From Rubripirellula amarantea (GTDB lineage Bacteria; Planctomycetota; Planctomycetia; Pirellulales; Pirellulaceae), in assembly GCF_007859865.1 (NCBI RefSeq), contig NZ_SJPI01000001.1, positions 3,419,241 through 3,483,240 of the forward strand: 64,000 bases of DNA. The letters run 5' to 3'. The notes under the pieces are model-generated. The model ran no database searches and was not told the DNA's origin. It was given only the letters and a program-made list of their open reading frames with translations. Below, piece by piece: positions 1 to 64,000 of this stretch. The position numbers were made by a program, and so were the translations under genes. Numbering within the stretch: the stretch's first letter is position 1; every line of letters starts with the position of its first letter.

Positions 1-1
1 C

Positions 2-745
2 CGCAACGAACCAACCGACGAGGATCAGCGGCGAAAGCTACAGTTGATCAACCAACTCGATGGCTTGGCTACCGAACAATTTGGTAATCACGATAGCCTT
101 GAATCGGCGATTCGGAACTACGAGTTGGCCTATGCGATGCAGATGGCTGTCCCTGAGGTGATGTCGTTGACCGACGAACCCAAACACTTGAAAAAGATGT
201 ATGGAATGGAGTCGAAGTACGGACCCACTCGAACTTACGCGGCCCAATGCCTGATCGCGAGACGAATGATCGAAAAAGGCGTTAGGTTCATTGAACTGAC
301 TTGCCCGGCGGTCGGCGGCGATCGCTGGGATCAACATGGTGGGCTCAAACAGGGCCACGAGAACAATGCTCGCGCCGTAGATCAACCCATTGCAGCGCTT
401 CTGAAGGATCTTAGGCAAAGAGGTTTGCTTGACGAAACTTTGGTGGTATGGGCGGGTGAATTCGGGCGAACGCCGTTCGCTCAAGGTGCCGATGGCCGCG
501 ATCACAATCAGTTCGGTTTTACTGTTTGGATGGCCGGTGGCGGAGTAAAGCCGGGCTCGATCTACGGCGCGACCGACGAATGGGGCTACAAAGCGATTGA
601 AAATCGAGTTGAGATCCACGACTTGCATGCCACGATGTTGCACTTGATGGGAGTTGACCATACACGCAGCACGTTTCGCTTTGGTGGTCGCGATATGCGG
701 TTGACGGATGTAAAAGGGCATGTGGTAAACGATATTATTGCCTAG
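2..745 (+). CDS. DUF1501 family protein, 3' part
   Basis: C-terminal part of a DUF1501 protein, a secreted family related to the alkaline phosphatase/sulfatase fold and very abundant in planctomycetes. The frame is open from the first base of the window, so the true start lies upstream; the TTG at 44 is internal. Family marks are the stretch [10 protein letters not shown], the [10 protein letters not shown] motif, [19 protein letters not shown] and the closing [12 protein letters not shown] segment. It closely parallels the second DUF1501 protein of this window on the minus strand, which ends with nearly the same segment. Such genes normally follow a PSD1/cytochrome-c gene, which would lie outside the window. 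The substrate is unknown for the family. Confidence 0.9.
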
Positions 746-790
746 ACTTATCGCATCTCCGATTGTCCCACCCAGAACGTCGCATCCTTC

Positions 791-2128
791 ATGACCGCTC
801 AAAAGATCACGATCACTTCCGCCGAGGTGATTGACCTACGTGTTCCGACTTCGGATGCGATGCTCGGTTCAGATCCCTTTCACAAAATGCCGGACTACTC
901 ATCTGCTGTTTTGCATTTGGAAACCGACGGCGGGTTGCGAGGGGTATCCGTTGTGTTCACAGTCGGTGCGGGAACCGATTGGATTTGCCACGGTATCAAT
1001 GACCTTTGTCAATTAATCATTGGCACCACGCTCGAAGATTTTGCAACAGCACCGGTCCACTTGTATCGTCGCTTGATTGACCATCACCAACTGCGCTGGT
1101 TGCACGACGGCGTGTTCCGGATGGCTGCGGGTGCGGTCATTAATGCGATGTGGGATTTATGGGCAAAGTCACTCGACAAGCCTCTTTGGAAGTTGCTGGT
1201 TGACCTTGAGCCCGAGTTTGTTGCCGACTGCATTGATTGGCGAAATATCAGCGATGCGTTGACGCGAGACGAAGCGATCGCGATGTTGCAAGATCGTCGT
1301 GCAAACGTAGGCAAGCGTGAGCTCGAAATGTCAGAACTCGGGCCCAAAGCGTACTGCACTGCCGGTTGGCTGGGTTTGACGAACGACCAAATCCTAGCAA
1401 CCATTCGCAAACTTCAAGATCAAGGTTTTGATTCGTTCAAGTTAAAAGTCGGCCAGGATTCACAGCGAGATGTTGAACGCATCCAGTTTATGCGAGATGC
1501 GATTGGACCTGATTGCAATCTGATGGTTGACGCCAATCAGTACTGGGGGGTTGAGGAAGCGAAGCGTCACGTCGAGGCTTATCGTTCCTTCGGATTGAAA
1601 TGGGTTGAAGAGCCCATCGCTCGTGATGACGTTCTTGGGTACATCGAACTGGCATCGACGTTCGCTGATGCCGACTTCGGTTTCGCTTGTGGCGAGCACG
1701 CTGCATCGCCGGTGATTTTCAAGCAATTGCTTAAGAGTGGTGCGATCAAGTACTGCCAAATTGATGCGGTCCGGGTGGCCGGAGTGAACGACGTAATGGC
1801 GATCATCTTGATGGCCGCGAAGTACGGCGTACCCGTTTGCCCGCATGGTGGCGGAATCGCTCTCTGCAACATGATCCAGCATTATGGGATGTGGGACCAG
1901 ATCGCGGTCGCGGGGCATTCCGATACGCAATTGGTCGAGTACATTGACTTCTTGCAGGAAGCGGTCGAGAGTCCGGTAGCGACCAAAGCCGGTTGTTACG
2001 TCACGCCATCGGCGCCCGGTTGGGGGCTAGAATTTCTATCTGCGTTCGTCGGCAAGCATCGTTTCCCCGACGGTGAGATTTGGAATACGCGAGCCGGTTC
2101 GCGAAAGGGTGCTGCCTTCGAGGCTTGA
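791..2128 (+). CDS. L-fuconate dehydratase (enolase superfamily)
   Basis: Predicted to dehydrate L-fuconate to 2-keto-3-deoxy-L-fuconate in the cytoplasmic oxidative L-fucose pathway (EC 4.2.1.68). The 445 residues match the FucD/ENOSF1 branch of the mandelate racemase group in length. Visible catalytic features are the KxK motif (Lys217 and Lys219 in SFKLKVG), metal ligands around Asp247 (LMVDAN), Glu273/274 (WVEEP) and Glu302 (CGEH), and the general base His352 in CPHGGG. ATG start 45 bases after the DUF1501 stop. It is the only fucose-pathway gene seen here; fucose could come from fucosylated xyloglucan or algal fucans, which fits the nearby glycoside hydrolases and sulfatase. Another acid-sugar dehydratase of the same group remains possible but less likely. 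Confidence 0.88.
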   Translation: MTAQKITITSAEVIDLRVPTSDAMLGSDPFHKMPDYSSAVLHLETDGGLRGVSVVFTVGAGTDWICHGINDLCQLIIGTTLEDFATAPVHLYRRLIDHHQLRWLHDGVFRMAAGAVINAMWDLWAKSLDKPLWKLLVDLEPEFVADCIDWRNISDALTRDEAIAMLQDRRANVGKRELEMSELGPKAYCTAGWLGLTNDQILATIRKLQDQGFDSFKLKVGQDSQRDVERIQFMRDAIGPDCNLMVDANQYWGVEEAKRHVEAYRSFGLKWVEEPIARDDVLGYIELASTFADADFGFACGEHAASPVIFKQLLKSGAIKYCQIDAVRVAGVNDVMAIILMAAKYGVPVCPHGGGIALCNMIQHYGMWDQIAVAGHSDTQLVEYIDFLQEAVESPVATKAGCYVTPSAPGWGLEFLSAFVGKHRFPDGEIWNTRAGSRKGAAFEA

Positions 2129-2225
2129 TTGGTCTTGAGTGGCACCACTTTTAAATGCCAGTGGTACAAGGCAATTCTTGATGTTGTCCGTATCAGTCGC
2201 GCCGCTAGCGATCGCGATTGAATGA

Positions 2226-2265
2226 TCAGCTACGTTCGTTGTCAGCTACGTCTGTTGTCAGCTAA
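2226..2265. repeat. 16-bp direct repeat at a gene end
   Basis: About 2.5 copies of a 16-bp unit beginning tcagctacg (2226-2241, 2242-2257, partial 2258-2265). The last partial copy contains the stop codon of the minus-strand DUF1501 gene. It is one of several short tandem repeats found at gene boundaries in this window. Confidence 0.75.
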
Positions 2266-3745
2266 GGATGTCTTTCACGACGTGACCATGCACGTCCGTC
2301 AGTCGGAAATAGCGGCCTTGAAAGCGATACGTCAATTTCTCGTGGTCGATACCCATCAAGTGCAACATCGTGGCGTGCAAGTCGTGAACATGAACCGGGT
2401 TCTCGGTGATGTTGTAGCACATCTCGTCGGTCGCTCCGTAGGTCATGCCCGGCTTAATGCCGGCACCTGCCATCCATAGTGAGAAACATCGCGGGTGGTG
2501 ATCGCGACCGTAAGTTTCTGCGGTCAACTCACCTTGGCAATACGAAGTTCGACCAAACTCCCCGCCCCAAACGACCAATGTGTCTTCAAGCAAGCCGCGT
2601 TGTTTCAAGTCGTTCACTAGTGCAGCGGTCGCTTGGTCAACATCGCGACATTGGCCGGGTAGTTGCTTCGGTAAGGTGACGTGCTGGTCCCATCCCATGT
2701 GAAACAACTGAATAAAACGCACATCTCGCTCGGCGAGTCGTCGAGCCAGTAAGCAGTTGTAAGCATAGGAGCCTCGTTGCATGACGTCTGGCCCATAGGC
2801 ATCGAGTACATGCTGCGGCTCATCCGAAAAATCAATCAGTTCAGGCACTGAGGTTTGCATTCGGTAGGCCAGCTCGTATTGCTGAATCCGCGTATTGATT
2901 TCCGGGTCACCGAATTCATCGAGATTTTCCTGATTCAGTTTTGCCAAGTCATCGAGCATTCGTCGTCGAGCTGACGAATCAATTCCGTCGGGGTTCCCCA
3001 AATACAGAACCGGATCACCGACGCTCATCAACTTCACGCCCGCGTGCGTCGACGGCAGAAAACCGCTGCCCCAAAGGCGATCGTATAGCGGTTGGCAATT
3101 GGGGCGCCCGGTACCTCGGGACACCATCGCGATGAAGGTCGGTAAGTTCTCGTTGGCACTTCCCAAGCCATAGTGCAGCCAGGAACCAATGCTTGGTCGA
3201 CCCGGCAATTGGTGGCCGGTTTGAAAGAACGTGATCGCGGGATCGTGGTTGATTGCCTCGGTATGCATCGAACGAATCAGGCAGATGTCATCGGCAAGCG
3301 AGGAAATTTTGGGCAACAGTTCGCTACCGAGCTCCATTCCGCATTCACCATGACGTTCGAACTTATACCGAGACCCGGCCAAGGGAAACGACGATTGTCC
3401 CGCCGTCATGCCGGTGACCCGCTGATTCATTTCAACAAACTTGCTTAACTCCTCGCCCTCGTGTTTCTGCAGTTCGGGTTTGTGATCAAACAATTCCTGT
3501 TGAGACGGTGCACCACTCTGAAACAGGTAGATCACTCGCTTGGCTTTAGGTGGAGTGTGATACTGGTCCAAAATTCCATTCGGACGAGCGTTCAGCGATG
3601 GTGTTGAAGAGGCGGGCTCGGCAAACGAGTCCTTTCCCATCATTGCCGCCAACGCGGCTGCGCCAATGCCAGTCGCCGAGCGAGAGAAGAAGTGCCGCCG
3701 TGTGTGGAGCATGCGATGTTCGTCGAGAAAGTTTGGTTGATCCAT
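2258..3745 (-). CDS. DUF1501 family protein with Tat-type signal
   Basis: Full-length DUF1501 protein (about 495 residues) of unknown substrate. The N-terminus has a twin-arginine type signal, [19 protein letters not shown], predicting export in folded form. Further on are [57 protein letters not shown] and [12 protein letters not shown], all typical of the family. I chose the ATG at 3745; a longer frame opens with a TTG at 3850 that overlaps the upstream stop, and a shorter ATG lies at 3712 directly before the Tat motif. It follows the PSD1/cytochrome-c gene on the same strand, the standard planctomycete pairing, so the two probably act together in the periplasm. Confidence 0.9.
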
Positions 3746-3842
3746 CTTTAAAGTCAGTTTTGGGTTGGCAATCAATTGGACGGATTGGATGGTGCGTTCA
3801 TTCGTCCGCAATAAGAACTTTTTCTTCCGGGAATCAGCAACG

Positions 3843-6440
3843 TCATTCAATCGACATGAATTCGTCGGTGTTTAAAATCAAGTGAGCGACTGCTGTCATC
3901 GCAGCCAATTCAATTCGGTCAAGGGCGTCGTTCGATACTGATTGGCCTACTGCTAACAATTTTTCGGCATCGTCGGGTTTCGCCGCGTAGTGCTTTCGAA
4001 AATAGTTCAAGTTCTTGATGAGGACGTCGATGGTCTTGTCTGAACAAGGTTGTGAGACCGCTATGCGGTACATCTGTGTCACGTTGGCATCATCCTTTGC
4101 TGTGTCATTGTTTTCAGAATACGCAAGTGACAAAACGCGTTCAGCAAGCTTGCGTGCGCTCTCGATGAACGTTGGGTCGTTCATTAGCACGAGAGCTTGA
4201 AGCGGAGTGTTTGTACGATTGGCAGCGACACTACAAACCTCACGCCCTCCCGCGTCAAAAATGATTTGTCGGGGTGGGTTCACTGCTCGTTTCCAGTACG
4301 TGTACATGCTTTTGCGGTACAAGCCCTCTGGTCCGCTGGGTGTATAGGTTGTGCCAGCGTCGGCTGCCACTGTCTCCCAAAGTCCCTTGGGTTGATACGG
4401 TTTAACGGACGGTCCGCCCACCGTTTCGTCGAGAAGTCCGCTGGCTTGAAGCGCTAAATCACGAATCGTAAATCCGTCGGCGCGATAGCGAGGTCCGCGC
4501 GAGAGTAAGCGGTTCTTCGGATCGTTTGCGATTTGTTTAGGGTCTGCTTTTGACGATTGTCGATACGTTTGACTGGTCACGATCAAGCGGTGCATCGCCT
4601 TGATGTCCCAGCCCGACTCGACAAATTCGACTGCTAGCCAGTCGAGCAATTCGGGATGGGAAGGTCGCTCGCCCTGGATACCGAAGTCGTTTGCGGTGCT
4701 AACTAAACCGATGCCGAAGTGATCCTGCCAAATTCTATTCACGATCACTCGAGCCGTGATTGGGTTGTCCGGCGAGACCAGCCAACGTGCAAGTTCCAAG
4801 CGATTGGCAGGTTGCTTTGAATCTTGGTTAGCCAATAGCCAAGTGGGAACACCTCGTGATAGCGGCGTGTCCATCACGGGGGCATCGTATTGGCCGCGAG
4901 CGAGGAGGTACGCCGGAGTGGGTTCACCACTCTTTTCACGCATCACCATGATCGTCGCGGGTGCCGCACCGATTTGCTTGAGTTCTTGCTCAGCGTTACG
5001 AGCCACTCTTCGAGCATCCATGAGCGGTTCATCGAGACGTTCAAAATGTTCCCGCAGCACTTTTTTGTGTTGATAGGTTCGCTTTTCCGCCGTTACTTGT
5101 AGTGCCGATACCAAGTCCGCTTCGAGGCCAAGTGTTGGTGCGGCATCTTCATTCAAGCCGATCGCTTCGTTCACTTTGGTTTCAAGTGATTCGATCAGTC
5201 CTGACAACCGCTGATTGAAGTCTTTCTCGGCGATCGTCAAGTTTCGATTCGCCTCCTTCATCGCCGCGCGAAGATTCTCCGGCACGTCGACTAACGGCGA
5301 CGATGTCTTCAGGGTTGGGTTAGCGTTCACACCCTTACCGATTCCACTTTCGCCAATGTTGTTGAAGTAAGCGAACATCTGATAGAACTCACGCTGCGTT
5401 AGCGGGTCGTACTTGTGGTCGTGGCAGCGTGAACATCCAAACGTTAAGCCAAGCCAAACCGTCGATGTCGTTTCCACACGGTCGATGACGTTTTCAACAA
5501 AGAACTCTTTTGCCAATGCACCGGATTCATTGTTTTGACGGTGATTGCGGTTGAAGGCGGTCGCGATCTGCTGCGATTCGATGGCGTTGGGAAGCATATC
5601 GCCAGCGATTTGTTCGATCGTAAACTGATCGAACGGCATGTTTTCGCGAAACGCTTTTACCACCCAATCTCTCCACGGCCAATTCGTCCGTTCCTGATCG
5701 ACCTGATAGCCATCGGTGTCGGCGTACCTTGCTGCGTCGAGCCAACGCAACGTTTGACGTTCGGCGTAGGCATCACTACTAAGCAGTTCATCGATTGCCT
5801 CGGCATAGGCTTCATCACTCGGGTCGGCCAAGTAAGCCTGGCTTAACTCTTGTGGCGGAAGCAATCCGGTCAGCGTTAGCGCCGCGCGGCGCAGCAGAGT
5901 GCTGGGGTCTGCGGAAGGAGACGGCGTCAAACCATGGCTTGCCAATTTTTCAGCAATGAAACAATCAATGGGATGGCTACCCCATTTCCCATTTACGTCC
6001 GGTGGATCGGTCTTGACCGGTTTCTCAAATGCCCAGTGTCCTTGGTAGGGAGCTCCCTGTTGAATCCAAAGATCGATGGTCGCCTTCTCTTCTTTCGACA
6101 AAGATCGATTACTATCCGGCGGCGGCATTAGTAGTTCTTCATCATCGCTGTGGATGCGTAGATGAATTTCGCTTTCGTCGACATTGCCAGGAACGACAGC
6201 AAAGTATCCTCCTAAATCCGCAAACAAGTTTTCTCGGCTGTCTGCGCGGAATGCGGAATCTTGGTTCTGAGCATCAGGGCCATGGCAATGGAAACAGCGA
6301 TCCGACAAAATCGGCTGCACCTGGGTTCGAAAGTCGACAAGATTGTCATCAGGATGTTCGGCAAGCAGACTCGGCACAGTCAGCAAACCAATGACTCCGG
6401 TTGCAGCCAACGCATTGAAAAGAGAGCAGAATCGGAACAA
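3843..6440 (-). CDS. PSD1 and planctomycete cytochrome c domain protein
   Basis: Exported 865-residue protein. After a signal peptide (about residues 1-27) comes a planctomycete cytochrome-c-like domain with one haem-binding CxxCH motif ([10 protein letters not shown]), then DUF1549 (about 150-370, with [14 protein letters not shown] and [11 protein letters not shown], a second CxxCH) and DUF1553 in the C-terminal half ([44 protein letters not shown]). These proteins are almost confined to Planctomycetota and Verrucomicrobiota and are thought to work with DUF1501 partners, perhaps in periplasmic oxidation or degradation of complex substrates; the reaction is not known. It sits just upstream of the DUF1501 gene and is divergent from the sigma/FecR pair, which may control it. 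Confidence 0.92.
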
Positions 6441-6691
6441 GGAAAATCTTTCGCTTAAGGCAGGCGGAACAATTAGCAGAAATTGAAAGGGATTGTGGTG
6501 AATGGACCACCGCTAGGGTAATGCGACTGGAATCGCGAACGTTCTTAAACTCCAAAGCCAAAGCGAACCTGCCGTATAAACTGGCAATTTTTTCCATTCT
6601 TCGCGGCAGGTTGTCGTTCGGACGGGGGTTTGAAACTAGGATTTTCCAGCCAGCAAGATGCGAGTTTTCGTAAAACAGACTGGTTTGCCAG

Positions 6692-6699
6692 TGAAGAGA
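6692..6699 (+). promoter_or_regulatory. Ribosome binding site deciding a GTG start
   Basis: The purine-rich gaagagag ends four bases before the GTG at 6704 and supports that codon as the start of the sigma factor; there is no ATG near this position. Confidence 0.55.
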
Positions 6700-6703
6700 G
6701 ACT

Positions 6704-7225
6704 GTGAATCACGAACGTTTTCTATCGCTGTTTATTCGTCACGAGCGGGAGCTTGCGGGTTTGGCGCGCGTGATGGTGCCGTCGTGGGACGCTGCTGATG
6801 ACGTACTGCAGGAATCTAGCGTCGTGATGTGGCGGAAAATTGATCAACTGCAAGCTGATGAAGAATTTCTAAACTGGGCCAAGGTGATTGTCCGTTTCGA
6901 AGCTCTCAAGCACCGTCGCAAACTGAGCCGAGATCGGCTCGTGTTGAGTGACGAACTTGTGTCTTTGATCGCGAGCGAGGATATCGAACAGCCTTGCGAG
7001 CACGTTGCGGATCGTCGATCGGCTGTGCAAGAGTGTCTTAGCGAATTTTCATTCGAGCATCGACAACTGCTGCTATCGTCCTATCGCTACACCGGCGGTG
7101 CAGCGGAACTGGCGGAACAAACCGGTGTGAGTGCGAACAGTGTTTACAAGAAATTGGGCCGATTGCGTAGTAAGTTGCGCTCGTGCGTCGACCGGCGACT
7201 ATCCCTGGGCATTAAATCGGTTTAG
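6704..7225 (+). CDS. ECF sigma-70 factor, Rhodopirellula/Verrucomicrobium family
   Basis: RNA polymerase sigma factor of 173 residues. Region 2 is visible at about 1-75 (FIRHERELAGLARVM, AADDVLQESSVVMWRK) and region 4 at about 115-165 (HRQLLLSSYRYTGGAAELAE, VSANSVYKKLGRLRSKLRSC, a helix-turn-helix). The composition fits the family often seen beside FecR-like anti-sigma proteins in planctomycetes. The start is a GTG with a close purine-rich ribosome binding site. Only three bases separate its stop from the FecR-LamG gene, so the two form one transcription unit. It is likely held at the membrane by that partner and could activate the divergent PSD1-DUF1501 genes. Confidence 0.92.
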   Translation: MNHERFLSLFIRHERELAGLARVMVPSWDAADDVLQESSVVMWRKIDQLQADEEFLNWAKVIVRFEALKHRRKLSRDRLVLSDELVSLIASEDIEQPCEHVADRRSAVQECLSEFSFEHRQLLLSSYRYTGGAAELAEQTGVSANSVYKKLGRLRSKLRSCVDRRLSLGIKSV

Positions 7226-7228
7226 GTC

Positions 7229-8728
7229 ATGAAACAAATTGAAAACCATCAAGGTCGATTTGACGAATTATTAGACCAATACTTGCTCGGTTGCCTTACT
7301 GCGCCTGACGAAGCGGAGTTTACCGAGCTGTTGGGGTTGCATCGTGAACTACGAGATCGTTTTCGTGAAGCGACCATGGTCGATGCCGAGTTGCGTTCTC
7401 TTTCCGGTGATTCAACGATCGCGGTTGCGAAACGAGGAACCAACCTACGTTGGCTTGTAATCCCTGCTCTCGCCGCTGCGGTGATGGTCATGGTCGCGGG
7501 GATGTGGTGGACGAGAATGCAGCCAAAGGTCTCGCCAACTAATGTGGTCGCGACGTTGGTTGTTTCGTTCGATGATCAGTTTGCCAACGAACAAATGCCA
7601 ATTGAAGGCAATTTTGTTGCTGGCGACTACCATCTTATTGCGGGCGCAGTCACGATGCGATTCGAAAACGGTGTCGAAGTTTCTATGCAATCTCCTGCGA
7701 AGTATACGATTGTTGATGCCATGCATATGCGGCTGGATCTCGGACGCGCTCGCGCGATTGTTCCTGAATCGGGCCACGGGTTTGTGATTTCCACCGCGAA
7801 CATGCAGGTCGAAGATCTTGGCACCGAGTTCGGTGTCGTCGTGGACGAAGCCGATCGCAGTGAGCTTCACGTGTTCGCGGGTGAAGTCCAGTTGCATCAA
7901 AAGGGACAGCCCGGCGAATTGCTAACCGAAGACATGGCCATTGCTTGGGACCAGGACGGTCGTCACGCACTGAGTCGAACAGCAAGCCAGGGATTTGCTA
8001 CGCGCACTGACATTGGGTATCAGCAGTGGTTGCGTCATAGCAATGAACTTCGTCGAGATCCGGACGCTGTCTTGTACTTTGATTTTGAAGTTGAGCCAGA
8101 TAATGACCGGGTGCTGAAGAACCGGGTAAGCAGTACAACGTCACCGACTAATGGTGTGATTCGTGGTTGCTATTGGGCCTCGGGACGGTGGCCCGATAAG
8201 GGTGCGTTGCTATTGGAGAATGCTGGCGACCGCGTTGAGCTTGATATTCCTGGTAGCTACGACGCCGTCACGATGATGGCTTGGATTCAGGTCAATCGTT
8301 TCGACAATGCTCTGCAAACGTTTTTCAATACGAACGATTGGCAGCCCGGCGAGCATCATTGGAATCTTATGCGCGATGGAGCTTTCCGCGTAGGCGTAAG
8401 CGAGGGGTACACGATTACATGCAACGAATCGCCGGTTCCGCTAGGCCGTTGGAGTCACCTCGCTGCGGTACTCGATCGCAAGCTCGGAATCGCCACTTAC
8501 TTTTTGAACGGGAATCCTGTTGCCAGTGAAGAGTGGTCGGGAAGCGACCCCATTGTGTTTGGTCCTAGTACGATCGGAGCATTCGGCAGCACACTGGACG
8601 ACGAAGCAGATGAGATTTACTACAACCGAGAATTGCGAGGACGAATCGACGAACTGTCGTTATTCAAACGTGCCATGACCGAGGACGAAATTCGAAGCTC
8701 GTTTACGATTGGAAGCATGTTCGAATAG
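7229..8728 (+). CDS. FecR-type regulator with C-terminal LamG domain
   Basis: Membrane protein of 499 residues, probably the sensor/anti-sigma partner of the preceding ECF factor. Order of parts: a short cytoplasmic N-terminus with an anti-sigma-like helix region (about 1-70), one membrane helix (about 75-92, rich in Ala, Val, Met), a FecR domain (about 110-250; QVEDLGTEFGVVVDE, ELHVFAGEVQL), then a LamG/concanavalin-like jelly roll (about 280-495; YFDFEVEP, VTMMAWIQVN, GRWSHLAAVLDR, GRIDELSLFKRAM). The LamG part would lie outside the cytoplasmic membrane and may bind a carbohydrate, linking sugar sensing to transcription. The ligand is unknown. Confidence 0.88.
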   Translation: MKQIENHQGRFDELLDQYLLGCLTAPDEAEFTELLGLHRELRDRFREATMVDAELRSLSGDSTIAVAKRGTNLRWLVIPALAAAVMVMVAGMWWTRMQPKVSPTNVVATLVVSFDDQFANEQMPIEGNFVAGDYHLIAGAVTMRFENGVEVSMQSPAKYTIVDAMHMRLDLGRARAIVPESGHGFVISTANMQVEDLGTEFGVVVDEADRSELHVFAGEVQLHQKGQPGELLTEDMAIAWDQDGRHALSRTASQGFATRTDIGYQQWLRHSNELRRDPDAVLYFDFEVEPDNDRVLKNRVSSTTSPTNGVIRGCYWASGRWPDKGALLLENAGDRVELDIPGSYDAVTMMAWIQVNRFDNALQTFFNTNDWQPGEHHWNLMRDGAFRVGVSEGYTITCNESPVPLGRWSHLAAVLDRKLGIATYFLNGNPVASEEWSGSDPIVFGPSTIGAFGSTLDDEADEIYYNRELRGRIDELSLFKRAMTEDEIRSSFTIGSMFE

Positions 8729-8886
8729 CGTGCGAACGCAGGGTTGGGTCAGCAGTCGACGTTCACATTGCAGTCGCTTGGACTCGATGAATAGAACCGG
8801 CGGTCGTTTGATGTGACTTGGACGAGAGTGTTCAAGAAGCAGCGATAAAGCAGGCAAGTGGTTGTGGCAAACAAGGCATGCAAAGG

Positions 8887-10314
8887 TCATTTTTGGGATG
8901 CTGCCGTTGCGGCCATAGTGACGACTAATTCGAGTTCTCCGTCGCCAAGCGATCCGGTAACTTGTTGCGTTTGGCCACCATGTTCAACGGTGACAAGGTA
9001 TTCACCCTTGAATCCTCGTGTCACAAAAATCCCATCGGAATTCGTTCCTCCCACTGCTTCGGTCCGCCACTCGCGCTGAACCAAGTCCAGATACGCTTGG
9101 CCGTTTGGTGTGATGTTGAAATCGTTGTCAAACAGTGCTCCTTCTGGGCTCGACATTTTACCTTCCCAAAAGCCCCAGAACGTTAACGAGTCGACGGATG
9201 GATGCGAAAAGGTTGCCATCAAGAAATCTCTTGTGTAGTCCGCCTTCAAATCCGCATCATCGCTTTGAATGTCGAACTCGGTGATTTGAATCGGAAGGCC
9301 AAATTCGCGCTGGTAGGAATCGAGCAAATTGATGACGTGAGGAATGCCAGTGACATCGCGACTCCCGTTCGGACGGAATTCAAGGTCTTTAAAATGAGAT
9401 TGGAATCCGATTGCATGCACCGGAGCTCCAGCGGAAACAAGTTCCCTCAGAATCGTAAAGTTATCCATGCGTGGCTTTGTTGGATTGTCGCCGCCGGGTA
9501 AGATCGCGTAGTCGTTGATCACTAGCATCGCATCAGGCGCAGCCGTTTGAGCGGCATTAAGCCAGCGTTTTCGCAGGTCCGTTCGACTAGCAATAGCAGG
9601 TTGGCCCGGCGCGGTAAATCCGATCAGCTTGTCCTCGATGTCGAAGCTCGTTCGCGGTTCATTGATAACGTCCCATGCGGATACTTTTCCTTTCGTTGCT
9701 AGACCAATGTCATTGATTTGCGCGAACGTCGCGTCGTAGAGTTGTTGTCGTTCCGAGTCAGTTGGGTGGGGGATGTCGAGTAATGCGCGGACATCATCGG
9801 GAACGCTGTTGTATCTCGGCCAAATCATCGCATGACCACGAACATCAAATTCATTGTTGTTGAGCCAGTCCAAACCGTTTAGCGTGACGGTTTGTGAAAA
9901 ATGGGGGCCAAATCCTCCTGCCCAAGCTCGCCATTTCATGTGGTTTTCAAACACTGCCGCATGAAACGCACGCTTGAGTGTCTTTTCGTATCGGGCGTCG
10001 TACGACTTCTCTGTCGGAAGGAAGAATCGGGGATCGACGGCGGTTCCGAAGTTGAATGCGTGACGCTGCAACTTTGCTGTGACTTTTGCGTTCCGGACCT
10101 TCGTTCCGTCTTCTTGCTGGACGGTGATCTTCAAGTCGGCCTTGCGATGTCGGTCAATGCGTTTCTGAGCTGCAACTCGCCAGTCGGCATCGGAACCGCG
10201 ACCAACATAGTCGCTCTGAGCCGTCGCAGTTGACACCCCCGCAATCACAACGCAGGCAATTAGCACGCATGCAATGCATGTGGTGGAGAAAGCATCAAGA
10301 AGTGAGCGATTCAT
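8887..10314 (-). CDS. GH10 endo-1,4-beta-xylanase
   Basis: Secreted glycoside hydrolase family 10 enzyme, predicted to cut beta-1,4-xylan internally. The 475-residue protein starts at the ATG at 10314 and has a hydrophobic signal segment up to about residue 33 (STATAQ). A short beta-rich segment (KADLKITVQQEDG, HAFNFGTAV) precedes the TIM barrel. The acid/base is Glu219 in WDVINEPR and the nucleophile Glu346 in ITEFDIQ; the WGFWEG motif near the end of the barrel is also typical. About 60 residues after the barrel form a small beta domain that could be for binding or sorting. It is convergent with the FecR gene and divergent from the GH2 gene, so a shared regulatory region at 10315-10620 is possible. 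Confidence 0.92.
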   Translation of the reverse strand: MNRSLLDAFSTTCIACVLIACVVIAGVSTATAQSDYVGRGSDADWRVAAQKRIDRHRKADLKITVQQEDGTKVRNAKVTAKLQRHAFNFGTAVDPRFFLPTEKSYDARYEKTLKRAFHAAVFENHMKWRAWAGGFGPHFSQTVTLNGLDWLNNNEFDVRGHAMIWPRYNSVPDDVRALLDIPHPTDSERQQLYDATFAQINDIGLATKGKVSAWDVINEPRTSFDIEDKLIGFTAPGQPAIASRTDLRKRWLNAAQTAAPDAMLVINDYAILPGGDNPTKPRMDNFTILRELVSAGAPVHAIGFQSHFKDLEFRPNGSRDVTGIPHVINLLDSYQREFGLPIQITEFDIQSDDADLKADYTRDFLMATFSHPSVDSLTFWGFWEGKMSSPEGALFDNDFNITPNGQAYLDLVQREWRTEAVGGTNSDGIFVTRGFKGEYLVTVEHGGQTQQVTGSLGDGELELVVTMAATAASQK

Positions 10315-10620
10315 CGTAGTACCGTAAGGGGTCAAGAAGCAGTGGGGCAACAAGTATGGGACATGCTCTGGTCATGTCGATTGTAGCCTGATCGCATACT
10401 TGGAGGTATCGCGTGGTGGTTGATGATGGGTGGTTGATGTTTGCGATGATCGATCGCAAAGCGATGCTGTAAGTTGAAGGTAGTCGTTTCGTCCGCGCAG
10501 GACTTTTGACCAGAGGCCGGCTCAAGTAGTGGCGGACACTATCGGTGATGCGTATTCTGGTTGGGCGTTATCGACGCTTACTCTTGTTATTTACGAAACT
10601 CTGACGCAACGCGATTCATC
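10315..10620. other. Intergenic region between divergent GH10 and GH2 genes
   Basis: This gap of about 306 bases separates the start codons of the GH10 and GH2 genes and must hold both promoters. I see no clear promoter boxes, riboswitch or terminator. The only structure noticed is a repeated gtggttgatg(a/g)tgggtggttgatg segment near 10413-10440. Confidence 0.5.
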
Positions 10621-12921
10621 ATGCGATCCCTAGGACTGACGTTTCTGTTTTGCCTTTTGTGCGGTCATTCTTTGGCTGAGGAGGTCTTTGATACTTGGCG
10701 TTATACACTCCGTCGGCCGGCGAAGGGTTGGCAGAGCGATGGATTTGATGACGCGAACTGGATGACTGGCCAAGGTGGATTTGGAACTCGTGACACGCCA
10801 GGATCGCGAGTGGGAACCATTTGGGCGACCAATATGATTTGGCTTCGTAAGTCATTTCGTGTTGACGACCTGCCTAGCAATCCTGCTCTTTTGATTCACC
10901 ACGACGAAGATGCGGAAGTGTTTATCAACGGCAAGTCGGTGGCGAAGCTAAGCGGGTTTGCGACGGACTACGCCGTGATTCCAATCCCAGCGGGCAAGCG
11001 GTCTGTTATTAAGAAGGGCAGCAACTTGATGGCGGTGCGTTGTGGTCAAACCGGTGGCGGACAATTTATCGATGTGCATTTTGTTGATGCGGACAAGGTT
11101 CGGCAGTTGCCGCCACCGAAACGCAATACGAAACCGTTCAAGTCAAGGTTAATTACGAAGTGGGGCGAAGCCGTGTCGGCTGATAACGCGTGGCTTGAGT
11201 ATCCGCGGCCGATGATGCGACGCGAACCATGGGTAAATTTGAATGGCACGTGGGACTACGCAATCACCGATGCAAAAGAGCGTGAAATTCCAGTGCAGTG
11301 GGACGGCGAAATTCTCGTTCCTTTCTGCTTAGAGTCCACGCTTGGCGGAGTACATCGTTTGCTCGATGGATCCGAGACGCTTTGGTACCACCGGACGTTC
11401 GCAACCGATTACAACGAAGACCACCGGCTCATTTTAAACTTCGAAGCGGTCGACTATCGTTGTGAAGTGTTTGTCAATGGAACGACGGTCGGTAGCCACC
11501 AAGGTGGAAACACTCCCTTTTCGATCGACATCACTGATGCGGCAAAGGATGGTGAGAACGATCTCGTCGTGCGTGTCGAAGACAAAACGGACGGCTACCA
11601 ACTGCGGGGCAAGCAAACTCTGAATGCTCGCGGAATTTGGTACACGCAGGTGTCGGGGATCTGGCAAACCGTTTGGCTCGAAACGGTCCCTCAAAGTCAC
11701 ATTACAGATTTGAAGATCAAGACTGATGCCAGGGCGGGTGAGATCTCGATCGCTCCCGAAATCCAAGGACGCGCAGGAGTGGCAGCGGTACGAGTGGTAG
11801 TGAAAGACAATGGCGAACCAGTCGCGTCATTGGAAGGCAACGCTAACGAATTAGCAATCAAGCCAGCCAATGCGAAGCTCTGGTCCCCGTCAAAGCCGCA
11901 TCTGTACGAACTTGAAGTTTCACTTTTAGATTCGGCGGGGCGAACGCTTGATCGCGTCGAATCTTACGCGGGTATTCGTACAGTCGGCAAGGTAAAGGAC
12001 AAAGATGGGCAGTGGCGTTTCACGCTTAACGGCAATCCGATTTTCCATTGGGGACCGTTGGACCAAGGTTGGTGGCCGGATGGTTTGCTGACTCCACCGT
12101 CCGATCAAGCAATGTTGTCTGACATTCAGTGGCTCAAAGATGCGGGGTTCAACATGATTCGCAAACACATCAAAGTTGAACCGCGGCGATACTATTACCA
12201 TTGTGACCGAATCGGAATGATGGTTTGGCAAGATCAAGTCAGCGGCGGCATCGGACGCAGGCAAGGGTGGCCGGAATGGACGCGGCTCAAACCTGATCCC
12301 GTAGATGCTCAATGGCCTGCTGAGCAACACAAGCAATTCATGTTTGAGCTGGAAAGCATGATCACGTCGCTAGAAAACCATCCTTCCATCGTTTGCTGGG
12401 TCCCGTTCAACGAAGCTTGGGGACAGCACCAGACAATGAAAGTAGGTGAGTGGACTTCGCAACGCGATCCTAGTCGATTAGTGAACGTTGCCAGTGGCGG
12501 GAACTTCTGGCCCGTCGGTGATATCGTTGACGAACACCGCTATCCCCATCCTGGTTTTCCGTTTGATTTAAACACCCATGACCGCTTTGATAACTACATC
12601 AAGGTGATCGGCGAGTTTGGCGGACACGGTTTTCCGGTGGAAGGACATCTGTGGGACGCCAAGCGTCGCAATTGGGGTTACGGCGACATTCCCAAGACGA
12701 AAGACGAATACAAGCAACGATACGTCAAGTCGATCGACATGCTTAACGATCTTCGAGCCCAAGGCATCGCGGCTGGTGTCTACACTCAGACCACCGACGT
12801 CGAAGGCGAAATCAACGGTTTGATGACTTACGATCGTAAGGAGATCAAGATTCCTGCGGCTGAGTTAGCAGAGATTCACCAATCATTGTTTCAGCCCATC
12901 ACAATCGAGAAGGCTGATTAG
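10621..12921 (+). CDS. GH2 family glycoside hydrolase (beta-galactosidase-like)
   Basis: Secreted family 2 glycoside hydrolase of about 766 residues. The ATG at 10621 begins a good signal peptide ending at HSLAEE; the longer frame from 10561 lacks sense as a leader. An extra N-terminal jelly-roll of about 130 residues (FDDANWMTGQGGFG, EDAEVFINGK) comes first, then the GH2 sugar-binding domain (WVNLNGTWDYAI, LWYHRTF), the immunoglobulin-like domain, and the barrel. Glu598 in PFNEAWGQH is the likely acid/base and Glu665 in VIGEFGG the nucleophile. GH2 covers beta-galactosidases, glucuronidases, mannosidases and others, so the substrate cannot be fixed from sequence; beta-galactosyl side chains of xyloglucan would fit the neighbours. 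Confidence 0.88.
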   Translation: MRSLGLTFLFCLLCGHSLAEEVFDTWRYTLRRPAKGWQSDGFDDANWMTGQGGFGTRDTPGSRVGTIWATNMIWLRKSFRVDDLPSNPALLIHHDEDAEVFINGKSVAKLSGFATDYAVIPIPAGKRSVIKKGSNLMAVRCGQTGGGQFIDVHFVDADKVRQLPPPKRNTKPFKSRLITKWGEAVSADNAWLEYPRPMMRREPWVNLNGTWDYAITDAKEREIPVQWDGEILVPFCLESTLGGVHRLLDGSETLWYHRTFATDYNEDHRLILNFEAVDYRCEVFVNGTTVGSHQGGNTPFSIDITDAAKDGENDLVVRVEDKTDGYQLRGKQTLNARGIWYTQVSGIWQTVWLETVPQSHITDLKIKTDARAGEISIAPEIQGRAGVAAVRVVVKDNGEPVASLEGNANELAIKPANAKLWSPSKPHLYELEVSLLDSAGRTLDRVESYAGIRTVGKVKDKDGQWRFTLNGNPIFHWGPLDQGWWPDGLLTPPSDQAMLSDIQWLKDAGFNMIRKHIKVEPRRYYYHCDRIGMMVWQDQVSGGIGRRQGWPEWTRLKPDPVDAQWPAEQHKQFMFELESMITSLENHPSIVCWVPFNEAWGQHQTMKVGEWTSQRDPSRLVNVASGGNFWPVGDIVDEHRYPHPGFPFDLNTHDRFDNYIKVIGEFGGHGFPVEGHLWDAKRRNWGYGDIPKTKDEYKQRYVKSIDMLNDLRAQGIAAGVYTQTTDVEGEINGLMTYDRKEIKIPAAELAEIHQSLFQPITIEKAD

Positions 12922-12997
12922 TTTCCCGATTCAGCATTCATCTGATAGCCAGATGAACTGTTCATCCTTCTCATTTTCTTGGTAAGAGTATTTCGCA

Positions 12998-13732
12998 ATG
13001 GAGATTGAAACGAATTCCATGGGGCAACCCATTGATGCAATTGTGGCTGGTTGGACTGAGCCGCCATGGCCAAGTCGAGACCCGATGCAAGGTCGGTTCT
13101 GTCGTTTGGAAGCGCTTGTTCCTCCGTTGCACGCCGATGAGCTATTCGACTCTTATCAATTAGATCAGCATGGGCTCAACTGGACCTACTTGCCGTACGG
13201 GCCCTTTGATAGTCGAGATGCATTTCGAGAGTGGCTAGAACAAAACGGGACGGCGAACGATCCCCTATTCTTCGTGATCCGCAATCTTTCGACCGGCGAT
13301 GTGGTGGGGCTGGCCAGTTACCTTCGTATCACGCCTGCTAGTGGTTCGATCGAGGTTGGGCATGTGAACTTTTCACCCAAGCTGCAGCGAACGCCTGCGG
13401 CCACCGAAGCCATGTACTTAATGATGGAACGCGCCTTCACGATTGGATACCGTCGGTATGAGTGGAAGTGTCATGCGATGAACGCACCGTCACGGGCCGC
13501 CGCCAAGCGACTCGGGTTCACCTACGAAGGCGTTTTTCGTCAGCACACCGTCATGAAAGGACGCAATCGCGATTCAGCGTGGTACGCAGCGATTGATGGC
13601 GAGTGGCCGGACATTCAGCGTGCCTTTTTGACATGGCTTTCGCCCGAAAACTTCGACGATGCAGGCCAGCAGAGAATACGATTGTCGACGTTAACGGCAC
13701 CAATCGTTCAAAAGGCTGGTTCGGTGCGCTGA
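12998..13732 (+). CDS. GNAT family N-acetyltransferase (RimJ/RimL-like)
   Basis: Cytoplasmic acetyl-CoA dependent acetyltransferase of 244 residues. The GNAT core is at about 25-190: a beta strand with EVGHVNFSPKLQRTPAATEAM, which holds the acetyl-CoA loop, then the RYEWKCHAMNAPSRAAAKRLGF block and EGVFRQHTVMKGRNRDSAWYAAI, all usual for the RimJ/RimL-type group that acetylates N-termini or small amines. There is no signal peptide. It lies between the GH2 and GH74 genes on the same strand, with 76 bases before it, but its link to polysaccharide use is not obvious; it may simply be carried along. Confidence 0.87.
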   Translation: MEIETNSMGQPIDAIVAGWTEPPWPSRDPMQGRFCRLEALVPPLHADELFDSYQLDQHGLNWTYLPYGPFDSRDAFREWLEQNGTANDPLFFVIRNLSTGDVVGLASYLRITPASGSIEVGHVNFSPKLQRTPAATEAMYLMMERAFTIGYRRYEWKCHAMNAPSRAAAKRLGFTYEGVFRQHTVMKGRNRDSAWYAAIDGEWPDIQRAFLTWLSPENFDDAGQQRIRLSTLTAPIVQKAGSVR

Positions 13733-13867
13733 ACCGATCTCAGTGACCTTGTCGTTTGTTGGTATGCCGAAGGTTTCCAGTATTCGCCTTCGGTTGCTTT
13801 CCATTGAGTTACAATTTGCTCTGAGAACACGCTGGCCGCGTTCATCGTCAGTCTGCAGGAAAGTGAT

Positions 13868-16102
13868 ATGAGTATAGAAAAAGTCATGCGAACATTAGCC
13901 GTCCTTCTATGGGGATCACTCGCCGCCATTTCGATAGGTTCTGACAGCACTTCCGAGTCAGGATACGTCTGGAAGAACGTGACGATTCGCGGTGGTGGGT
14001 TTGTGACGGGGATCATCACCAGTCCGGCTGAGGAGGGAGTGATGTACGCGAGGACGGATGTCGGCGGGGCTTACCGTTGGAATGCGAGCGACGAATCTTG
14101 GATTCCTATCACCGATATGTTTGGAGTCGACGATTGGCACTTAACCGGCATTGAAAGCCTCGCCGTCGATCCCTCCAATGCGTCTCGTGTGTATCTGGCA
14201 GCCGGCATCTACAACAACTCCTACGTTCCGAACGGAGAAATCCTGCGTTCGGATGATCGTGGGCACACGTGGGATCGAACGAGGATGCCATTTGGAATGG
14301 GTGGCAACGAAGCGGGACGCGGGAATGGGGAACGATTAGCGGTCGATCCAGCCGACGGTAACGTGTTGTTCTTTGGTTCACGCGACGCAGGGTTGTGGAA
14401 ATCAATCGACGCAGCCAAAACGTGGAACAAAGTGGACTCGTTTCCAAGCATGGCCGAGTCAGATGACGCGGGCGTCGTAGCTTGGGGAACAACGACGCAA
14501 GCCGTTGGGATTATCAATGTGACGTTCGTTCCGACAAAGGGCGAGGACGAAACGTCAACGCAGACGATCTACGCGGCTGTGTCTAGTTTGAAGCCGGGTT
14601 GGTTTCGATCTGACGATGGCGGTGAAACGTGGTCGCTTGTGGAAGGTCAACCGAGTGGATCACGAGTTGCGACCGCAGCTTTATCAAGCGACCGTAAGTT
14701 GTACGTCACCTACAGCAACAAACCGTCGCCGATTGGCAGCGACGGTGGATCGGTGTGGCGACATGATATCGATCAAGGAACCTGGCAAGAAATCACTCCC
14801 CTGGTGCCTGGACCGGAAAACGGTGACTTCGGATACGGCGGCATCAGCGTTAGCCGCGCCAACCCCAGCACGGTCATCACGACCACGTTGGACCGATGGG
14901 GACGGGACGAAGTGTTCTTTTCGCAAGACGCGGGGGAGACTTGGATCAGCACAAGCGAGAAAGCAGTGCGAGATCCGTCGGAATGTCCTTGGTTAGCGAA
15001 CGATCAGGGGCACATGGAAATTGGTCACTGGATGAGCGATATCGAAATCGACCCGTTCGATGACAACAAGGTTTGTTATGTCACGGGCGCTGGAATCATC
15101 GGTTCGTCCAACCTTACTGACGCGGCCCGAAACCAAGCGACATACTGGAAGCCACAGGTCAAAGGCCTTGAAGAGACGGTGCCGCTTGCGTTGTTAAGCC
15201 CCGCTGAAGGCGCCGATTTGATTTCCGCTGTCGGTGACATCGGCGGCTTCAAGCATGATTCCGTTGACGATCTTGTCAGCCGGTCTCATCGGAATCCCCG
15301 TTTCAGCAATACAACGTCGTTGGCCACAGCAGTGTCGGACCCGAAGCTTGTGGTGCGGGCTGGGCATCGCAATTGGGGTGACAACGAAAGTGCTACGATT
15401 GCCTATTCACTCGACGGTGGCCAAAGTTGGCAACCCGCCCCCAGTCTCCCCGAGCCTGATGTGAATCAGGGACACGTGGCCGTCAGCGCAGACGGACAGG
15501 TTTGGGTTTGGTCTCCCGAAGGCGGCGAAGGCACCGTTTGGCGCACTGCGGATCGTGGACAAAATTGGACCTCAGCAAGCGGACTCAATGGTCGGCTGCG
15601 GCCTCATGCTGACCCGGTGGATTCCGATGTGTTCTATGCCACGGACAACAGTAAGGGCTTCGTCTACGTTAGCGTTGACAAGGGAAAGTCGTTTACTCGC
15701 AGCGCGTCGGAACTACCCGAGGCGACCTATTGGAGCACGATGGTCCCTGTGGCTGGTCGTCGCGGCTATCTAATCATGGGAACTAAAGAAGGAGTGTTCG
15801 CGTCGACGGATGCCGGAGCAAGCTTTGATAAAGTTGGCGAACTCACCGAGGTCGTGTCATTGGGTCAGGGGAAGTCTGCGAGCGAAGGTGAGCTTCCCGC
15901 GTTGTTCGGCGTTGGCAAGCTGGACGGCGTTCAGGGTTTCTATCGATCCAGTGATGGGGGAAAGTCATGGATTCGTATCAATGACGATCGGCATCAATTC
16001 GGCGAGATTCGCGTCGTCGCCGGCGACCCTAAGCGGTTCGGACGCGTTTACATCGGAACGGGCGGTCGAGGAATCATCTACGGCGACATCGACGCGAATT
16101 GA
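13868..16102 (+). CDS. GH74 xyloglucanase-like glycoside hydrolase
   Basis: Secreted 744-residue double beta-propeller enzyme of family 74, predicted to hydrolyse the xyloglucan backbone. The opening YVWKNVTIRGGGFVTGI and YARTDVGGAYRW are the family's N-terminal hallmark, and Asp64 in ARTDVGG and Asp457 in SAVGDIGGF correspond to the two catalytic aspartates of known GH74 xyloglucanases. Repeated Asp-box-like motifs (RSDDRGHTWDR, RSDDGGETWS, SQDAGETWI, STDAGASFDK, SSDGGKSW) mark propeller blades. The start ATG has a ggaaag ribosome binding site; a second ATG seven codons in begins a better signal peptide. It is followed after 54 bases by a sulfatase gene on the same strand. Confidence 0.88.
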   Translation: MSIEKVMRTLAVLLWGSLAAISIGSDSTSESGYVWKNVTIRGGGFVTGIITSPAEEGVMYARTDVGGAYRWNASDESWIPITDMFGVDDWHLTGIESLAVDPSNASRVYLAAGIYNNSYVPNGEILRSDDRGHTWDRTRMPFGMGGNEAGRGNGERLAVDPADGNVLFFGSRDAGLWKSIDAAKTWNKVDSFPSMAESDDAGVVAWGTTTQAVGIINVTFVPTKGEDETSTQTIYAAVSSLKPGWFRSDDGGETWSLVEGQPSGSRVATAALSSDRKLYVTYSNKPSPIGSDGGSVWRHDIDQGTWQEITPLVPGPENGDFGYGGISVSRANPSTVITTTLDRWGRDEVFFSQDAGETWISTSEKAVRDPSECPWLANDQGHMEIGHWMSDIEIDPFDDNKVCYVTGAGIIGSSNLTDAARNQATYWKPQVKGLEETVPLALLSPAEGADLISAVGDIGGFKHDSVDDLVSRSHRNPRFSNTTSLATAVSDPKLVVRAGHRNWGDNESATIAYSLDGGQSWQPAPSLPEPDVNQGHVAVSADGQVWVWSPEGGEGTVWRTADRGQNWTSASGLNGRLRPHADPVDSDVFYATDNSKGFVYVSVDKGKSFTRSASELPEATYWSTMVPVAGRRGYLIMGTKEGVFASTDAGASFDKVGELTEVVSLGQGKSASEGELPALFGVGKLDGVQGFYRSSDGGKSWIRINDDRHQFGEIRVVAGDPKRFGRVYIGTGGRGIIYGDIDAN

Positions 16103-16156
16103 AGCTTGGTTGGCGTCAGTTGTTTGCATTCCTACCCTCAGAGTCAGCCAAATTCC

Positions 16157-17632
16157 ATGAGATCGATATTGATACGCTTTGCCCTCTTTAGTTGTGCATG
16201 CTTTGCTTCGGTGAATGTTTGGGCCGCCACACCGATGAATGTGTTGATCATTCAGACGGACGAGCACAACTTTCGAACGCTCGGTTGCTATCGAGACACG
16301 CTTGATGAAGATCAAGCATTGGTTTGGGGCAAGGATGCGATCGTCGAAACACCGGCGATCGACTCGATTGCCAGTCGAGGTGTCATTTGCACATCGTTTT
16401 ACGCGACGAGTCCCGTGTGTACTCCATCCCGAGCATCATTCTTTTCGGGGCGGTTCCCGCACAACACAGGCAGCCCGCAAAATGACCTGCCGCTCAACAA
16501 CGATGTCGTTACGTTTGCAGAGGTGCTTCGGCGTGAAGGATATGCAACCGGGTACGCAGGTAAGTGGCATTTGGATGGTCCGGGAAAGCCTCAATGGGCT
16601 CCGGAGCGTCAGTTTGGCTTTGCTGACAACCGCTTCATGTTCAACCGTGGCCATTGGAAGAAGTTTTTGATTGATGTCGATGGTCCGAAGGTAGCATCGA
16701 CCAATCGCAAGGGAGAGCCCAGCTACGATTTAAAGGGGGCCGATGAAACTACGTTCTCCACCGACTGGTTGACCAATCGAGCGATTGAGTTCATCCGCGA
16801 GCATTCAGACAAACCGTTCTGTTTTCATTTGAGTTTGCCTGATCCTCATGGTCCCAACTCAGTTCGCCATCCCTACGATTCGATGTATCGAGACACCGCC
16901 ATTCGGCCGCCGATGACGTTTGCAATGTCAAAGGAGAATCCAAAGTGGGCAACAGGAAAGGGCAAGAACGCGACCGTGAAGTTCAATGCCGCGCAGATGT
17001 CGTTGTACTTTGGCATGGTGAAGTGCATCGACGACAATGTGGCGAGATTACTGGCAACGCTTGACGAGTTGGACCTGACCGAGCGATCCATCGTCGTTTT
17101 CACTTCGGACCATGGTGATCTCTGCTACGAGCACGGCAGGCTAAACAAAGGGAATCCTTATGAAGGGAGCGCGAAGATTCCGATGATCATTGCCGCACCT
17201 GGTTTGATTCCGTCCAGCTCGCGAGTTGACCAAGCTCTCGGTACTGTCGACTTTGCACCGACGTTATTGACGTTGCTCGGCAAGCCCGTTCCAGCTGAAG
17301 TGGAAGGTCGCGACGCATCCAGATTGCTAATGGAAGGGGACGCTAAATCGTGGGACGACGTGACGTTCTTGAGAGCCGCTCAAGCGAAAGCGAACTGGGT
17401 TGCGGCGGTGTCTGACCGATTCAAGCTTGTGGTATCCGTTAGCGATGTACCTTGGTTGTTCGATTTACAATCGGATCCTGACGAGCTTGTAAACGCGTTT
17501 GGAAATCCAGATCACCGAGAAGTCGTTGAGGCGTTGTCGGTCGCGTTGGTGGAGTACGGCGGTCAATCGAACGACCCAAGTTTGCGAGCGGGACCGCTTA
17601 AAACAAAGCTCGAAGCGTTGTTGCCAAACTAG
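16157..17632 (+). CDS. Secreted sulfatase (S1 type)
   Basis: Sulfate ester hydrolase of 491 residues, exported by a signal peptide ending near residue 24 (NVWAATP). The active-site motif C88-T-P-S-R is the canonical CxPSR recognised by formylglycine-generating enzyme, followed by the FFSGR segment usual for the family. Metal-binding residues are in QTDEHNF near the start and TSDHGD in the C-terminal half; GKWHLDG is also present. I start it at the ATG at 16157 because the upstream part of the frame does not look like a leader. Its position after GH74 suggests a role on a sulfated plant or algal polysaccharide, but the substrate is not predictable from sequence alone. Confidence 0.92.
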   Translation: MRSILIRFALFSCACFASVNVWAATPMNVLIIQTDEHNFRTLGCYRDTLDEDQALVWGKDAIVETPAIDSIASRGVICTSFYATSPVCTPSRASFFSGRFPHNTGSPQNDLPLNNDVVTFAEVLRREGYATGYAGKWHLDGPGKPQWAPERQFGFADNRFMFNRGHWKKFLIDVDGPKVASTNRKGEPSYDLKGADETTFSTDWLTNRAIEFIREHSDKPFCFHLSLPDPHGPNSVRHPYDSMYRDTAIRPPMTFAMSKENPKWATGKGKNATVKFNAAQMSLYFGMVKCIDDNVARLLATLDELDLTERSIVVFTSDHGDLCYEHGRLNKGNPYEGSAKIPMIIAAPGLIPSSSRVDQALGTVDFAPTLLTLLGKPVPAEVEGRDASRLLMEGDAKSWDDVTFLRAAQAKANWVAAVSDRFKLVVSVSDVPWLFDLQSDPDELVNAFGNPDHREVVEALSVALVEYGGQSNDPSLRAGPLKTKLEALLPN

Positions 17633-17657
17633 CAACTGTATTGGAACGCCGACCAGC

Positions 17658-18740
17658 CTAAGCCTTGTTCAACTGCGTGATCAAAGGTCTTGCGATACCG
17701 GGGAAGATGCCCAGAGTACGTGCTGCGACTTGTCGGGCGGTCCGCGATCGCAATGCGGTTGTTACGATTCGGCACGTGCGTTTCTTGGTCGCCAGCATAG
17801 TCCGGGAATGTTGATTCCAACGCTCACCCAGACCTAACAAATCGAGCCGGCAAGTATCGATCAACTGTGCTGCTTCTTTGCCGCTCTGCAATGCCCAGGT
17901 CATGCCTTCGCCCGTGAAGGGTTCGACGTAGCCAGACGCGTCACCGATGGCAATCACTCGGCCGTTACCCGATTGTCGAGTGCGACGCAAAGGTGGAGTC
18001 GTCAGCACGTTGCCAATCGGATCGAGATCCACATCGACACCACTACGGTCGAGCATATTTCGTACGCGTTGCATCAGAGTGATGGTCTTCGATGATCCGA
18101 GCAAAGGACGCAGCGCCGCGGCAACGTCAACACGTCCATCATCGAGTTGAACCAACCCGACGTAGCCTTCGTCATCGCATGCCATGTAGATCACTCCGCG
18201 ATCAATGCGCGTGGATGTCGCCATGACAGACATGCCAAACGGTCCATGGGGCGTTTCGATCCACGGCAATCGTCCTCCCACGTTTCCTGATTTCAGACCG
18301 GCTGCAATCACGACACAATCAAAGGGTTGCACTTGCGAGCCGAGCTTGGCTTGGACTTGGTTGCTTGGGGTGTCCACGATCGCAGCTTCGCACGGTTGCA
18401 GCACGTCGGTGCCCAATCGCTTGGCTTCGGCGATCAAAATCGGGTCGAGGTGTTCACGCGAGACGGCGATGCCATCACCGGATGGAATTTCGATCAGCCT
18501 GCCGTCCAGGTAGCCTCGCCAAGTGTGAGTGTCCGCCGACACAGCACGCACCGCTGGTAGCACTCCGGTTTGTTCGAGCAAGCGAATTCCTGCGCCGCCA
18601 AGGCAGCATCCGCAAACTTTGATGCGTGGGAAAGGGTCACGTTCGGCGAGCGTGACTTCAATGCCTCGTTTGCGCAGTTCGATCGCACACGCAGCACCGG
18701 CTACTCCCCCGCCAATGACCAACACACGAACGCTATTCAT
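17658..18740 (-). CDS. FAD-dependent oxidoreductase, geranylgeranyl reductase-like
   Basis: Flavoprotein of 360 residues starting at ATG 18740 with a clean dinucleotide-binding fold, VRVLVIGGGVAGAACAIELRKRG, followed by the FAD motif CGCCLGGAG and GDASGYVEPFTGEGMTWAL near residue 270-300. These are marks of the geranylgeranyl reductase/halogenase-like flavoprotein group, which reduces or oxidises lipid-like or aromatic substrates. The ATGA overlap with the upstream methyltransferase means the two are translationally coupled. In other bacteria such a pair often sits beside a type III polyketide synthase; none is in this window. The substrate is unknown. Confidence 0.88.
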   Translation of the reverse strand: MNSVRVLVIGGGVAGAACAIELRKRGIEVTLAERDPFPRIKVCGCCLGGAGIRLLEQTGVLPAVRAVSADTHTWRGYLDGRLIEIPSGDGIAVSREHLDPILIAEAKRLGTDVLQPCEAAIVDTPSNQVQAKLGSQVQPFDCVVIAAGLKSGNVGGRLPWIETPHGPFGMSVMATSTRIDRGVIYMACDDEGYVGLVQLDDGRVDVAAALRPLLGSSKTITLMQRVRNMLDRSGVDVDLDPIGNVLTTPPLRRTRQSGNGRVIAIGDASGYVEPFTGEGMTWALQSGKEAAQLIDTCRLDLLGLGERWNQHSRTMLATKKRTCRIVTTALRSRTARQVAARTLGIFPGIARPLITQLNKA

Positions 18741-19477
18741 GCGAACGCGACCGCGGGATCCGCCGATGTTTCGAGCACCACTTCTTCGCGAAGCGTCATG
18801 ATGAAACGCGACGGAAAAAGCATTTTGACTTCGACCGGACGTGCGAGAGCCTCTTCGGCAATTCGTTTGAACTCGTCGCAAGTGTAAGCCGATCGAACAC
18901 TCAAGGAAGCGTCGTGATGAACGATTGGTGACCGCGAAAACATTTGCGCGGCTATGCTGATGAACGCCAAATTGGCGCGTGACCGATAGAGGTCACAGAC
19001 CATGATCGCGCCCGTGCTGGCAGCTTGCATGGATTGCAGCAGGCAGAACACTTCGTGATTGTCCAAGTGATGCACGAACAACGAGCACGTGGCCATGTCA
19101 AAACCGCTGGGCAACGCATCGTGCAGGCAATCACCTTGTATCGCATTGATGGTGACTCCCGCCCGCTTTGCATTTTCCAACTGAATTTCGACGGCCGTAT
19201 GACTGATGTCGATCGTCGTGATTTGCAAATCAATGGAATCGCGTTTGGCGCGACGTGCCCAGTCAATCGGCAGATCGCCCGCTCCACTGGCAACGTCAAT
19301 CAGACGCAGTCGTCGACCGGGTTTCGTCATCGCGATCCTTCGCAGACGCCGATACATCGCGCCGCGCACACCACTGACTGCGTTGAGCCGCGTTAGCCCT
19401 TTGAGGGCCTTCGCATGGACGTCCTTGGGGATGGCCGGATCATCCATCAGTTCCGGCTTTAAATCTCGTGTTAACAA
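18737..19477 (-). CDS. Class I SAM-dependent methyltransferase
   Basis: Methyltransferase of 246 residues. The SAM-binding motif I is LIDVASGAGDLPIDWARRA (about 60-78), followed by the acidic end of strand 2 (TTIDISHTAVEIQ), motif with QGDCLHDALPSGFDMATC and LFVHHLDNHEV, all typical of the UbiE-like class I fold. The C-terminal 60 residues probably shape the substrate pocket. Its stop overlaps the start of the flavoprotein gene by four bases (ATGA), so the two products likely modify the same small molecule in sequence. Only seven bases lie between its start and the stop of the lgt-like gene upstream, suggesting one transcript with it. Confidence 0.9.
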   Translation of the reverse strand: MLTRDLKPELMDDPAIPKDVHAKALKGLTRLNAVSGVRGAMYRRLRRIAMTKPGRRLRLIDVASGAGDLPIDWARRAKRDSIDLQITTIDISHTAVEIQLENAKRAGVTINAIQGDCLHDALPSGFDMATCSLFVHHLDNHEVFCLLQSMQAASTGAIMVCDLYRSRANLAFISIAAQMFSRSPIVHHDASLSVRSAYTCDEFKRIAEEALARPVEVKMLFPSRFIMTLREEVVLETSADPAVAFA

Positions 19478-19484
19478 AGTTGCA

Positions 19485-20759
19485 TTATTTCAAAGCTGTG
19501 GTTGCGACGGATGCGTTGCGTTGATTGCCAAAGTAAATTCCACCCAAGCCAATTGCTGAACCAAGAAGGACGACAATGCTGACCCACTGCGAAATCGAGA
19601 ACGAGGTCCCAAATTGTCCTCCCTCGTCAACTCGTACTATTTCGAGCACAAACCGCAAAACAGCATAGGCCGCAAACCCCAAAAACATGATTGTCCCGGT
19701 ACGGAAGTCCAATCGCGACAGCCAACATAGGCTCACACACATCACCAATGCACTTAGGCTACTGATGATTTGAGCCGCACGAACCGGTAACGCCAGAGGG
19801 GGCAATTCATCGGGCGACCACCGAATCCGTCGAGCGTTGACCGTTAAAGCGATTCCCTTCTGAACATCTTCGGCCGGAACGTCGCGAGGGGCAACTTCCA
19901 AAGGTGTATAGTCGTAGTCGATGGCGTTAAGTTGATCGCCAACTTTCACACCCGCTTGGTCCGCGAGTGACGAAGACTTAACGGATGTGATTGCACGTGT
20001 TTGTTCGTCATAGGAAAATCCTAGCAACTCGCCACTGCCAATTTGGTCGGCGTACACCTTCGCACCCGGCGGAAAGCGAACGGACATCGGTCCTTCTTCG
20101 CACCGACCGCCATAGCAGCAACCGTTCATGATGCAGCCCATGCGTCCGAAGAACAGGCCTAGGAACATGCATGGAACGATCACGTCGCCCAGTTTCATAA
20201 CCGGCAACTTTCGTCGCCAAAGTACATAGGCGACTGCGAGACCGCCGCCGATGAACGATCCGTAAACAACAAGTCCGCCTTCGGTAAAGTTCAGCACTCG
20301 GCCAATGCTTTCGCCGAGCGATCCGTGAAAGAACTCGTTGTGGTACTGAATCACATAGAACAATCTGGCACCACCAATGCCTCCGAAGAACGCCCAGGGC
20401 GCGACGGAATAGATCACGTCGGGATCCAGGCCATATCGTTTGGCCCGGACCGCCGCCAAGTAAACCGCTGAGCCAACGGCCGCTAGTAGCATCACGCCGT
20501 AACCGCGGATCGCCAATCCAACCGGCTCGCCATACGCATTTTGCAGTTCAATTCGCGGCACTACGAAAGCGACCGCCGCGATTGCCATTCCCCAGACCAA
20601 TCCTTCGTTGGCCAGCACGTTGCCAATTGAAGTTCCCGTTTTCTTGGCAAAGGCAAGGCGAATTGCCAGCCCTACGGCCAATGCGATCAAAACCCATCCG
20701 AACCCAAAAACGGGTAGAGATGCGATTTCATGAGGAATCAGAACGAGCGTGCGTCGCAT
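19485..20759 (-). CDS. lgt: Prolipoprotein diacylglyceryl transferase with PDZ-like insertion
   Basis: Predicted inner-membrane Lgt, which moves a diacylglyceryl group from phosphatidylglycerol to the lipobox cysteine of prolipoproteins. The ATG at 20759 gives 424 residues, well above the usual 260-300. Family marks are several membrane helices, FFGGIGGARLFYV (about 124-136), EGGLVVYGSFIGG (160-172) and the signature GRMGCIMNGCCYGG (205-218). Between the signature and the later helices lies an extra segment of about 75-90 residues (about 240-312) with the PDZ-like pattern SSSLADQAGVKVGDQLNAID. The position usually held by the essential His of E. coli Lgt (HGG) appears to be Tyr166 here, as in some other Lgt branches. 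The window holds several lipoproteins that would be its substrates. Confidence 0.85.
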   Translation of the reverse strand: MRRTLVLIPHEIASLPVFGFGWVLIALAVGLAIRLAFAKKTGTSIGNVLANEGLVWGMAIAAVAFVVPRIELQNAYGEPVGLAIRGYGVMLLAAVGSAVYLAAVRAKRYGLDPDVIYSVAPWAFFGGIGGARLFYVIQYHNEFFHGSLGESIGRVLNFTEGGLVVYGSFIGGGLAVAYVLWRRKLPVMKLGDVIVPCMFLGLFFGRMGCIMNGCCYGGRCEEGPMSVRFPPGAKVYADQIGSGELLGFSYDEQTRAITSVKSSSLADQAGVKVGDQLNAIDYDYTPLEVAPRDVPAEDVQKGIALTVNARRIRWSPDELPPLALPVRAAQIISSLSALVMCVSLCWLSRLDFRTGTIMFLGFAAYAVLRFVLEIVRVDEGGQFGTSFSISQWVSIVVLLGSAIGLGGIYFGNQRNASVATTALK

Positions 20760-20946
20760 GGCGAATGTGTTTAAGAGGAGTGAACCAACATCATCGTAGG
20801 GCCAAACCGGCAAATCCCCAACCGCGAGCGTTTTGGCGGCGGTGGCAGCAATGGAGGTCGAATTGCCCTGGACCCGGTTTTCCTGTTTTTTCTACGCTGA
20901 GCCCGCCTGAGTTGTCCAGATCACCCAGTCTTGGCGAGTTTCCCCC

Positions 20947-21684
20947 ATGAACCCACTTCGCATTCTTGCTATTTTCGCAATGCTGATGCCGGTCCTCGCG
21001 AATGCCGCTGATCCAACGGTTCGTACCGACCAAACCTTCACGATCATCACAAAGATCTACGCCAACCAAGCTAAGGCTCCTGCCGCTCACCATCGGCTGC
21101 TTTTTGATTCGGGGGTGATCTATGACCTCGATCAAGTCGACCCTGATCGTGTCGCCATCTACGACCCGGCCGCCAAGGACGTGACGCTGTTGGATTTAGA
21201 AAAGAAGATTCAAACGCGGCTAAGCACTGATGAGTTGGTCGCGATCACCGCGGGCGCCAAAGCCGCCGCGACTACACCAGAGTTGCGAGAACACTTGGGA
21301 CTCGACGCCAAGGTGGTCGACAGTGTTCGCGTGGAAGGTTACGCGATTTCGTTTGCCGGGATTGAGTATGACGTGTCGGTGCAAACGCCTCGACATCGTT
21401 GGATGGCAACCGACTTCGGGCGTTTCTCGGACTTGGCGACGCGATTGAACCTCGTTCGCCGCGAAGGGGTGATTCCGTTTGCTCGGATGACGCTTGGTTC
21501 GCACATTGCCGCCGCAGGGGAGATACCGTTGGAAACCCGCTTGAAGATCACTCGCGGGCAACAAACGTCGTCGTTTACATCGACCGCAACGATCGGAACT
21601 CTATCGGAAGAAGATCGCAAAACCATCGAGGATCTTCGCGGCCGACTTGCGTTGTATCGCCAAGTGCCCATCAGCGAGTTGTAA
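20947..21684 (+). CDS. Exported protein of unknown function
   Basis: I do not recognise this 245-residue protein. It has a clear signal peptide (about 1-20, cut near NAADP), no membrane helix in the mature part and no cysteine motif, so it is probably periplasmic. The mature part alternates beta-like segments (FTIITKIYANQA, GVIYDLDQVD, VTLLDLEKKIQTRL, ISFAGIEYDVSV) with a C-terminal helix (SEEDRKTIEDLRGRLALYRQ). It is divergent from lgt, with 187 bases between starts, and convergent with rlmN. The general look resembles periplasmic proteins that bind lipid or lipoprotein, but this is only an impression. Confidence 0.75.
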   Translation: MNPLRILAIFAMLMPVLANAADPTVRTDQTFTIITKIYANQAKAPAAHHRLLFDSGVIYDLDQVDPDRVAIYDPAAKDVTLLDLEKKIQTRLSTDELVAITAGAKAAATTPELREHLGLDAKVVDSVRVEGYAISFAGIEYDVSVQTPRHRWMATDFGRFSDLATRLNLVRREGVIPFARMTLGSHIAAAGEIPLETRLKITRGQQTSSFTSTATIGTLSEEDRKTIEDLRGRLALYRQVPISEL

Positions 21685-21720
21685 CGCAGTTCCCGCGGTT
21701 GGTTTGCGACCGACCGTGGC

Positions 21721-22818
21721 TCATGAATTAAGATTCGGTTTTTGGCGATTGCGTCGAAGTTGTCCGCACGCGGCGTCGATTTCGCCACCTTTGCGTTCGC
21801 GAAATTGAACGTTCACGCCCCCGTGTTCAAGGGTTTGGCGAAAGTCAGAAATCGCGCCACGCGAAGGGGTTTGGTAGGGCAAGCCTTCAACTGGGTTGTA
21901 CGGAATCACATTCAGCATCACCGTTCGCTGTTTGAGCAAACGTACCAACTGCCTCGCGTCATCGGCGGAATCGTTCACTCCACCCAACAAGACGTACTCA
22001 AACGTCAGCCGCCTACCATTGGCTTCGAAGTAGCGATCGGCGGCATCCAAGACTGCCTGGACCCCGATCTTGTGGTTGACCGGAACGAGTTGATTGCGCA
22101 GTTCGTCGTTGGGGGCGTGCAATGAAACCGCCAAATTGTACGGCACGCCGCTTTTGGCTAGTCGATCCATTGCTGGTGGCAACCCGACGGTGCTGATGGT
22201 GATTCGACGCGGGCTGATACCAAGTCCGTCCTCGCTTCTTGCCACCGACAAAGCGCCGAGCACTCGATCTAGGTTGGCGAGAGGTTCACCCATGCCCATC
22301 ATCACGATGTGACTAAGCCTTTCGCCTTCCTCTAACCTTGCTTGCAGCCGCAGCATTTGTTCGAGAATCTCGCCCGTCGTGAGATTGCGATCCACTCCAT
22401 CAAGACCGCTGGCACAGAACACGCAGCCCATCGCACAGCCGACTTGGCTGCTAACGCATATGCTTCGTCGCGTTCCATCGCGAAGCAGAACGCACTCCAC
22501 TTCGCCGCCATCGGCCAAACGGATCAGCAATTTCTCGGTGCCATCAGCAGAAGTTTGCAGTGCGGCTTCCGAGGCAGTCCAAATTCGAAAGCTTTGGTCC
22601 AGGGACTCGCGAAGTGCCTTAGGCAAATTGCTCATCAACGAAAAGTCACTCACGCGTTGCTGATACACCCAGTGAATGATCTGCTTGGCGCGAAACCCTG
22701 GATGACCATTCTCGCTGAGCCAAACCTTCAACTGATCGACGGTCAGGTCCAGTAAGTGAGCCCGATCGTCAAGTTCGACGTTGGGCGGCAATTTCGTTTC
22801 GATGACGGGAAGGTTCAA
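21721..22818 (-). CDS. rlmN: 23S rRNA (adenine-2503-C2) methyltransferase, radical SAM
   Basis: RlmN methylates C2 of A2503 in 23S rRNA and A37 of some tRNAs by radical SAM chemistry. The 4Fe-4S motif is CAMGCVFC (Cys128, Cys132, Cys135 counted from the chosen start), preceded by ICVSSQVG and followed by IVMMGMGEPLANLD, ITISTVGLPPAMDRL, NLAVSLHAPND and VMLNVIPYNPV, all standard. The frame stays open far upstream into the divergent peptidase gene, so the start is unclear; I place it at the TTG at 22818, about 20 residues before LLDLTVDQLKVW, where family members begin. This gives 365 residues, a normal length. Confidence 0.9.
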   Translation of the reverse strand: MNLPVIETKLPPNVELDDRAHLLDLTVDQLKVWLSENGHPGFRAKQIIHWVYQQRVSDFSLMSNLPKALRESLDQSFRIWTASEAALQTSADGTEKLLIRLADGGEVECVLLRDGTRRSICVSSQVGCAMGCVFCASGLDGVDRNLTTGEILEQMLRLQARLEEGERLSHIVMMGMGEPLANLDRVLGALSVARSEDGLGISPRRITISTVGLPPAMDRLAKSGVPYNLAVSLHAPNDELRNQLVPVNHKIGVQAVLDAADRYFEANGRRLTFEYVLLGGVNDSADDARQLVRLLKQRTVMLNVIPYNPVEGLPYQTPSRGAISDFRQTLEHGGVNVQFRERKGGEIDAACGQLRRNRQKPNLNS

Positions 22819-22885
22819 GTGCGGTTCAAAAGTGGTTAAAACAACGGAGATTGAAATTACGAATCTGCTTCCCCCAGAGTCTAAC

Positions 22886-24082
22886 GTGTCCGAGCTAAAC
22901 CACGAAGTGTCCGTTGATCCAGTTGCCGCCTTGGACCGATTCCTTGATCTGGCCAAAATCCCAGGCATTAGCGGCCAGGAAGCCGATGTGGCGGCCCGAA
23001 TCGTAGAGAGCTTGCGAGCGGCGGGGCTGCCGGAGTCGCAAATCCAGTTTGATGACGCTAACACCCGCACGCGAATCAGCGGGAATTGTGGAAACCTCAT
23101 TGTTACCCTGCCGGGGAATGGCCGGGGACCGCGAACCATGTTATCCGCTCACATGGACACCGTACCTATCTGCGTTGGCAGTGAACCGGTCATCGAGGGT
23201 GACGAAGTGATCAGTGCCGCGGCAACCGGTTTGGGCGCTGATGACCGTAGCGGATGCGCCGCAATCTTGACCGCCGTGATCGAGCGGCTCAAGCGTGGCG
23301 ATGAAAACTTCTCGCCGGCTGTCGTCTGTTTCTTGATCCAGGAAGAGATCGGCCTTGAAGGAGCGAAGAACCTATCGGTGGATCGAGTCGGGCAGGTTGA
23401 CCAAGCATTTAACTTTGATGGCGGGACAGTTGAAAAATTAACGATCGGTGCCATTGGTGGCCAACGCATGATGATCGAGTTGACTGGAATTCCAGCTCAC
23501 GCGGGCGTTGCCCCTCAGGCCGGTGCGAGCGCGATCGTGATGGCGGCCCGAGCGATCGCCGATTTGGACGAACGCGGTTGGCATGGCAAAATCGAAAACG
23601 AGTACGGCGTTGGTACCGCCAACGTGGGAGTGATTAATGGAGGCGACGCCACGAACGTCGTCACACCCAAGGTCACGATCCGAGCCGAGGCGCGCAGCCA
23701 TGACGCGACGATGCGAACTCGTATCGTTTCCGAAATTGAAGCGGCCTTTGCTAAGGCCGCCGCAATGGTGACCAATGACAAGGGACATTCGGGCAGCTTA
23801 AAATTCGAATCACGAGTCGACTACGAATCGTTCAAGCTTGATGCTGAACATCCCTCCATCAAACTCGCTCACGATGCCGTGAAATCGGTCGGTCGAGAAC
23901 CGTTCGTGGATGTGGCCAACGGAGGACTCGATGCGAATTGGCTGTTCCGTCATGGCATCGCAGCGGTCACGATGGGGTGCGGTCAACGCAACATTCACAC
24001 CGCCGACGAGCGTTTGTCGATCGCCGACTATCAAGACGCGTGCAAAATCGCTACTCAGTTAATCACGGTATCGAACCAATAG
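22886..24082 (+). CDS. M20 family metallopeptidase (PepT-like)
   Basis: Zinc-dependent aminopeptidase or deacylase of the M20 family, about 398 residues, cytoplasmic. The metal site motifs are LSAHMDTVP (His and the linking Asp), GLGADDRSGCAA (bridging Asp), LIQEEIGLEGAKNL (catalytic Glu and ligand Glu) and a His near the end in NIHTADE. The middle dimerisation domain (ELTGIPAHAGVAPQAG) is present. This pattern fits the tripeptidase-like branch. The GTG at 22886 gives an N-terminus matching the family; an in-frame ATG at 22802 and a TTG at 22781 would overlap the divergent rlmN start region, which makes them less likely. Confidence 0.88.
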   Translation: MSELNHEVSVDPVAALDRFLDLAKIPGISGQEADVAARIVESLRAAGLPESQIQFDDANTRTRISGNCGNLIVTLPGNGRGPRTMLSAHMDTVPICVGSEPVIEGDEVISAAATGLGADDRSGCAAILTAVIERLKRGDENFSPAVVCFLIQEEIGLEGAKNLSVDRVGQVDQAFNFDGGTVEKLTIGAIGGQRMMIELTGIPAHAGVAPQAGASAIVMAARAIADLDERGWHGKIENEYGVGTANVGVINGGDATNVVTPKVTIRAEARSHDATMRTRIVSEIEAAFAKAAAMVTNDKGHSGSLKFESRVDYESFKLDAEHPSIKLAHDAVKSVGREPFVDVANGGLDANWLFRHGIAAVTMGCGQRNIHTADERLSIADYQDACKIATQLITVSNQ

Positions 24083-24210
24083 TCCCGTCACAGTGTCGAA
24101 TGAACCTGTCGAGTCCTGATTGCGTGACATGATCACTTGTCATGGTCAGACCTCACCTTGCTTGGTCACTCCATCATCCGTCACTCCATCGTCCTAGGAA
24201 CGAAACGCTC

Positions 24211-24471
24211 ATGAACGATGACGACGAACTGTGCTTATGCTTTCATATAACTCGGCGTAAGGTCGCGCAGTACATTCGCGTGAATCGACCCAAGGTGCCC
24301 AGTCAGCTTTCAGAGTGTTACGGAGCGGGGACGGGGTGTGGGTGGTGTCGACCATTCTTAAAGCGATTGTTGGACGACGCCGAGGCAAAAGAGCCCTTGC
24401 CGGACGCTCAATCCTACGCGGCGGAACGGGCAAAGTACCGTCAAAAGTCCGGCGATCGTCCACCTAAATAA
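24211..24471 (+). CDS. BFD-like [2Fe-2S]-binding protein
   Basis: Small 86-residue protein with the four-cysteine pattern of the bacterioferritin-associated ferredoxin (BFD-like) domain: CLCF near residue 8 and TGCGWC near residue 45, which bind a [2Fe-2S] cluster. The start ATG at 24211 was chosen over an in-frame ATG at 24142 because the domain begins right after it (DDDELCLCFHITRRKV). Such proteins donate electrons or act as regulatory modules; they are seen both alone and fused to nitrite reductase or copper chaperones. No bacterioferritin gene is nearby, so its partner is unknown. Confidence 0.82.
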   Translation: MNDDDELCLCFHITRRKVAQYIRVNRPKVPSQLSECYGAGTGCGWCRPFLKRLLDDAEAKEPLPDAQSYAAERAKYRQKSGDRPPK

Positions 24472-24588
24472 GATCGCAGTCTCAACTTTCGAACTCAGCT
24501 GGTCCGACCGACGTACAGCCTGATACACTGCGGTCAGTAGGCTCCGCTTTTTCTTAACACATGTTCCTTTCGCACGACGGGTTTTTGA

Positions 24589-25131
24589 ATGTCCAATCGT
24601 CTCACGCTTTCCTTGTTGCTCGGCTTTGTCGCTCTTGGTGGCCTAACGCTAAGTGGGTGCAATTCCAGCTCTCCGACCACCCCGCCGACTGCATCGACGA
24701 GCGACGACCATGGTCACGACGATCATGATCATGACGATCACGAAGGGCATGACCACGGTGATCACGAGGGACACGATCACGGCGACCATAGCCACGACTT
24801 TTCTACCCTTGGTGACGCCGTCGCCGAAGTTGAAGAACTCAGTGGCGAAATCGGGGCAGCCTTTGAGAAAGGCGATCCTGAATCGGCTCACGACGCACTT
24901 CATCACATCGGCGACGTCCTCGGCGCGACCGAACAACTTGTCAAAAAGAGTGAGCTTGCCACTGAGGATCAAGCCGTTGCCACCGCCGCAGTGGAGAACC
25001 TGTTTGATTCATTCGCAGCCATTGACGAAAAAATGCACGGGCATGACGGTAGCGATTTCAGTGAAGTCAAAGACACAATCGAGTCTGCGATTGCGACGTT
25101 GAAACTTACCGCCGAAAAAATCAAGAAGTAG
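24589..25131 (+). CDS. Histidine/aspartate-rich lipoprotein
   Basis: Predicted lipoprotein of 180 residues. The N-terminus has a signal peptide with the lipobox LSGC (Cys24), so it should be lipidated by Lgt. Residues about 40-70 are a dense run of His and Asp with a few Gly and Glu, repeating DHEGHDHGDHEGHDHG, which would bind zinc, nickel or copper. The remaining part is helical (VEELSGEIGAAFEKGD, LHHIGDVLGATEQLVKK, ESAIATLKLTAEKIKK) and may be a four-helix bundle. It is six bases upstream of a second lipoprotein gene, and the two probably share a transcript. The metal and function are not known. Confidence 0.85.
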   Translation: MSNRLTLSLLLGFVALGGLTLSGCNSSSPTTPPTASTSDDHGHDDHDHDDHEGHDHGDHEGHDHGDHSHDFSTLGDAVAEVEELSGEIGAAFEKGDPESAHDALHHIGDVLGATEQLVKKSELATEDQAVATAAVENLFDSFAAIDEKMHGHDGSDFSEVKDTIESAIATLKLTAEKIKK

Positions 25132-25137
25132 AACGAT

Positions 25138-25695
25138 ATGCTCATTCAATCCCTTCGTGCAACCGCTCATCCTGTCGCATTGATCTTGGCTGCAGCCATT
25201 ACTATTGGCGTGGCCGGATGCGGAGGCGAATCAACGTCGATGAGCGAAAACTCATCATCGGCGTTCGCCGAAATCAAGAATGCGGTTTGGTCGGATACAC
25301 CGATCGAAGGCGACATCGTGAGCCCTACTGACGTCAAGGATTTTGAAACGCCCGGACCGCAAAATGTAACGCTGGCCGGGCGCATCGATGCAGGCGAACT
25401 CGAAGTATTCGATCAGTCCAATGCGACGTTCATTCTCTCGCAATTACCCGACGAAAGCCACGGCAATGGCGATCCCGATCACGCTGACAATTGCCCCTTC
25501 TGCCAACGCAAGCTAAAGAATGCGCCGAAGGCGATTGTTCGAATCACCGACGACCAAGGCAATCCGTTGCCGATCGCCGCAGATGATCTATTGGGTCTAA
25601 AGAAGGATGACGTCGTCGTTGTTTCCGGCGAAGCCTACTTTGACAAGACTTTAAATATGGTCATGGTGAAGGCCAATAAGATTGCTAAGCGATAG
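25138..25695 (+). CDS. Lipoprotein with CxxC motif, OB-like C-terminus
   Basis: Predicted lipoprotein of 185 residues with signal peptide and lipobox VAGC (Cys28). The mature part has a conserved-looking segment HGNGDPDHADNCPFCQRKLKN (about 112-132), with His, Asp and a CxxC pair that could bind a metal, and a beta-rich C-terminal part (AIVRITDDQGNPLPIAADD, DVVVVSGEAYF, MVMVKANKIAK) that resembles an OB-fold. I do not recognise the family by name. The tight coupling with the His-rich lipoprotein upstream hints that both deal with metal ions at the cell surface or outer membrane, but no sequence feature proves this. Confidence 0.8.
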   Translation: MLIQSLRATAHPVALILAAAITIGVAGCGGESTSMSENSSSAFAEIKNAVWSDTPIEGDIVSPTDVKDFETPGPQNVTLAGRIDAGELEVFDQSNATFILSQLPDESHGNGDPDHADNCPFCQRKLKNAPKAIVRITDDQGNPLPIAADDLLGLKKDDVVVVSGEAYFDKTLNMVMVKANKIAKR

Positions 25696-25969
25696 GTCGG
25701 TGTTACCGTCGCGCGTCTGAAGTGCTTGCGAGAAGCATGGTGCTTGCGAGAAGGCGACACTGGTAAGAGTGCATCGCTGGCAAAAAGTTGTGCCACCAAG
25801 CGTTTCGCGCGTTTGGTGTTTGCTGAGCCAACTTGGATTTTCATCAACCAATTTGAGGTTACCTGTGCAATGTTTCACAATGTCTTTTGCTTGAAATTGC
25901 TTGTACGGTGACGTCGTAACTCCTAGTTTGAATCGTGCCACTAGTGTGGTTATCGAGTTCTTATCTACT

Positions 25970-25977
25970 AGGAGAGG
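25970..25977 (+). promoter_or_regulatory. Ribosome binding site deciding the CBS protein start
   Basis: A strong aggagagg ends six bases before the ATG at 25984. The TTG at 25978, which would add two codons, touches the site and is therefore not the start. Confidence 0.8.
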
Positions 25978-25983
25978 TTGCCG

Positions 25984-26946
25984 ATGTCCTTACTCAATGC
26001 CATGTCTCAACGTTCTGTGATCAGATCTGCTGACGAGATCATGCGTCGCAAGCTTGTCACACTTTCCGCTACCGACGATCTCTTTCACTCGGTTGGACGA
26101 CTGTTAAGCGACAACATTTCCGGTGCACCGGTTGTTGATCAAGACAGAAACTATTTGGGTGTGCTTTCCGAGAAATGCTGCATCACAGCGCTAACGGATC
26201 CTGTCGAAGTGGCAAGCGAAGTCGGCTTGCATGTGGTTCAAGTTCGCGAGTTCATGGTGGCGGATCTTGTCACGTTAGATGGCGAGATGGATGTCTTTGA
26301 CGCAATCGACCACTTGCTGTCACACCGCATCTCTGGGGCTCCGGTGACCGATAAGAATGGTCGGTTCCGAGGTATCTTCTCTGAAAAAACCGCTATGCGT
26401 GTGTTGTCGGCGGCACTGCTCGACGGGTTGCCCGGAACAAAGGTGGAATCGTACATGAACGTCGATCAGAATCGTATTATCAACGAGGGTGACCTATTGA
26501 TCGACGTCGCTCACAAGTTTCAAAATACGCCATACCGCCGCTTGCCGGTTCTGCGCAACGGGCAACTAATCGGGCAAGTGAGTCGTCGAGACGTGCTGCG
26601 TGCGGAACATCGCTTGGCCGCCGAAGTGATAGGACGGGGAAACAAGCCTGGGGTTAGTGAGCGGCTTCGGCGTGCGATCGAACCCAAGCAGGTCGGCGAT
26701 TGCATGGACACCGAGGCATTGACGACACCACCAACGACGGACTTGCTCGGTATCGCACAAGTCTTCCTCAATTCGCCTTATCGACGGTTGCCCGTCGTTG
26801 AACACGGCAAGTTGCTTGGAATGATTAGCCGTCGCGATTTGTTGCAGGCCGCAGCGTCAATCATGACTCCCGCTAAGAAGCGTGGCCAAGCTGAAACGCT
26901 GTACCTGAGCGGGCTCTACGCATCTCCACCACCGTCAATCGGTTGA
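25984..26946 (+). CDS. Four-CBS-domain protein
   Basis: Cytoplasmic protein of 320 residues made of two pairs of CBS domains. Each has the usual pattern of MxxxxxTL, a helix, the [IV]SGAPVVD or YRRLPV strand, and a Gxx[SF] turn: ADEIMRRKLVTL with ISGAPVVDQDRNYLGV; VREFMVADLVTLDG with ISGAPVTDKNGRFRGI; VESYMNVDQNRIINEG with YRRLPVLRNGQLIGQV; and VGDCMDTEALTTPP with YRRLPVVEHGKLLGMI. CBS pairs bind adenine nucleotides and act as energy or redox sensors on a partner protein. There is no fused effector domain, so the partner is unknown. A strong ribosome binding site suggests good translation. Confidence 0.88.
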   Translation: MSLLNAMSQRSVIRSADEIMRRKLVTLSATDDLFHSVGRLLSDNISGAPVVDQDRNYLGVLSEKCCITALTDPVEVASEVGLHVVQVREFMVADLVTLDGEMDVFDAIDHLLSHRISGAPVTDKNGRFRGIFSEKTAMRVLSAALLDGLPGTKVESYMNVDQNRIINEGDLLIDVAHKFQNTPYRRLPVLRNGQLIGQVSRRDVLRAEHRLAAEVIGRGNKPGVSERLRRAIEPKQVGDCMDTEALTTPPTTDLLGIAQVFLNSPYRRLPVVEHGKLLGMISRRDLLQAAASIMTPAKKRGQAETLYLSGLYASPPPSIG

Positions 26947-26987
26947 AAAGCGTTCGGCGATCCGAGTGAGGGACGGCAACTGGCTTC

Positions 26988-27077
26988 TGCGGTAAAGCCA
27001 GTTGCGGTGAAGCTAAGTGCCGTATAGCCAAATGCGGTGAAGCCAGTTGAAAGTAGGCCGAGTGCGCTTAGTTCAGT
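26988..27077. repeat. Degenerate 15-bp tandem repeat
   Basis: Four clear copies of a 15-bp unit, consensus tgcggtgaagccagt (26988-27002, 27003-27017, 27018-27032, 27033-27047), then two decayed copies to about 27077 that run over the stop codon of the minus-strand beta-helix gene. It lies between convergent genes. Confidence 0.75.
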
Positions 27078-30000
27078 TGGCCAATGAACTCACTGTCGGC
27101 GAAAACTGAATCGCGAACTTCGTCACGGTCGTGATGAGCAATTTGCTGCGGTGCTAGAACAAACTCTGCCTCGCTTGAACCGTCGTTGCTGATGCGAGCG
27201 AGTTGATTGATCACGCGAAGTGCATCGAGCGCGGTGACGGAACCGTCATCGTTTTGGTCGTAATAGAAACCCGGCCAAGGGTCGACGGAGGTTGGATCAT
27301 TCAGAACACCCGTGGCCATGTCGGAATAGCTTCCGCGAGCCAGTTCGTTGATGATCACCAACGCGTCGCCGGCGGTCACTTCGCCATTGTTGTTAACGTC
27401 GCTAGGCGAAGCGATATTGTGCCATCCGCTGCCAAAGTTGGCTTGGACAAAGGTTCCAAGCGGGTTGGCTAGATCGTTCAAGCGTACGGTCGTGAAGAAC
27501 GTTTCTGCAATGATTTCTGGATCACCCATCCGCCACAAATTGGGTTCGGTAAACATGAGGCGATCTTCTGCACCGCCAAAGACGACCACCCCGCCCGCAT
27601 CAGGATCCATTTCACGAAGTGCTGTTGGGGCGATCACCACGTTTTGAATTCCTGCATCGGAAATATCAATCGCTTCGACGCTTTCTAAGTTGATGATTCC
27701 TGAGGTGTCGAGTGTAAGATCACCAACCACTCGCACTGTATTAACGCGATCGCCGCCATCGAACCGAAGTCCCGACTCGGGAACCGAGTGTCCACCGGTT
27801 TGATCAATGGTGAGTACATTACTGAATTCATCACCGACAATGTCGTAACGGCCGATGGCACCACGGGGTGCCCGGAAAATTTCTAAGCTGCCACGCTTGA
27901 CGATGAATTCTGTGTCTGTCGATTCCAAGTTGATACGACTTCCGGCGATCGCAATCGCAGCAGTCGCCGTCAAACTTCCGTCGGTGATCTCTACCGCGTA
28001 ATCTTCAACCTCACCGTCATCCGCGCCGCCGGTTGGTAAGAGCCCGCCCGTAGTACTGACTCTAAAACGCGCGTAACTGGTTCCAGCGACAGCATTGGCG
28101 GGAACGACAAATGGGATGAAATTTTCACCGGCAACCAAGTCGATGCTGATTTGGTTGCCAAGATGTTCCGTCGTTTGATCGAACGTTCCATTGCCATCGA
28201 AATCAATCCACGCGTCGAGCTTGGCAGCCTGAGATACGTTGACACTTAATGTGGCCAGAGTTGGTGATACCGGGGACCTAATGATGGATGTGTTGAAGAC
28301 AACCCCGTCGTCACCCGAATCGGAATCCGCCGTATCACTTGGCTGACCGTTGACCTCGGTTGTTATAGCGGAACCCAAGAATGGACCGTCGACAACTTCG
28401 GTGTGAAACGGCCCGTCGTCATCCGTCAATGTACCGTAGCTTGGTGGTGCGTCCCCGTGATCCGCCTGACCCACCACATCAATTTCCACCGACAACGTGC
28501 TGGTGGTGAAGTTGACCAAGTCGTCGGGAGTAAACACAAGCGAGAGCACTTGGTTGTTGCCTTGGTCTAGCAGCGTGCCACTTGCGGGTGTGTAGACGAA
28601 CGTGCCTGGGATGTGTGCGGTCGCATTAAGCTGGACTTCGTCGATCGCTGTACCCACGAAGATGTTGGCTGGTTGATTCCAGACGATGATTGCTTCGGCG
28701 GGTGGCTGTAATTCGATGGCGCCCATGTCAGCGCGCTCATTGCCAAATTCCTCCGAGAAGCGATTGAACGGTAGGTCACGTTGATCGCTCGCCAAGACAG
28801 CACCGTCTTTGTCCATCGCTAACGCGTTGCTGGCCAAATTAATTGCGGGGCTATCCGCAGCAAGCGAATGCGATTGAGTAGGTCCACCATTGCTCGCCAA
28901 AGGCAACAGCTTTGCGTCAATGATTCCTGCTCCATCGACGGATCCTACCAAACGTCCTTCTGCGTCTGGCGTTTGGGCTTCAACCAAGCCGCTGCCTCGG
29001 TTGTCGCCGATCAATGAATAGCGAACTACCAGTTTGTTCGAATCGGCTGGCCCATCAAGGTCTGGCGTCAGGCTGCTGTTGACGTTGTTCGCATCCACCA
29101 GATTGCCAGCGATGATCGAATTGTTGACCTCAGCATTCGTCGCCGAATCGGCCACATAAATCCCGCTACCGGCTTCCCCTGAGACGTTCAAGGTGAAGGT
29201 TGCATGAGTAATCGTGGCGCTCGTCTGGTTGCCCAACCGTATGCCACCGCCTTGAGTATTCTCGGCATGGGATCGATTGTTAGAGAACGTTGAGTTAACG
29301 ATTGCGATGGGGGAACCATCGATGTTGATTCCACCGCCGTGCGAGGCTTGACCAGCAGTCTCGTTGTCGGCGAACAACGAATTCAGGATGCTGGTGTTGG
29401 TGTTGATGATCGAGATAGCGCCGCCGGGTGAATTTCCACCATCGGTATGGTTGCCGGTGACTTGAGTTGTTTCAATCGAAAGTGAACCACCGACCGTCGA
29501 GATAGCTCCCCCCAAGGAATCAGCAAGACTCGTTTGATTCCCAGTGACGATGCTTCCGCGAATGAGCAGGTTGCTCGCTTCGGAGTAGATCGCGCCTCCT
29601 CGCGCCGCCTCTCCGCTGGTTTGATTGTCTTGGATAACACCATCGCTGAAGGTGAGCGATGAAATGTTGGTCATGTAGACGGCACCGCCCGTGGATTGAT
29701 TACCTTCCACCAAATTGTCGGTCAGGTTTGTGCGATTCGCGGTGATGTCGGTGCCGAACGATGCGATCGCGCCACCGTTGGCACTCGGGCCTAAAGTACG
29801 GCTTTGGCTAATCACGGTGTCATTCAATTCGAGCGTGCCACCCCTGACATAAACAGCACCTCCGTGTGATCCGAAACCTTGCGTTGAACTCAGCGTTGTC
29901 ACAAAATCATTCAGCGTGGTTGTGCCGCCTGAAACGATTCGTATTGCGCCACCGTTGTAAGTGGTGTTAGGCACGCCATCGGTGAAACCATTCGTACCAA

Positions 30001-30394
30001 GAGTCCGTGTGTTTGTGGTGGTGAGCCCTCCAAGAGTCACGTCACTTGCACCTGACTCGATATTAAAGACGCGGCTTAGCCCTTGCGCGTCGATGGTGAG
30101 TTGGCTGGATCCCGGTCCGGTAATTGTCACCGAATCAGTGATTTCGAACTCACCCATCACCAAATCAATTTGAGCCGCTCCGGCGAATAAATCACCTTCG
30201 AAGGTGATCGTGTCAGCGCCCGCCGATGCGTTTGCTTCAATGATTGCCTCACGAAGACTTGTTTGGTTGTCCGCCCCGTCGATCGTGTCAGCAACCGTGG
30301 TCACGGCAATCGCTGCGAGAACTCGCCGACTGTCGAGCGTTTCGAGGCTCAATCGCCGGCGACGTTTGCGTGCGATGGGGGGACGGGAATTCAT
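27068..30394 (-). CDS. Large secreted beta-helix protein with GEVED and dockerin domains
   Basis: Surface or secreted protein of 1108 residues. The N-terminus is a basic Arg-rich stretch followed by LSLETLDSRRVLAA, the planctomycete LExLxxRxLLA-type export segment. Residues about 40-560 form a right-handed parallel beta-helix of the choice-of-anchor Q type (many NSxxSNN-like turns such as SIVTGNQTS, SLFADNETAGQ, STFSNNRS, ending SNGGPTQSHSLAADSPAIN). Then come an MBG-like segment (FVYTPASGTLLD), a GEVED domain (AWIDFDGNGTFDQ, GADDGEVEDYAVEI) and near the C-terminus two dockerin-like calcium loops (DVNNNGEVTAGDALVIINEL, DQNDDGSVTALDALRVINQL). Such proteins are probably adhesins or polysaccharide-binding scaffolds; the ligand is unknown. 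Confidence 0.9.
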   Translation of the reverse strand: MNSRPPIARKRRRRLSLETLDSRRVLAAIAVTTVADTIDGADNQTSLREAIIEANASAGADTITFEGDLFAGAAQIDLVMGEFEITDSVTITGPGSSQLTIDAQGLSRVFNIESGASDVTLGGLTTTNTRTLGTNGFTDGVPNTTYNGGAIRIVSGGTTTLNDFVTTLSSTQGFGSHGGAVYVRGGTLELNDTVISQSRTLGPSANGGAIASFGTDITANRTNLTDNLVEGNQSTGGAVYMTNISSLTFSDGVIQDNQTSGEAARGGAIYSEASNLLIRGSIVTGNQTSLADSLGGAISTVGGSLSIETTQVTGNHTDGGNSPGGAISIINTNTSILNSLFADNETAGQASHGGGINIDGSPIAIVNSTFSNNRSHAENTQGGGIRLGNQTSATITHATFTLNVSGEAGSGIYVADSATNAEVNNSIIAGNLVDANNVNSSLTPDLDGPADSNKLVVRYSLIGDNRGSGLVEAQTPDAEGRLVGSVDGAGIIDAKLLPLASNGGPTQSHSLAADSPAINLASNALAMDKDGAVLASDQRDLPFNRFSEEFGNERADMGAIELQPPAEAIIVWNQPANIFVGTAIDEVQLNATAHIPGTFVYTPASGTLLDQGNNQVLSLVFTPDDLVNFTTSTLSVEIDVVGQADHGDAPPSYGTLTDDDGPFHTEVVDGPFLGSAITTEVNGQPSDTADSDSGDDGVVFNTSIIRSPVSPTLATLSVNVSQAAKLDAWIDFDGNGTFDQTTEHLGNQISIDLVAGENFIPFVVPANAVAGTSYARFRVSTTGGLLPTGGADDGEVEDYAVEITDGSLTATAAIAIAGSRINLESTDTEFIVKRGSLEIFRAPRGAIGRYDIVGDEFSNVLTIDQTGGHSVPESGLRFDGGDRVNTVRVVGDLTLDTSGIINLESVEAIDISDAGIQNVVIAPTALREMDPDAGGVVVFGGAEDRLMFTEPNLWRMGDPEIIAETFFTTVRLNDLANPLGTFVQANFGSGWHNIASPSDVNNNGEVTAGDALVIINELARGSYSDMATGVLNDPTSVDPWPGFYYDQNDDGSVTALDALRVINQLARISNDGSSEAEFVLAPQQIAHHDRDEVRDSVFADSEFIGQLN

Positions 30395-30608
30395 CGTGGT
30401 GACTCACAATGCGAAAAAAGGTGCTTGTCAAAGGGCAACGCCATCGAGAACGGGCCTTGCCGTGTGCCCTCTATCAGACGCTTGGGTGCCGAAAAAGGTC
30501 CGCCGCACATGGTTTCTCTACGGCAAATTAGCACTTTTTCGTCTTGCGAGCCTTAGTTTAGTCCATCGATGCACCGATCAAGCGCGAGTTGCCCGACCCG
30601 CAACGATG

Positions 30609-31586
30609 TCACTCGTAGATTGGGTAAAATGTGTTAAATGCAGCCTCGCAGAAATCACCAGGGTCGTTGAATCGGCGACCTTGGTCGAGACCGCTGATTT
30701 GGCTCATTTGCGACTCTGAGAGCGAGAAGTCAAAGATGTCGAAGTTTTCCTGAAGCCGTTCCACCCGAGAGCTTTTCGGCACCACGGCGGTCCCGCGTTG
30801 GACTCCCCATCGCAACAGGACCTGTGCCGGCGTGCGAGAGACTTCCTTTGCAATCGAAACCACGGTGGGATGGACCAGCAGCGATTCGCTTTGCTCTGCC
30901 ATGTTCAGTTCAAAGTACGATTGTGCACCGAGAGGCGAAAACGCGGTCACGCCGATTTTCTCTTCGTGGCAGTAGCGAAGCAATTTTTGTTGAGTCAGGT
31001 AGGGATGCATTTCGACTTGCAACATAGCCGGCCGAACTTCGGCTTGGTTGATCAAGTCACGCAGCAGTGATACCCCAAAGTTGCAAACACCAATCTCTTT
31101 GACTAAGCCCGCGGTCACGAGAGATTCCATCGCTCGCCATGTATCGATGATCGGCACACGATCACTCTCGACCTTCGGGTCCGCCGCATCCGGGTCAAAG
31201 AACCAACCCGGTGGATACCGTTTTTCAATGGGTACAAATTTTTGGGCGATGGGAAAGTGGATCAAATACAAATCCAAATAATCCAAACCCAAATCGGCCA
31301 ACGACTTTTCGCAAGCCATGCGAACATGTTCGGGACGATGAAAGGTGTTCCACAATTTCGAGGTAATGTGCAACTGGTCACGTTCGACCAAACCGTCATC
31401 AAGAGCGAGGCGGATTCCTTCGCCGGCTTCGATTTCATTGCCGTAATCACAAGCCGCATCAAAATGACGGTAGCCAATTTCAATAGCCGATCGGACCAGG
31501 GAAGCTGTTTTGTCGTTAGCAATCTTCCAAAGACCCAAGCCAATGGAATCGACGTTGGTGCCGCTAGCGAGTGTGATCTTCTGCAT
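30609..31586 (-). CDS. Aldo/keto reductase
   Basis: NADPH-dependent carbonyl reductase with a TIM barrel, 325 residues, cytoplasmic. The catalytic tetrad can be read as Asp in RHFDAACDYG, Tyr in the same motif (DYGNE), Lys in HITSKLW and His in YLIHFPI. The coenzyme-binding C-terminal part has TAVVPKSSRVERLQENFDIFDF. The pattern is that of AKR families acting on aldoses or xylose-like sugars (aldose reductase/xylose reductase type), which would fit a sugar-degrading organism, but sequence alone does not give the substrate. It is 49 bases downstream of a quinone reductase-like gene on the same strand, so both may be co-transcribed. Confidence 0.9.
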   Translation of the reverse strand: MQKITLASGTNVDSIGLGLWKIANDKTASLVRSAIEIGYRHFDAACDYGNEIEAGEGIRLALDDGLVERDQLHITSKLWNTFHRPEHVRMACEKSLADLGLDYLDLYLIHFPIAQKFVPIEKRYPPGWFFDPDAADPKVESDRVPIIDTWRAMESLVTAGLVKEIGVCNFGVSLLRDLINQAEVRPAMLQVEMHPYLTQQKLLRYCHEEKIGVTAFSPLGAQSYFELNMAEQSESLLVHPTVVSIAKEVSRTPAQVLLRWGVQRGTAVVPKSSRVERLQENFDIFDFSLSESQMSQISGLDQGRRFNDPGDFCEAAFNTFYPIYE

Positions 31587-31635
31587 AAGAAAGTCTTGGT
31601 GTCGAGGAGTTCAAGAGAGCCGATGTCGGGTCAAG

Positions 31636-32631
31636 TTATCCCATGGTCACAATGATTTTACCAGTCAACGCTCCCTTCCCTTCAAGCGTTGATTGTTCTT
31701 GCAGACGATGAGCCTCGGCGGCTTGTTCAAGAGGGAACGTTGCACCGATGTTAGATTTCAATGTTCCCTTTTGCATCCAGCGATTGATGTCTTCGGCAGC
31801 GGCTCGCATTTCCACGGGCGTCGCTTTGAACATCACGAATCCATGCAGTGAACATTCTTTGACGTAGAACGGACCCACCGGAAACTCGGGGCGAGCATCG
31901 CGTCCCGCCATCAACACCATCCGCCCACGTTCGGACAAGACGCTAATCGCCATGTCGAAGTCGGGTTGTCGACGAGTTTCCCAAAATACGTTGACACCTT
32001 TGGGAGCTTCCGCTTTGGTGACTTCTTCGATGGATTGCCCGTGATAGTTGATCGCAACGTCGGCGCCCAACTCGATGACCCGTTCGCACTTGCTGGCCGA
32101 GCCTGCGGTCGCAATCACGCGTGCGCCGATAGCCTTCGCCATTTGAACGACCATCGAACCGACACCGCCGGTGCCGCCGATAACAAGGATCGTTTCGCCG
32201 GCCTGCAGTTTCGCTTCACGGAAGAGTCCCAGGTGAGCGGTGACAGCCACCAACGCGTTCGCGGCAGCATCTTGGAAGGAAACAGAATCCGGCAGCGGAA
32301 AACACCATTGGGAATCAATTGCGATCTTTTCAGCGAAGGTTCCTTGCCGGCCCAGTAGTCCTTGGTTGGTGCACCAAACGCGGTCACCAACTTGCAGGTT
32401 GTTGACATTTTCGCCTACCGCTTCGATGGTGCCGGCTGCATCGCAACCAGGGCAGTACTTCGAAGGTAATTCCGCCGCGATCAAACCGGACCGCACATAG
32501 GTGTCGATTGGGTTGACCGATGCTGCGTGAACTCGGATTAGGACTTGGTTTTCACTGACAATGGGATCCTTGAGTTCGCCGTATTGAATGACCTCAGGAC
32601 CGCCCGTTTGTGTGAGATATGCCGCTTTCAT
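31636..32631 (-). CDS. NADPH:quinone reductase-like medium-chain dehydrogenase
   Basis: Zinc-independent medium-chain dehydrogenase of 331 residues. The N-terminal GroES-like domain has NPIDTYVRSG and GCDAAGTIEAVGENV; the Rossmann domain has ILVIGGTGGVGSMVVQMAKAIGARVIA and SKCERVIELGADVAINY, which bind NADPH. The zinc-binding residues of alcohol dehydrogenases are absent. The closest well-known group is quinone oxidoreductase (QOR/crystallin zeta type), which reduces quinones or unsaturated ketones. A strong aggag ribosome binding site precedes the ATG. It is upstream of the aldo/keto reductase on the same strand, and the pair may detoxify reactive carbonyls. Confidence 0.9.
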   Translation of the reverse strand: MKAAYLTQTGGPEVIQYGELKDPIVSENQVLIRVHAASVNPIDTYVRSGLIAAELPSKYCPGCDAAGTIEAVGENVNNLQVGDRVWCTNQGLLGRQGTFAEKIAIDSQWCFPLPDSVSFQDAAANALVAVTAHLGLFREAKLQAGETILVIGGTGGVGSMVVQMAKAIGARVIATAGSASKCERVIELGADVAINYHGQSIEEVTKAEAPKGVNVFWETRRQPDFDMAISVLSERGRMVLMAGRDARPEFPVGPFYVKECSLHGFVMFKATPVEMRAAAEDINRWMQKGTLKSNIGATFPLEQAAEAHRLQEQSTLEGKGALTGKIIVTMG

Positions 32632-32949
32632 GATTCATTTCTCCTGTGCAAATTAGAGCGAGGTAATGGGAGTTTGCGGAGATGGGCAGAGTCGCGAATT
32701 TTCCCAAGTGTCGCGATTCCCAGTGTTCTGCGTTAGAGAATACGTGTTCTGCGCTAGATATTACGTGTTCTGCACTAGAGATTACGTGTTCTGCACTAGA
32801 TACGAGAATATGGCGGGAATCGATTGGAGATGGCCATTTGCTTTACTGTGGCCGCGCTGCACGCGTATCATGTACGCTCCGTCACGCTGCGCCAGCGCCT
32901 GCCGTGGTCGGACCAGACCATGTGAATCCCTTCCCTTTAATTTATTGGA
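32632..32949. other. Intergenic region with tandem repeat
   Basis: This gap of about 318 bases lies between the divergent quinone reductase and Cys-rich protein genes. It holds the 21-bp tandem repeat at 32723-32806, which is listed separately. I see no RNA gene or clear promoter boxes in the rest. Confidence 0.5.
32723..32806. repeat. 21-bp tandem repeat, four copies
   Basis: Four adjoining 21-bp units starting gtgttctgc(g/a)(t/c)tag at 32723, 32744, 32765 and 32786; the last is diverged at its end. It sits upstream of the Cys-rich secreted protein gene. Because 21 is a multiple of three, an artificial frame stays open across it. Confidence 0.85.
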
Positions 32950-33651
32950 ATGAAGATGAAACGACTGATGACGTCCCTGATGGCTTTGGCAATGATTGCG
33001 TCGGTGAGTGTTGCCGATGAAGCTGCTTCCGGAACCGAAAAGGCATGCTCGGGCAAGACATGTGCTCTTGAAGGCAGTGCTTGCAGCGGAGCTGGGTGCC
33101 CGATCGAAACTGCCATGTCAAAGCTGCCCGCGATGACTTACTTAGTTGGCACCGAATCCACTTCATGCAGTGTGTCGGCTGAGAAATTGTCTGCCGAGCA
33201 CAACGTGCCAGTGAAGTACGTGGCGATGAAGAAGACGTTTGACAGCAAGGCTGACGCGATGTCAGCTTTGGCGGAAGAGACCGAACAGTTCGTTTCAACA
33301 TTCGTATCGACAAAGAAGTGTGACGTGAGCGGTAAGTTCACCGTCGCTGGTAAAGAACTTTGTTGCGAAGTGATGGCCGGTGAGCGTGCCGAGATTGCTA
33401 AGAAAGCAATGGATTCGGTCGAGATGACATACTTGGTCGGCACCGAAGAGTGCTCATGCCCCAACCAAGCTGCTACCTTGGCGAAGGCAAGCGGAACAGA
33501 AAAGCAATTCGTGATCGCTGGCGAAAAGACATGCTGCAGCATCGACGCTCGCGTACGTTTGGCTCATGCCAAGTACAAGGCGGCCGTAACCGCACTTGCG
33601 AAAGCTGACGCTCCTGCCGACAACGACGAAGAAGAGTCGGCGAACCTGTAA
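32950..33651 (+). CDS. Cys-rich exported protein with internal duplication
   Basis: I do not recognise this 233-residue family. It has a signal peptide (about 1-22), then a short Cys-rich segment (four to five Cys at 33-50), and two homologous halves. Each half begins MTYLVGTE (residues 62 and 149), is followed by one or two Cys (73; 158 and 160), and ends with VAGKELCC or IAGEKTCC (Cys pairs at 128-129 and 175-176). The paired cysteines suggest metal binding or disulfide bonding in the periplasm. The tail is acidic. The gene has its own strong terminator downstream and a tandem repeat upstream, so it is likely transcribed alone. Confidence 0.8.
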   Translation: MKMKRLMTSLMALAMIASVSVADEAASGTEKACSGKTCALEGSACSGAGCPIETAMSKLPAMTYLVGTESTSCSVSAEKLSAEHNVPVKYVAMKKTFDSKADAMSALAEETEQFVSTFVSTKKCDVSGKFTVAGKELCCEVMAGERAEIAKKAMDSVEMTYLVGTEECSCPNQAATLAKASGTEKQFVIAGEKTCCSIDARVRLAHAKYKAAVTALAKADAPADNDEEESANL

Positions 33652-33706
33652 TCCGGTTTCGTCTTTAGCAGACAAGAACTCTGGATTCTTCATGACCGAA
33701 AAATTG

Positions 33707-33743
33707 AACGCAGCTCGCGCATCTCGCGAGCTGCGTTTTTTTT
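33707..33743 (+). terminator. Rho-independent terminator
   Basis: A perfect 13-bp stem (33707-33719 with 33725-33737) closes a five-base loop and runs directly into eight T residues (33736-33743). It ends transcription of the Cys-rich protein gene and lies between it and the convergent TraB-like gene. Confidence 0.93.
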
Positions 33744-33822
33744 CGTTGCAGGAGTTTCATCAAAAATGGTCAAGCTTTAGACCGAGCGATGCTAACGGAT
33801 TCACCATGCCAAACCGCAGCGG

Positions 33823-34794
33823 TTAGTTGCGAGTCAAATCCCAAGCGTCCAACCAAGTGGTTGTGGTGGGCTTCATGCCGAAGTCTTGTTCCAACCGTTC
33901 CGCCATGTCGGGTAAGTGCCCCGCACCATAGAAAACCGCAAGCTTACTTTTGCCCGCATTCAATTCTTCGGTCAGGATCGTAAACGCTTTCGCATTTCGA
34001 CCTTTGATCAAAGTGTTTTCACCATTGGCATCATCCATGCCAGCCGAGACAAGTTCGATATCGACAAGCTGTCGTGCCATCGCTTGCTTCATTTTCTTAG
34101 AACGGTCATCGCTAAACAACGCCAGCAAGACTCCTGCATCTCCACCGCTGGCCGCTTGCGATGCCAAACCAGCCCCCATCATCCTCGCAAGCATCTTCCA
34201 AACGCTGTCGCCACGACGTTCAAGGTCTTCCGCGAACTCCTCGGGGCTCATGTCAGCATGTTTGAAGTTTTCGGCCATGTAATCGATTAGTTCAAGCTGA
34301 TACTCGAGGTTCAGCATGTCTTTCATTCCCGTTTGCACGGACGCTAAAAGAGAACGGCGTTCTTCAAGATCTTCGGGCCGAATTCGAGTTCCATCGGGGG
34401 CAACGAGTTCATACAGAACACTGTCGTACTTGGACAACCGAGTGTTCAGGTCTTCGTAGTACTCGCCCTGGCCGATGTGAACCACACCGACAAGGTCGAC
34501 GATCGCACCATCGTATCGCGTGCCCGGTTGACCGACGAAGCGAACGATCGCTGTCTGCAATGCTTTCAGCTTTTCGTCGTCGGACTTGTCCAACCGCATG
34601 TAAAGCTCTTCGGGACCAACCTTCGACGGATCCTCCGCGGCCTCATCGGGCTCGGCCTTGTCGTCTGACTTGGCTGACTCAGGAAGCGCAACTTTTTCTT
34701 CCGACGCTGGCGGAGTAGCCACGTCACTTTGCGCCATGCATCGTTCAGCGAAAAAAGCGAACAAAAGCAATAACAGGGCGGCGAACAAACGCAT
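33823..34794 (-). CDS. TraB/GumN-like exported protein
   Basis: Exported protein of 323 residues with a signal peptide (about 1-21, ending CMAQS), followed by an acidic low-complexity stretch (about 25-55). The core resembles the TraB/GumN/Tiki superfamily of putative metalloproteases: a first motif with GVVHIGQGEYYEDLNTRL (GxxH type) and YDSVLYELV carrying the paired Glu, and a last motif FYGAGHLPDMAERL. Between them is a helical region. Tiki proteins are metal-dependent proteases in animals; the bacterial members have no proven function. It is convergent with the Cys-rich protein gene and divergent from hrpB. Confidence 0.8.
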   Translation of the reverse strand: MRLFAALLLLLFAFFAERCMAQSDVATPPASEEKVALPESAKSDDKAEPDEAAEDPSKVGPEELYMRLDKSDDEKLKALQTAIVRFVGQPGTRYDGAIVDLVGVVHIGQGEYYEDLNTRLSKYDSVLYELVAPDGTRIRPEDLEERRSLLASVQTGMKDMLNLEYQLELIDYMAENFKHADMSPEEFAEDLERRGDSVWKMLARMMGAGLASQAASGGDAGVLLALFSDDRSKKMKQAMARQLVDIELVSAGMDDANGENTLIKGRNAKAFTILTEELNAGKSKLAVFYGAGHLPDMAERLEQDFGMKPTTTTWLDAWDLTRN

Positions 34795-34885
34795 GACAGA
34801 TCTCGGTTTTTAGTGAGGGAGGTAAGTTGTTGCCGTAAGATTCCTCAGTATAGCGTTTTATCCCTTTCTTGGTACAAACGTCCGG

Positions 34886-37351
34886 ATGAAATCACTTCCC
34901 GTCACCGACGTCTTGCCGCAAATCATTGCAGGATTGCGCGAAGACAAAGCGATCGTGCTGAAGGCTCCGCCCGGTGCAGGGAAAACCACTGCTGTGCCGC
35001 CGGCAATCATCGACGCGGGGGTGGCCGGTCAGGGCAAGGTGTTATTGATTCAACCGCGCCGACTAGCCGCAAGAGCCGCCGCATCGCGATTGGCGACCAT
35101 GATGTCAACAAGTCTCGGTGATCGGGTGGGCTATCAAGTTCGCTTCGACAATTGCCTCAGTCCCACAACGCAATTGATCGCGATGACAACCGGCATCCTT
35201 CTGCGTCGACTTCAGAGTGATCCACTTCTGGAAGATGTCTCGTGCGTGTTGCTCGATGAATTTCACGAACGCAGTGTAGAGCTGGACTTAGCTTTAGGCA
35301 TGCTGCATCGCATTCGCACGACGTTTCGGCCTGAGTTGAAGCTGGTCGTCATGTCGGCGACGCTCGATCCGCAACCGATCGTCAATTTCCTTGGTGATGC
35401 AGTTGCAATCGAAAGCCTGGGTCGAAGTTTTCCCGTTGAGGTTAGTTACGATGACGCCGCATCATCGGAACGTATCGAAACGCGTGTCGCCACCACGGTG
35501 GTGAAGTTGCTGGGCCAGACCGATGGCGACGTATTGGTGTTCTTACCCGGTGTGGGAGAGATTCGTCGCTGCGCGTCCGCGTTGGAAAGCCTGCATGACC
35601 TGGGTCCTTGCCGAGTTCACCAGCTTTATGGTGATCTATCAGCTAAGGATCAAGACGCAGTCCTTGGACCATCCGAATTTCGAAAGATCATTCTGTCCAC
35701 CAACGTAGCCGAAACATCAGTGACCATTGATGGCGTCACCGGCGTGATTGACTCAGGACAGGCTCGCGTGATGAACTTCGATTCACGGCTCGGGTTGCCA
35801 AAATTGCAGCTCGAACCGATTTCTCAAGCATCCGCCGAGCAACGAGCGGGACGGGCTGGGCGTACCGCCCCGGGCAACGCAATCAGACTTTGGCCGCGGG
35901 CGACACACCGATCCCGACGTGAACTGGACAAGCCCGAAGTATTGCGTTGTGATTTTTCAGCGTCCTTGTTGTTACTCGCAAATTGGGGCGAACGTGACCT
36001 CGAGGCTTTTCCATGGCTCACGCCACCTGAGGCGTCAGCCGTTGATCTGGCTCACGAGTATCTGACTCGTTGCGGCGCGATCGATGAGACTGGTCACATT
36101 ACACCGCTCGGCATTTCGATGGCCAAGTTGCCGTTGCCGCCGAGGCTATCAAGATTCATGGTGGCCTCAGCAGAAAACGGCTGCATTCGATCCGCCTCCA
36201 TCCTGGCGGCACTGTTGTCCGAACGAGATCCGTTTCGAGGATCGAATTTGAGTTTGCTTGATCGAGTCGAGCAAATCGAAACGCTACCGAACAACCGCAG
36301 TTCGACCGGCAACATCGCTGGCATGAAAAACGTCTTGCGCGTAGCGAAGCAAATCGAACGAGCCACCGAGCTTAGTGCGAGCAGTATCGATGCCGATTCG
36401 GATGCAATCGCGAGGTCTTTGTTGGCTGCTTACCCCGACCGAGTCGCTCGTCGTCGCGAGAACGATGCCGGGCGTGCGGTAATGGTGGGCGGACGGGGAC
36501 TAAAGTTGTCGCACCAGGTTGTACCGAGCGATGCGGAACTGCTGATTGCGATCGACGTCGATTCAGGATCAACCGAGGCAATTGTGCGGCTCGGAATCGC
36601 CATAGCAGAATCATGGTTGGATTCGGACCTGATCACCAACGTTCGCGAACACCAGTACGACCGAAGTTTGCAGGCCGTCATTGCTCGCCAACGTCGCTAC
36701 TTTCTTGACTTGTTGCTGGCGGAGTCTCCGGTCAAGTGCGAGCCCTGCGAAGAGGTTGCCGAAATACTGATGACGGTCGCGAGCGAAGACTTTTTATCCG
36801 TCATGCCCAACGGTTCAAAACCTTTGGCCAGCTTCATTGAGCGAGTGAACTTCATCGGTCGAGTCTGGCCCGACTCGGATCTACCGCCGATCGACGATCA
36901 CGCACTCGCCGAGGTCGCACGCGATTTATGTCGAACCCGAACAAAGCTGAGTCAACTGCAATCGGCACCCTGGCTCGATCATTTGCATGGGCGTTATTCG
37001 TACGAACAATTGTCGATGATTGAAAAGCAAGCTCCCACTCGAATCACGGTGCCCAGTGGAAATTCGGTTCTTGTAGATTACTCATCCGGAAAGCCAGCGA
37101 TGGCTGTCCGGATCCAAGAACTCTTTGGTTGGAAATCAACGCCTCGAATCGCAGGCGGCAGAGTACCGATTCAATTACAGTTGTTGGGTCCTAACTATCG
37201 GCCTCAGCAGATTACCGAAGATCTCGAAAACTTCTGGGCAGCAACCTATGAACAGGTTCGAAAAGAACTCCGCCGTCGTTACCCGAAGCACCATTGGCCT
37301 GATGATCCATTCAATGCGAAAGCAACTCACAACGGGCTCAAACCTCGCTAG
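34886..37351 (+). CDS. hrpB: ATP-dependent RNA helicase HrpB
   Basis: DEAH-type helicase of 821 residues, the usual length for HrpB. Visible are Walker A (APPGAGKTTAVPP), Walker B with the HrpB-type DEFH box (VLLDEFHERSVELDL), motif III (VMSATLD), motif V (STNVAETSVTIDGV) and motif VI (QRAGRAGRTAPG), followed by the helical HA2-like part and the HrpB C-terminal domain (RITVPSGNSVLVDYSSGKP, RIQELFGWKSTPRI). The cellular role of HrpB is not well known. It precedes fetA by three bases on the same strand. Confidence 0.93.
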   Translation: MKSLPVTDVLPQIIAGLREDKAIVLKAPPGAGKTTAVPPAIIDAGVAGQGKVLLIQPRRLAARAAASRLATMMSTSLGDRVGYQVRFDNCLSPTTQLIAMTTGILLRRLQSDPLLEDVSCVLLDEFHERSVELDLALGMLHRIRTTFRPELKLVVMSATLDPQPIVNFLGDAVAIESLGRSFPVEVSYDDAASSERIETRVATTVVKLLGQTDGDVLVFLPGVGEIRRCASALESLHDLGPCRVHQLYGDLSAKDQDAVLGPSEFRKIILSTNVAETSVTIDGVTGVIDSGQARVMNFDSRLGLPKLQLEPISQASAEQRAGRAGRTAPGNAIRLWPRATHRSRRELDKPEVLRCDFSASLLLLANWGERDLEAFPWLTPPEASAVDLAHEYLTRCGAIDETGHITPLGISMAKLPLPPRLSRFMVASAENGCIRSASILAALLSERDPFRGSNLSLLDRVEQIETLPNNRSSTGNIAGMKNVLRVAKQIERATELSASSIDADSDAIARSLLAAYPDRVARRRENDAGRAVMVGGRGLKLSHQVVPSDAELLIAIDVDSGSTEAIVRLGIAIAESWLDSDLITNVREHQYDRSLQAVIARQRRYFLDLLLAESPVKCEPCEEVAEILMTVASEDFLSVMPNGSKPLASFIERVNFIGRVWPDSDLPPIDDHALAEVARDLCRTRTKLSQLQSAPWLDHLHGRYSYEQLSMIEKQAPTRITVPSGNSVLVDYSSGKPAMAVRIQELFGWKSTPRIAGGRVPIQLQLLGPNYRPQQITEDLENFWAATYEQVRKELRRRYPKHHWPDDPFNAKATHNGLKPR

Positions 37352-37354
37352 CTG

Positions 37355-38011
37355 ATGCTGAACCTTCTTAATCTGAGCCGAAGAGTAGGTGACAAAACCC
37401 TGCTGGATCACGTATCGCTTTCCATCGATGCTGGTGACGCCATCGGACTGGTTGGTCCCAGCGGCAGTGGTAAGTCGACGTTGATGCGGGCGATTGCAAT
37501 GCTAGATCCCTTGAACGAAGGTGTCATTGAGTTCGCGGGTCAGCCGATTACCGGCAACACCGTTCCTGGATACCGATTAAAGGTTGTCTATTTGGGGCAG
37601 CGACCAACCATGCTGGATGCGAACGTGGAAGATAACTTGCGATTGCCGTTTTCATTTGCACAAGTCGCCAAGACGGGTTTAAGTTTTGATCGTGATGAGG
37701 CCGTCTCTTGGCTCGCCAAGTACGGTTTGCCCGCCGATGTGATGCGGCAAAATGCGATGACGCTTAGCGGTGGCCAGCGTCAAGCGATTGCGATGTTGAG
37801 AGCCATCCTGGTTGATCCCAGTGTGATTTTGCTCGATGAGCCGACCGCCTCGTTGGATGAAGATTCTATCGCCAAGTTTGAGAAACTGGCGAAGGCTTGG
37901 AAAGACGACAAGCCCGCTCGCGCTTGGGTTTGGACATCTCATGATCGGGATCAAGTCACCAGAATGACGGATCGAACGATCTCAATGAACTCCGGAAGGA
38001 TCGTTTCATGA
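37355..38011 (+). CDS. fetA: ABC transporter ATP-binding protein, FetA-like
   Basis: ATPase of 218 residues with Walker A (GPSGSGKST, about 34-42), Q-loop (YLGQRPTM), signature LSGGQRQ, Walker B (VILLDEPTASLDE) and the switch His (WTSHDRDQ). It overlaps the next gene by four bases (ATGA), which encodes a UPF0014/FetB permease. FetAB of E. coli exports iron and improves resistance to oxidative stress, so the same role is likely here, though the transported ion is not proven. Confidence 0.88.
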   Translation: MLNLLNLSRRVGDKTLLDHVSLSIDAGDAIGLVGPSGSGKSTLMRAIAMLDPLNEGVIEFAGQPITGNTVPGYRLKVVYLGQRPTMLDANVEDNLRLPFSFAQVAKTGLSFDRDEAVSWLAKYGLPADVMRQNAMTLSGGQRQAIAMLRAILVDPSVILLDEPTASLDEDSIAKFEKLAKAWKDDKPARAWVWTSHDRDQVTRMTDRTISMNSGRIVS

Positions 38012-38784
38012 CCGATCTATCGCTTTCCTATGCCGAACTCGCAATTGCTGCAGGATTGCTGGTCATTAACGTCGTCATGTCGTGGCGGATGCGGTTGGGC
38101 ATCGGTACGCAAATCATTGTCAGTGGCATTCGCATGGCCGTGCAGTTGGCGATTTTGGGATTGGTGCTCAAGCAGATTTTTGCCTTGGCGACGTTCCCAC
38201 CCGTCATGGCGCTAGCGACCGCGATGACAGTGATCGCGGGCTTATCATCAGTCGGTCGGATCGAAAACCGTTACACCGGCATTCGGCTCAATGCGATCGT
38301 TGCTGTTTGGGCGAGCAGTTGGCTGGTCACGGCGGTAGTCATCATGGCGATTGTCAAACCGATGCCTTGGTATTCACCTCAAATCGTGATCCCGCTCCTG
38401 GGTATGGTCCTAGGCAATTCGCTGACGGGAATCTCACTGGGCATGGATCGCTACATCGCCGAACTCAAGCGGCGTCGCGACGAAATAGAATTGCAACTGT
38501 CTCTCGGGGCGACTCGAAACGAAGCCACTCGCGATGCGTTTCGAATCGCTGCTAAAGCTGCGATGGTGCCGATCTTAAATACGATGTCGGTTGCAGGGAT
38601 CGTCAGTATCCCCGGCATGATGACGGGGCAACTGCTTGCCGGCGCGCCACCCATTCAAGCGGTTCAATATCAAGTGATGATCATGTTTGTGATCGCCGCC
38701 GCCATTGCCATGGGTGTCCTGATCGCCTTGACGTTGACGTTCCATCGAGTGACGACAAAGGATCATCAACTAAACCTATCATGA
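38008..38784 (+). CDS. fetB: UPF0014 family permease, FetB-like
   Basis: Integral membrane protein of 258 residues with about seven hydrophobic segments and the UPF0014 marks: WRMRLGIGTQIIVSGIRMAVQL, GMVLGNSLTGISLGMDR, RRRDEIELQLSLGATRNEA and NTMSVAGIVSIPGMMTGQLLAGAPP. It is the membrane half of the FetAB exporter; its start codon overlaps the fetA stop. Confidence 0.9.
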   Translation: MTDLSLSYAELAIAAGLLVINVVMSWRMRLGIGTQIIVSGIRMAVQLAILGLVLKQIFALATFPPVMALATAMTVIAGLSSVGRIENRYTGIRLNAIVAVWASSWLVTAVVIMAIVKPMPWYSPQIVIPLLGMVLGNSLTGISLGMDRYIAELKRRRDEIELQLSLGATRNEATRDAFRIAAKAAMVPILNTMSVAGIVSIPGMMTGQLLAGAPPIQAVQYQVMIMFVIAAAIAMGVLIALTLTFHRVTTKDHQLNLS

Positions 38785-38946
38785 AACTCGAGTGTTGATC
38801 CACCATCATGTGAAGGCAGGACGCTGCGAATGATTTGCATCGAGGAACGGACGCGAGGCCGATTGCGCTAGTCTCCTAAACAGTCTAGTTTCCAGTAGTC
38901 AAGGATTCTTGGCAGACTTAGACGGAAGGTGCGACGGTGAGCGCAC

Positions 38947-40317
38947 TTAGAATTGAAAGTAAACGAAAGGTTTAAAGCTTTCGGGTGCGTACAGGACAAT
39001 GCACCAGAGCATGATTGCGGTAGCGATGGGGGAATACCACGCGTCGATCGGCAGTCGCATCGCCCGGCGTAGCGAGGTACGCCAAGCGAGATGTTCGGCG
39101 ACCATGATCGCGATCGCTCCAATCGCGAGCGGTGGAAACCAGTGGATGCCCGGTCTCGCAAAAGCCATCTGCGAAAACACCGCGTTGGCGGATTGCATAT
39201 CAGGGCTTCGGAACAACACCCATCCCACCAATACGACCCCGACCGTGATGAGCCATGACAGCGGTTTGGGCAACTGGATCGAGAAGACGCGTTGGACCGA
39301 CAACGCCAGTCCATGCCAAATTCCCCAGAGCACAAATGTCCAAGCTGCTCCGTGCCAAAGGCCGCCCAGGGTCATCGTGATCATCAAGTTACGATACGTG
39401 GCGAGTGATCCACCGCGACTACCACCGAGCGGAATGTAGAGGTAGTCTCGCAACCAACGCGACAACGTCATGTGCCAACGATGCCAAAAATCGGCCATCG
39501 AGATTGCCAGGTACGGGTGTCGGAAATTAACGGGGAAGCGATATCCCAGCATCTTGGCCGCGCCGATCGCCATATCGGTGTACCCCGAAAAGTCATAGTA
39601 AATCTGACCCGCGTAAGCGATCACGGCGAGCCATACGGTCAGGCCGCCATACAGATCTGGCCCCGCGAAAACGACATCGGACATTTCCCCTAGGCGATCG
39701 GCGAGCAGCACCTTCTTTACCGCTCCGCATAAAAACATCTGAAACCCGCCGTAGAGTCGCCGGCGCGAAAATGAGGGAAACGATGTCAATTGCGGTAACA
39801 ACTCTCGAGCTCGCACGATCGGTCCGGCAACGAGTTGCGGAAAGAACGCGACGAACAACGCAAAGTCCAGCAAGCTTGGCGTGGGTTGTAGCTTGCGGCG
39901 ATAGACGTCGATCGTGTAGCTGAGCGTTTGGAACGTGAAGAACGATATGCCCACTGGCAAAATGATTTCTAAAGGTTCACTGCCCAGTCCGTACCCGTCC
40001 AAGATGGCTCTTGCTGATTCCACAAAGAACCCGGCATACTTGAAGTAGCCGAGCATTCCTAAGTTCACGATCAAGCTGAGTAAGAGCAACGCCTTTCGTT
40101 TGCCGGTGTGATTGCTCGCATGCATCGCGTTGGCGACGTAAAAATCAACTGCTGTCGACAACAACAACAGCCCGCAGAAGCGATAGTCCCAGTAGGCATA
40201 GAAGTAGTAGCTAGCGACCAGCAGAATGGCCTTGCGCGTTCGATTAGATCGGACGGTCCATACGGCCAATAGCACGATGGCAAAAAAGATCAGAAATTCA
40301 ATCTGTGAGAACAGCAT
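38947..40317 (-). CDS. MBOAT family O-acyltransferase (AlgI-like)
   Basis: Polytopic membrane protein of 456 residues that probably carries acyl groups across the membrane for O-acetylation of an exopolysaccharide. The MBOAT marks are [83 protein letters not shown] (with the conserved His) and [21 protein letters not shown] (active-site His). ATG at 40317 begins a typical [11 protein letters not shown] membrane start. It follows the SGNH-like gene by seven bases on the same strand, the arrangement seen for AlgI with AlgJ/AlgX-type partners. The polysaccharide is unknown. Confidence 0.92.
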
Positions 40318-40324
40318 CGTGCAT

Positions 40325-41320
40325 TTACTCTCGAGAACTGTCGGGAGCAAAATGATCGACGATCCGTTCTGCAATGATTGAGTTGCCGACTACGTTAAGG
40401 TGGCCTGATCCAATCTGTCCGTTGTCAAAACCGTGCGGCCAACGGTTAGCGGCGCCGGATTCAATCTGCGATTCTTGCACGTTGAGTAGTTGGATACCGC
40501 TTTCAAAATCGCTTGTTGCAATCGAGCTTTCTAGTTCAGCGAATGACTCGCGATCTGGATCTTCGACGTTAACCCGGCCTGCCATGATCTGTGGCACTCT
40601 TGGCGCGTAAATCAGCACGACGGGTCTGCTCGCGACTTCTTGTATCTTCAGGAGCGAATCATTCCAGAACGCAGTCGTGTCGACCGTGTCCGCATGAGGT
40701 TCCGCCGGGACTGCAACTGGTCCAAAAGAGAACCGCAGGTCTCGCGGGGTAAGCGAATTGGGTTGGAAAAGAACCTTCCTTGCCGCGTGGATGACGAATG
40801 CAGGCACCGTTTCGGCGATACGGGAAAACGCGTCATCTTTGGGAAATGAATGCAGCATTCGCTGCTCGATGACAAGATCCGATAGCTCGACGACAAGGAT
40901 TACGTGGGCGTCGACATCGAGCTCTTGTTCCGCAAAAGGAAACTGAGTGAGCCAATCGACCAATGAATCACCGCTACGTGCGAGCGGAAAAACCTCGACT
41001 TGGTCATCGCTAAGAGATTCCGTTAGGGCAAAGATTTTTTGATCATCTGCGACGCATGTCCCTTCGGCCTGCGAGTCGCCCCACAAGGCGATCTTGATTT
41101 TGGGGGCACGCAAACGTTGCGTTTTGCCCACCATTCCAAGAGGTCCGATCGATGACGTCGCGTAACCTTCGCTGCGCCACCGATAATCGTGCCCGGTCGC
41201 CAGAGTCATCACGCCGCGGTTGAGCTGCCGTGGCAGGTAGCTGCGCACGAACAGCGGCGACGTGATGGCGACAATAAGAGTTCCTGCGATAAACCCAAGA
41301 AGCCAGCGGGCAAGCAGCAT
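40325..41320 (-). CDS. SGNH-like exported protein, MBOAT partner
   Basis: Protein of 331 residues with one N-terminal membrane anchor (about 5-25) and a periplasmic part. It shows the SGNH/GDSL-like block I, IALWGDSQAEG, and a C-terminal block with the catalytic-type His in GSGHLNVVGNS. The Asp that normally lies three residues before this His is replaced by Gly, so the triad may be incomplete or use another residue. With the MBOAT gene seven bases downstream, the likely role is transfer of acetyl groups to a polysaccharide in the periplasm, as AlgJ/AlgX do. It is ten bases downstream of the cyclophilin gene. Confidence 0.75.
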   Translation of the reverse strand: MLLARWLLGFIAGTLIVAITSPLFVRSYLPRQLNRGVMTLATGHDYRWRSEGYATSSIGPLGMVGKTQRLRAPKIKIALWGDSQAEGTCVADDQKIFALTESLSDDQVEVFPLARSGDSLVDWLTQFPFAEQELDVDAHVILVVELSDLVIEQRMLHSFPKDDAFSRIAETVPAFVIHAARKVLFQPNSLTPRDLRFSFGPVAVPAEPHADTVDTTAFWNDSLLKIQEVASRPVVLIYAPRVPQIMAGRVNVEDPDRESFAELESSIATSDFESGIQLLNVQESQIESGAANRWPHGFDNGQIGSGHLNVVGNSIIAERIVDHFAPDSSRE

Positions 41321-41330
41321 GCGCTCGAGA

Positions 41331-41762
<432 letters not shown>

Positions 41763-41888
41763 GGTCTCGTATAGGTTGAAGGGAAATGTGTCCGCGATGC
41801 GTTCGTGACGCAGGAATCATGTTGGGCAGCGTACATGACGCGATGCCCATCATGATGGACGAAGTTAAAAAATGAGCGTGTGCAAACG

Positions 41889-42464
41889 CTAAGGTGCGAC
41901 TTCTTCGAGTTCGCCAGTTTCTTCGAGTTCGCCAGTGTCAAAGACACCTTCCAAGGTTGGTTCCTCGAAAGTAGCGAGTTCGTCGATGTCAATCATGTGT
42001 TCGGTTCCATCTTCCATGACTAACTTTGCCGTTCGCATTCGAACTTCCTGGGTGTTCGATTTGTCTTGCACTATGTAAACAAACCCGGAACCCTTATCGC
42101 CAACAATCGTGAACGCAATGTTCTCACCGGCCTCGGGATTCGAGCTGGCATGCTTGAACGTTTCCGTCAAGTCCGCATCGAAGGATTCAATGTTCCCAAT
42201 GTTTTCGACAATGGTCGGATTGCCTTCCAATTGGCTGCGGTACTCCGATGCCACGATGCCGATACCGGCTTTGGTGATGAAGAGACTGCCTCCGCAGCAC
42301 ACCAGCATTCCAAGTAGTGTTACACCGCCGCAACCGAGCAACCAAAATTTGGTGTTGCTCTTCTTTGGCGGTGGAGCATCGTACCCTGCGGCTGCATTGG
42401 GATTCAGGGCATTGGGGTTTGGCGACGCGTTGTCACCGAAGGGATCGTTGGGATTCATTGACAT
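41889..42464 (-). CDS. Membrane protein of unknown function with Asn/Pro-rich N-terminus
   Basis: A 191-residue protein that I do not recognise. It begins with a low-complexity Asn/Pro/Ala stretch (DPFGDNASPNPNALNPNAAA), then KKSNTKF and one membrane helix rich in Gly and Cys (about 41-62), then a periplasmic or outer domain (VASEYRSQLEGNPTIVENIG, GENIAFTIVGDKGSGFVYIVQ). The C-terminus holds an 18-bp direct repeat coding TGELEETGELEE. The pattern of a short proline-rich cytoplasmic tail, one helix and a small domain is common in planctomycetes. No function can be assigned. Confidence 0.75.
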   Translation of the reverse strand: MSMNPNDPFGDNASPNPNALNPNAAAGYDAPPPKKSNTKFWLLGCGGVTLLGMLVCCGGSLFITKAGIGIVASEYRSQLEGNPTIVENIGNIESFDADLTETFKHASSNPEAGENIAFTIVGDKGSGFVYIVQDKSNTQEVRMRTAKLVMEDGTEHMIDIDELATFEEPTLEGVFDTGELEETGELEEVAP

Positions 42465-42692
42465 AGAATGATCTTTTCTAATTCACAAGTCCGTAAGCGC
42501 GAATAGTGCGAGTACTATTAGAACCTCCCATGGTGTATCGTCATAGTCGGTATTCGCCCGCAGTACGGCGTCGTGGCGATGTTTGTGGCGATGTTGGTTG
42601 GTACCGTCCGTCGACGTCGGGAAATGGCCTTGGCATGCATCATCAAACCTGAATCATCCCCCGCCGATCACCCTGTTTTTCTAGGAATTTTT

Positions 42693-43337
42693 ATGCGAAT
42701 TTTTGTACTGTTGCTCGTGGTGTTCACGAGTGTCGCACGCGGTGACGAAGGCGTTCCGAGCAGTGCGGCAAGTCACAATTCATCTATGGTGGCTGGCAAG
42801 ACGCTCAGCGATTTGAAAGAGGGCATCAATTCGGAAGATCGTGTCGTGCGAACTCGATCGGTGAAGTCGATCGCGGCGTTTGCGTTTCGCTCTGATGATA
42901 AGGCGATCGGTCAGGCGTTGTCTGATGCAATGGATCATGATGACGCGGCGGTCCGCTATATCGCTATGGTTAGCTTGGGCGACATCACGAAAGCACCGTA
43001 CGTGCCGCAAGTCATCAGCGACGCCACTCAAGCGAAGTTGAAAACGGCGGTCAAGAACGATCCATCAAACTCGGTCAAGATGGCCGCATCCTATGCCTTA
43101 TGCCAAGCCGGCGAAGTGGATGAGTACCTTTCCGTCTTATTGGAAGATCTGGATCATCCCTTGCGAGGCGTTTCCTGCAGTGCAGCGGAATTGATTGGCA
43201 AGATTGGGCCAGCGGCTCAAGCAGCCAAAGTGAAGTTAAGTGAAGTCGCCGCGAACAATGACGCCAAGAAAAAGATTGGCGACTATCACCGCGGTGGAGC
43301 GGCGGCGACAGCGTTGTTGAAGATTTCGGCTCCTTAG
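42693..43337 (+). CDS. Exported HEAT-repeat protein
   Basis: Exported protein of 214 residues. The ATG at 42693 has an agga ribosome binding site and a signal peptide ending near SVARGDE; the longer frame from 42573 is not leader-like. The mature part has three to four HEAT/PBS-lyase-like helical repeats (VVRTRSVKSIAAFAF, DDAAVRYIAMVSLGDI, DPSNSVKMAASYALCQAG, HPLRGVSCSAAELIGKIG). Such repeats usually bind other proteins. It is followed by a sulfatase gene 86 bases downstream, which may be in the same operon. Confidence 0.82.
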   Translation: MRIFVLLLVVFTSVARGDEGVPSSAASHNSSMVAGKTLSDLKEGINSEDRVVRTRSVKSIAAFAFRSDDKAIGQALSDAMDHDDAAVRYIAMVSLGDITKAPYVPQVISDATQAKLKTAVKNDPSNSVKMAASYALCQAGEVDEYLSVLLEDLDHPLRGVSCSAAELIGKIGPAAQAAKVKLSEVAANNDAKKKIGDYHRGGAAATALLKISAP

Positions 43338-43423
43338 CAAACGCCGTTTCTTGGTGAGTGCCGTTTGTTCGCGATTGGTGCTTTTGTCATTCTCATTTTG
43401 CTTCCTCATCATTCTTGACTGTT

Positions 43424-45031
43424 ATGCGTACTGTAAAAATCATCTTGCTGTTGGCGATGTGCGTTTTCGCTCGGACCGTATCGGCCGACAATCGTCCCAA
43501 TATCCTTTGGATCTCATGCGAAGACATTTCGCCCAACCTCGGTTGCTACGGGGATCCTCATGCGATCACGCCGACGTTAGATCGTTTGGCGTCCGAGGGG
43601 ACTCGGTTCACTCGCGCGTTCACACCGGCCGGAGTTTGCGCGATTGTTCGCAGCAGCATCATCACGGGCATGTACGCACCGACGATTGGATCGCAACACA
43701 TGCGATCGGAGATCATTCCTCCGGCGAACGTGAAGGCGTTTCCAGAACTGTTACGAGCTGCAGGCTACTTCACCACGAACCGAAGTAAGACCGACTACCA
43801 ATTCAATTCAACGCCGGCGATCTGGGATCGGCAAGGACCCAAGCACGAGGATTGGCGTGAACGCAAAGATCCCGACCAACCGTTCTTTAGCGTGATCAAC
43901 TTTATCGAAAGCCATGAAAGTCAAATCCGTCACGGTGAAGCCAAGCACCGCAAAGTGGTGGAAACGATCGGGTCCGAGAACGCTCATGATCCGAACAAAG
44001 TCGGCGACACGATTCCTGAATACTTGCCCAACACGCCGGCCACGCGAAAGAACTGGGCGTGGTACCACGATAACATCACCCTTATCGACAAATTCACCGG
44101 TGATGTGCTTCAGCGGCTCGAAGATGATGGATTGACTGACAACACGATCGTCATTTTTTGGGGCGATCATGGCATGGGCCTGCCGCGTGGAAAGCGATGG
44201 CTCTATGACACCGGTACTTTGGTGCCAATGATTGTGCGTTGGCCGAAGTCGGTCGGCGATGATGTCGGCGAAGCACCTGGAACAGTCCGCGAAGATTTGG
44301 TGACAACGGTTGATTTGGCACCCACCATGCTCAGCCTAGCTGGAGTGGAAGTTCCTTCGTACATGCAAGGGCGAGTCATGATGGGCAAGAACCAAGGCGA
44401 AGAGCCGCCCTATTTGTTCTATCATCGCGATCGTATGGACGAGGTTTACGAGTTGCAACGCGCTGCTCGCGATCGTCGCTGGAAATACATTCGCAACTTT
44501 GAACCTGAAAAGCCGTACTCACAGCGGCTTGAGTACATGGACGATATGCCAGCGATGCAAGATTGGCGACGTTGGGCTGCCGCAGGTCGACTTTCCGGCG
44601 GCATGGAAAATTGGTTTCAGGTTCCTAAGCCGATCGAAGAGCTCTATGACACGAATAAAGATCCCTACGAGCTGAACAACTTGGCCGACCGCGCTGAATA
44701 CGCGGATCGTATGTCGAGAATGCGAGCGGCAATGGAAGCGTGGCAGGAAGAGATCGCAGACACCGGAATGATTCCCGAGGCTGTGATGATGGAGGAAATG
44801 AAACCGGATGGGGTCACGCCCACAACGGAGAATCCCGAAATGGAAAGATCCGACAATCGCGTTTCCATTACCTGCCCGACCGACGGTTCATCGCTGGTTT
44901 ACCGGACCAAGACCGACGATGGATGGAGCGACTGGACGCTTTACACAAAATCGTTTTCCCACGATGGTGCTGTGCAAGCTCAAGCTTGCCGCCTCGGTTT
45001 TTCGGACAGCGAAGTTGTCACGCTCGATTGA
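43424..45031 (+). CDS. Secreted sulfatase with non-canonical CAIVR motif
   Basis: Sulfatase of 535 residues, exported by a signal peptide ending near TVSADN. The fold is clear: NILWISCEDISPNLGCYGD with the metal-binding Asp, FTPAGVCAIVRSSIITGMY at the active-site position, and IFWGDHGMGLPRGKRWLYD for the second metal site. The motif is C72-A-I-V-R instead of C-x-P-S-R, so the position that is normally Pro (or Ala) is Ile. Whether formylglycine can be formed is therefore uncertain. A C-terminal beta segment (RVSITCPTDGSSLVYR) follows the catalytic part. Its last 52 bases overlap the convergent DUF1289 gene. Substrate unknown. Confidence 0.88.
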   Translation: MRTVKIILLLAMCVFARTVSADNRPNILWISCEDISPNLGCYGDPHAITPTLDRLASEGTRFTRAFTPAGVCAIVRSSIITGMYAPTIGSQHMRSEIIPPANVKAFPELLRAAGYFTTNRSKTDYQFNSTPAIWDRQGPKHEDWRERKDPDQPFFSVINFIESHESQIRHGEAKHRKVVETIGSENAHDPNKVGDTIPEYLPNTPATRKNWAWYHDNITLIDKFTGDVLQRLEDDGLTDNTIVIFWGDHGMGLPRGKRWLYDTGTLVPMIVRWPKSVGDDVGEAPGTVREDLVTTVDLAPTMLSLAGVEVPSYMQGRVMMGKNQGEEPPYLFYHRDRMDEVYELQRAARDRRWKYIRNFEPEKPYSQRLEYMDDMPAMQDWRRWAAAGRLSGGMENWFQVPKPIEELYDTNKDPYELNNLADRAEYADRMSRMRAAMEAWQEEIADTGMIPEAVMMEEMKPDGVTPTTENPEMERSDNRVSITCPTDGSSLVYRTKTDDGWSDWTLYTKSFSHDGAVQAQACRLGFSDSEVVTLD

Positions 45032-45204
45032 CCTGCTTCCGCAACGCGCTGCGCCGCTGCGGCGACAATCGCTCGGCGGCATTCTTCGCTTGCCGACATC
45101 CAACCCGCGATCTCATCGCCGGTGCGTCCACATCCTACGCATACGCTCAGTTCACTGAGCACGCACTTTTCGATGCACGGGGATTTTACGTTGGGTTCTT
45201 GCAT
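44980..45204 (-). CDS. DUF1289 family small Cys protein
   Basis: Small protein of 74 residues of the DUF1289 family. It has the family's Cys spacing, SPCIEKCVLSELSVCVGCGRTGDEIAGW, which probably binds a metal or iron-sulfur cluster. The function of the family is not known. The start ATG at 45204 was chosen because the conserved part begins nine residues later; the longer frame from 45303 adds unrelated sequence. The 3' end overlaps the last 52 bases of the convergent sulfatase gene. Confidence 0.85.
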   Translation of the reverse strand: MQEPNVKSPCIEKCVLSELSVCVGCGRTGDEIAGWMSASEECRRAIVAAAAQRVAEAGQSSVTTSLSEKPRRQA

Positions 45205-45342
45205 AAGAATTTGTTCAGGGGATGTCGCGTCATCGTAGATGCGTGTCAATAACAGGCCCAGTCGCCGCACGCCGGCAAATCTGGCAAGTGGCAAATTTGG
45301 CAAGTGGCGACCCGGGCTAGAACGTTTTCTTCTTGAAGGGCG

Positions 45343-46227
45343 TTATCGGTTCGAGACGCGATCACGTCTTTGGAATCGCAAAGCTCCTAGTATCAGGCTG
45401 CCAATAGCGATCACCGATAAAGTGGATGGCTCGGGCACGGCGGTGATCGTCAAATTGTCAAACGCAACGTATGTCGGTGTGTTGATTCCGAAATCCCCCG
45501 AGTCGCTAGATGCGAACGAAACGGCAACGGATCGTGCGTTGCGAATGCTCGTCAAATCAAACGTAGTCCAATCGCCAAGAATGTAGTCCTGGGAATTGTC
45601 TGCAAATGTAAAATCGGCCAGGTTTGCCGTCACGGATCCGATCGAATTGCCGCCGGCATTAAGCGAATCGAATCCCGTCAGCGTTATACGGAAGAAGTCG
45701 GCATCATTTCGCGATACACCGCCAAACCTCTTGGCGAATCCATCGCCATCTCGCATCGACAAGGCAGCGTACGTCGTGTTGGCGACGTCGACTGACAATA
45801 ATTCGGAACCGTTGGGTAGATTAAAAAATGCTCCGCTTCCAAAAGCAACGGCGTAGGTACCGCCGGCTTGGACATTGCCGTTTCCGCTGGATCCACCGCC
45901 AGGGTATGCCGCGTATTGGTTGTTGAGTCCTGGACTCGAGCTATTGATAACGTTGCTGTAACTCCACCCGCTCCAGAAGTCGAAGGATGGAAGGTAATCG
46001 CCATTGTAGCTGTTGCTAAATCGCACTCCTTTGCTGTTCCAGCCTGTTGAGTTGGTGCTGCCGGAGCCATCGTTACCGTTGTAGTACGATCCGCCACCAT
46101 CTGGACTTGATCCCGTGAAGGCACCAAGTTCTTCAAAGTCGACCACCACTGCAGCCATCGAATAGCGAGGCATGGCGATCGTGGCTGACAAACTAATTAG
46201 GGTCACAGCAATCAGTGAAAGTTTCAT
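45343..46227 (-). CDS. DUF4465 protein with PEP-CTERM sorting signal
   Basis: Exported protein of 294 residues. A signal peptide (about 1-25, ending YSMAA) is followed by a beta-rich domain of the DUF4465 type: VVDFEELGAFTG, the Gly/Ser/Asn/Tyr-rich part with DFWSGWSYSN, AAYPGGGSSGNG, YAVAFGSGAFF and the middle part with FFRITLTGFDS and WTTFDLTSIRNARSVAVSFASSDSG. The C-terminus has the PEP-CTERM signal: VPEPST, a hydrophobic segment and RFQRRDR, so it should be anchored by an exosortase system. As I recall, DUF4465 is the domain of the cobamide-binding BtuH lipoproteins of Bacteroidota, which fits the cobalamin riboswitch found upstream in this unit. It follows the DUF1559 gene with 114 bases between them. 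Confidence 0.85.
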   Translation of the reverse strand: MKLSLIAVTLISLSATIAMPRYSMAAVVVDFEELGAFTGSSPDGGGSYYNGNDGSGSTNSTGWNSKGVRFSNSYNGDYLPSFDFWSGWSYSNVINSSSPGLNNQYAAYPGGGSSGNGNVQAGGTYAVAFGSGAFFNLPNGSELLSVDVANTTYAALSMRDGDGFAKRFGGVSRNDADFFRITLTGFDSLNAGGNSIGSVTANLADFTFADNSQDYILGDWTTFDLTSIRNARSVAVSFASSDSGDFGINTPTYVAFDNLTITAVPEPSTLSVIAIGSLILGALRFQRRDRVSNR

Positions 46228-46264
46228 GGAACGTTGTTCTTCTATGTGAGGAGGAATTGGGTCT

Positions 46265-46280
46265 AACCCTCGCAAGGGTT
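46265..46280 (-). repeat. Short hairpin before the DUF4465 gene
   Basis: A six-base perfect inverted repeat, aaccct with agggtt around cgca, lies 37 bases before the DUF4465 start. With the larger inverted repeat just upstream it makes the intercistronic mRNA structured. Confidence 0.6.
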
Positions 46281-46285
46281 CTCGG

Positions 46286-46344
46286 TAGTGACCGAGGCCA
46301 CGAGTCTCATGAAAGTTGGTCGAGACGCGTGGCCTCGTTCACTA
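46286..46344 (-). repeat. Long inverted repeat between DUF1559 and DUF4465 genes
   Basis: Arms 46286-46308 and 46322-46344 (23 bases each) pair with only two mismatches and a 13-base loop. The downstream arm (on the plus strand) contains the stop codon of the DUF1559 gene. There is no T tract, so it is not a classical terminator; it could protect the upstream mRNA, cause partial termination, or mark processing. Confidence 0.8.
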
Positions 46345-47160
46345 CGGTGCGTATTGCGCGGTCTCCCCTTTTGCGATCGTGATCAGTTTTCCGAGCAAAG
46401 ACTTGTCAATCGATTCGGTCATGAACAATGTTCGGCCGTCTATGAACAGGACCATCGCACCACCAGGGTGCAGACTGCGGATCTCGTTGTCGCCAACCCA
46501 CGCTTCGTGATCGTTGATTCCCCATGCTTGCACGAACACATTGCGACCGTTGATCCATTCGCTATCGGGGCCGCCCACGTCTTCGGCAACGGCCAGCGTG
46601 TTGGTGAGGCCATCGCGGATTGCGCGAAACGAAATTATTTTGTCGTAAAGAAAGCAGCCGTCGCTTGGATCGGTATCGACGATACGTTCACCGTAGAGAC
46701 CGCCGTAGTCCGTTTGCCCACGAATCAGGTTTCGGTCGGGCGCCGTCGGGCACTCATACATAGCTACGCGAGTTTGGGCTGCGACTCGATTTCGTTCGGA
46801 ATCAAACGGTAGCGAAAAGTCGATGGAATCATGAAGAGATTGTTGTTCAATGAAAGGCAGTAGGAACGCGGACCAAGCGAATTGACGATGTGTTGGCGGG
46901 GCCATGAATCCTCGCCATTCGATGCACCCAGTGGGCAGGGATCGGTGTGCGTTGTGATACGCGTGAAGGGCCAACCCAATTTGTTTGAGGTGGTTCTTGC
47001 ACGTGGTCTTTCGTGCTGCCTCGCGCGTCGCCTGGACTGCGGGCAAAAGCATCGCCACCAAAATGCCAATGATGGCGATGGAAACCAACAATTCGATCAG
47101 GGTGAAGCCCCGGGAACGGTGGCATTTTCGGACGAACGGGTGCGCGGGCAGGGATGACAT
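46342..47160 (-). CDS. DUF1559 pseudopilin-like protein (H-X9-DG type)
   Basis: Protein of 272 residues with a type IV prepilin-like N-terminus: a short basic leader, then RGFTLIELLVSIAIIGILVAMLLPAVQ, with cleavage after Gly and methylation expected at Phe. The DUF1559 part follows (REAARKTTCKNHLKQIGLALHAYHNAH, FSWSAFLLPFIEQQ-like segment QFAWSAFLLPFIEQQ). Near the C-terminus is the H-X9-DG motif (LHPGGAMVLFIDGRTL). Such proteins are very numerous in planctomycetes and are thought to be exported by a type II secretion-like machine to the cell surface. The gene stands 234 bases after a cobalamin riboswitch, so its expression should fall when B12 is plentiful; the DUF4465 gene comes next on the same strand. 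Confidence 0.9.
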   Translation of the reverse strand: MSSLPAHPFVRKCHRSRGFTLIELLVSIAIIGILVAMLLPAVQATREAARKTTCKNHLKQIGLALHAYHNAHRSLPTGCIEWRGFMAPPTHRQFAWSAFLLPFIEQQSLHDSIDFSLPFDSERNRVAAQTRVAMYECPTAPDRNLIRGQTDYGGLYGERIVDTDPSDGCFLYDKIISFRAIRDGLTNTLAVAEDVGGPDSEWINGRNVFVQAWGINDHEAWVGDNEIRSLHPGGAMVLFIDGRTLFMTESIDKSLLGKLITIAKGETAQYAP

Positions 47161-47393
47161 GGCGAGTGCAGTTGTCGCACCCGCCGCGATCGTGTTGGCA
47201 GACCGGTAGCCCAAATCACTGTCGAATCAACAGCGACTCAATCAAACAGGTGTGCTTTGCGAACGAAGACGAACGACAACTGATGGGGAGGGATGCTTTT
47301 GGCAAATCGATTCAAGCCAAGGGGGCAAAAACCCGGCAATGGATTTCAATCGCAACGATTGCCCCAATCCAAGAGGGCACGACATCGTCTTGT

Positions 47394-47618
47394 TCAAGGT
47401 AGGTCTTCTGACTCGCTACCTTTTCCGATCGCTCGCAGCCTTCTCGTTCGCCACCGAGGTAATTCCACGGCGGAAAACAATGACTCTTCGTAAGAAGGAG
47501 CGACGGATGCAATTGCGTTAGCAATCGCGGGCAGCATACAGCGGCTGGACCGTCCCGGAATTTCACCGGAGTTCCCTGTTAAATCGTTTGCCAGAACGCA
47601 AACGAGATCACCTTGAAC
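47394..47618 (-). ncRNA. Cobalamin (B12) riboswitch
   Basis: On the minus strand the sequence matches the cobalamin riboswitch core. Reading 5' to 3': an opening aaggt (about 47616-47612), a hairpin cgtttgc/gcaaacg (about 47604-47584), then acagggaactccggtgaaat and tccgggacgg with gccgctgta, which is the GGGAA...CGGTG...TCCGGG...CTGTA core; further on gtcattg and gagaaggc stand for the GCCACTG and GGGAAGGC boxes; and the 3' end is gcgagtcagaagacctacc (47417-47399), matching GCGAGCCAGGAGACCTGCC. P1 can form between aaggt and acctacctt. About 234 bases separate it from the DUF1559 start; a possible stem gcaat/attgc followed by gggttttt lies in that stretch and could be the expression platform. 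Confidence 0.93.
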
Positions 47619-47958
47619 GTCGAGAAGCATAGCAGCGACGAACCACTCGTCAAGCCGCAATCGTGACCGTGTCTGGGTTTCACTGTCCTCAGGTTCATCC
47701 CACCGCCCGGCGACTTAATTCCGCCGACCCAGCGACCATTCAATCGCTTTTGAATTGCGGTTTTTCGCTTCCTAATACTTGCCGTTCGCACGCCAGCGCA
47801 CGTGCTTGGCTTCGTTCTTTACTGAACTCCATAGCGTAGGATCGGCGACCTAGCACCTGAACGTTTTTGCATCCAACCGTTTTGCCATCGAGCGTCTCTT
47901 GCATCATACGTCGATTGCATCGAGACGCTTAAGCATGCTGAACCAAGTTCAAACGCTT
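47619..47958. other. Intergenic region upstream of the riboswitch
   Basis: This stretch of about 340 bases separates the stop of the PQQ-like gene from the riboswitch and should hold the promoter of the riboswitch transcript. An eight-base inverted repeat (agcgtctc at 47891-47898 with gagacgct at 47922-47929) with a long loop lies near the end of the PQQ-like gene and may help end that transcript. I see no gene here. Confidence 0.55.
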
Positions 47959-49212
47959 TCAATCTTGCAAATCAATGCAAGCCGCTTCTTCGGTGCTGCG
48001 GACGTAGAGCCGCCCATTGCTGAAGGCTGGCGTGGACCAACACTTGCCTCGCACGACATCCGCTCTCGCAAGTTCGACGTATTCATCCGGGCGGGCCGAG
48101 ACGATGACGACTTCTCCGGCATCCGAAAGAGCAACGATTTTGTTTCCGACTTGGATGCAGTTCCCAGGTCCAAATCCGCCCTTCTTCCATTTGATTTCAC
48201 CCGTTGCCAAGTTGACGCACTGAAGCGGAGCTCGGCCGTACTTCTTGAATTCGAAAATTCCGTACAAGTGTCCATCGTGAACAACAGGCGTGCTCCAGTG
48301 GTTCATTAATTCATTCGCTTTAAACCAAAGTTCGGTTGCTTCTGCTTTTTCCGTTACCTTGAAGAGACCGGCGCCGACGCCATAGCCGGCTGAGCAATAG
48401 ACCCGGTCACCCTCAACTACAGGGGAAGCCGCGGTCGATGTGCTAAACGGAAACTTCGCTCGCCAAATCTCTTCGCCTGATTGAACGTCCACTGCCACCA
48501 ACCCCGACGTTACGAAGAAAACGATCTGCTTTCGATCGTTAATTTCAGCCAAGCAAGGAGTCGCGTGAGTGATTGTTTCGTCGCCGGATTTCCAAAGAAC
48601 TTGCCCATCGTCTTTGTTGAATGCCAAGAACGATTGGCCAGCTCCACCGCCACCGACGATCACGGAGTTCCCATCGACGATCGGGCTCGATGCGTTTCGC
48701 CAAGGAATGTTGCGACCTTCGAACTCAGCCTCGATGTCACGTTTCCAAAGCGATTGGCCCGTTTCGGCATCAAGGCAGTGCAATGTCATGAACGCGTCGT
48801 ATGCGAAGACGCGATCGCCGGAAATGGTGGGTGTCCCGCGAGGTCCATCACCGCCTCGGTTGTCCGGTGCACCGGCATCACCACCGCCGCGTCCGTACTT
48901 GATCGAACCAAGTTGAGCTTCCCAAAGTTTCTTGCCGGTGTTGGCGTCCAACGCCAAGCAGACCTCGTGTTCTTGTTCCCCCACAAGCGTGATCGCGCGG
49001 CCATCGGCAACCGCAAACGAGCTGAACCCAAGTGGCGTCGGAGCTTTCCACAGCACCTTGGGGCCTGAACTACCCCATGGCTTATCGCTAATACTGGCCG
49101 TCGAAACGCCATCGCCCGCGGGGCCGCGATATTGGGGCCATGGTTCGGCAGTGACACGATGCGACGAAGCTAGGATGAAGGCAGCGAAAGCCAGCAGAGC
49201 AATTAATTTCAT
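47959..49212 (-). CDS. Exported PQQ-like beta-propeller protein
   Basis: Exported protein of 417 residues made of a PQQ-type (quinoprotein dehydrogenase-like) beta-propeller. The signal peptide runs to about residue 23 (HRVTAEP). It starts with WPQYRGPAGDGVST, and the blade repeats are seen as VCLALDANTGKKLWEAQL, LHCLDAETGQSLWKRDI, FLAFNKDDGQVLWKSGD, LVAVDVQSGEEIWRAKF, LQCVNLATGEIKWKKGGFG. The catalytic residues of true PQQ dehydrogenases are not evident, so it is more likely a binding protein or a scaffold. Three closely spaced in-frame ATG codons lie upstream (49239, 49227, 49224); I chose 49212, which gives the best leader (MKLIALLAF). Confidence 0.88.
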   Translation of the reverse strand: MKLIALLAFAAFILASSHRVTAEPWPQYRGPAGDGVSTASISDKPWGSSGPKVLWKAPTPLGFSSFAVADGRAITLVGEQEHEVCLALDANTGKKLWEAQLGSIKYGRGGGDAGAPDNRGGDGPRGTPTISGDRVFAYDAFMTLHCLDAETGQSLWKRDIEAEFEGRNIPWRNASSPIVDGNSVIVGGGGAGQSFLAFNKDDGQVLWKSGDETITHATPCLAEINDRKQIVFFVTSGLVAVDVQSGEEIWRAKFPFSTSTAASPVVEGDRVYCSAGYGVGAGLFKVTEKAEATELWFKANELMNHWSTPVVHDGHLYGIFEFKKYGRAPLQCVNLATGEIKWKKGGFGPGNCIQVGNKIVALSDAGEVVIVSARPDEYVELARADVVRGKCWSTPAFSNGRLYVRSTEEAACIDLQD

Positions 49213-49385
49213 GGCGGGATTCATCATGGCGGGATTCATGGGGGAAGGTAGGGATAGTTTGGCCGATGGCGAAAACCGATAGCCAGGTAGAAGTCATTGA
49301 AGAGCAATCCATGCCCGATTGCAACGGCTAGCCCAGCGGTCAAACTGTTAGGAAATCGACGAGCCGCCTTCGCATTGAGTCAGAC

Positions 49386-50591
49386 ATGATGATTCGTAAC
49401 CTTTTTCTCTTTCTCAGTTTGTTCCTCTGTGGCGAGTCTTTCGTATTGGCGCAAGCTGTGGATGGCGATTCCCAAGCGAAGCCGCTAATCCTTGCCCACT
49501 ACATGCCTTGGTTTAGTGCCAGCCCTCGAGCGGATGATTCTGGCGAGATGTCGTGGGGATGGCACTGGACGATGAACCATTTCGATCCCGATCAAGTGAA
49601 GGGAGATCGACGCCAAATTGCTTCGCACTTTTATCCCGTGATTGGACCCTACGATTCGGCTGATCCCGCGGTGCTTGAATACCATTTGTTGCTAATGAAG
49701 ACCGCTGGCATCGATGGAGTGATTGTTGATTGGTACGGACTCGAAGCCTTCAACGATTATCCCATGTTGCACAGGAACACTCAATTGCTTTTCGAAGCCG
49801 TTTCCAAACGGGGCATGAAGTTTGCGATTTGTTACGAGGACCAGACCATTCCGATCATGGTCAGGGCAGGACGTCTTAATGAATCCGATCAGGTGTCGCA
49901 CGCAATCAACGAGATCAACCAGATGCAGACCATGTGGTTTGATCATCCCTGTTACGTGCGAGTTGATGGCAAGCCCGTTTTGTTATCGTTCGGCGATTCG
50001 GGGTTGACCAACGATGGCTGGAAGGAATGCTTAGCGGGCCTGAAACATTCTGTTGCTTACTTCAGCGAACACACACGTCGTGACGGCGCGATGGGTGCTT
50101 ACGATTGGCCCGTTCCGTCCATGGGATTTAAAGCAAGCGATCGGTTCGAGACACTTGCCAAGTCTTGGGAATACGCGATTCCCGTTGCGTTTCCGCGGTT
50201 CGTCGATTGTTACGCCGAAGGAAACGCGGGTGATGGCTACCAACACATCGACGACTGGGGAGGCGAAACGTTCAAGCGGACATTGGTGACCGCCAGCAAG
50301 TTTAACGCTCCGATGATTCAACTTGCTACGTGGAACGATTGGGGCGAGGGAACGCAGATTGAACCAAGTCGCGAACATGGATTCCGCGATCTAGAGATGA
50401 TTCAAATGTTTCGGCGTCGTTACGTGGATAAGAAGTTTGCCGCAAAAGCAGACGACTTGCAGTTGCCACTTGAGCTTTGGAAACAGCGTCAAGATGCGGC
50501 CGCCGATGATGGTCGGCTCACCGAGGTTGCGGACCTGATTGCCGACGGTGAATTTGCCAGAGCCCGTAAACGATTGGAGTCACGTCGTTGA
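49386..50591 (+). CDS. GH99/GH71-like glycoside hydrolase
   Basis: Exported protein of 401 residues with signal peptide (about 1-22) and a TIM-barrel like those of families 99 and 71: PLILAHYMPWFSA near the start, WHWTMNHFDPDQ, IASHFYPVIGPYDSADPAVLEYHLLLMKTAGIDGVIVDWYG, FAICYEDQT, and WNDWGEGTQIEPSREHGF near the C-terminus. GH99 enzymes are endo-alpha-mannosidases/mannanases, but planctomycetes hold many GH99-like proteins of unknown substrate, so I name only the fold. A short helical tail follows. The next gene starts within its stop codon. Confidence 0.85.
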   Translation: MMIRNLFLFLSLFLCGESFVLAQAVDGDSQAKPLILAHYMPWFSASPRADDSGEMSWGWHWTMNHFDPDQVKGDRRQIASHFYPVIGPYDSADPAVLEYHLLLMKTAGIDGVIVDWYGLEAFNDYPMLHRNTQLLFEAVSKRGMKFAICYEDQTIPIMVRAGRLNESDQVSHAINEINQMQTMWFDHPCYVRVDGKPVLLSFGDSGLTNDGWKECLAGLKHSVAYFSEHTRRDGAMGAYDWPVPSMGFKASDRFETLAKSWEYAIPVAFPRFVDCYAEGNAGDGYQHIDDWGGETFKRTLVTASKFNAPMIQLATWNDWGEGTQIEPSREHGFRDLEMIQMFRRRYVDKKFAAKADDLQLPLELWKQRQDAAADDGRLTEVADLIADGEFARARKRLESRR

Positions 50592-51076
50592 ACGATTTGT
50601 TGCCGAAAGATTTGTATTTCGCGTACGGATCCAACTTGAACGTGCCCGAATTTAGAAGTTGGTGTCAGCGTAACGGTTTTCTGAATGCGTTCATTGAACC
50701 GATCGTGGTGGCTCGCTTGTCAGGTTACGCTCTTTCGTTCTCACATTACAGCCGCGCCAGAAACGGAGGCGCGTTGAATGTTGTGCCATCGGAAAACGAA
50801 TATGTAGACGGCGTCGTGTTTCAAGTTCCCGGACCGGAAGGATGGGCGGCGCTGGATGCCAAAGAGGGCTTTCCCAAACGCTACCAGAAAGAATCGCTTT
50901 CGCTGAAAACTGATGACGGGAAAGACCTCTTAGCGTGGGTCTACGTGGTGAAGGAACCCAAGTGCGATCACTATCCACCGCACAGCGATTATGTTCGCGT
51001 CGTGCAGGACGGTTGTCGAACGTTCAAAATGTGTGAGAAGCGATTGTTGAAGGCTGCTAGATTGACGTCGCCTTGA
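50588..51076 (+). CDS. Gamma-glutamylcyclotransferase-like protein
   Basis: Cytoplasmic protein of 162 residues with the GGCT/AIG2-like fold. The first strand carries the substrate loop LYFAYGSNLN; the middle part has VVFQVPGPEGWAALDAKEG, with the likely catalytic Glu in DAKEG, and a strand AWVYVVKEPK. Members cyclise gamma-glutamyl groups, for example in glutathione breakdown. The TTG start at 50588 overlaps the stop of the preceding gene (TTGA), so translation is probably coupled to it. Confidence 0.82.
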   Translation: MNDLLPKDLYFAYGSNLNVPEFRSWCQRNGFLNAFIEPIVVARLSGYALSFSHYSRARNGGALNVVPSENEYVDGVVFQVPGPEGWAALDAKEGFPKRYQKESLSLKTDDGKDLLAWVYVVKEPKCDHYPPHSDYVRVVQDGCRTFKMCEKRLLKAARLTSP

Positions 51077-51093
51077 CTGGCAAGGCGTGGGGT

Positions 51094-51735
51094 CTAGATC
51101 GCTCGCCCAACTTGTGAAAGATGGCTGACGTAGCAAGTGTTTTCCAGATTCTTGGGCAGGGACCCATGAGGATCGAAGGCGATGACTTGCATGCCCGCGC
51201 TATGGGCCGCTTCGATTCCAAAGACGCTGTCTTCGACGACAAGGCAATCGGCTGGAGCCACTTGCAGTGCTTCCGCAGCAGCAAGAAATAACTTGGGGTC
51301 TGGTTTCCAAGCATCGACATCATAAGCGCTAAAGATCCGGTCATCGCTGCAATGGGCGATCAAGCCTGTGGTTTCCAAGCAGATGCGGATTTTCTGGCGG
51401 GGAGCGTTCGATGCGACGCAGAATGGCAATGATAACGATCCCAGTAATTCCATCGCTCCATCGACAGGTTGCAGACGCTCGGCCAGAACCTCGAATTGAC
51501 GACGTCGGAAATTGGGAAGGAAATCAAGAGGCAAAGGAGTGTTGAGTGTCGCTTCCAATTCCGCCAACACCACCTTCAGGTCGTTGCCCGCAAAACGCAC
51601 CATTGCTTCGTCGTGCGTCATGCGAATCCCAAGCGGCGTCACGCCTTCGAGAAGCAGTTCCATGCTGATGGTTTCGCTGTCGACGAGAGTTCCATCGCAG
51701 TCAAAGATCACCGCTTGAACAGGTTGTCGAATCAT
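51094..51735 (-). CDS. HAD-superfamily phosphatase (beta-phosphoglucomutase-like)
   Basis: Hydrolase of 213 residues. Motif I is VIFDCDGTLVDSE (nucleophile Asp and acid/base Asp), motif II is CVASNAPRQKI with the Ser/Asn, motif III includes the Lys of DAWKPDPKLF, and motif IV is CLVVEDSVFGIEAAHSAGM. This is subfamily IA with a helical cap, similar to beta-phosphoglucomutase and small phosphosugar phosphatases. The ATG at 51735 starts it; an in-frame extension to 51837 is not needed. The substrate cannot be read from the sequence. Confidence 0.9.
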   Translation of the reverse strand: MIRQPVQAVIFDCDGTLVDSETISMELLLEGVTPLGIRMTHDEAMVRFAGNDLKVVLAELEATLNTPLPLDFLPNFRRRQFEVLAERLQPVDGAMELLGSLSLPFCVASNAPRQKIRICLETTGLIAHCSDDRIFSAYDVDAWKPDPKLFLAAAEALQVAPADCLVVEDSVFGIEAAHSAGMQVIAFDPHGSLPKNLENTCYVSHLSQVGRAI

Positions 51736-52321
51736 GGAATTAGGAAACGGGTAAAAGGATCGGAGCGGACAATTGGACTGAAAACGTAGACAAACTAAGC
51801 CATCGAGCAAGCCGGTGACCCCTGGCAACCCCTGCAAACGACTTTAAGGGGGTGCTTTGCCTACTTAAGCTTCGTGAAACTGAATTCTTCCTATGCGTTG
51901 ACTCGGGGTCGGGCTATAGTTCGTCATACCCGCGGTGGAAGCCGTCGGGTAAGAACTCGCCGGAAAGAAGCAAGTGACGTGATTTTGTTGATCATGTTAT
52001 CCGGTAAAGATGTCTTCGAAGATTCCTGGTGAATCCCAAACGACAACTGAGTTCATGCGTTTGTTAACTTTGGCGGAGTTCTTTGCTCTGCTCACGATCC
52101 ACCACCGGCATGGGAGCCAGTGGCAACCATTTTGAGCCACCCTTACTCAAAACAAAGATCGACCGTGTCGGGAGACTATTTTCAGTCGCCTCGCCACAAA
52201 CACTTCGGAACCTTCTTGTTTGGCCGAAGTCTCCGCAGATCCACCGGGATCTCGGACCCTATTTGGCATCCGCACGTCTAGAAGTGACATCGCATCTCGT
52301 GGTACAGCTTTTAGTGACACC
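51736..52321. other. Long region between the HAD and DEAD-box genes
   Basis: About 586 bases without a convincing gene separate the divergent HAD and helicase starts. Part of it may be the 5' leader of the helicase, since the helicase frame is open from 52220 without an ATG. Cold-shock DEAD-box genes of other bacteria have long leaders, but I see no known regulatory RNA here. Confidence 0.45.
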
Positions 52322-53698
52322 GTGACCAATCGCCTTCGCGATGATCCGTTTGCGTTGCCCCACATTCAAGAATCTTTGGATACTCCTTTGAAGACGTTTT
52401 CAGAATTGAAGCTCATCGCGCCACTCGAGCGCGCCCTAAAAGACCAGAACTACGAAATCCCCACGCCGATCCAGGCACAAACCATTCCGCATGCACTCGA
52501 GGGCAAAGACATCCTCGGATGCGCGCAAACGGGAACGGGTAAAACCGCCGCGTTCGCGTTGCCGCTGTTGGACTTCCTTGGCGGCGAAAAGCGAATCGCT
52601 CAACCGGGTCGCCCCCAAGCACTCGTGCTCGCACCCACTCGTGAGCTAGCCATTCAAATTGGCGACTCAATGCGAGTCTACGGCAAGCATTTGAAACTCC
52701 GCACCGTGCTTGTGTTCGGTGGAGTGAATCAAAACAGCCAAGTTCGCGAAATGCAACGCGGTGCGCACATCCTTGTTGCCACGCCGGGTCGCTTGTTGGA
52801 TTTGATGGAACAAGGGCATATCAACCTTGGCGAACTTGAGGTCTTTATCCTCGACGAAGCCGATCGAATGCTTGACATGGGCTTCTTGCCTGACCTCAAG
52901 CGAATCATCGCCAAATTGCCTGATGATCGGCAGTCGATGTTCTTTAGTGCAACCATGCCACCAAAGATCGTTGATCTTGCGAACCAGTTATTGTTCAATC
53001 CCATTAGTGTCAACGTGACACCGAAGGAAACGAGCGTTAAGCGAATCACGCAAGAGCTCGTGTTTTGCGATCGAGGTGAAAAGCCCGAATTGCTTCGTCA
53101 GATCGTTGTCGGCCAAAACGTTGATCGGGTGATCGTTTTCACTCGCACCAAACGCGGTGCTAACGTCGTCGCGAAAAAGCTCGAACAGTCCGGCACCGAA
53201 GCCGCAATCATTCACGGCAACAAATCGCAGGCCGCTCGTCAAAAGGCACTTGCTGCATTCCGCGACAAGAAAGTTCGCGTGCTTGTTGCCACGGATGTCG
53301 CTGCTCGCGGGATCGACATCGACAACGTCACTCATGTGGTCAATTACGATCTACCCAATGAACCGGAAGCCTATGTTCATCGCATCGGGCGGACCGGTCG
53401 AGCAGGAGCCGAAGGAATCGCAATCTCGTTCTGCTCCGGCGAAGAGCTCGATGACTTGAAGGAAATCGAAAAGCTCTTGGGCATGAAAATTCCTCGCGAC
53501 CCCAATTCGGTGATGCCGGCCTGGGAACCTAAACGCAAGCCAGGCGGCGGTGGGCAGCGTCGTGGTGGTGGAGGTTCATCTCGCCGCAGTGGGCAAGCGA
53601 AAGCATCGTCGGGTGGTCGCAAGCCGGCTAGTCGCGGTCCTGGGGCAGGTGGTCAGCGACGATCAAAGCCTAAAAACCGTCGCCACGTCGCTTCCTAA
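52322..53698 (+). CDS. DEAD-box RNA helicase with basic Gly/Arg-rich tail
   Basis: RNA helicase of about 458 residues. It has the Q motif (KTFSELKLIAPLERAL, YEIPTPIQAQTIP), motif I (AQTGTGKTAAF), Ia (LAPTRELAIQ), II (FILDEADRMLDMGF), III (FFSATMP), IV (RVIVFTRTKRGA), V (VATDVAARGIDID) and VI (YVHRIGRTGRAG). The tail after about residue 395 is rich in Gly, Arg, Lys and Ser (GGGGQRRGGGGSSRRSGQAK), which would bind RNA, as in RhlE-type enzymes. No ATG is present near the start; I use the GTG at 52322, while a TTG at 52220 would give 34 more residues. It probably aids ribosome assembly or mRNA turnover. Confidence 0.9.
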   Translation: MTNRLRDDPFALPHIQESLDTPLKTFSELKLIAPLERALKDQNYEIPTPIQAQTIPHALEGKDILGCAQTGTGKTAAFALPLLDFLGGEKRIAQPGRPQALVLAPTRELAIQIGDSMRVYGKHLKLRTVLVFGGVNQNSQVREMQRGAHILVATPGRLLDLMEQGHINLGELEVFILDEADRMLDMGFLPDLKRIIAKLPDDRQSMFFSATMPPKIVDLANQLLFNPISVNVTPKETSVKRITQELVFCDRGEKPELLRQIVVGQNVDRVIVFTRTKRGANVVAKKLEQSGTEAAIIHGNKSQAARQKALAAFRDKKVRVLVATDVAARGIDIDNVTHVVNYDLPNEPEAYVHRIGRTGRAGAEGIAISFCSGEELDDLKEIEKLLGMKIPRDPNSVMPAWEPKRKPGGGGQRRGGGGSSRRSGQAKASSGGRKPASRGPGAGGQRRSKPKNRRHVAS

Positions 53699-53750
53699 GC
53701 GAATGCGTGTCGTCAATCTGGACGAAATCTGAACAGAATCTGAACAACGA

Positions 53751-53786
53751 GTGCGGCGAGCAATGATGATTGCTCGTCGCATTTTC
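53751..53786 (+). terminator. Probable terminator after the DEAD-box gene
   Basis: A 12-bp stem (53753-53764 with 53769-53780, one G-U pair) with a four-base loop is followed by attttcg. The T run is short, so termination may be partial. Confidence 0.7.
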
Positions 53787-53852
53787 GTTGGTGGACGGGT
53801 AAACTGTGGACCCTATTGATCTTCCCCTTGATTGAACGCACGGACTATTCAC

Positions 53853-55055
53853 ATGACACGTATCTCTGTTGCTCTGCTAGCACTCCTGGCAGTCATTCCC
53901 GCCATCCTGTGTGATGCCGTCCTGTGCGATGCCGCCACTTTCTATGTGGGGCCCAATGGAAGCGACTCGTATGGTCGCAACCAAGCTACCAACCGTTCCA
54001 CGCCCTGGCGTTCGATCCAGCGTGGGGTCAACGAAGCCGGCGGTGGCGATACCGTGGTCGTATTGTCGGGGACCTACTACGAAAGCGTCTATCTTGGGCG
54101 TAGCGGCTACGGTGGAAACGAGATCACGTTGAAAAGTGAATCTCGCGAAGGCGCCCGCCTGATTGGATCGATCTCGTCGAATGATCAAAGTTACCTTCGC
54201 GTCGATGGATTCGATGTCAGCAATTACAGTTCGACGGGGCTAACTAAAGGAATCAGCTTCAATCGTTGCCACCACGTTACCGTGCGAGATTGTCGCGTCA
54301 GAGAATGTTGGGGTGGAGGGATATCCTTTGACCAAACCGATTGGATTCTATGCGAATGGAACATCACCCACGAGAACGCTTACAACGATCCCAACCAGCA
54401 CAGCGGAATCTCGGTGTACCAACCTCAGTATCGAGGCAATGACTCTCGCGCGTACGGCATCATCATTCGCAACAACACATCTTTCAACAATTGGAACTAC
54501 GTCAACAACGTTAATTTTGGGCGTCCCACGGACGGCAACGGAATTGTGGTCGACGATTTTAAGAATGGTCAGTCCGGCGGCAACGGCGTTCCCTACGATC
54601 GAATGACAGTCATTGAAAATAACATCTGCTTTGACAACGGAGGGCAGGGGATTCATTGCTACGCCAGTCAAAACATTCGCATCCGCAACAACACCTGCGT
54701 CAACAACGTGGGAAGCTTTGACTTCGGGGGCGAAGTCTCGGTATCAGAATCAGAACGTGTTTACGTTTACAACAACATTCTGACTGCTCGAAACGGCAAG
54801 CGTGCCGCACTGCAGTATGACTCCAACAATTTCTGGTTTGGGTTCAACGTGATCGACGGTCCGGTGCTCAACGTTCCCTACGACGGCAGCAACATCTACG
54901 GCCCTGCCGGTTTCCGCCAAGGTTCGTTCGAGCTCGAGCCGTTCAGCGCAGCGGTCAACAGTGGAGTCGATGGCGGAGACCACTTTTTCCTGGACGCTTA
55001 CGGACAAAATCGTCAAAATGCGGCTCTCGACCGAGGTGCGATCGAAGTCCAATAA
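53853..55055 (+). CDS. Secreted right-handed beta-helix protein
   Basis: Exported protein of 400 residues. After the signal peptide (about 1-27, ending LCDAATF) comes a DUF1565-like opening (FYVGPNGSDSYGRNQATNRSTPWRSIQRGVNEA) and a right-handed parallel beta-helix with repeated turns (RVDGFDVSN, NRCHHVTVRDCRVREC, GIIIRNNTSFNN, MTVIENNICFDNGG, QNIRIRNNTCVNN, ERVYVYNNILTARN). The end NAALDRGAIEVQ is usual for this type. The fold is that of pectate lyases and alginate epimerases; I cannot identify catalytic residues, so it may be a lyase or a binding protein. ATG at 53853 gives the clean leader; a TTG lies seven codons earlier. Confidence 0.85.
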   Translation: MTRISVALLALLAVIPAILCDAVLCDAATFYVGPNGSDSYGRNQATNRSTPWRSIQRGVNEAGGGDTVVVLSGTYYESVYLGRSGYGGNEITLKSESREGARLIGSISSNDQSYLRVDGFDVSNYSSTGLTKGISFNRCHHVTVRDCRVRECWGGGISFDQTDWILCEWNITHENAYNDPNQHSGISVYQPQYRGNDSRAYGIIIRNNTSFNNWNYVNNVNFGRPTDGNGIVVDDFKNGQSGGNGVPYDRMTVIENNICFDNGGQGIHCYASQNIRIRNNTCVNNVGSFDFGGEVSVSESERVYVYNNILTARNGKRAALQYDSNNFWFGFNVIDGPVLNVPYDGSNIYGPAGFRQGSFELEPFSAAVNSGVDGGDHFFLDAYGQNRQNAALDRGAIEVQ

Positions 55056-55157
55056 AGTATCGTGGATGGCTGAATTGATCGGCCGAGGAGGCAAACCGTT
55101 CTAGGTTGAATGGACAAAGCGGGGACAACGTCGCGAGCCATTCACGCGGTGGCGAGG

Positions 55158-55775
55158 ATGAACGAGATGACTACGATTGAATCATTGCTTTGTAATTCGT
55201 GTGGAGCTCCGCTGGACGTGCCATCGACGGCGAACTTCGTGAAGTGCAACCACTGCGGCGCGCAGCTTGCCGTTCACCGCGATGCTAATGTGACGTTTAC
55301 CGAAGCCGTTGAGAAACTCAATCAGGCCACCCAAACATTGGCGAAGCAAGTCTCTTCAATATCCGTGCATCAAGAGATTGCAGCGCTCGATCGGGAATGG
55401 GATCAACAAGAAGAGAGCTATAAGATCATCGACAAGGACGGACACTCGCGGCTTCCGACTCAGGGATCGTCGATCATTAGCGGAGTCATGATCAGCCTGT
55501 TTGGAGTGTTCTGGACCGTTGCTGCCTTTCAGATGTTAGCACGCGGTCCCGGTGGCCTAGGGGGTCCCGGTGGCCTGGGCGGGGTGGGGGCAGTGGACGA
55601 GGTGGGTCGAACCAGCGGTATCGAGACGTTGTTCCCACTCCTGGGAATCGTTTTCACATTGGTTGGCATTGGCTCGGCGATCTATTCGCACAACCGAGCC
55701 AGTGAGTATCAAATCGCACATCGCAACTACAAACGAAAGCGATCGGCGCTTCGGGCGAAACTAAGGTCGCCTTAA
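55158..55775 (+). CDS. Zinc-ribbon membrane protein of unknown function
   Basis: Protein of about 205 residues. The N-terminus is a zinc ribbon with two CxxC pairs (LLCNSCGAPLDVPS, VKCNHCGAQLAV). A helical, probably coiled part follows (VEKLNQATQTLAKQVSSI, IAALDREWDQQEESY), then two membrane helices (about 115-137 and 165-185) around a Gly/Pro-rich loop (RGPGGLGGPGGLGGVG), and a basic C-terminus. Possible starts are ATG at 55110, 55158 and 55167; the ribbon begins a few residues after 55167, so the shorter forms are preferred. Function unknown. Confidence 0.75.
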   Translation: MNEMTTIESLLCNSCGAPLDVPSTANFVKCNHCGAQLAVHRDANVTFTEAVEKLNQATQTLAKQVSSISVHQEIAALDREWDQQEESYKIIDKDGHSRLPTQGSSIISGVMISLFGVFWTVAAFQMLARGPGGLGGPGGLGGVGAVDEVGRTSGIETLFPLLGIVFTLVGIGSAIYSHNRASEYQIAHRNYKRKRSALRAKLRSP

Positions 55776-55808
55776 TCGCATCCCGCGATATCCTGCGGAC
55801 GCAAGCGT

Positions 55809-56399
55809 TTACGAAGCAGGGCCGGTGCTAACAATCACTTGGGCGGGCCGGATCACTCGTTCGTGCATCTGGAAGCCAGTCGCCGCAACATGAGCAACTG
55901 TGCCCTCGGGTGCATCGGACGGCATCTGCTGGATCGCTTCGTGGAAGTTCGGATCGAACAATTCGCCTGCTGCGGGAATCTCTCGCACGCCGTGCTTGGC
56001 CAGAGCGTCGTCAAGTTGCTTGGCGACCATGGCCACACCATCACGAAGTCCAGCGATGGCATCGCTATCGCCGGCCGCTTCGATCGCACGGTTTAGGTTG
56101 TCGCGAACCTGCAATATGTCAGTCACCATAGGAACTGCTGCGTACTTGAGCTGATCCTCCATGTCGCGTCGCATCCGTTTCCGGAAATTTTCAGCTTCGG
56201 CTTGCGCTTGAAGGACCCGCTTGTCCGCCGAGTCGGCTGATTGACGCAAACGCTCCATTTCTTCGTCACGAGTTTCGCCAACGCTGGCTTTGACGTGAAG
56301 ATCATCATCATTGATGGCTTCATCGAATTGCGCTGCAAAGTCTTCAGCTTCGTTTTGGTCGAAGTCGCGTGAGTCTTCGGTTTCTTTGGGTTCAGACAT
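55809..56399 (-). CDS. grpE: Nucleotide exchange factor GrpE
   Basis: GrpE releases ADP from DnaK. The 196-residue protein has an acidic N-terminal part, a long coiled coil (TRDEEMERLRQSADSADKRVLQAQAEAENFRKRMRRD) and the C-terminal beta domain (FDPNFHEAIQQMPSDAPEGTV, GFQMHERVIRPAQVIVS), all typical. It is the last gene of the chaperone operon, five bases after dnaJ. No dnaK is in the window. Confidence 0.95.
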   Translation of the reverse strand: MSEPKETEDSRDFDQNEAEDFAAQFDEAINDDDLHVKASVGETRDEEMERLRQSADSADKRVLQAQAEAENFRKRMRRDMEDQLKYAAVPMVTDILQVRDNLNRAIEAAGDSDAIAGLRDGVAMVAKQLDDALAKHGVREIPAAGELFDPNFHEAIQQMPSDAPEGTVAHVAATGFQMHERVIRPAQVIVSTGPAS

Positions 56400-56404
56400 A
56401 ATGG

Positions 56405-57541
56405 TTACTTTGCTTCCGAATCGAAAAAGGTTTTCAGGCGATCCATGAACGATTTGCGATGAGGCAAGACCGATTCGTGATCTAGTTCAGCGAGTTCTCG
56501 CAATATCCGTTCCTGTTCGCTGTTAAGTTTCTTAGGAACTTCAATAAACACTTGAACAAGCAGGTCACCGGACCGTCCGCCACGCGGATCGACCACGCCT
56601 TGCCCCTTCAGCGTGAATACCTCGTTGTTTTGGGTGCCGGGATTGATCGTTAGGGTTTCAGGGCCGTTGAGCGTTGGGACTTCGATGGCTGCACCCAACG
56701 CCGCTTGGGTGTACGAGATCGGCAGTTGCAGAATCAGGTGGCTGCCATCACGTTTGAACAGCTCGTGTTCGCGGACCGTGATGAATACGTAACAATCGCC
56801 GACGGGTCCACCGTCGGGGCTCGCTTCGCCTTCGCCCTGGACCCGAACTCGCATTCCGTCGTCGACACCAGCGGGAATCGTGACGGTCAGTTCTGCTTTC
56901 TTGTTTTCGAGTCCTGTGCCGCGACAATCGCCGCACGGATTTCCGATCGTTTGTCCGGCTCCACGGCAATCCGGACATGCCGTTTGTACTCGCAGGATTC
57001 CGGCGGACTGGATGACTTGTCCATGGCCACCACAAGTGTTGCACGTGACTGGTTTGGAACCAGGCTCGGCGCCACTGCCAGCACACTTTTCACATTTCAC
57101 GCGGCGGCGAAAGGCGATGTCTTTCTCGACACCGCGAGCCGCCTCTTCGAGAGTCAGGGTGAGGTTGCATCGAATGTCGGCACCGCGTCGAGCACGGCGT
57201 TTTCCGCCGCGTCCTCGGCCGCCACCGCCAAAGAGGTCGCCAAACATTCCACCGCCAAAGAGATCTCCGAAAGCTTCGAAGATGTCCTCGACGTCGTTGT
57301 ACTGGTGAACGCCGTCGACACCCGCATGACCATGTTGATCATAGCGGGCTCGTTTTTCGGCATCGCTGAGGACTTCGTAGGCTTCGGTCGCTTCTTTGAA
57401 CCGCTCGACCGCTGACTCATCATCCCGATTTTGGTCGGGATGATATTTGATTGCCAGCTTTCGATACGCACGATCGATCTCGGTCTTGCCCGCCGATCGT
57501 TCGACTCTAAGCACTTCGTAATAACAAGTCTTCTCAGCCAT
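56405..57541 (-). CDS. dnaJ: Chaperone DnaJ
   Basis: Type I DnaJ of 378 residues. The J domain (1-70) has the HPD motif in IKYHPDQNRDD; next is a Gly/Phe/Arg-rich linker (FGGGMFGDLFGGGGRGRGG); then the zinc centre with four CxxCxGxG-type repeats (CEKCAGSG, CNTCGGHG, CPDCRGAG, CGDCRGTG); then the substrate-binding C-terminal domains (VDDGMRVRVQGEGEA, LPISYTQAALGAAIEVPTL). It stimulates DnaK ATPase activity. It lies between groEL and grpE, which is an unusual order compared with the common dnaK-dnaJ pair. Confidence 0.97.
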   Translation of the reverse strand: MAEKTCYYEVLRVERSAGKTEIDRAYRKLAIKYHPDQNRDDESAVERFKEATEAYEVLSDAEKRARYDQHGHAGVDGVHQYNDVEDIFEAFGDLFGGGMFGDLFGGGGRGRGGKRRARRGADIRCNLTLTLEEAARGVEKDIAFRRRVKCEKCAGSGAEPGSKPVTCNTCGGHGQVIQSAGILRVQTACPDCRGAGQTIGNPCGDCRGTGLENKKAELTVTIPAGVDDGMRVRVQGEGEASPDGGPVGDCYVFITVREHELFKRDGSHLILQLPISYTQAALGAAIEVPTLNGPETLTINPGTQNNEVFTLKGQGVVDPRGGRSGDLLVQVFIEVPKKLNSEQERILRELAELDHESVLPHRKSFMDRLKTFFDSEAK

Positions 57542-57552
57542 GAAATAGGCAC

Positions 57553-57610
57553 CAGGTTACAGCGAACAAGTTGCAGGGTTCCTTCCCATCGGCATTTCGC
57601 CTGTGACCTG
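57553..57610 (-). repeat. Imperfect inverted repeat between groEL2 and dnaJ
   Basis: Arms with caggt/acctg, acag/ctgt and cgaa/ttcg segments pair around a loop of about 30 bases in the 95-base gap between groEL2 and dnaJ. No T tract follows. Confidence 0.55.
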
Positions 57611-57636
57611 AAACCCGCCGCCTGTTCTCTCTGCTC

Positions 57637-59256
57637 CTAATTCACCACTCCTTCAGCACGGCGACCATCCTTATCTGCCTGCTCGAAGTTGGTGACAAGA
57701 GCTTCGGTCGTCAACAGAAGTCCAGCAATCGACGCTGCGTTTGCAAGCGCGGTGCGAACAACCTTAACCGGGTCAATCACGCCTGCCTTCATCATGTCGG
57801 TGTATTCGCCGGTGTGTGCGTTGTAGCCGATGTTGTCGGCCTTTTGCGACACTTCGTCGACCACGACGCTACCGTCGATGCCACCATTGTCAGCGATCTG
57901 ACGCATCGGAGCATCCAGAGCACTAAGCACAATGCTAACGCCGATCTTTTCGTCGCCCTTGGCTTTCTTCATCGCGTCTTCAAGAGCTTCGCGGCAACGA
58001 ACCAAAGCCACACCGCCACCGGGCAGGATGCCTTCTTCGAGTGCAGCACGCGTCGCATGCAGAGCGTCTTCGATGCGAGCCTTGGTTTGCTTCATCTCGG
58101 CTTCGGTTTCGGCACCGACGCTGATCACGGCAACACCACCGGCAAGTTTAGCCAAGCGTTCTTGGAACTTCTCTTTGTCGTACTCGCTGTCGGATTGCTC
58201 AATTTGCGAACGAATTTGAGCGACTCGCTTATCGACGTCGGCACGCTTGCCACCGCCTTCGACGATTGTAGTGCTGCCCTTATCGACAGTGACCTTCTTG
58301 GCGCGGCCAAGTTGCTCAAGCGTCACGTTTTCAAGTTGGATACCCAAGTCTTGGCTGATCAGCGTTCCACCGGTGAGAGTTGCGATGTCACCCATCATGG
58401 CCTTGCGGCGGTCGCCGAAACCAGGAGCCTTCACAGCACAGACGTTAAGCGTGCCGCGAAGCTTGTTGACTACCAAAAGTGTCAATGCTTCCGCGTCGAC
58501 GTCTTCGGCGATGATCAACAAAGGTTGGCTGGTTTGAGCAGTCTTCTCGAGCAACGGAACCAAGTCGCGAATGTTGCTGACCTTGCTGTCGTAAAGCAGG
58601 ACCAAAGCGTTTTCGAGATTCGCTTCCATCGTGCCAGCATCAGTGATGAAATAGGGCGAGATGTAACCCTTGTCAAACTGCATGCCGTCAACGTAGCTGA
58701 CCTCGGTTTCGCGACCCTTGCCTTCTTCGACGGTCGTCACGCCATCGCGGCCGACTTTGAAGAGAGCTTCAGCGAGCAACTTGCCGATCTTTTGATCGTT
58801 GTTAGCCGAGATCGCACCCACGGCAGCGACTTCTTCTTCGCCTTTGACAGGCTTGCCCATTTCGACCAACTTCGCCGTTGCAGCTTCGACTGCTTTTTCG
58901 ATTCCGCGACGAATCGCAGCCGGGTTCGAACCAGCGACGATGTTGCGAAGACCTTCTTTGAAGATCGCTCGGGCGAGGACGGTTGCGGTTGTGGTTCCGT
59001 CACCGGCAAGATCGCTTGTCTTTTGCGCCACTTCGATCACGAGCTTGGCGCCCATGTTTTCGAAACGGTCTTCGAGTTCAATTTCTTTCGCGACGGTCAC
59101 ACCGTCTTTGGTGACGGTTGGGCCACCGAACGATTTGTCGATGATCACGTTGCGGCCGGTGGGGCCCATCGTGACGGCGACAGCATTGGCGAGTTTTTCA
59201 ACGCCCGCCAACATGCGAGCACGTGCGTGATCGTCAAAAAGGAGTTGCTTTGCCAC
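57637..59256 (-). CDS. groEL: Chaperonin GroEL, second copy
   Basis: A 60-kDa chaperonin subunit of 539 residues when started at the GTG at 59256, which has the site aagga seven bases upstream and gives the usual N-terminus [15 protein letters not shown]. Visible are the ATP-binding motifs [41 protein letters not shown] and the later [25 protein letters not shown]. The C-terminus ends without the Gly-Met tail ([15 protein letters not shown]), unlike the first copy, which suggests a specialised role. It is downstream of groES in the same operon. Confidence 0.95.
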
Positions 59257-59314
59257 GGGAATGTCCTTGAGTGGATTGTTTTGGTTGGATGATTGAATCT
59301 GGGGTCCTGAAGTC

Positions 59315-59339
59315 ACCCTCCCGCGATACGCGGGAGGGT
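59315..59339 (-). repeat. Hairpin between groES and groEL2
   Basis: A perfect 11-bp GC-rich stem (59315-59325 with 59329-59339) with a three-base loop lies in the groES-groEL2 gap. No T run follows on the coding strand, so it is more likely an mRNA processing or stability element than a terminator. Confidence 0.8.
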
Positions 59340-59353
59340 CACGTTGATCGGTC

Positions 59354-59650
59354 CTAGAGGACCTTTGCCAGGATGTCCGACTCGCGGAGGATCTTGACTT
59401 CTTGGCCGTTGACTTCGATGTCGCTTCCGCCGTACTTGCCATAGATAACCGTGTCGCCCACTGAGACGCTCAGTTCGCCTCGGTTGCCGCTATCGAGCAG
59501 CTTTCCTGGGCCCACTGCGACAACCTTGCCACGCTGTGGCTTTTCCTGAGCCGAGTCAGGGAGCACGATGCCGCCAGCGGTGGTTGCTTCAGCGCTTTCA
59601 GGTTGAACGACAACGCGATCATCGAGGGGACGCAAGTTGATTTTTGCCAT
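59354..59650 (-). CDS. groES: Co-chaperonin GroES
   Basis: The heptameric lid of GroEL, 98 residues. The ATG at 59650 gives [16 protein letters not shown]; the mobile loop is [24 protein letters not shown] and the rest matches the family ([45 protein letters not shown]). The gene lies between the two groEL genes. Confidence 0.97.
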
Positions 59651-59708
59651 TGGTTTAGTTCCGTATCTAGAAAATTGTGTAGGTGTAAAAGTTGTAAACA
59701 TAGAAGAA

Positions 59709-59752
59709 GTCAGGCGAACCGACTTGTCATTGTCTCAAGCCGGTTCGCTGAC
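59709..59752 (-). repeat. Inverted repeat between groEL1 and groES
   Basis: Arms gtcaggcgaaccgacttg and caagccggttcgctgac (coordinates 59709-59752) form a long stem with one bulge and one G-U pair, around a loop of nine bases, in the gap between groEL1 and groES. A tct-rich stretch, not a T tract, follows on the coding strand. Confidence 0.75.
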
Positions 59753-59762
59753 GCTTGTTCTT

Positions 59763-61998
<2,236 letters not shown>

Positions 61999-63828
61999 CT
62001 AAAGATCCGCCAGCACATCGTTGGGGATGATCAGGTCATCGCGGCTCATGTCGTACGTGAACGCTTTCCAGTCGTCCCAGTTCACGCGAACTGCTCCGTC
62101 GTCGTGAACTTTAACGATCGTAACGTCGCACCACTTTCCTGCATAACAAGCCTGTAATTTGATTCCCGGCTTCAAGGACATCTCGGCGGTCAACGGCTCA
62201 GCGTCTTCGGGGATAGGCAAGTTGACCGGGTAGCGCTTGAGCGTCCGCGGCCGATCACTGGTCTCGCGCTCGGTAGACGTTGTTAAGTTTGGTGGAGCCG
62301 GCACTGCGTCAGCGGCGATTGGACGCGAGGGGTCGCTTCGTGCTGACGAGTTCGATGGTTCGCCATGCGGTTGATCCATCGTCCTGGGTTGCCCGAAATG
62401 GGAACGCTGGGGTGGGACATAGCCGGGACGATATGGATCATGGTGAGGAGTTCGGTGCTGAGATTCTTCGTGCCATTGAGCCGCCCGCCGTTCGGCAGCA
62501 AGCACCGCCTCATCCATACGACGAGCTCGCGCATTTTGCGATTGAAGCCCCATCAGCATCATCAATGTGAAAGCGAACAAACCCAAGCAATACTTCGCCG
62601 CTAGCACCCGAGCGATTCCAAAGTAACGCCATAGCGTGATGAAAATAGCCACCGTCACGAAGAAGGTCAGGATGCTTAGTCCGATCTGAAGTAACAAATA
62701 AGGGTTGTTCAGAACTTCGGGATCCAAGTTCGGGTTGTTCTGCATCCGAGATCGTGCACGAGACAGGCGTAGTCCCGCTAGCATCAGCAACAGAACGAAA
62801 CCACCTGATCCCATCGACAATACTTGGGCTCCTACCTTATCCATGATGCGTTTGACAATGTGTTGTCGAGGCACAAACAGGAGCCCGACGATGACGGCGC
62901 CCACCGGCATCGTCGCCGCAATGATGACCAACATGGGCGGAAAGATAATGCAGACCAACAAAGCAAACGCGTTGAGCAACACGATTGCCGTTACCCAGCG
63001 ATGGTTGTTCAGCCATCCCAAGAATCCAGCCCGTTTGACTGACTTACGATGAGGTGTGTAGGGATTGCCAAGGGGACCCGCGTTCGCCGACGGGAATCCG
63101 TTACTCGGCTGAGAGCTGTGAAGATTTCCCGGCGTTGGCAACTGACCTAGGTCTAAGATCGACGACTCAAAATTCGCCGCCGGCAGGTTTGACGGTGGGG
63201 GATTAGACAGTGGGGGAGTCGCGGCAGCAGTTGCGCGCAGAGAATCAGACGCGACGGGGCGCGGGTTGTGTCGTGCCGCTGGGCTTGTCGTTCCATGTGC
63301 GGGCAGTTGCGTTTGTGTCGCGGGCGGCATCGCAACCGGCGGTTGCGCCGGAGGTCGACGGTTCGTAGCGTGACGGTTCGCGGTAGAGTGCGCGCTTGTC
63401 GGAGCCGACGGTTGGGGCGACAGTTGAGCTGGCATGGGCGGTCGTGTCGGTGAGGAACCGCCTGCGCCCGGGGCACCTGAAGCTGTTCCAGCGGGGACTT
63501 GAATTTGTGCCTTGCAGAGCGGGCATTTCGCGATCGAGCCTTGAGCGCTGACCTTGACTGAAATGTTGCTCCCGCAATTCCCACATGCAACGTTCTTACG
63601 TTGGGCAGGTTGGGGGCCGGGCGGGGTGGCTACTGAAGCATGTGATGTTTGACCCGCAGGTCGCGATTGTGCTGTCGCTGAGTTTCCTGTCGCTGAGGCG
63701 GCATTGGCGGCAGGAATCACGGATAGAGATTGGCACTTGGGGCACTTCACCTGCTTGCCCGCGGACGCTGCTCCCACAGCAAGTCGCTGCTGGCACACTT
63801 CACAATCGAATTGTATTTTGCCGTCCAC
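61999..63828 (-). CDS. Zinc-ribbon membrane protein with C-terminal SH3/Tudor-like domain
   Basis: Protein of 609 residues, function unknown. It has two N-terminal zinc-ribbon-like pairs (FDCEVCQQRLAVG...VKCPKCQSLSV and VACGNCGSNISV...AKCPLCKAQIQV), then a very long Pro/Ala/Ser/Thr-rich linker (about 110-270), four membrane helices in two pairs (about 280-330 and 345-430), a second charged linker and a compact C-terminal domain (LKPGIKLQACYAGKWCDVTIVKVHDDGAVRVNWDDW), which looks like an SH3/Tudor-type beta barrel. The GTG start at 63828 is preceded by ggggag. The arrangement is common in planctomycetes, where similar C-terminal domains recur, but no role is known. Confidence 0.8.
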   Translation of the reverse strand: MDGKIQFDCEVCQQRLAVGAASAGKQVKCPKCQSLSVIPAANAASATGNSATAQSRPAGQTSHASVATPPGPQPAQRKNVACGNCGSNISVKVSAQGSIAKCPLCKAQIQVPAGTASGAPGAGGSSPTRPPMPAQLSPQPSAPTSAHSTANRHATNRRPPAQPPVAMPPATQTQLPAHGTTSPAARHNPRPVASDSLRATAAATPPLSNPPPSNLPAANFESSILDLGQLPTPGNLHSSQPSNGFPSANAGPLGNPYTPHRKSVKRAGFLGWLNNHRWVTAIVLLNAFALLVCIIFPPMLVIIAATMPVGAVIVGLLFVPRQHIVKRIMDKVGAQVLSMGSGGFVLLLMLAGLRLSRARSRMQNNPNLDPEVLNNPYLLLQIGLSILTFFVTVAIFITLWRYFGIARVLAAKYCLGLFAFTLMMLMGLQSQNARARRMDEAVLAAERRAAQWHEESQHRTPHHDPYRPGYVPPQRSHFGQPRTMDQPHGEPSNSSARSDPSRPIAADAVPAPPNLTTSTERETSDRPRTLKRYPVNLPIPEDAEPLTAEMSLKPGIKLQACYAGKWCDVTIVKVHDDGAVRVNWDDWKAFTYDMSRDDLIIPNDVLADL

Positions 63829-63831
63829 CTA

Positions 63832-63873
63832 GCTCCCCAAGGCCTTTGCCTGGCTCCCCAGGGCCTATGCCCG
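63832..63873. repeat. 21-bp direct repeat, two copies
   Basis: Two adjoining 21-bp copies beginning gctcccca(a/g)ggcct (63832-63852 and 63853-63873) lie immediately upstream of the GTG start of the zinc-ribbon protein, and include its likely ribosome binding site on the minus strand. The remaining bases to 64000 show no gene. Confidence 0.7.
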
Positions 63874-64000
63874 TAGCCTGTACGAATTGTCTCTCGTCCA
63901 AGTTTAACTCAAAAAAGCCTTCGCTGTCCAAGCAAGTCGGCTGACCGCAGTGGTAGCTAACCGCAGACGACCAGCATCGAGATCGTGCGGAAAGCTATTG

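Follow-up and report, generated by a model that had tools for sequence, protein, structure and literature searches.

B12 binding by DUF4465 proteins is already known, since a study published in 2026 demonstrated it for eight divergent members of the family, one of them from a planctomycete (PMC13398666). The best-described members are BtuJ1 and BtuJ2 of Bacteroides thetaiotaomicron (DUF4465, IPR027828), exported and riboswitch-linked lipoproteins whose genes share loci with btuB (PMC13398666, PMC12751083). The B12-binding tyrosines of BtuJ1 are Y146 and Y245, in the DE and HI loops, and the DUF4465 protein Pan of Mucisphaera calidilacus, a planctomycete (PMC8882080), binds cyanocobalamin (PMC13398666).

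We analyzed a DUF4465 gene in a planctomycete genome, within a stretch of 64 kb that we refer to as the window. Its product shares the Pfam family of BtuJ1 and BtuJ2 and the two pocket tyrosines of BtuJ1, and like them, it is riboswitch linked and predicted to be exported. However, it has a PEP-CTERM-like tail in place of a lipoprotein anchor, and its neighbor is a pseudopilin gene, with no btuB seen nearby. We consider it likely that the locus encodes a B12-regulated surface cobamide-capture system with a dedicated pseudopilin working at the outer membrane, where homology supports capture and we infer the role of the pilin.

The riboswitch and the genes behind it

A sequence-only reading of the window had placed a cobalamin riboswitch on the minus strand, and the Infernal search that it called for confirmed this. 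The cobalamin riboswitch aptamer (RF00174) was matched by cmscan at 47381 to 47630 on the minus strand over its full length (model positions 1 to 189), with 62.4 bits (E 4.8e-13) against a gathering score of 31.5 bits. The interval originally read, 47394 to 47618, was in the right place but fell 12 to 13 bases short at each end. RF00174 was the sole Rfam family above its threshold across the 64-kb window, and it occurs twice in the genome. No expression platform could be assigned; a lone promoter-like site (47653 to 47626) and four terminator-like sites were within shuffle expectation. Riboswitches of this class usually permit expression at low B12, and from this usual sign, the window operon would be expressed under B12 scarcity.

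The predicted gene order behind the riboswitch, a DUF1559 pseudopilin gene followed by a DUF4465 gene, was upheld by domain searches. The DUF1559 gene (46342 to 47160, minus strand; PF07596, PF07963) encodes 272 amino acids from the first ATG of an open reading frame (ORF) at 46342 to 47214, which extends upstream of that ATG at 47160 to a TTG at 47214. The protein matched PF07596 with 166.7 bits (cutoff, 23.3) and the N_methyl prepilin signal PF07963 with 39.3 bits (cutoff, 21.2), scored above cutoff for both TIGR02532 and TIGR04294, and showed a GspG-like N terminus and an H-X9-DG tail (22.3 versus 19 bits). By motif, domain, and tail, it is a type IV pilin-like protein or pseudopilin, with putative fiber assembly. 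Its AlphaFold model had no PDB match at an E value of ≤0.001 in Foldseek, where the top-ranked matches were pilins, and the model therefore yields no ligand site.

The DUF4465 gene (45343 to 46227, minus strand) encodes 294 amino acids from the first ATG, at 46227, of an ORF whose frame is open to 46275 (45343 to 46275), and its product matched PF14717 with 153.9 bits (cutoff, 25). DUF4465 had been taken for the domain of BtuH, which was wrong: the DUF4465 proteins of B. thetaiotaomicron are BtuJ1 and BtuJ2 (PMC13398666, PMC12751083). We rejected the BtuH assignment, as a PDB sequence search (E up to 1) returned six chains, 9qpm, 9fct (BtuJ1), 9hmu, 9i2l (BtuJ2), 4jqr, and 4e9k, named DUF4465 or hypothetical protein (the latter for 4jqr and 4e9k), and no BtuH. 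The match to 9fct places the NTTY and NTPTY loops of the window protein opposite Y146 and Y245 of BtuJ1, as counted back on the printed alignment with the numbering of PMC13398666. Y153 and Y253 of the window protein (ATG numbering) are at least 90% conserved in 31 planctomycete domains. These results support the assignment of the window protein to a family in which B12 binding has been demonstrated, with both named tyrosines kept, and homology together with the conserved tyrosines suggests that it would bind cobamides in a BtuJ-type pocket.

The DUF4465 protein has a signal-like N terminus and ends with VPEP, a hydrophobic segment, and an arginine-containing tail. Its PEP-CTERM matches were just below the curated cutoffs (PF07589, 20.5 versus 20.7 bits; TIGR02595, 15.6 versus 16). 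All 19 DUF4465 ORFs of <900 amino acids from relatives contain [VI]PEP, the first match lying no more than 60 residues from the end in 17 of them, and Pfam PEP-CTERM was matched at an E value of ≤0.001 in 9 of 31 aligned DUF4465 rows, many of which are cut domains. The genome has three exosortase genes. From these features, the protein is probably anchored on the cell surface through PEP-CTERM and exosortase.

As the sequence-only reading had noted, the ORF list and a scan of ten ORFs revealed no BtuB, BtuF, or B12 synthesis gene between the riboswitch and the DUF1559 and DUF4465 genes. The ten chosen ORFs, in the region from 41334 to 55052, included no btuB/btuCD neighborhood, which is common but not universal in the DUF4465/BtuJ family. 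The next gene on the same strand (44980 to 45303, minus strand; PF06945, 59.1 bits) encodes a small Cys-rich DUF1289 protein and is a possible third gene of the operon. Six other loci have a DUF1289 motif in the ORF that comes first after a cobalamin riboswitch, and in locus L045, such a motif lies in the same open frame, immediately before the pilin. Neither the window DUF1289 protein nor DUF6580 had an NCBIfam match, and a literature search returned no paper on DUF6580, which is weak evidence of absence because the search covered few subscription papers. The 114-base gap between the DUF1559 and DUF4465 genes, folded as RNA, carries a strong hairpin without a T run (46293 to 46337, minus strand). 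None of 15 folded relatives showed this hairpin on visual inspection; the L045 gap has a different hairpin.

Conservation of the riboswitch-pilin association

We surveyed DUF4465 and DUF1559 genes beside cobalamin riboswitches in 60 genomes, the window genome and 59 relatives; since the genomes are related, the loci are not independent events. For 39 of 40 DUF4465 clusters, an RF00174 match on the same strand lay no more than 2.2 kb upstream, and the sole exception sits at a contig edge. DUF1559 stood between the riboswitch and DUF4465 in 35 of the 39 riboswitch-linked loci (the window locus and 34 of the 38 others retrieved); three others had no pilin gene, and one had the pilin after DUF4465. 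Because this order recurs in 35 of 39 loci, the riboswitch belongs with this gene pair, as had been claimed. A phylum sample added eight DUF4465 loci, seven with a riboswitch upstream and one that begins at a contig edge.

The pilins behind these riboswitches are a distinct group. In a tree, one clade (support, 98/96) took in 45 of the 51 DUF1559 rows linked to riboswitches, the window protein among them. A profile search for this clade, a first look with at most 43 candidates scored per genome, gave 46 matches that scored 289 bits or more, spread over 44 of the 60 genomes, high scores being expected by construction since riboswitch-linked rows went into the profile; the window protein scored 385.2 bits against the A1 profile, to which its own sequence belongs. 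A cobalamin riboswitch precedes 45 of the 46 high-scoring matches, while the high-scoring pilin of genome G031 had none within the 3.5 kb searched. The next score was 253.5 bits, and none of the next 10 matches was near a riboswitch. A clade match was present in 36 of the 37 genomes with DUF4465; the remaining one (G044) carries six TonB barrels. As the sequence-only reading had it, DUF1559 is a genuine partner gene, because 45 of 46 high-scoring clade matches follow a cobalamin riboswitch. Conservation shows this DUF1559 pseudopilin to be dedicated to the system and not a bystander.

We considered whether the adjacency arose by chance, since planctomycetes hold dozens of such genes: DUF1559 occurs at 41 places in the window genome (fragments merged by hand), and there are 74 annotated DUF1559 proteins in Rhodopirellula baltica (PMC2754498), and 68 copies in Planctopirus limnophila, where DUF1559 is the biggest paralogue group, with its function given as unknown and two copies essential (PMC10632474). 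However, DUF1559 genes make up <1% of genes (estimated with roughly one gene for each kb), whereas 35 of the 39 loci have one in this place; a single clade accounts for 45 of the 51 riboswitch-linked rows, and 45 of the 46 high-scoring matches lie behind a riboswitch. The survey and the tree led us to reject this explanation, to which we assign a negligible probability. In a contig search with the DUF1559 alignment, which used one generic pilin pattern, nearly all matched titles named planctomycetes.

The clade also has residues of its own. Thirteen positions, including N207, F209, Q211, I215, and N225, reach 85% conservation or more across the 45 clade rows and do not exceed 30% in a further 35 rows of the same genome. 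Such positions would fit a DUF1559 protein that itself bound cobamides as one of a set of planctomycete solute-binding pilins, each paralogue with its own nutrient, and fibers of two planctomycetes do bind dextran (PMC5394234). However, the marked residues could equally form a partner or packing surface, and no solved structure matched the fold of the protein significantly; we regard direct binding by the pilin as unlikely.

Among the 39 riboswitch loci without DUF4465, DUF1559 was the first gene in 15, with CobQ following in 2 of them. In seven of the 15 (L099, L100, L102, L103, L106, L109, and L111), another protein with a PEP motif close to its end follows DUF1559, which would suit a cargo pseudopilin for type II secretion-like export of DUF4465, domain X (described below), and giant dockerin proteins, with no vitamin transport. 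The N_methyl motif, the GspG-like N terminus, and the position of DUF1559 beside same-strand genes for exported proteins also favor this explanation. In contrast, CobQ and a BtuF-like gene follow DUF1559 in L081 and L113, with no exported surface binder, and the absence of the clade from five genomes with riboswitch-led BtuB (see below) better fits uptake. We find a role limited to secretion less likely than not, and we continue to favor a pseudopilin that would handle captured cobamide.

Probable cobamide import and the sister operon

The window genome encodes MetH, and CobS was not found in it; import is therefore probably needed, and this planctomycete probably must import cobamides. Stieleria tagensis, also a planctomycete, can grow when no vitamins are added, though B12 promoted its growth (PMC10541342). 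No BtuB or BtuC was recognized in the window genome, where FecCD matched an ABC-3 gene. Its one PF00593 TonB barrel (L152) has no riboswitch, and no plug domain was reported for it at an E value of ≤0.01. Riboswitch-led BtuB was present in 5 of the 60 genomes, and none of the 5 holds the DUF1559 clade, which is present in 44 of 60 (P = 0.0008, a value that ignores kinship and comes from a test chosen post hoc, when the pattern had already been seen). PF00593 was matched in 27 of the 44 clade genomes, in 5 of the 27 only below the curated cutoff; the other 17 had no match at an E value of ≤0.001, and 12 of these 17 genomes are at least 90% complete. With no TonB barrel detectable in 21 of the 60 sampled genomes, planctomycetes may have another solution to outer-membrane vitamin uptake.

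Riboswitches of this class also lead ribonucleotide reductase in eight loci of the sampled genomes, so the regulon is wider than uptake. This observation would agree with a riboswitch that governs a B12-sparing or surface function, with DUF4465 having lost B12 binding and the pilin serving adhesion. We hold this to be very improbable given that eight divergent DUF4465 members, a planctomycete one included, bind B12 (PMC13398666), that the window protein keeps the named tyrosines, and that CobS was not found in the genome, which makes import a probable need.

The second riboswitch of the window genome leads a DUF1559 gene and a gene for an 1,860-amino-acid protein with three DUF4465 domains, a possibly BtuH-like domain (X), and a dockerin. 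The single PDB sequence match of domain X at E values up to 10 was BtuG1 of B. thetaiotaomicron (E 1.1e-5), across residues 373 to 477 of 663, which, if the last 250 residues form the H domain, cover the linker and no more than the initial part of H. The same BtuG1 chain ranked first in Foldseek (E 4.8e-3) with a moderate model (pLDDT 72). On this remote evidence, the sister operon possibly encodes a BtuH-like domain. PDB searches with a Y-type and a Z-type PEP-CTERM protein gave EF-hand or dockerin matches and weak unrelated ones.

We propose that at low B12, the riboswitch would let the window operon be expressed and that the DUF4465 protein would be exported, probably held on the surface by its PEP-CTERM/exosortase anchor, and capture cobamides in the pocket known from BtuJ. 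The sister operon would supply a giant version with three DUF4465 domains, a dockerin, and possibly a BtuH-like domain. The most likely job of DUF1559, together with the pseudopilus machinery of the cell, would be to handle cobamide, once captured, at the outer membrane, the task that BtuB performs with TonB in Bacteroides, and the dedicated pseudopilin may be a replacement for BtuB. A bolder version, which we offer tentatively as possible rather than probable, is TonB-independent uptake in which exosortase-anchored BtuJ- and BtuH-like catchers pass cobamides to a riboswitch-controlled DUF1559 pseudopilus that draws the vitamin across the outer membrane. If true, this route would be a nutrient pilus for a vitamin, and pseudopilus uptake would be the first assigned role in one of the largest planctomycete paralogue families.

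Comparison with known systems

The main text of PMC13398666 does not use the terms PEP-CTERM, exosortase, pilin, and DUF1559 or the string planctomycet, and the planctomycete operon and its pilin are therefore not described there. We found no paper on planctomycetes and the cobalamin riboswitch, which is weak evidence since the search covered few subscription papers. Literature on cobalamin riboswitches and PEP-CTERM places c-di-GMP riboswitches beside PEP-CTERM genes. The connection of one DUF1559 clade with a ligand-sensing RNA gives a testable ligand context, and the frequent presence of these conserved operons in genomes without a recognizable outer-membrane B12 transporter hints at a different route for uptake of the scarce vitamin.

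The pili-like fibers of the crateriform structures of Planctopirus and Gemmata tie a planctomycete fiber to the uptake of outside molecules (PMC5394234). Their ligand is dextran, no fiber protein is named there, and DUF1559 is not mentioned in the main text. BtuG1 (BtuGH) of B. thetaiotaomicron matches domain X in part of its C-terminal half and as the first structural match, but X has no propeller in front, is fused to DUF4465 domains, and is only remotely identical; BtuH2 of the same species was not matched by domain X in the PDB sequence search (E up to 10). A binding domain known from gut Bacteroides, BtuJ-like and perhaps also BtuH-like, may be reused in planctomycetes with a different anchor.

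Riboswitch-led operon in the window

The cobalamin riboswitch that the sequence-only reading had placed on the minus strand is real, with the Rfam model RF00174 matching 47381-47630 at 62.4 bits over model positions 1-189. We confirmed the two genes downstream of it on the same strand, a DUF1559 gene carrying a prepilin signal (46342-47160 from its ATG) and a DUF4465 (PF14717) gene (45343-46227 from its ATG) whose product ends in VPEP, a hydrophobic stretch, and an arginine-containing tail. The PEP-CTERM score of this protein falls just below the curated cut-offs (20.5 versus 20.7 and 15.6 versus 16). The window genome has three exosortase genes, and all 19 DUF4465 open reading frames (ORFs) of fewer than 900 aa in the relatives carry a [VI]PEP motif, the first match lying 60 residues or fewer from the end in 17 of them. 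A strong hairpin with no T run (46293-46337) lies between the two genes and might set different amounts of the DUF1559 and DUF4465 proteins. The small Cys-rich domain DUF1289 adjoins DUF4465 in the window (44980-45303), and its motif occurs in the first ORF downstream of the riboswitch in fetched loci L083, L085, L086, L087, L089, and L116 (Pfam check in L087). At locus L045, DUF1289 is in one open frame immediately ahead of the prepilin signal, so prepilin cleavage would release it.

The sequence-only reading took DUF4465 for the domain of BtuH, which is wrong: BtuH is a separate family, and the B. theta DUF4465 proteins are BtuJ1 and BtuJ2. Cyanocobalamin binding is reported for eight divergent DUF4465 members, one of them from Mucisphaera calidilacus, in a 2026 paper that also names Y146 and Y245 of BtuJ1 as two conserved tyrosines of the pocket (PMC13398666). 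In a sequence match to 9fct, with positions counted back by hand on the alignment, both lie opposite tyrosines of the window protein, in NTTY and NTPTY. The terms PEP-CTERM, exosortase, DUF1559, pilin, and planctomycet do not occur in the main text of PMC13398666. Judged by homology, the window protein would bind cobamides and be anchored at the surface, and the operon would be repressed by B12.

Conserved gene order and a DUF1559 clade

We surveyed 60 genomes, the window genome and 59 relatives, and found RF00174 in 54 and PF14717 in 37. When domains less than 2.5 kb apart were joined, there were 40 DUF4465 clusters, 39 of which had a same-strand riboswitch 350 to 2118 bases upstream of the DUF4465 domain; the remaining cluster begins at base 226 of its own contig. 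In 35 of these 39 loci (the window and 34 of the 38 loci fetched), riboswitch and DUF4465 are separated by a DUF1559 gene, the exceptions being L047, L054, and L057, which have no such gene there, and L059, where it follows DUF4465. PF14717 was rare in a phylum sample (9 of 343 genomes, window genome included). We read eight loci from seven of these nine genomes, the loci of the window genome and of surveyed genome G052 being covered above, and seven had a riboswitch upstream of DUF4465, while the eighth, L240, starts at a contig edge. L234, L238, L239, and L241 also have a DUF1559-type gene downstream, a weak match of 55 to 66 bits in all but L241; in L235 to L237 such a gene is upstream and divergently oriented.

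DUF1559 occurs at 41 places in the window genome and is absent from 14 control genomes, and the named relatives of the window pilin are nearly all planctomycetes, both of which point to a planctomycete origin for the window genome. One clade of the tree (support 98/96) holds 45 of the 51 riboswitch-linked DUF1559 sequences. The six others are spread over three further places in the tree, so DUF1559 genes have probably come under cobalamin riboswitches more than once. Lineages outside the main clade stand directly behind cobalamin riboswitches at L082, L088, L091, and L092, which are probably cases of repeated recruitment. A model seeded with the window protein, to whose building clade sequences themselves contributed, scored the riboswitch clade at 289 to 405 bits; two CobQ-linked sequences reached 253 and 259 bits, and the remaining own-genome copies that were fetched reached 154 to 227. 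We then scored up to 43 candidates per genome in all 60 genomes; among the matches listed, 46 in 44 genomes reached at least 289 bits, the next score was 253.5, and none of the next 10 matches had a riboswitch nearby. A same-strand riboswitch lies ahead of 45 of the 46, the exception being in genome G031. Thirteen clade-specific positions are candidate surface or core residues. Among the 39 riboswitch loci fetched that have no DUF4465, 15 also have DUF1559 as their first gene. In two of these, L081 and L113 (domain check in L113), a lineage outside the main clade separates the riboswitch from CobQ, and BtuF-like genes lie downstream.

The X family and other candidate binders

A sister operon of the window genome (L041, contig C2) has a riboswitch at 147676-147904 on the minus strand, followed by DUF1559 and an 1860-aa protein that joins a family we call X to three DUF4465 domains and a dockerin. 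X is encoded in the riboswitch loci of 29 genomes, where it forms PEP-CTERM proteins or the N-terminal portion of multi-DUF4465 giants; in the two members scanned alone, Pfam matched nothing but the PEP-CTERM tail. Against all PDB sequences, at E values up to 10, the sole match of the X profile was B. theta BtuG1 (8blw_B, residues 373 to 477 of 663, E = 1.1e-5). The C terminus of BtuG1 is extended by about 250 residues homologous to BtuH2 (PMC10404256), so the match spans the linker and the first part of the extension. Foldseek with an AlphaFold model of X (pLDDT 72) also ranked 8blw_B first (E = 4.8e-3, probability 1.00, TM 0.44 by query length, the aligned part of the chain not being given). 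Together these matches suggest that X may be remotely BtuH-like. Other PEP-CTERM families, Z, Y, and V/W, follow the riboswitch-DUF1559 pair at L099 and L102 and at L103, L106, and L111; apart from the tail or EF-hand/dockerin-like motifs, the members scanned had no Pfam domains.

B12 need, import, and the pseudopilin

The window genome encodes MetH as well as a MerR-like regulator that contains a B12-binding domain. A cobalamin riboswitch leads a ribonucleotide reductase large subunit, presumably the B12-dependent NrdJ, in eight loci (L084, L090, L093, L096, L098, L114, L115, and L117; domains checked in L084). Stieleria tagensis, a different planctomycete, can grow without vitamin supplements, its growth being promoted by B12 (PMC10541342), so a strict B12 requirement cannot be presumed for the group as a whole. 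CobS was not found in the window genome by a search that was positive in 10 of 14 controls. The only FecCD match there is an ABC-3 gene, and the only TonB barrel (PF00593) has no riboswitch. A DUF6580 gene, a candidate inner-membrane cobamide transporter from its hydrophobic look, lies behind cobalamin riboswitches in five loci (L083, L085 to L087, and L107; Pfam check in L087 and L107) and, in L049, immediately downstream of DUF1559 and DUF4465; the term DUF6580 did not occur in the literature searched.

Riboswitch-led BtuB occurs in genomes G023, G024, G035, G041, and G048, in the last behind a second riboswitch. The DUF1559 clade is present in none of these five, versus 44 of 60 genomes overall (P = 0.0008, in a kinship-blind test picked after the pattern was seen). 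Among the 44 clade genomes, 17, including 12 with a completeness of 90% or more, gave no PF00593 match at E ≤ 0.001; the other 27 have a match, in five only below the curated cut-off. In genome G044 a riboswitch precedes DUF4465 and X, DUF1559 of the clade is missing, and there are six TonB barrels. As a correlation, this pattern suggests that the pilin takes the place of BtuB.

The pseudopilin may move or present the vitamin. Planctomycete fibres bind dextran (PMC5394234), which makes a pilin route for the vitamin plausible. Alternatively, the DUF1559 protein could be a cargo pseudopilin serving export, or the pilin could itself bind cobamide. In the literature searched we found no dedicated pseudopilin of this kind, no PEP-CTERM anchor on a DUF4465 protein, and no X-DUF4465 fusion; the binding domains and the riboswitch are of known kinds.
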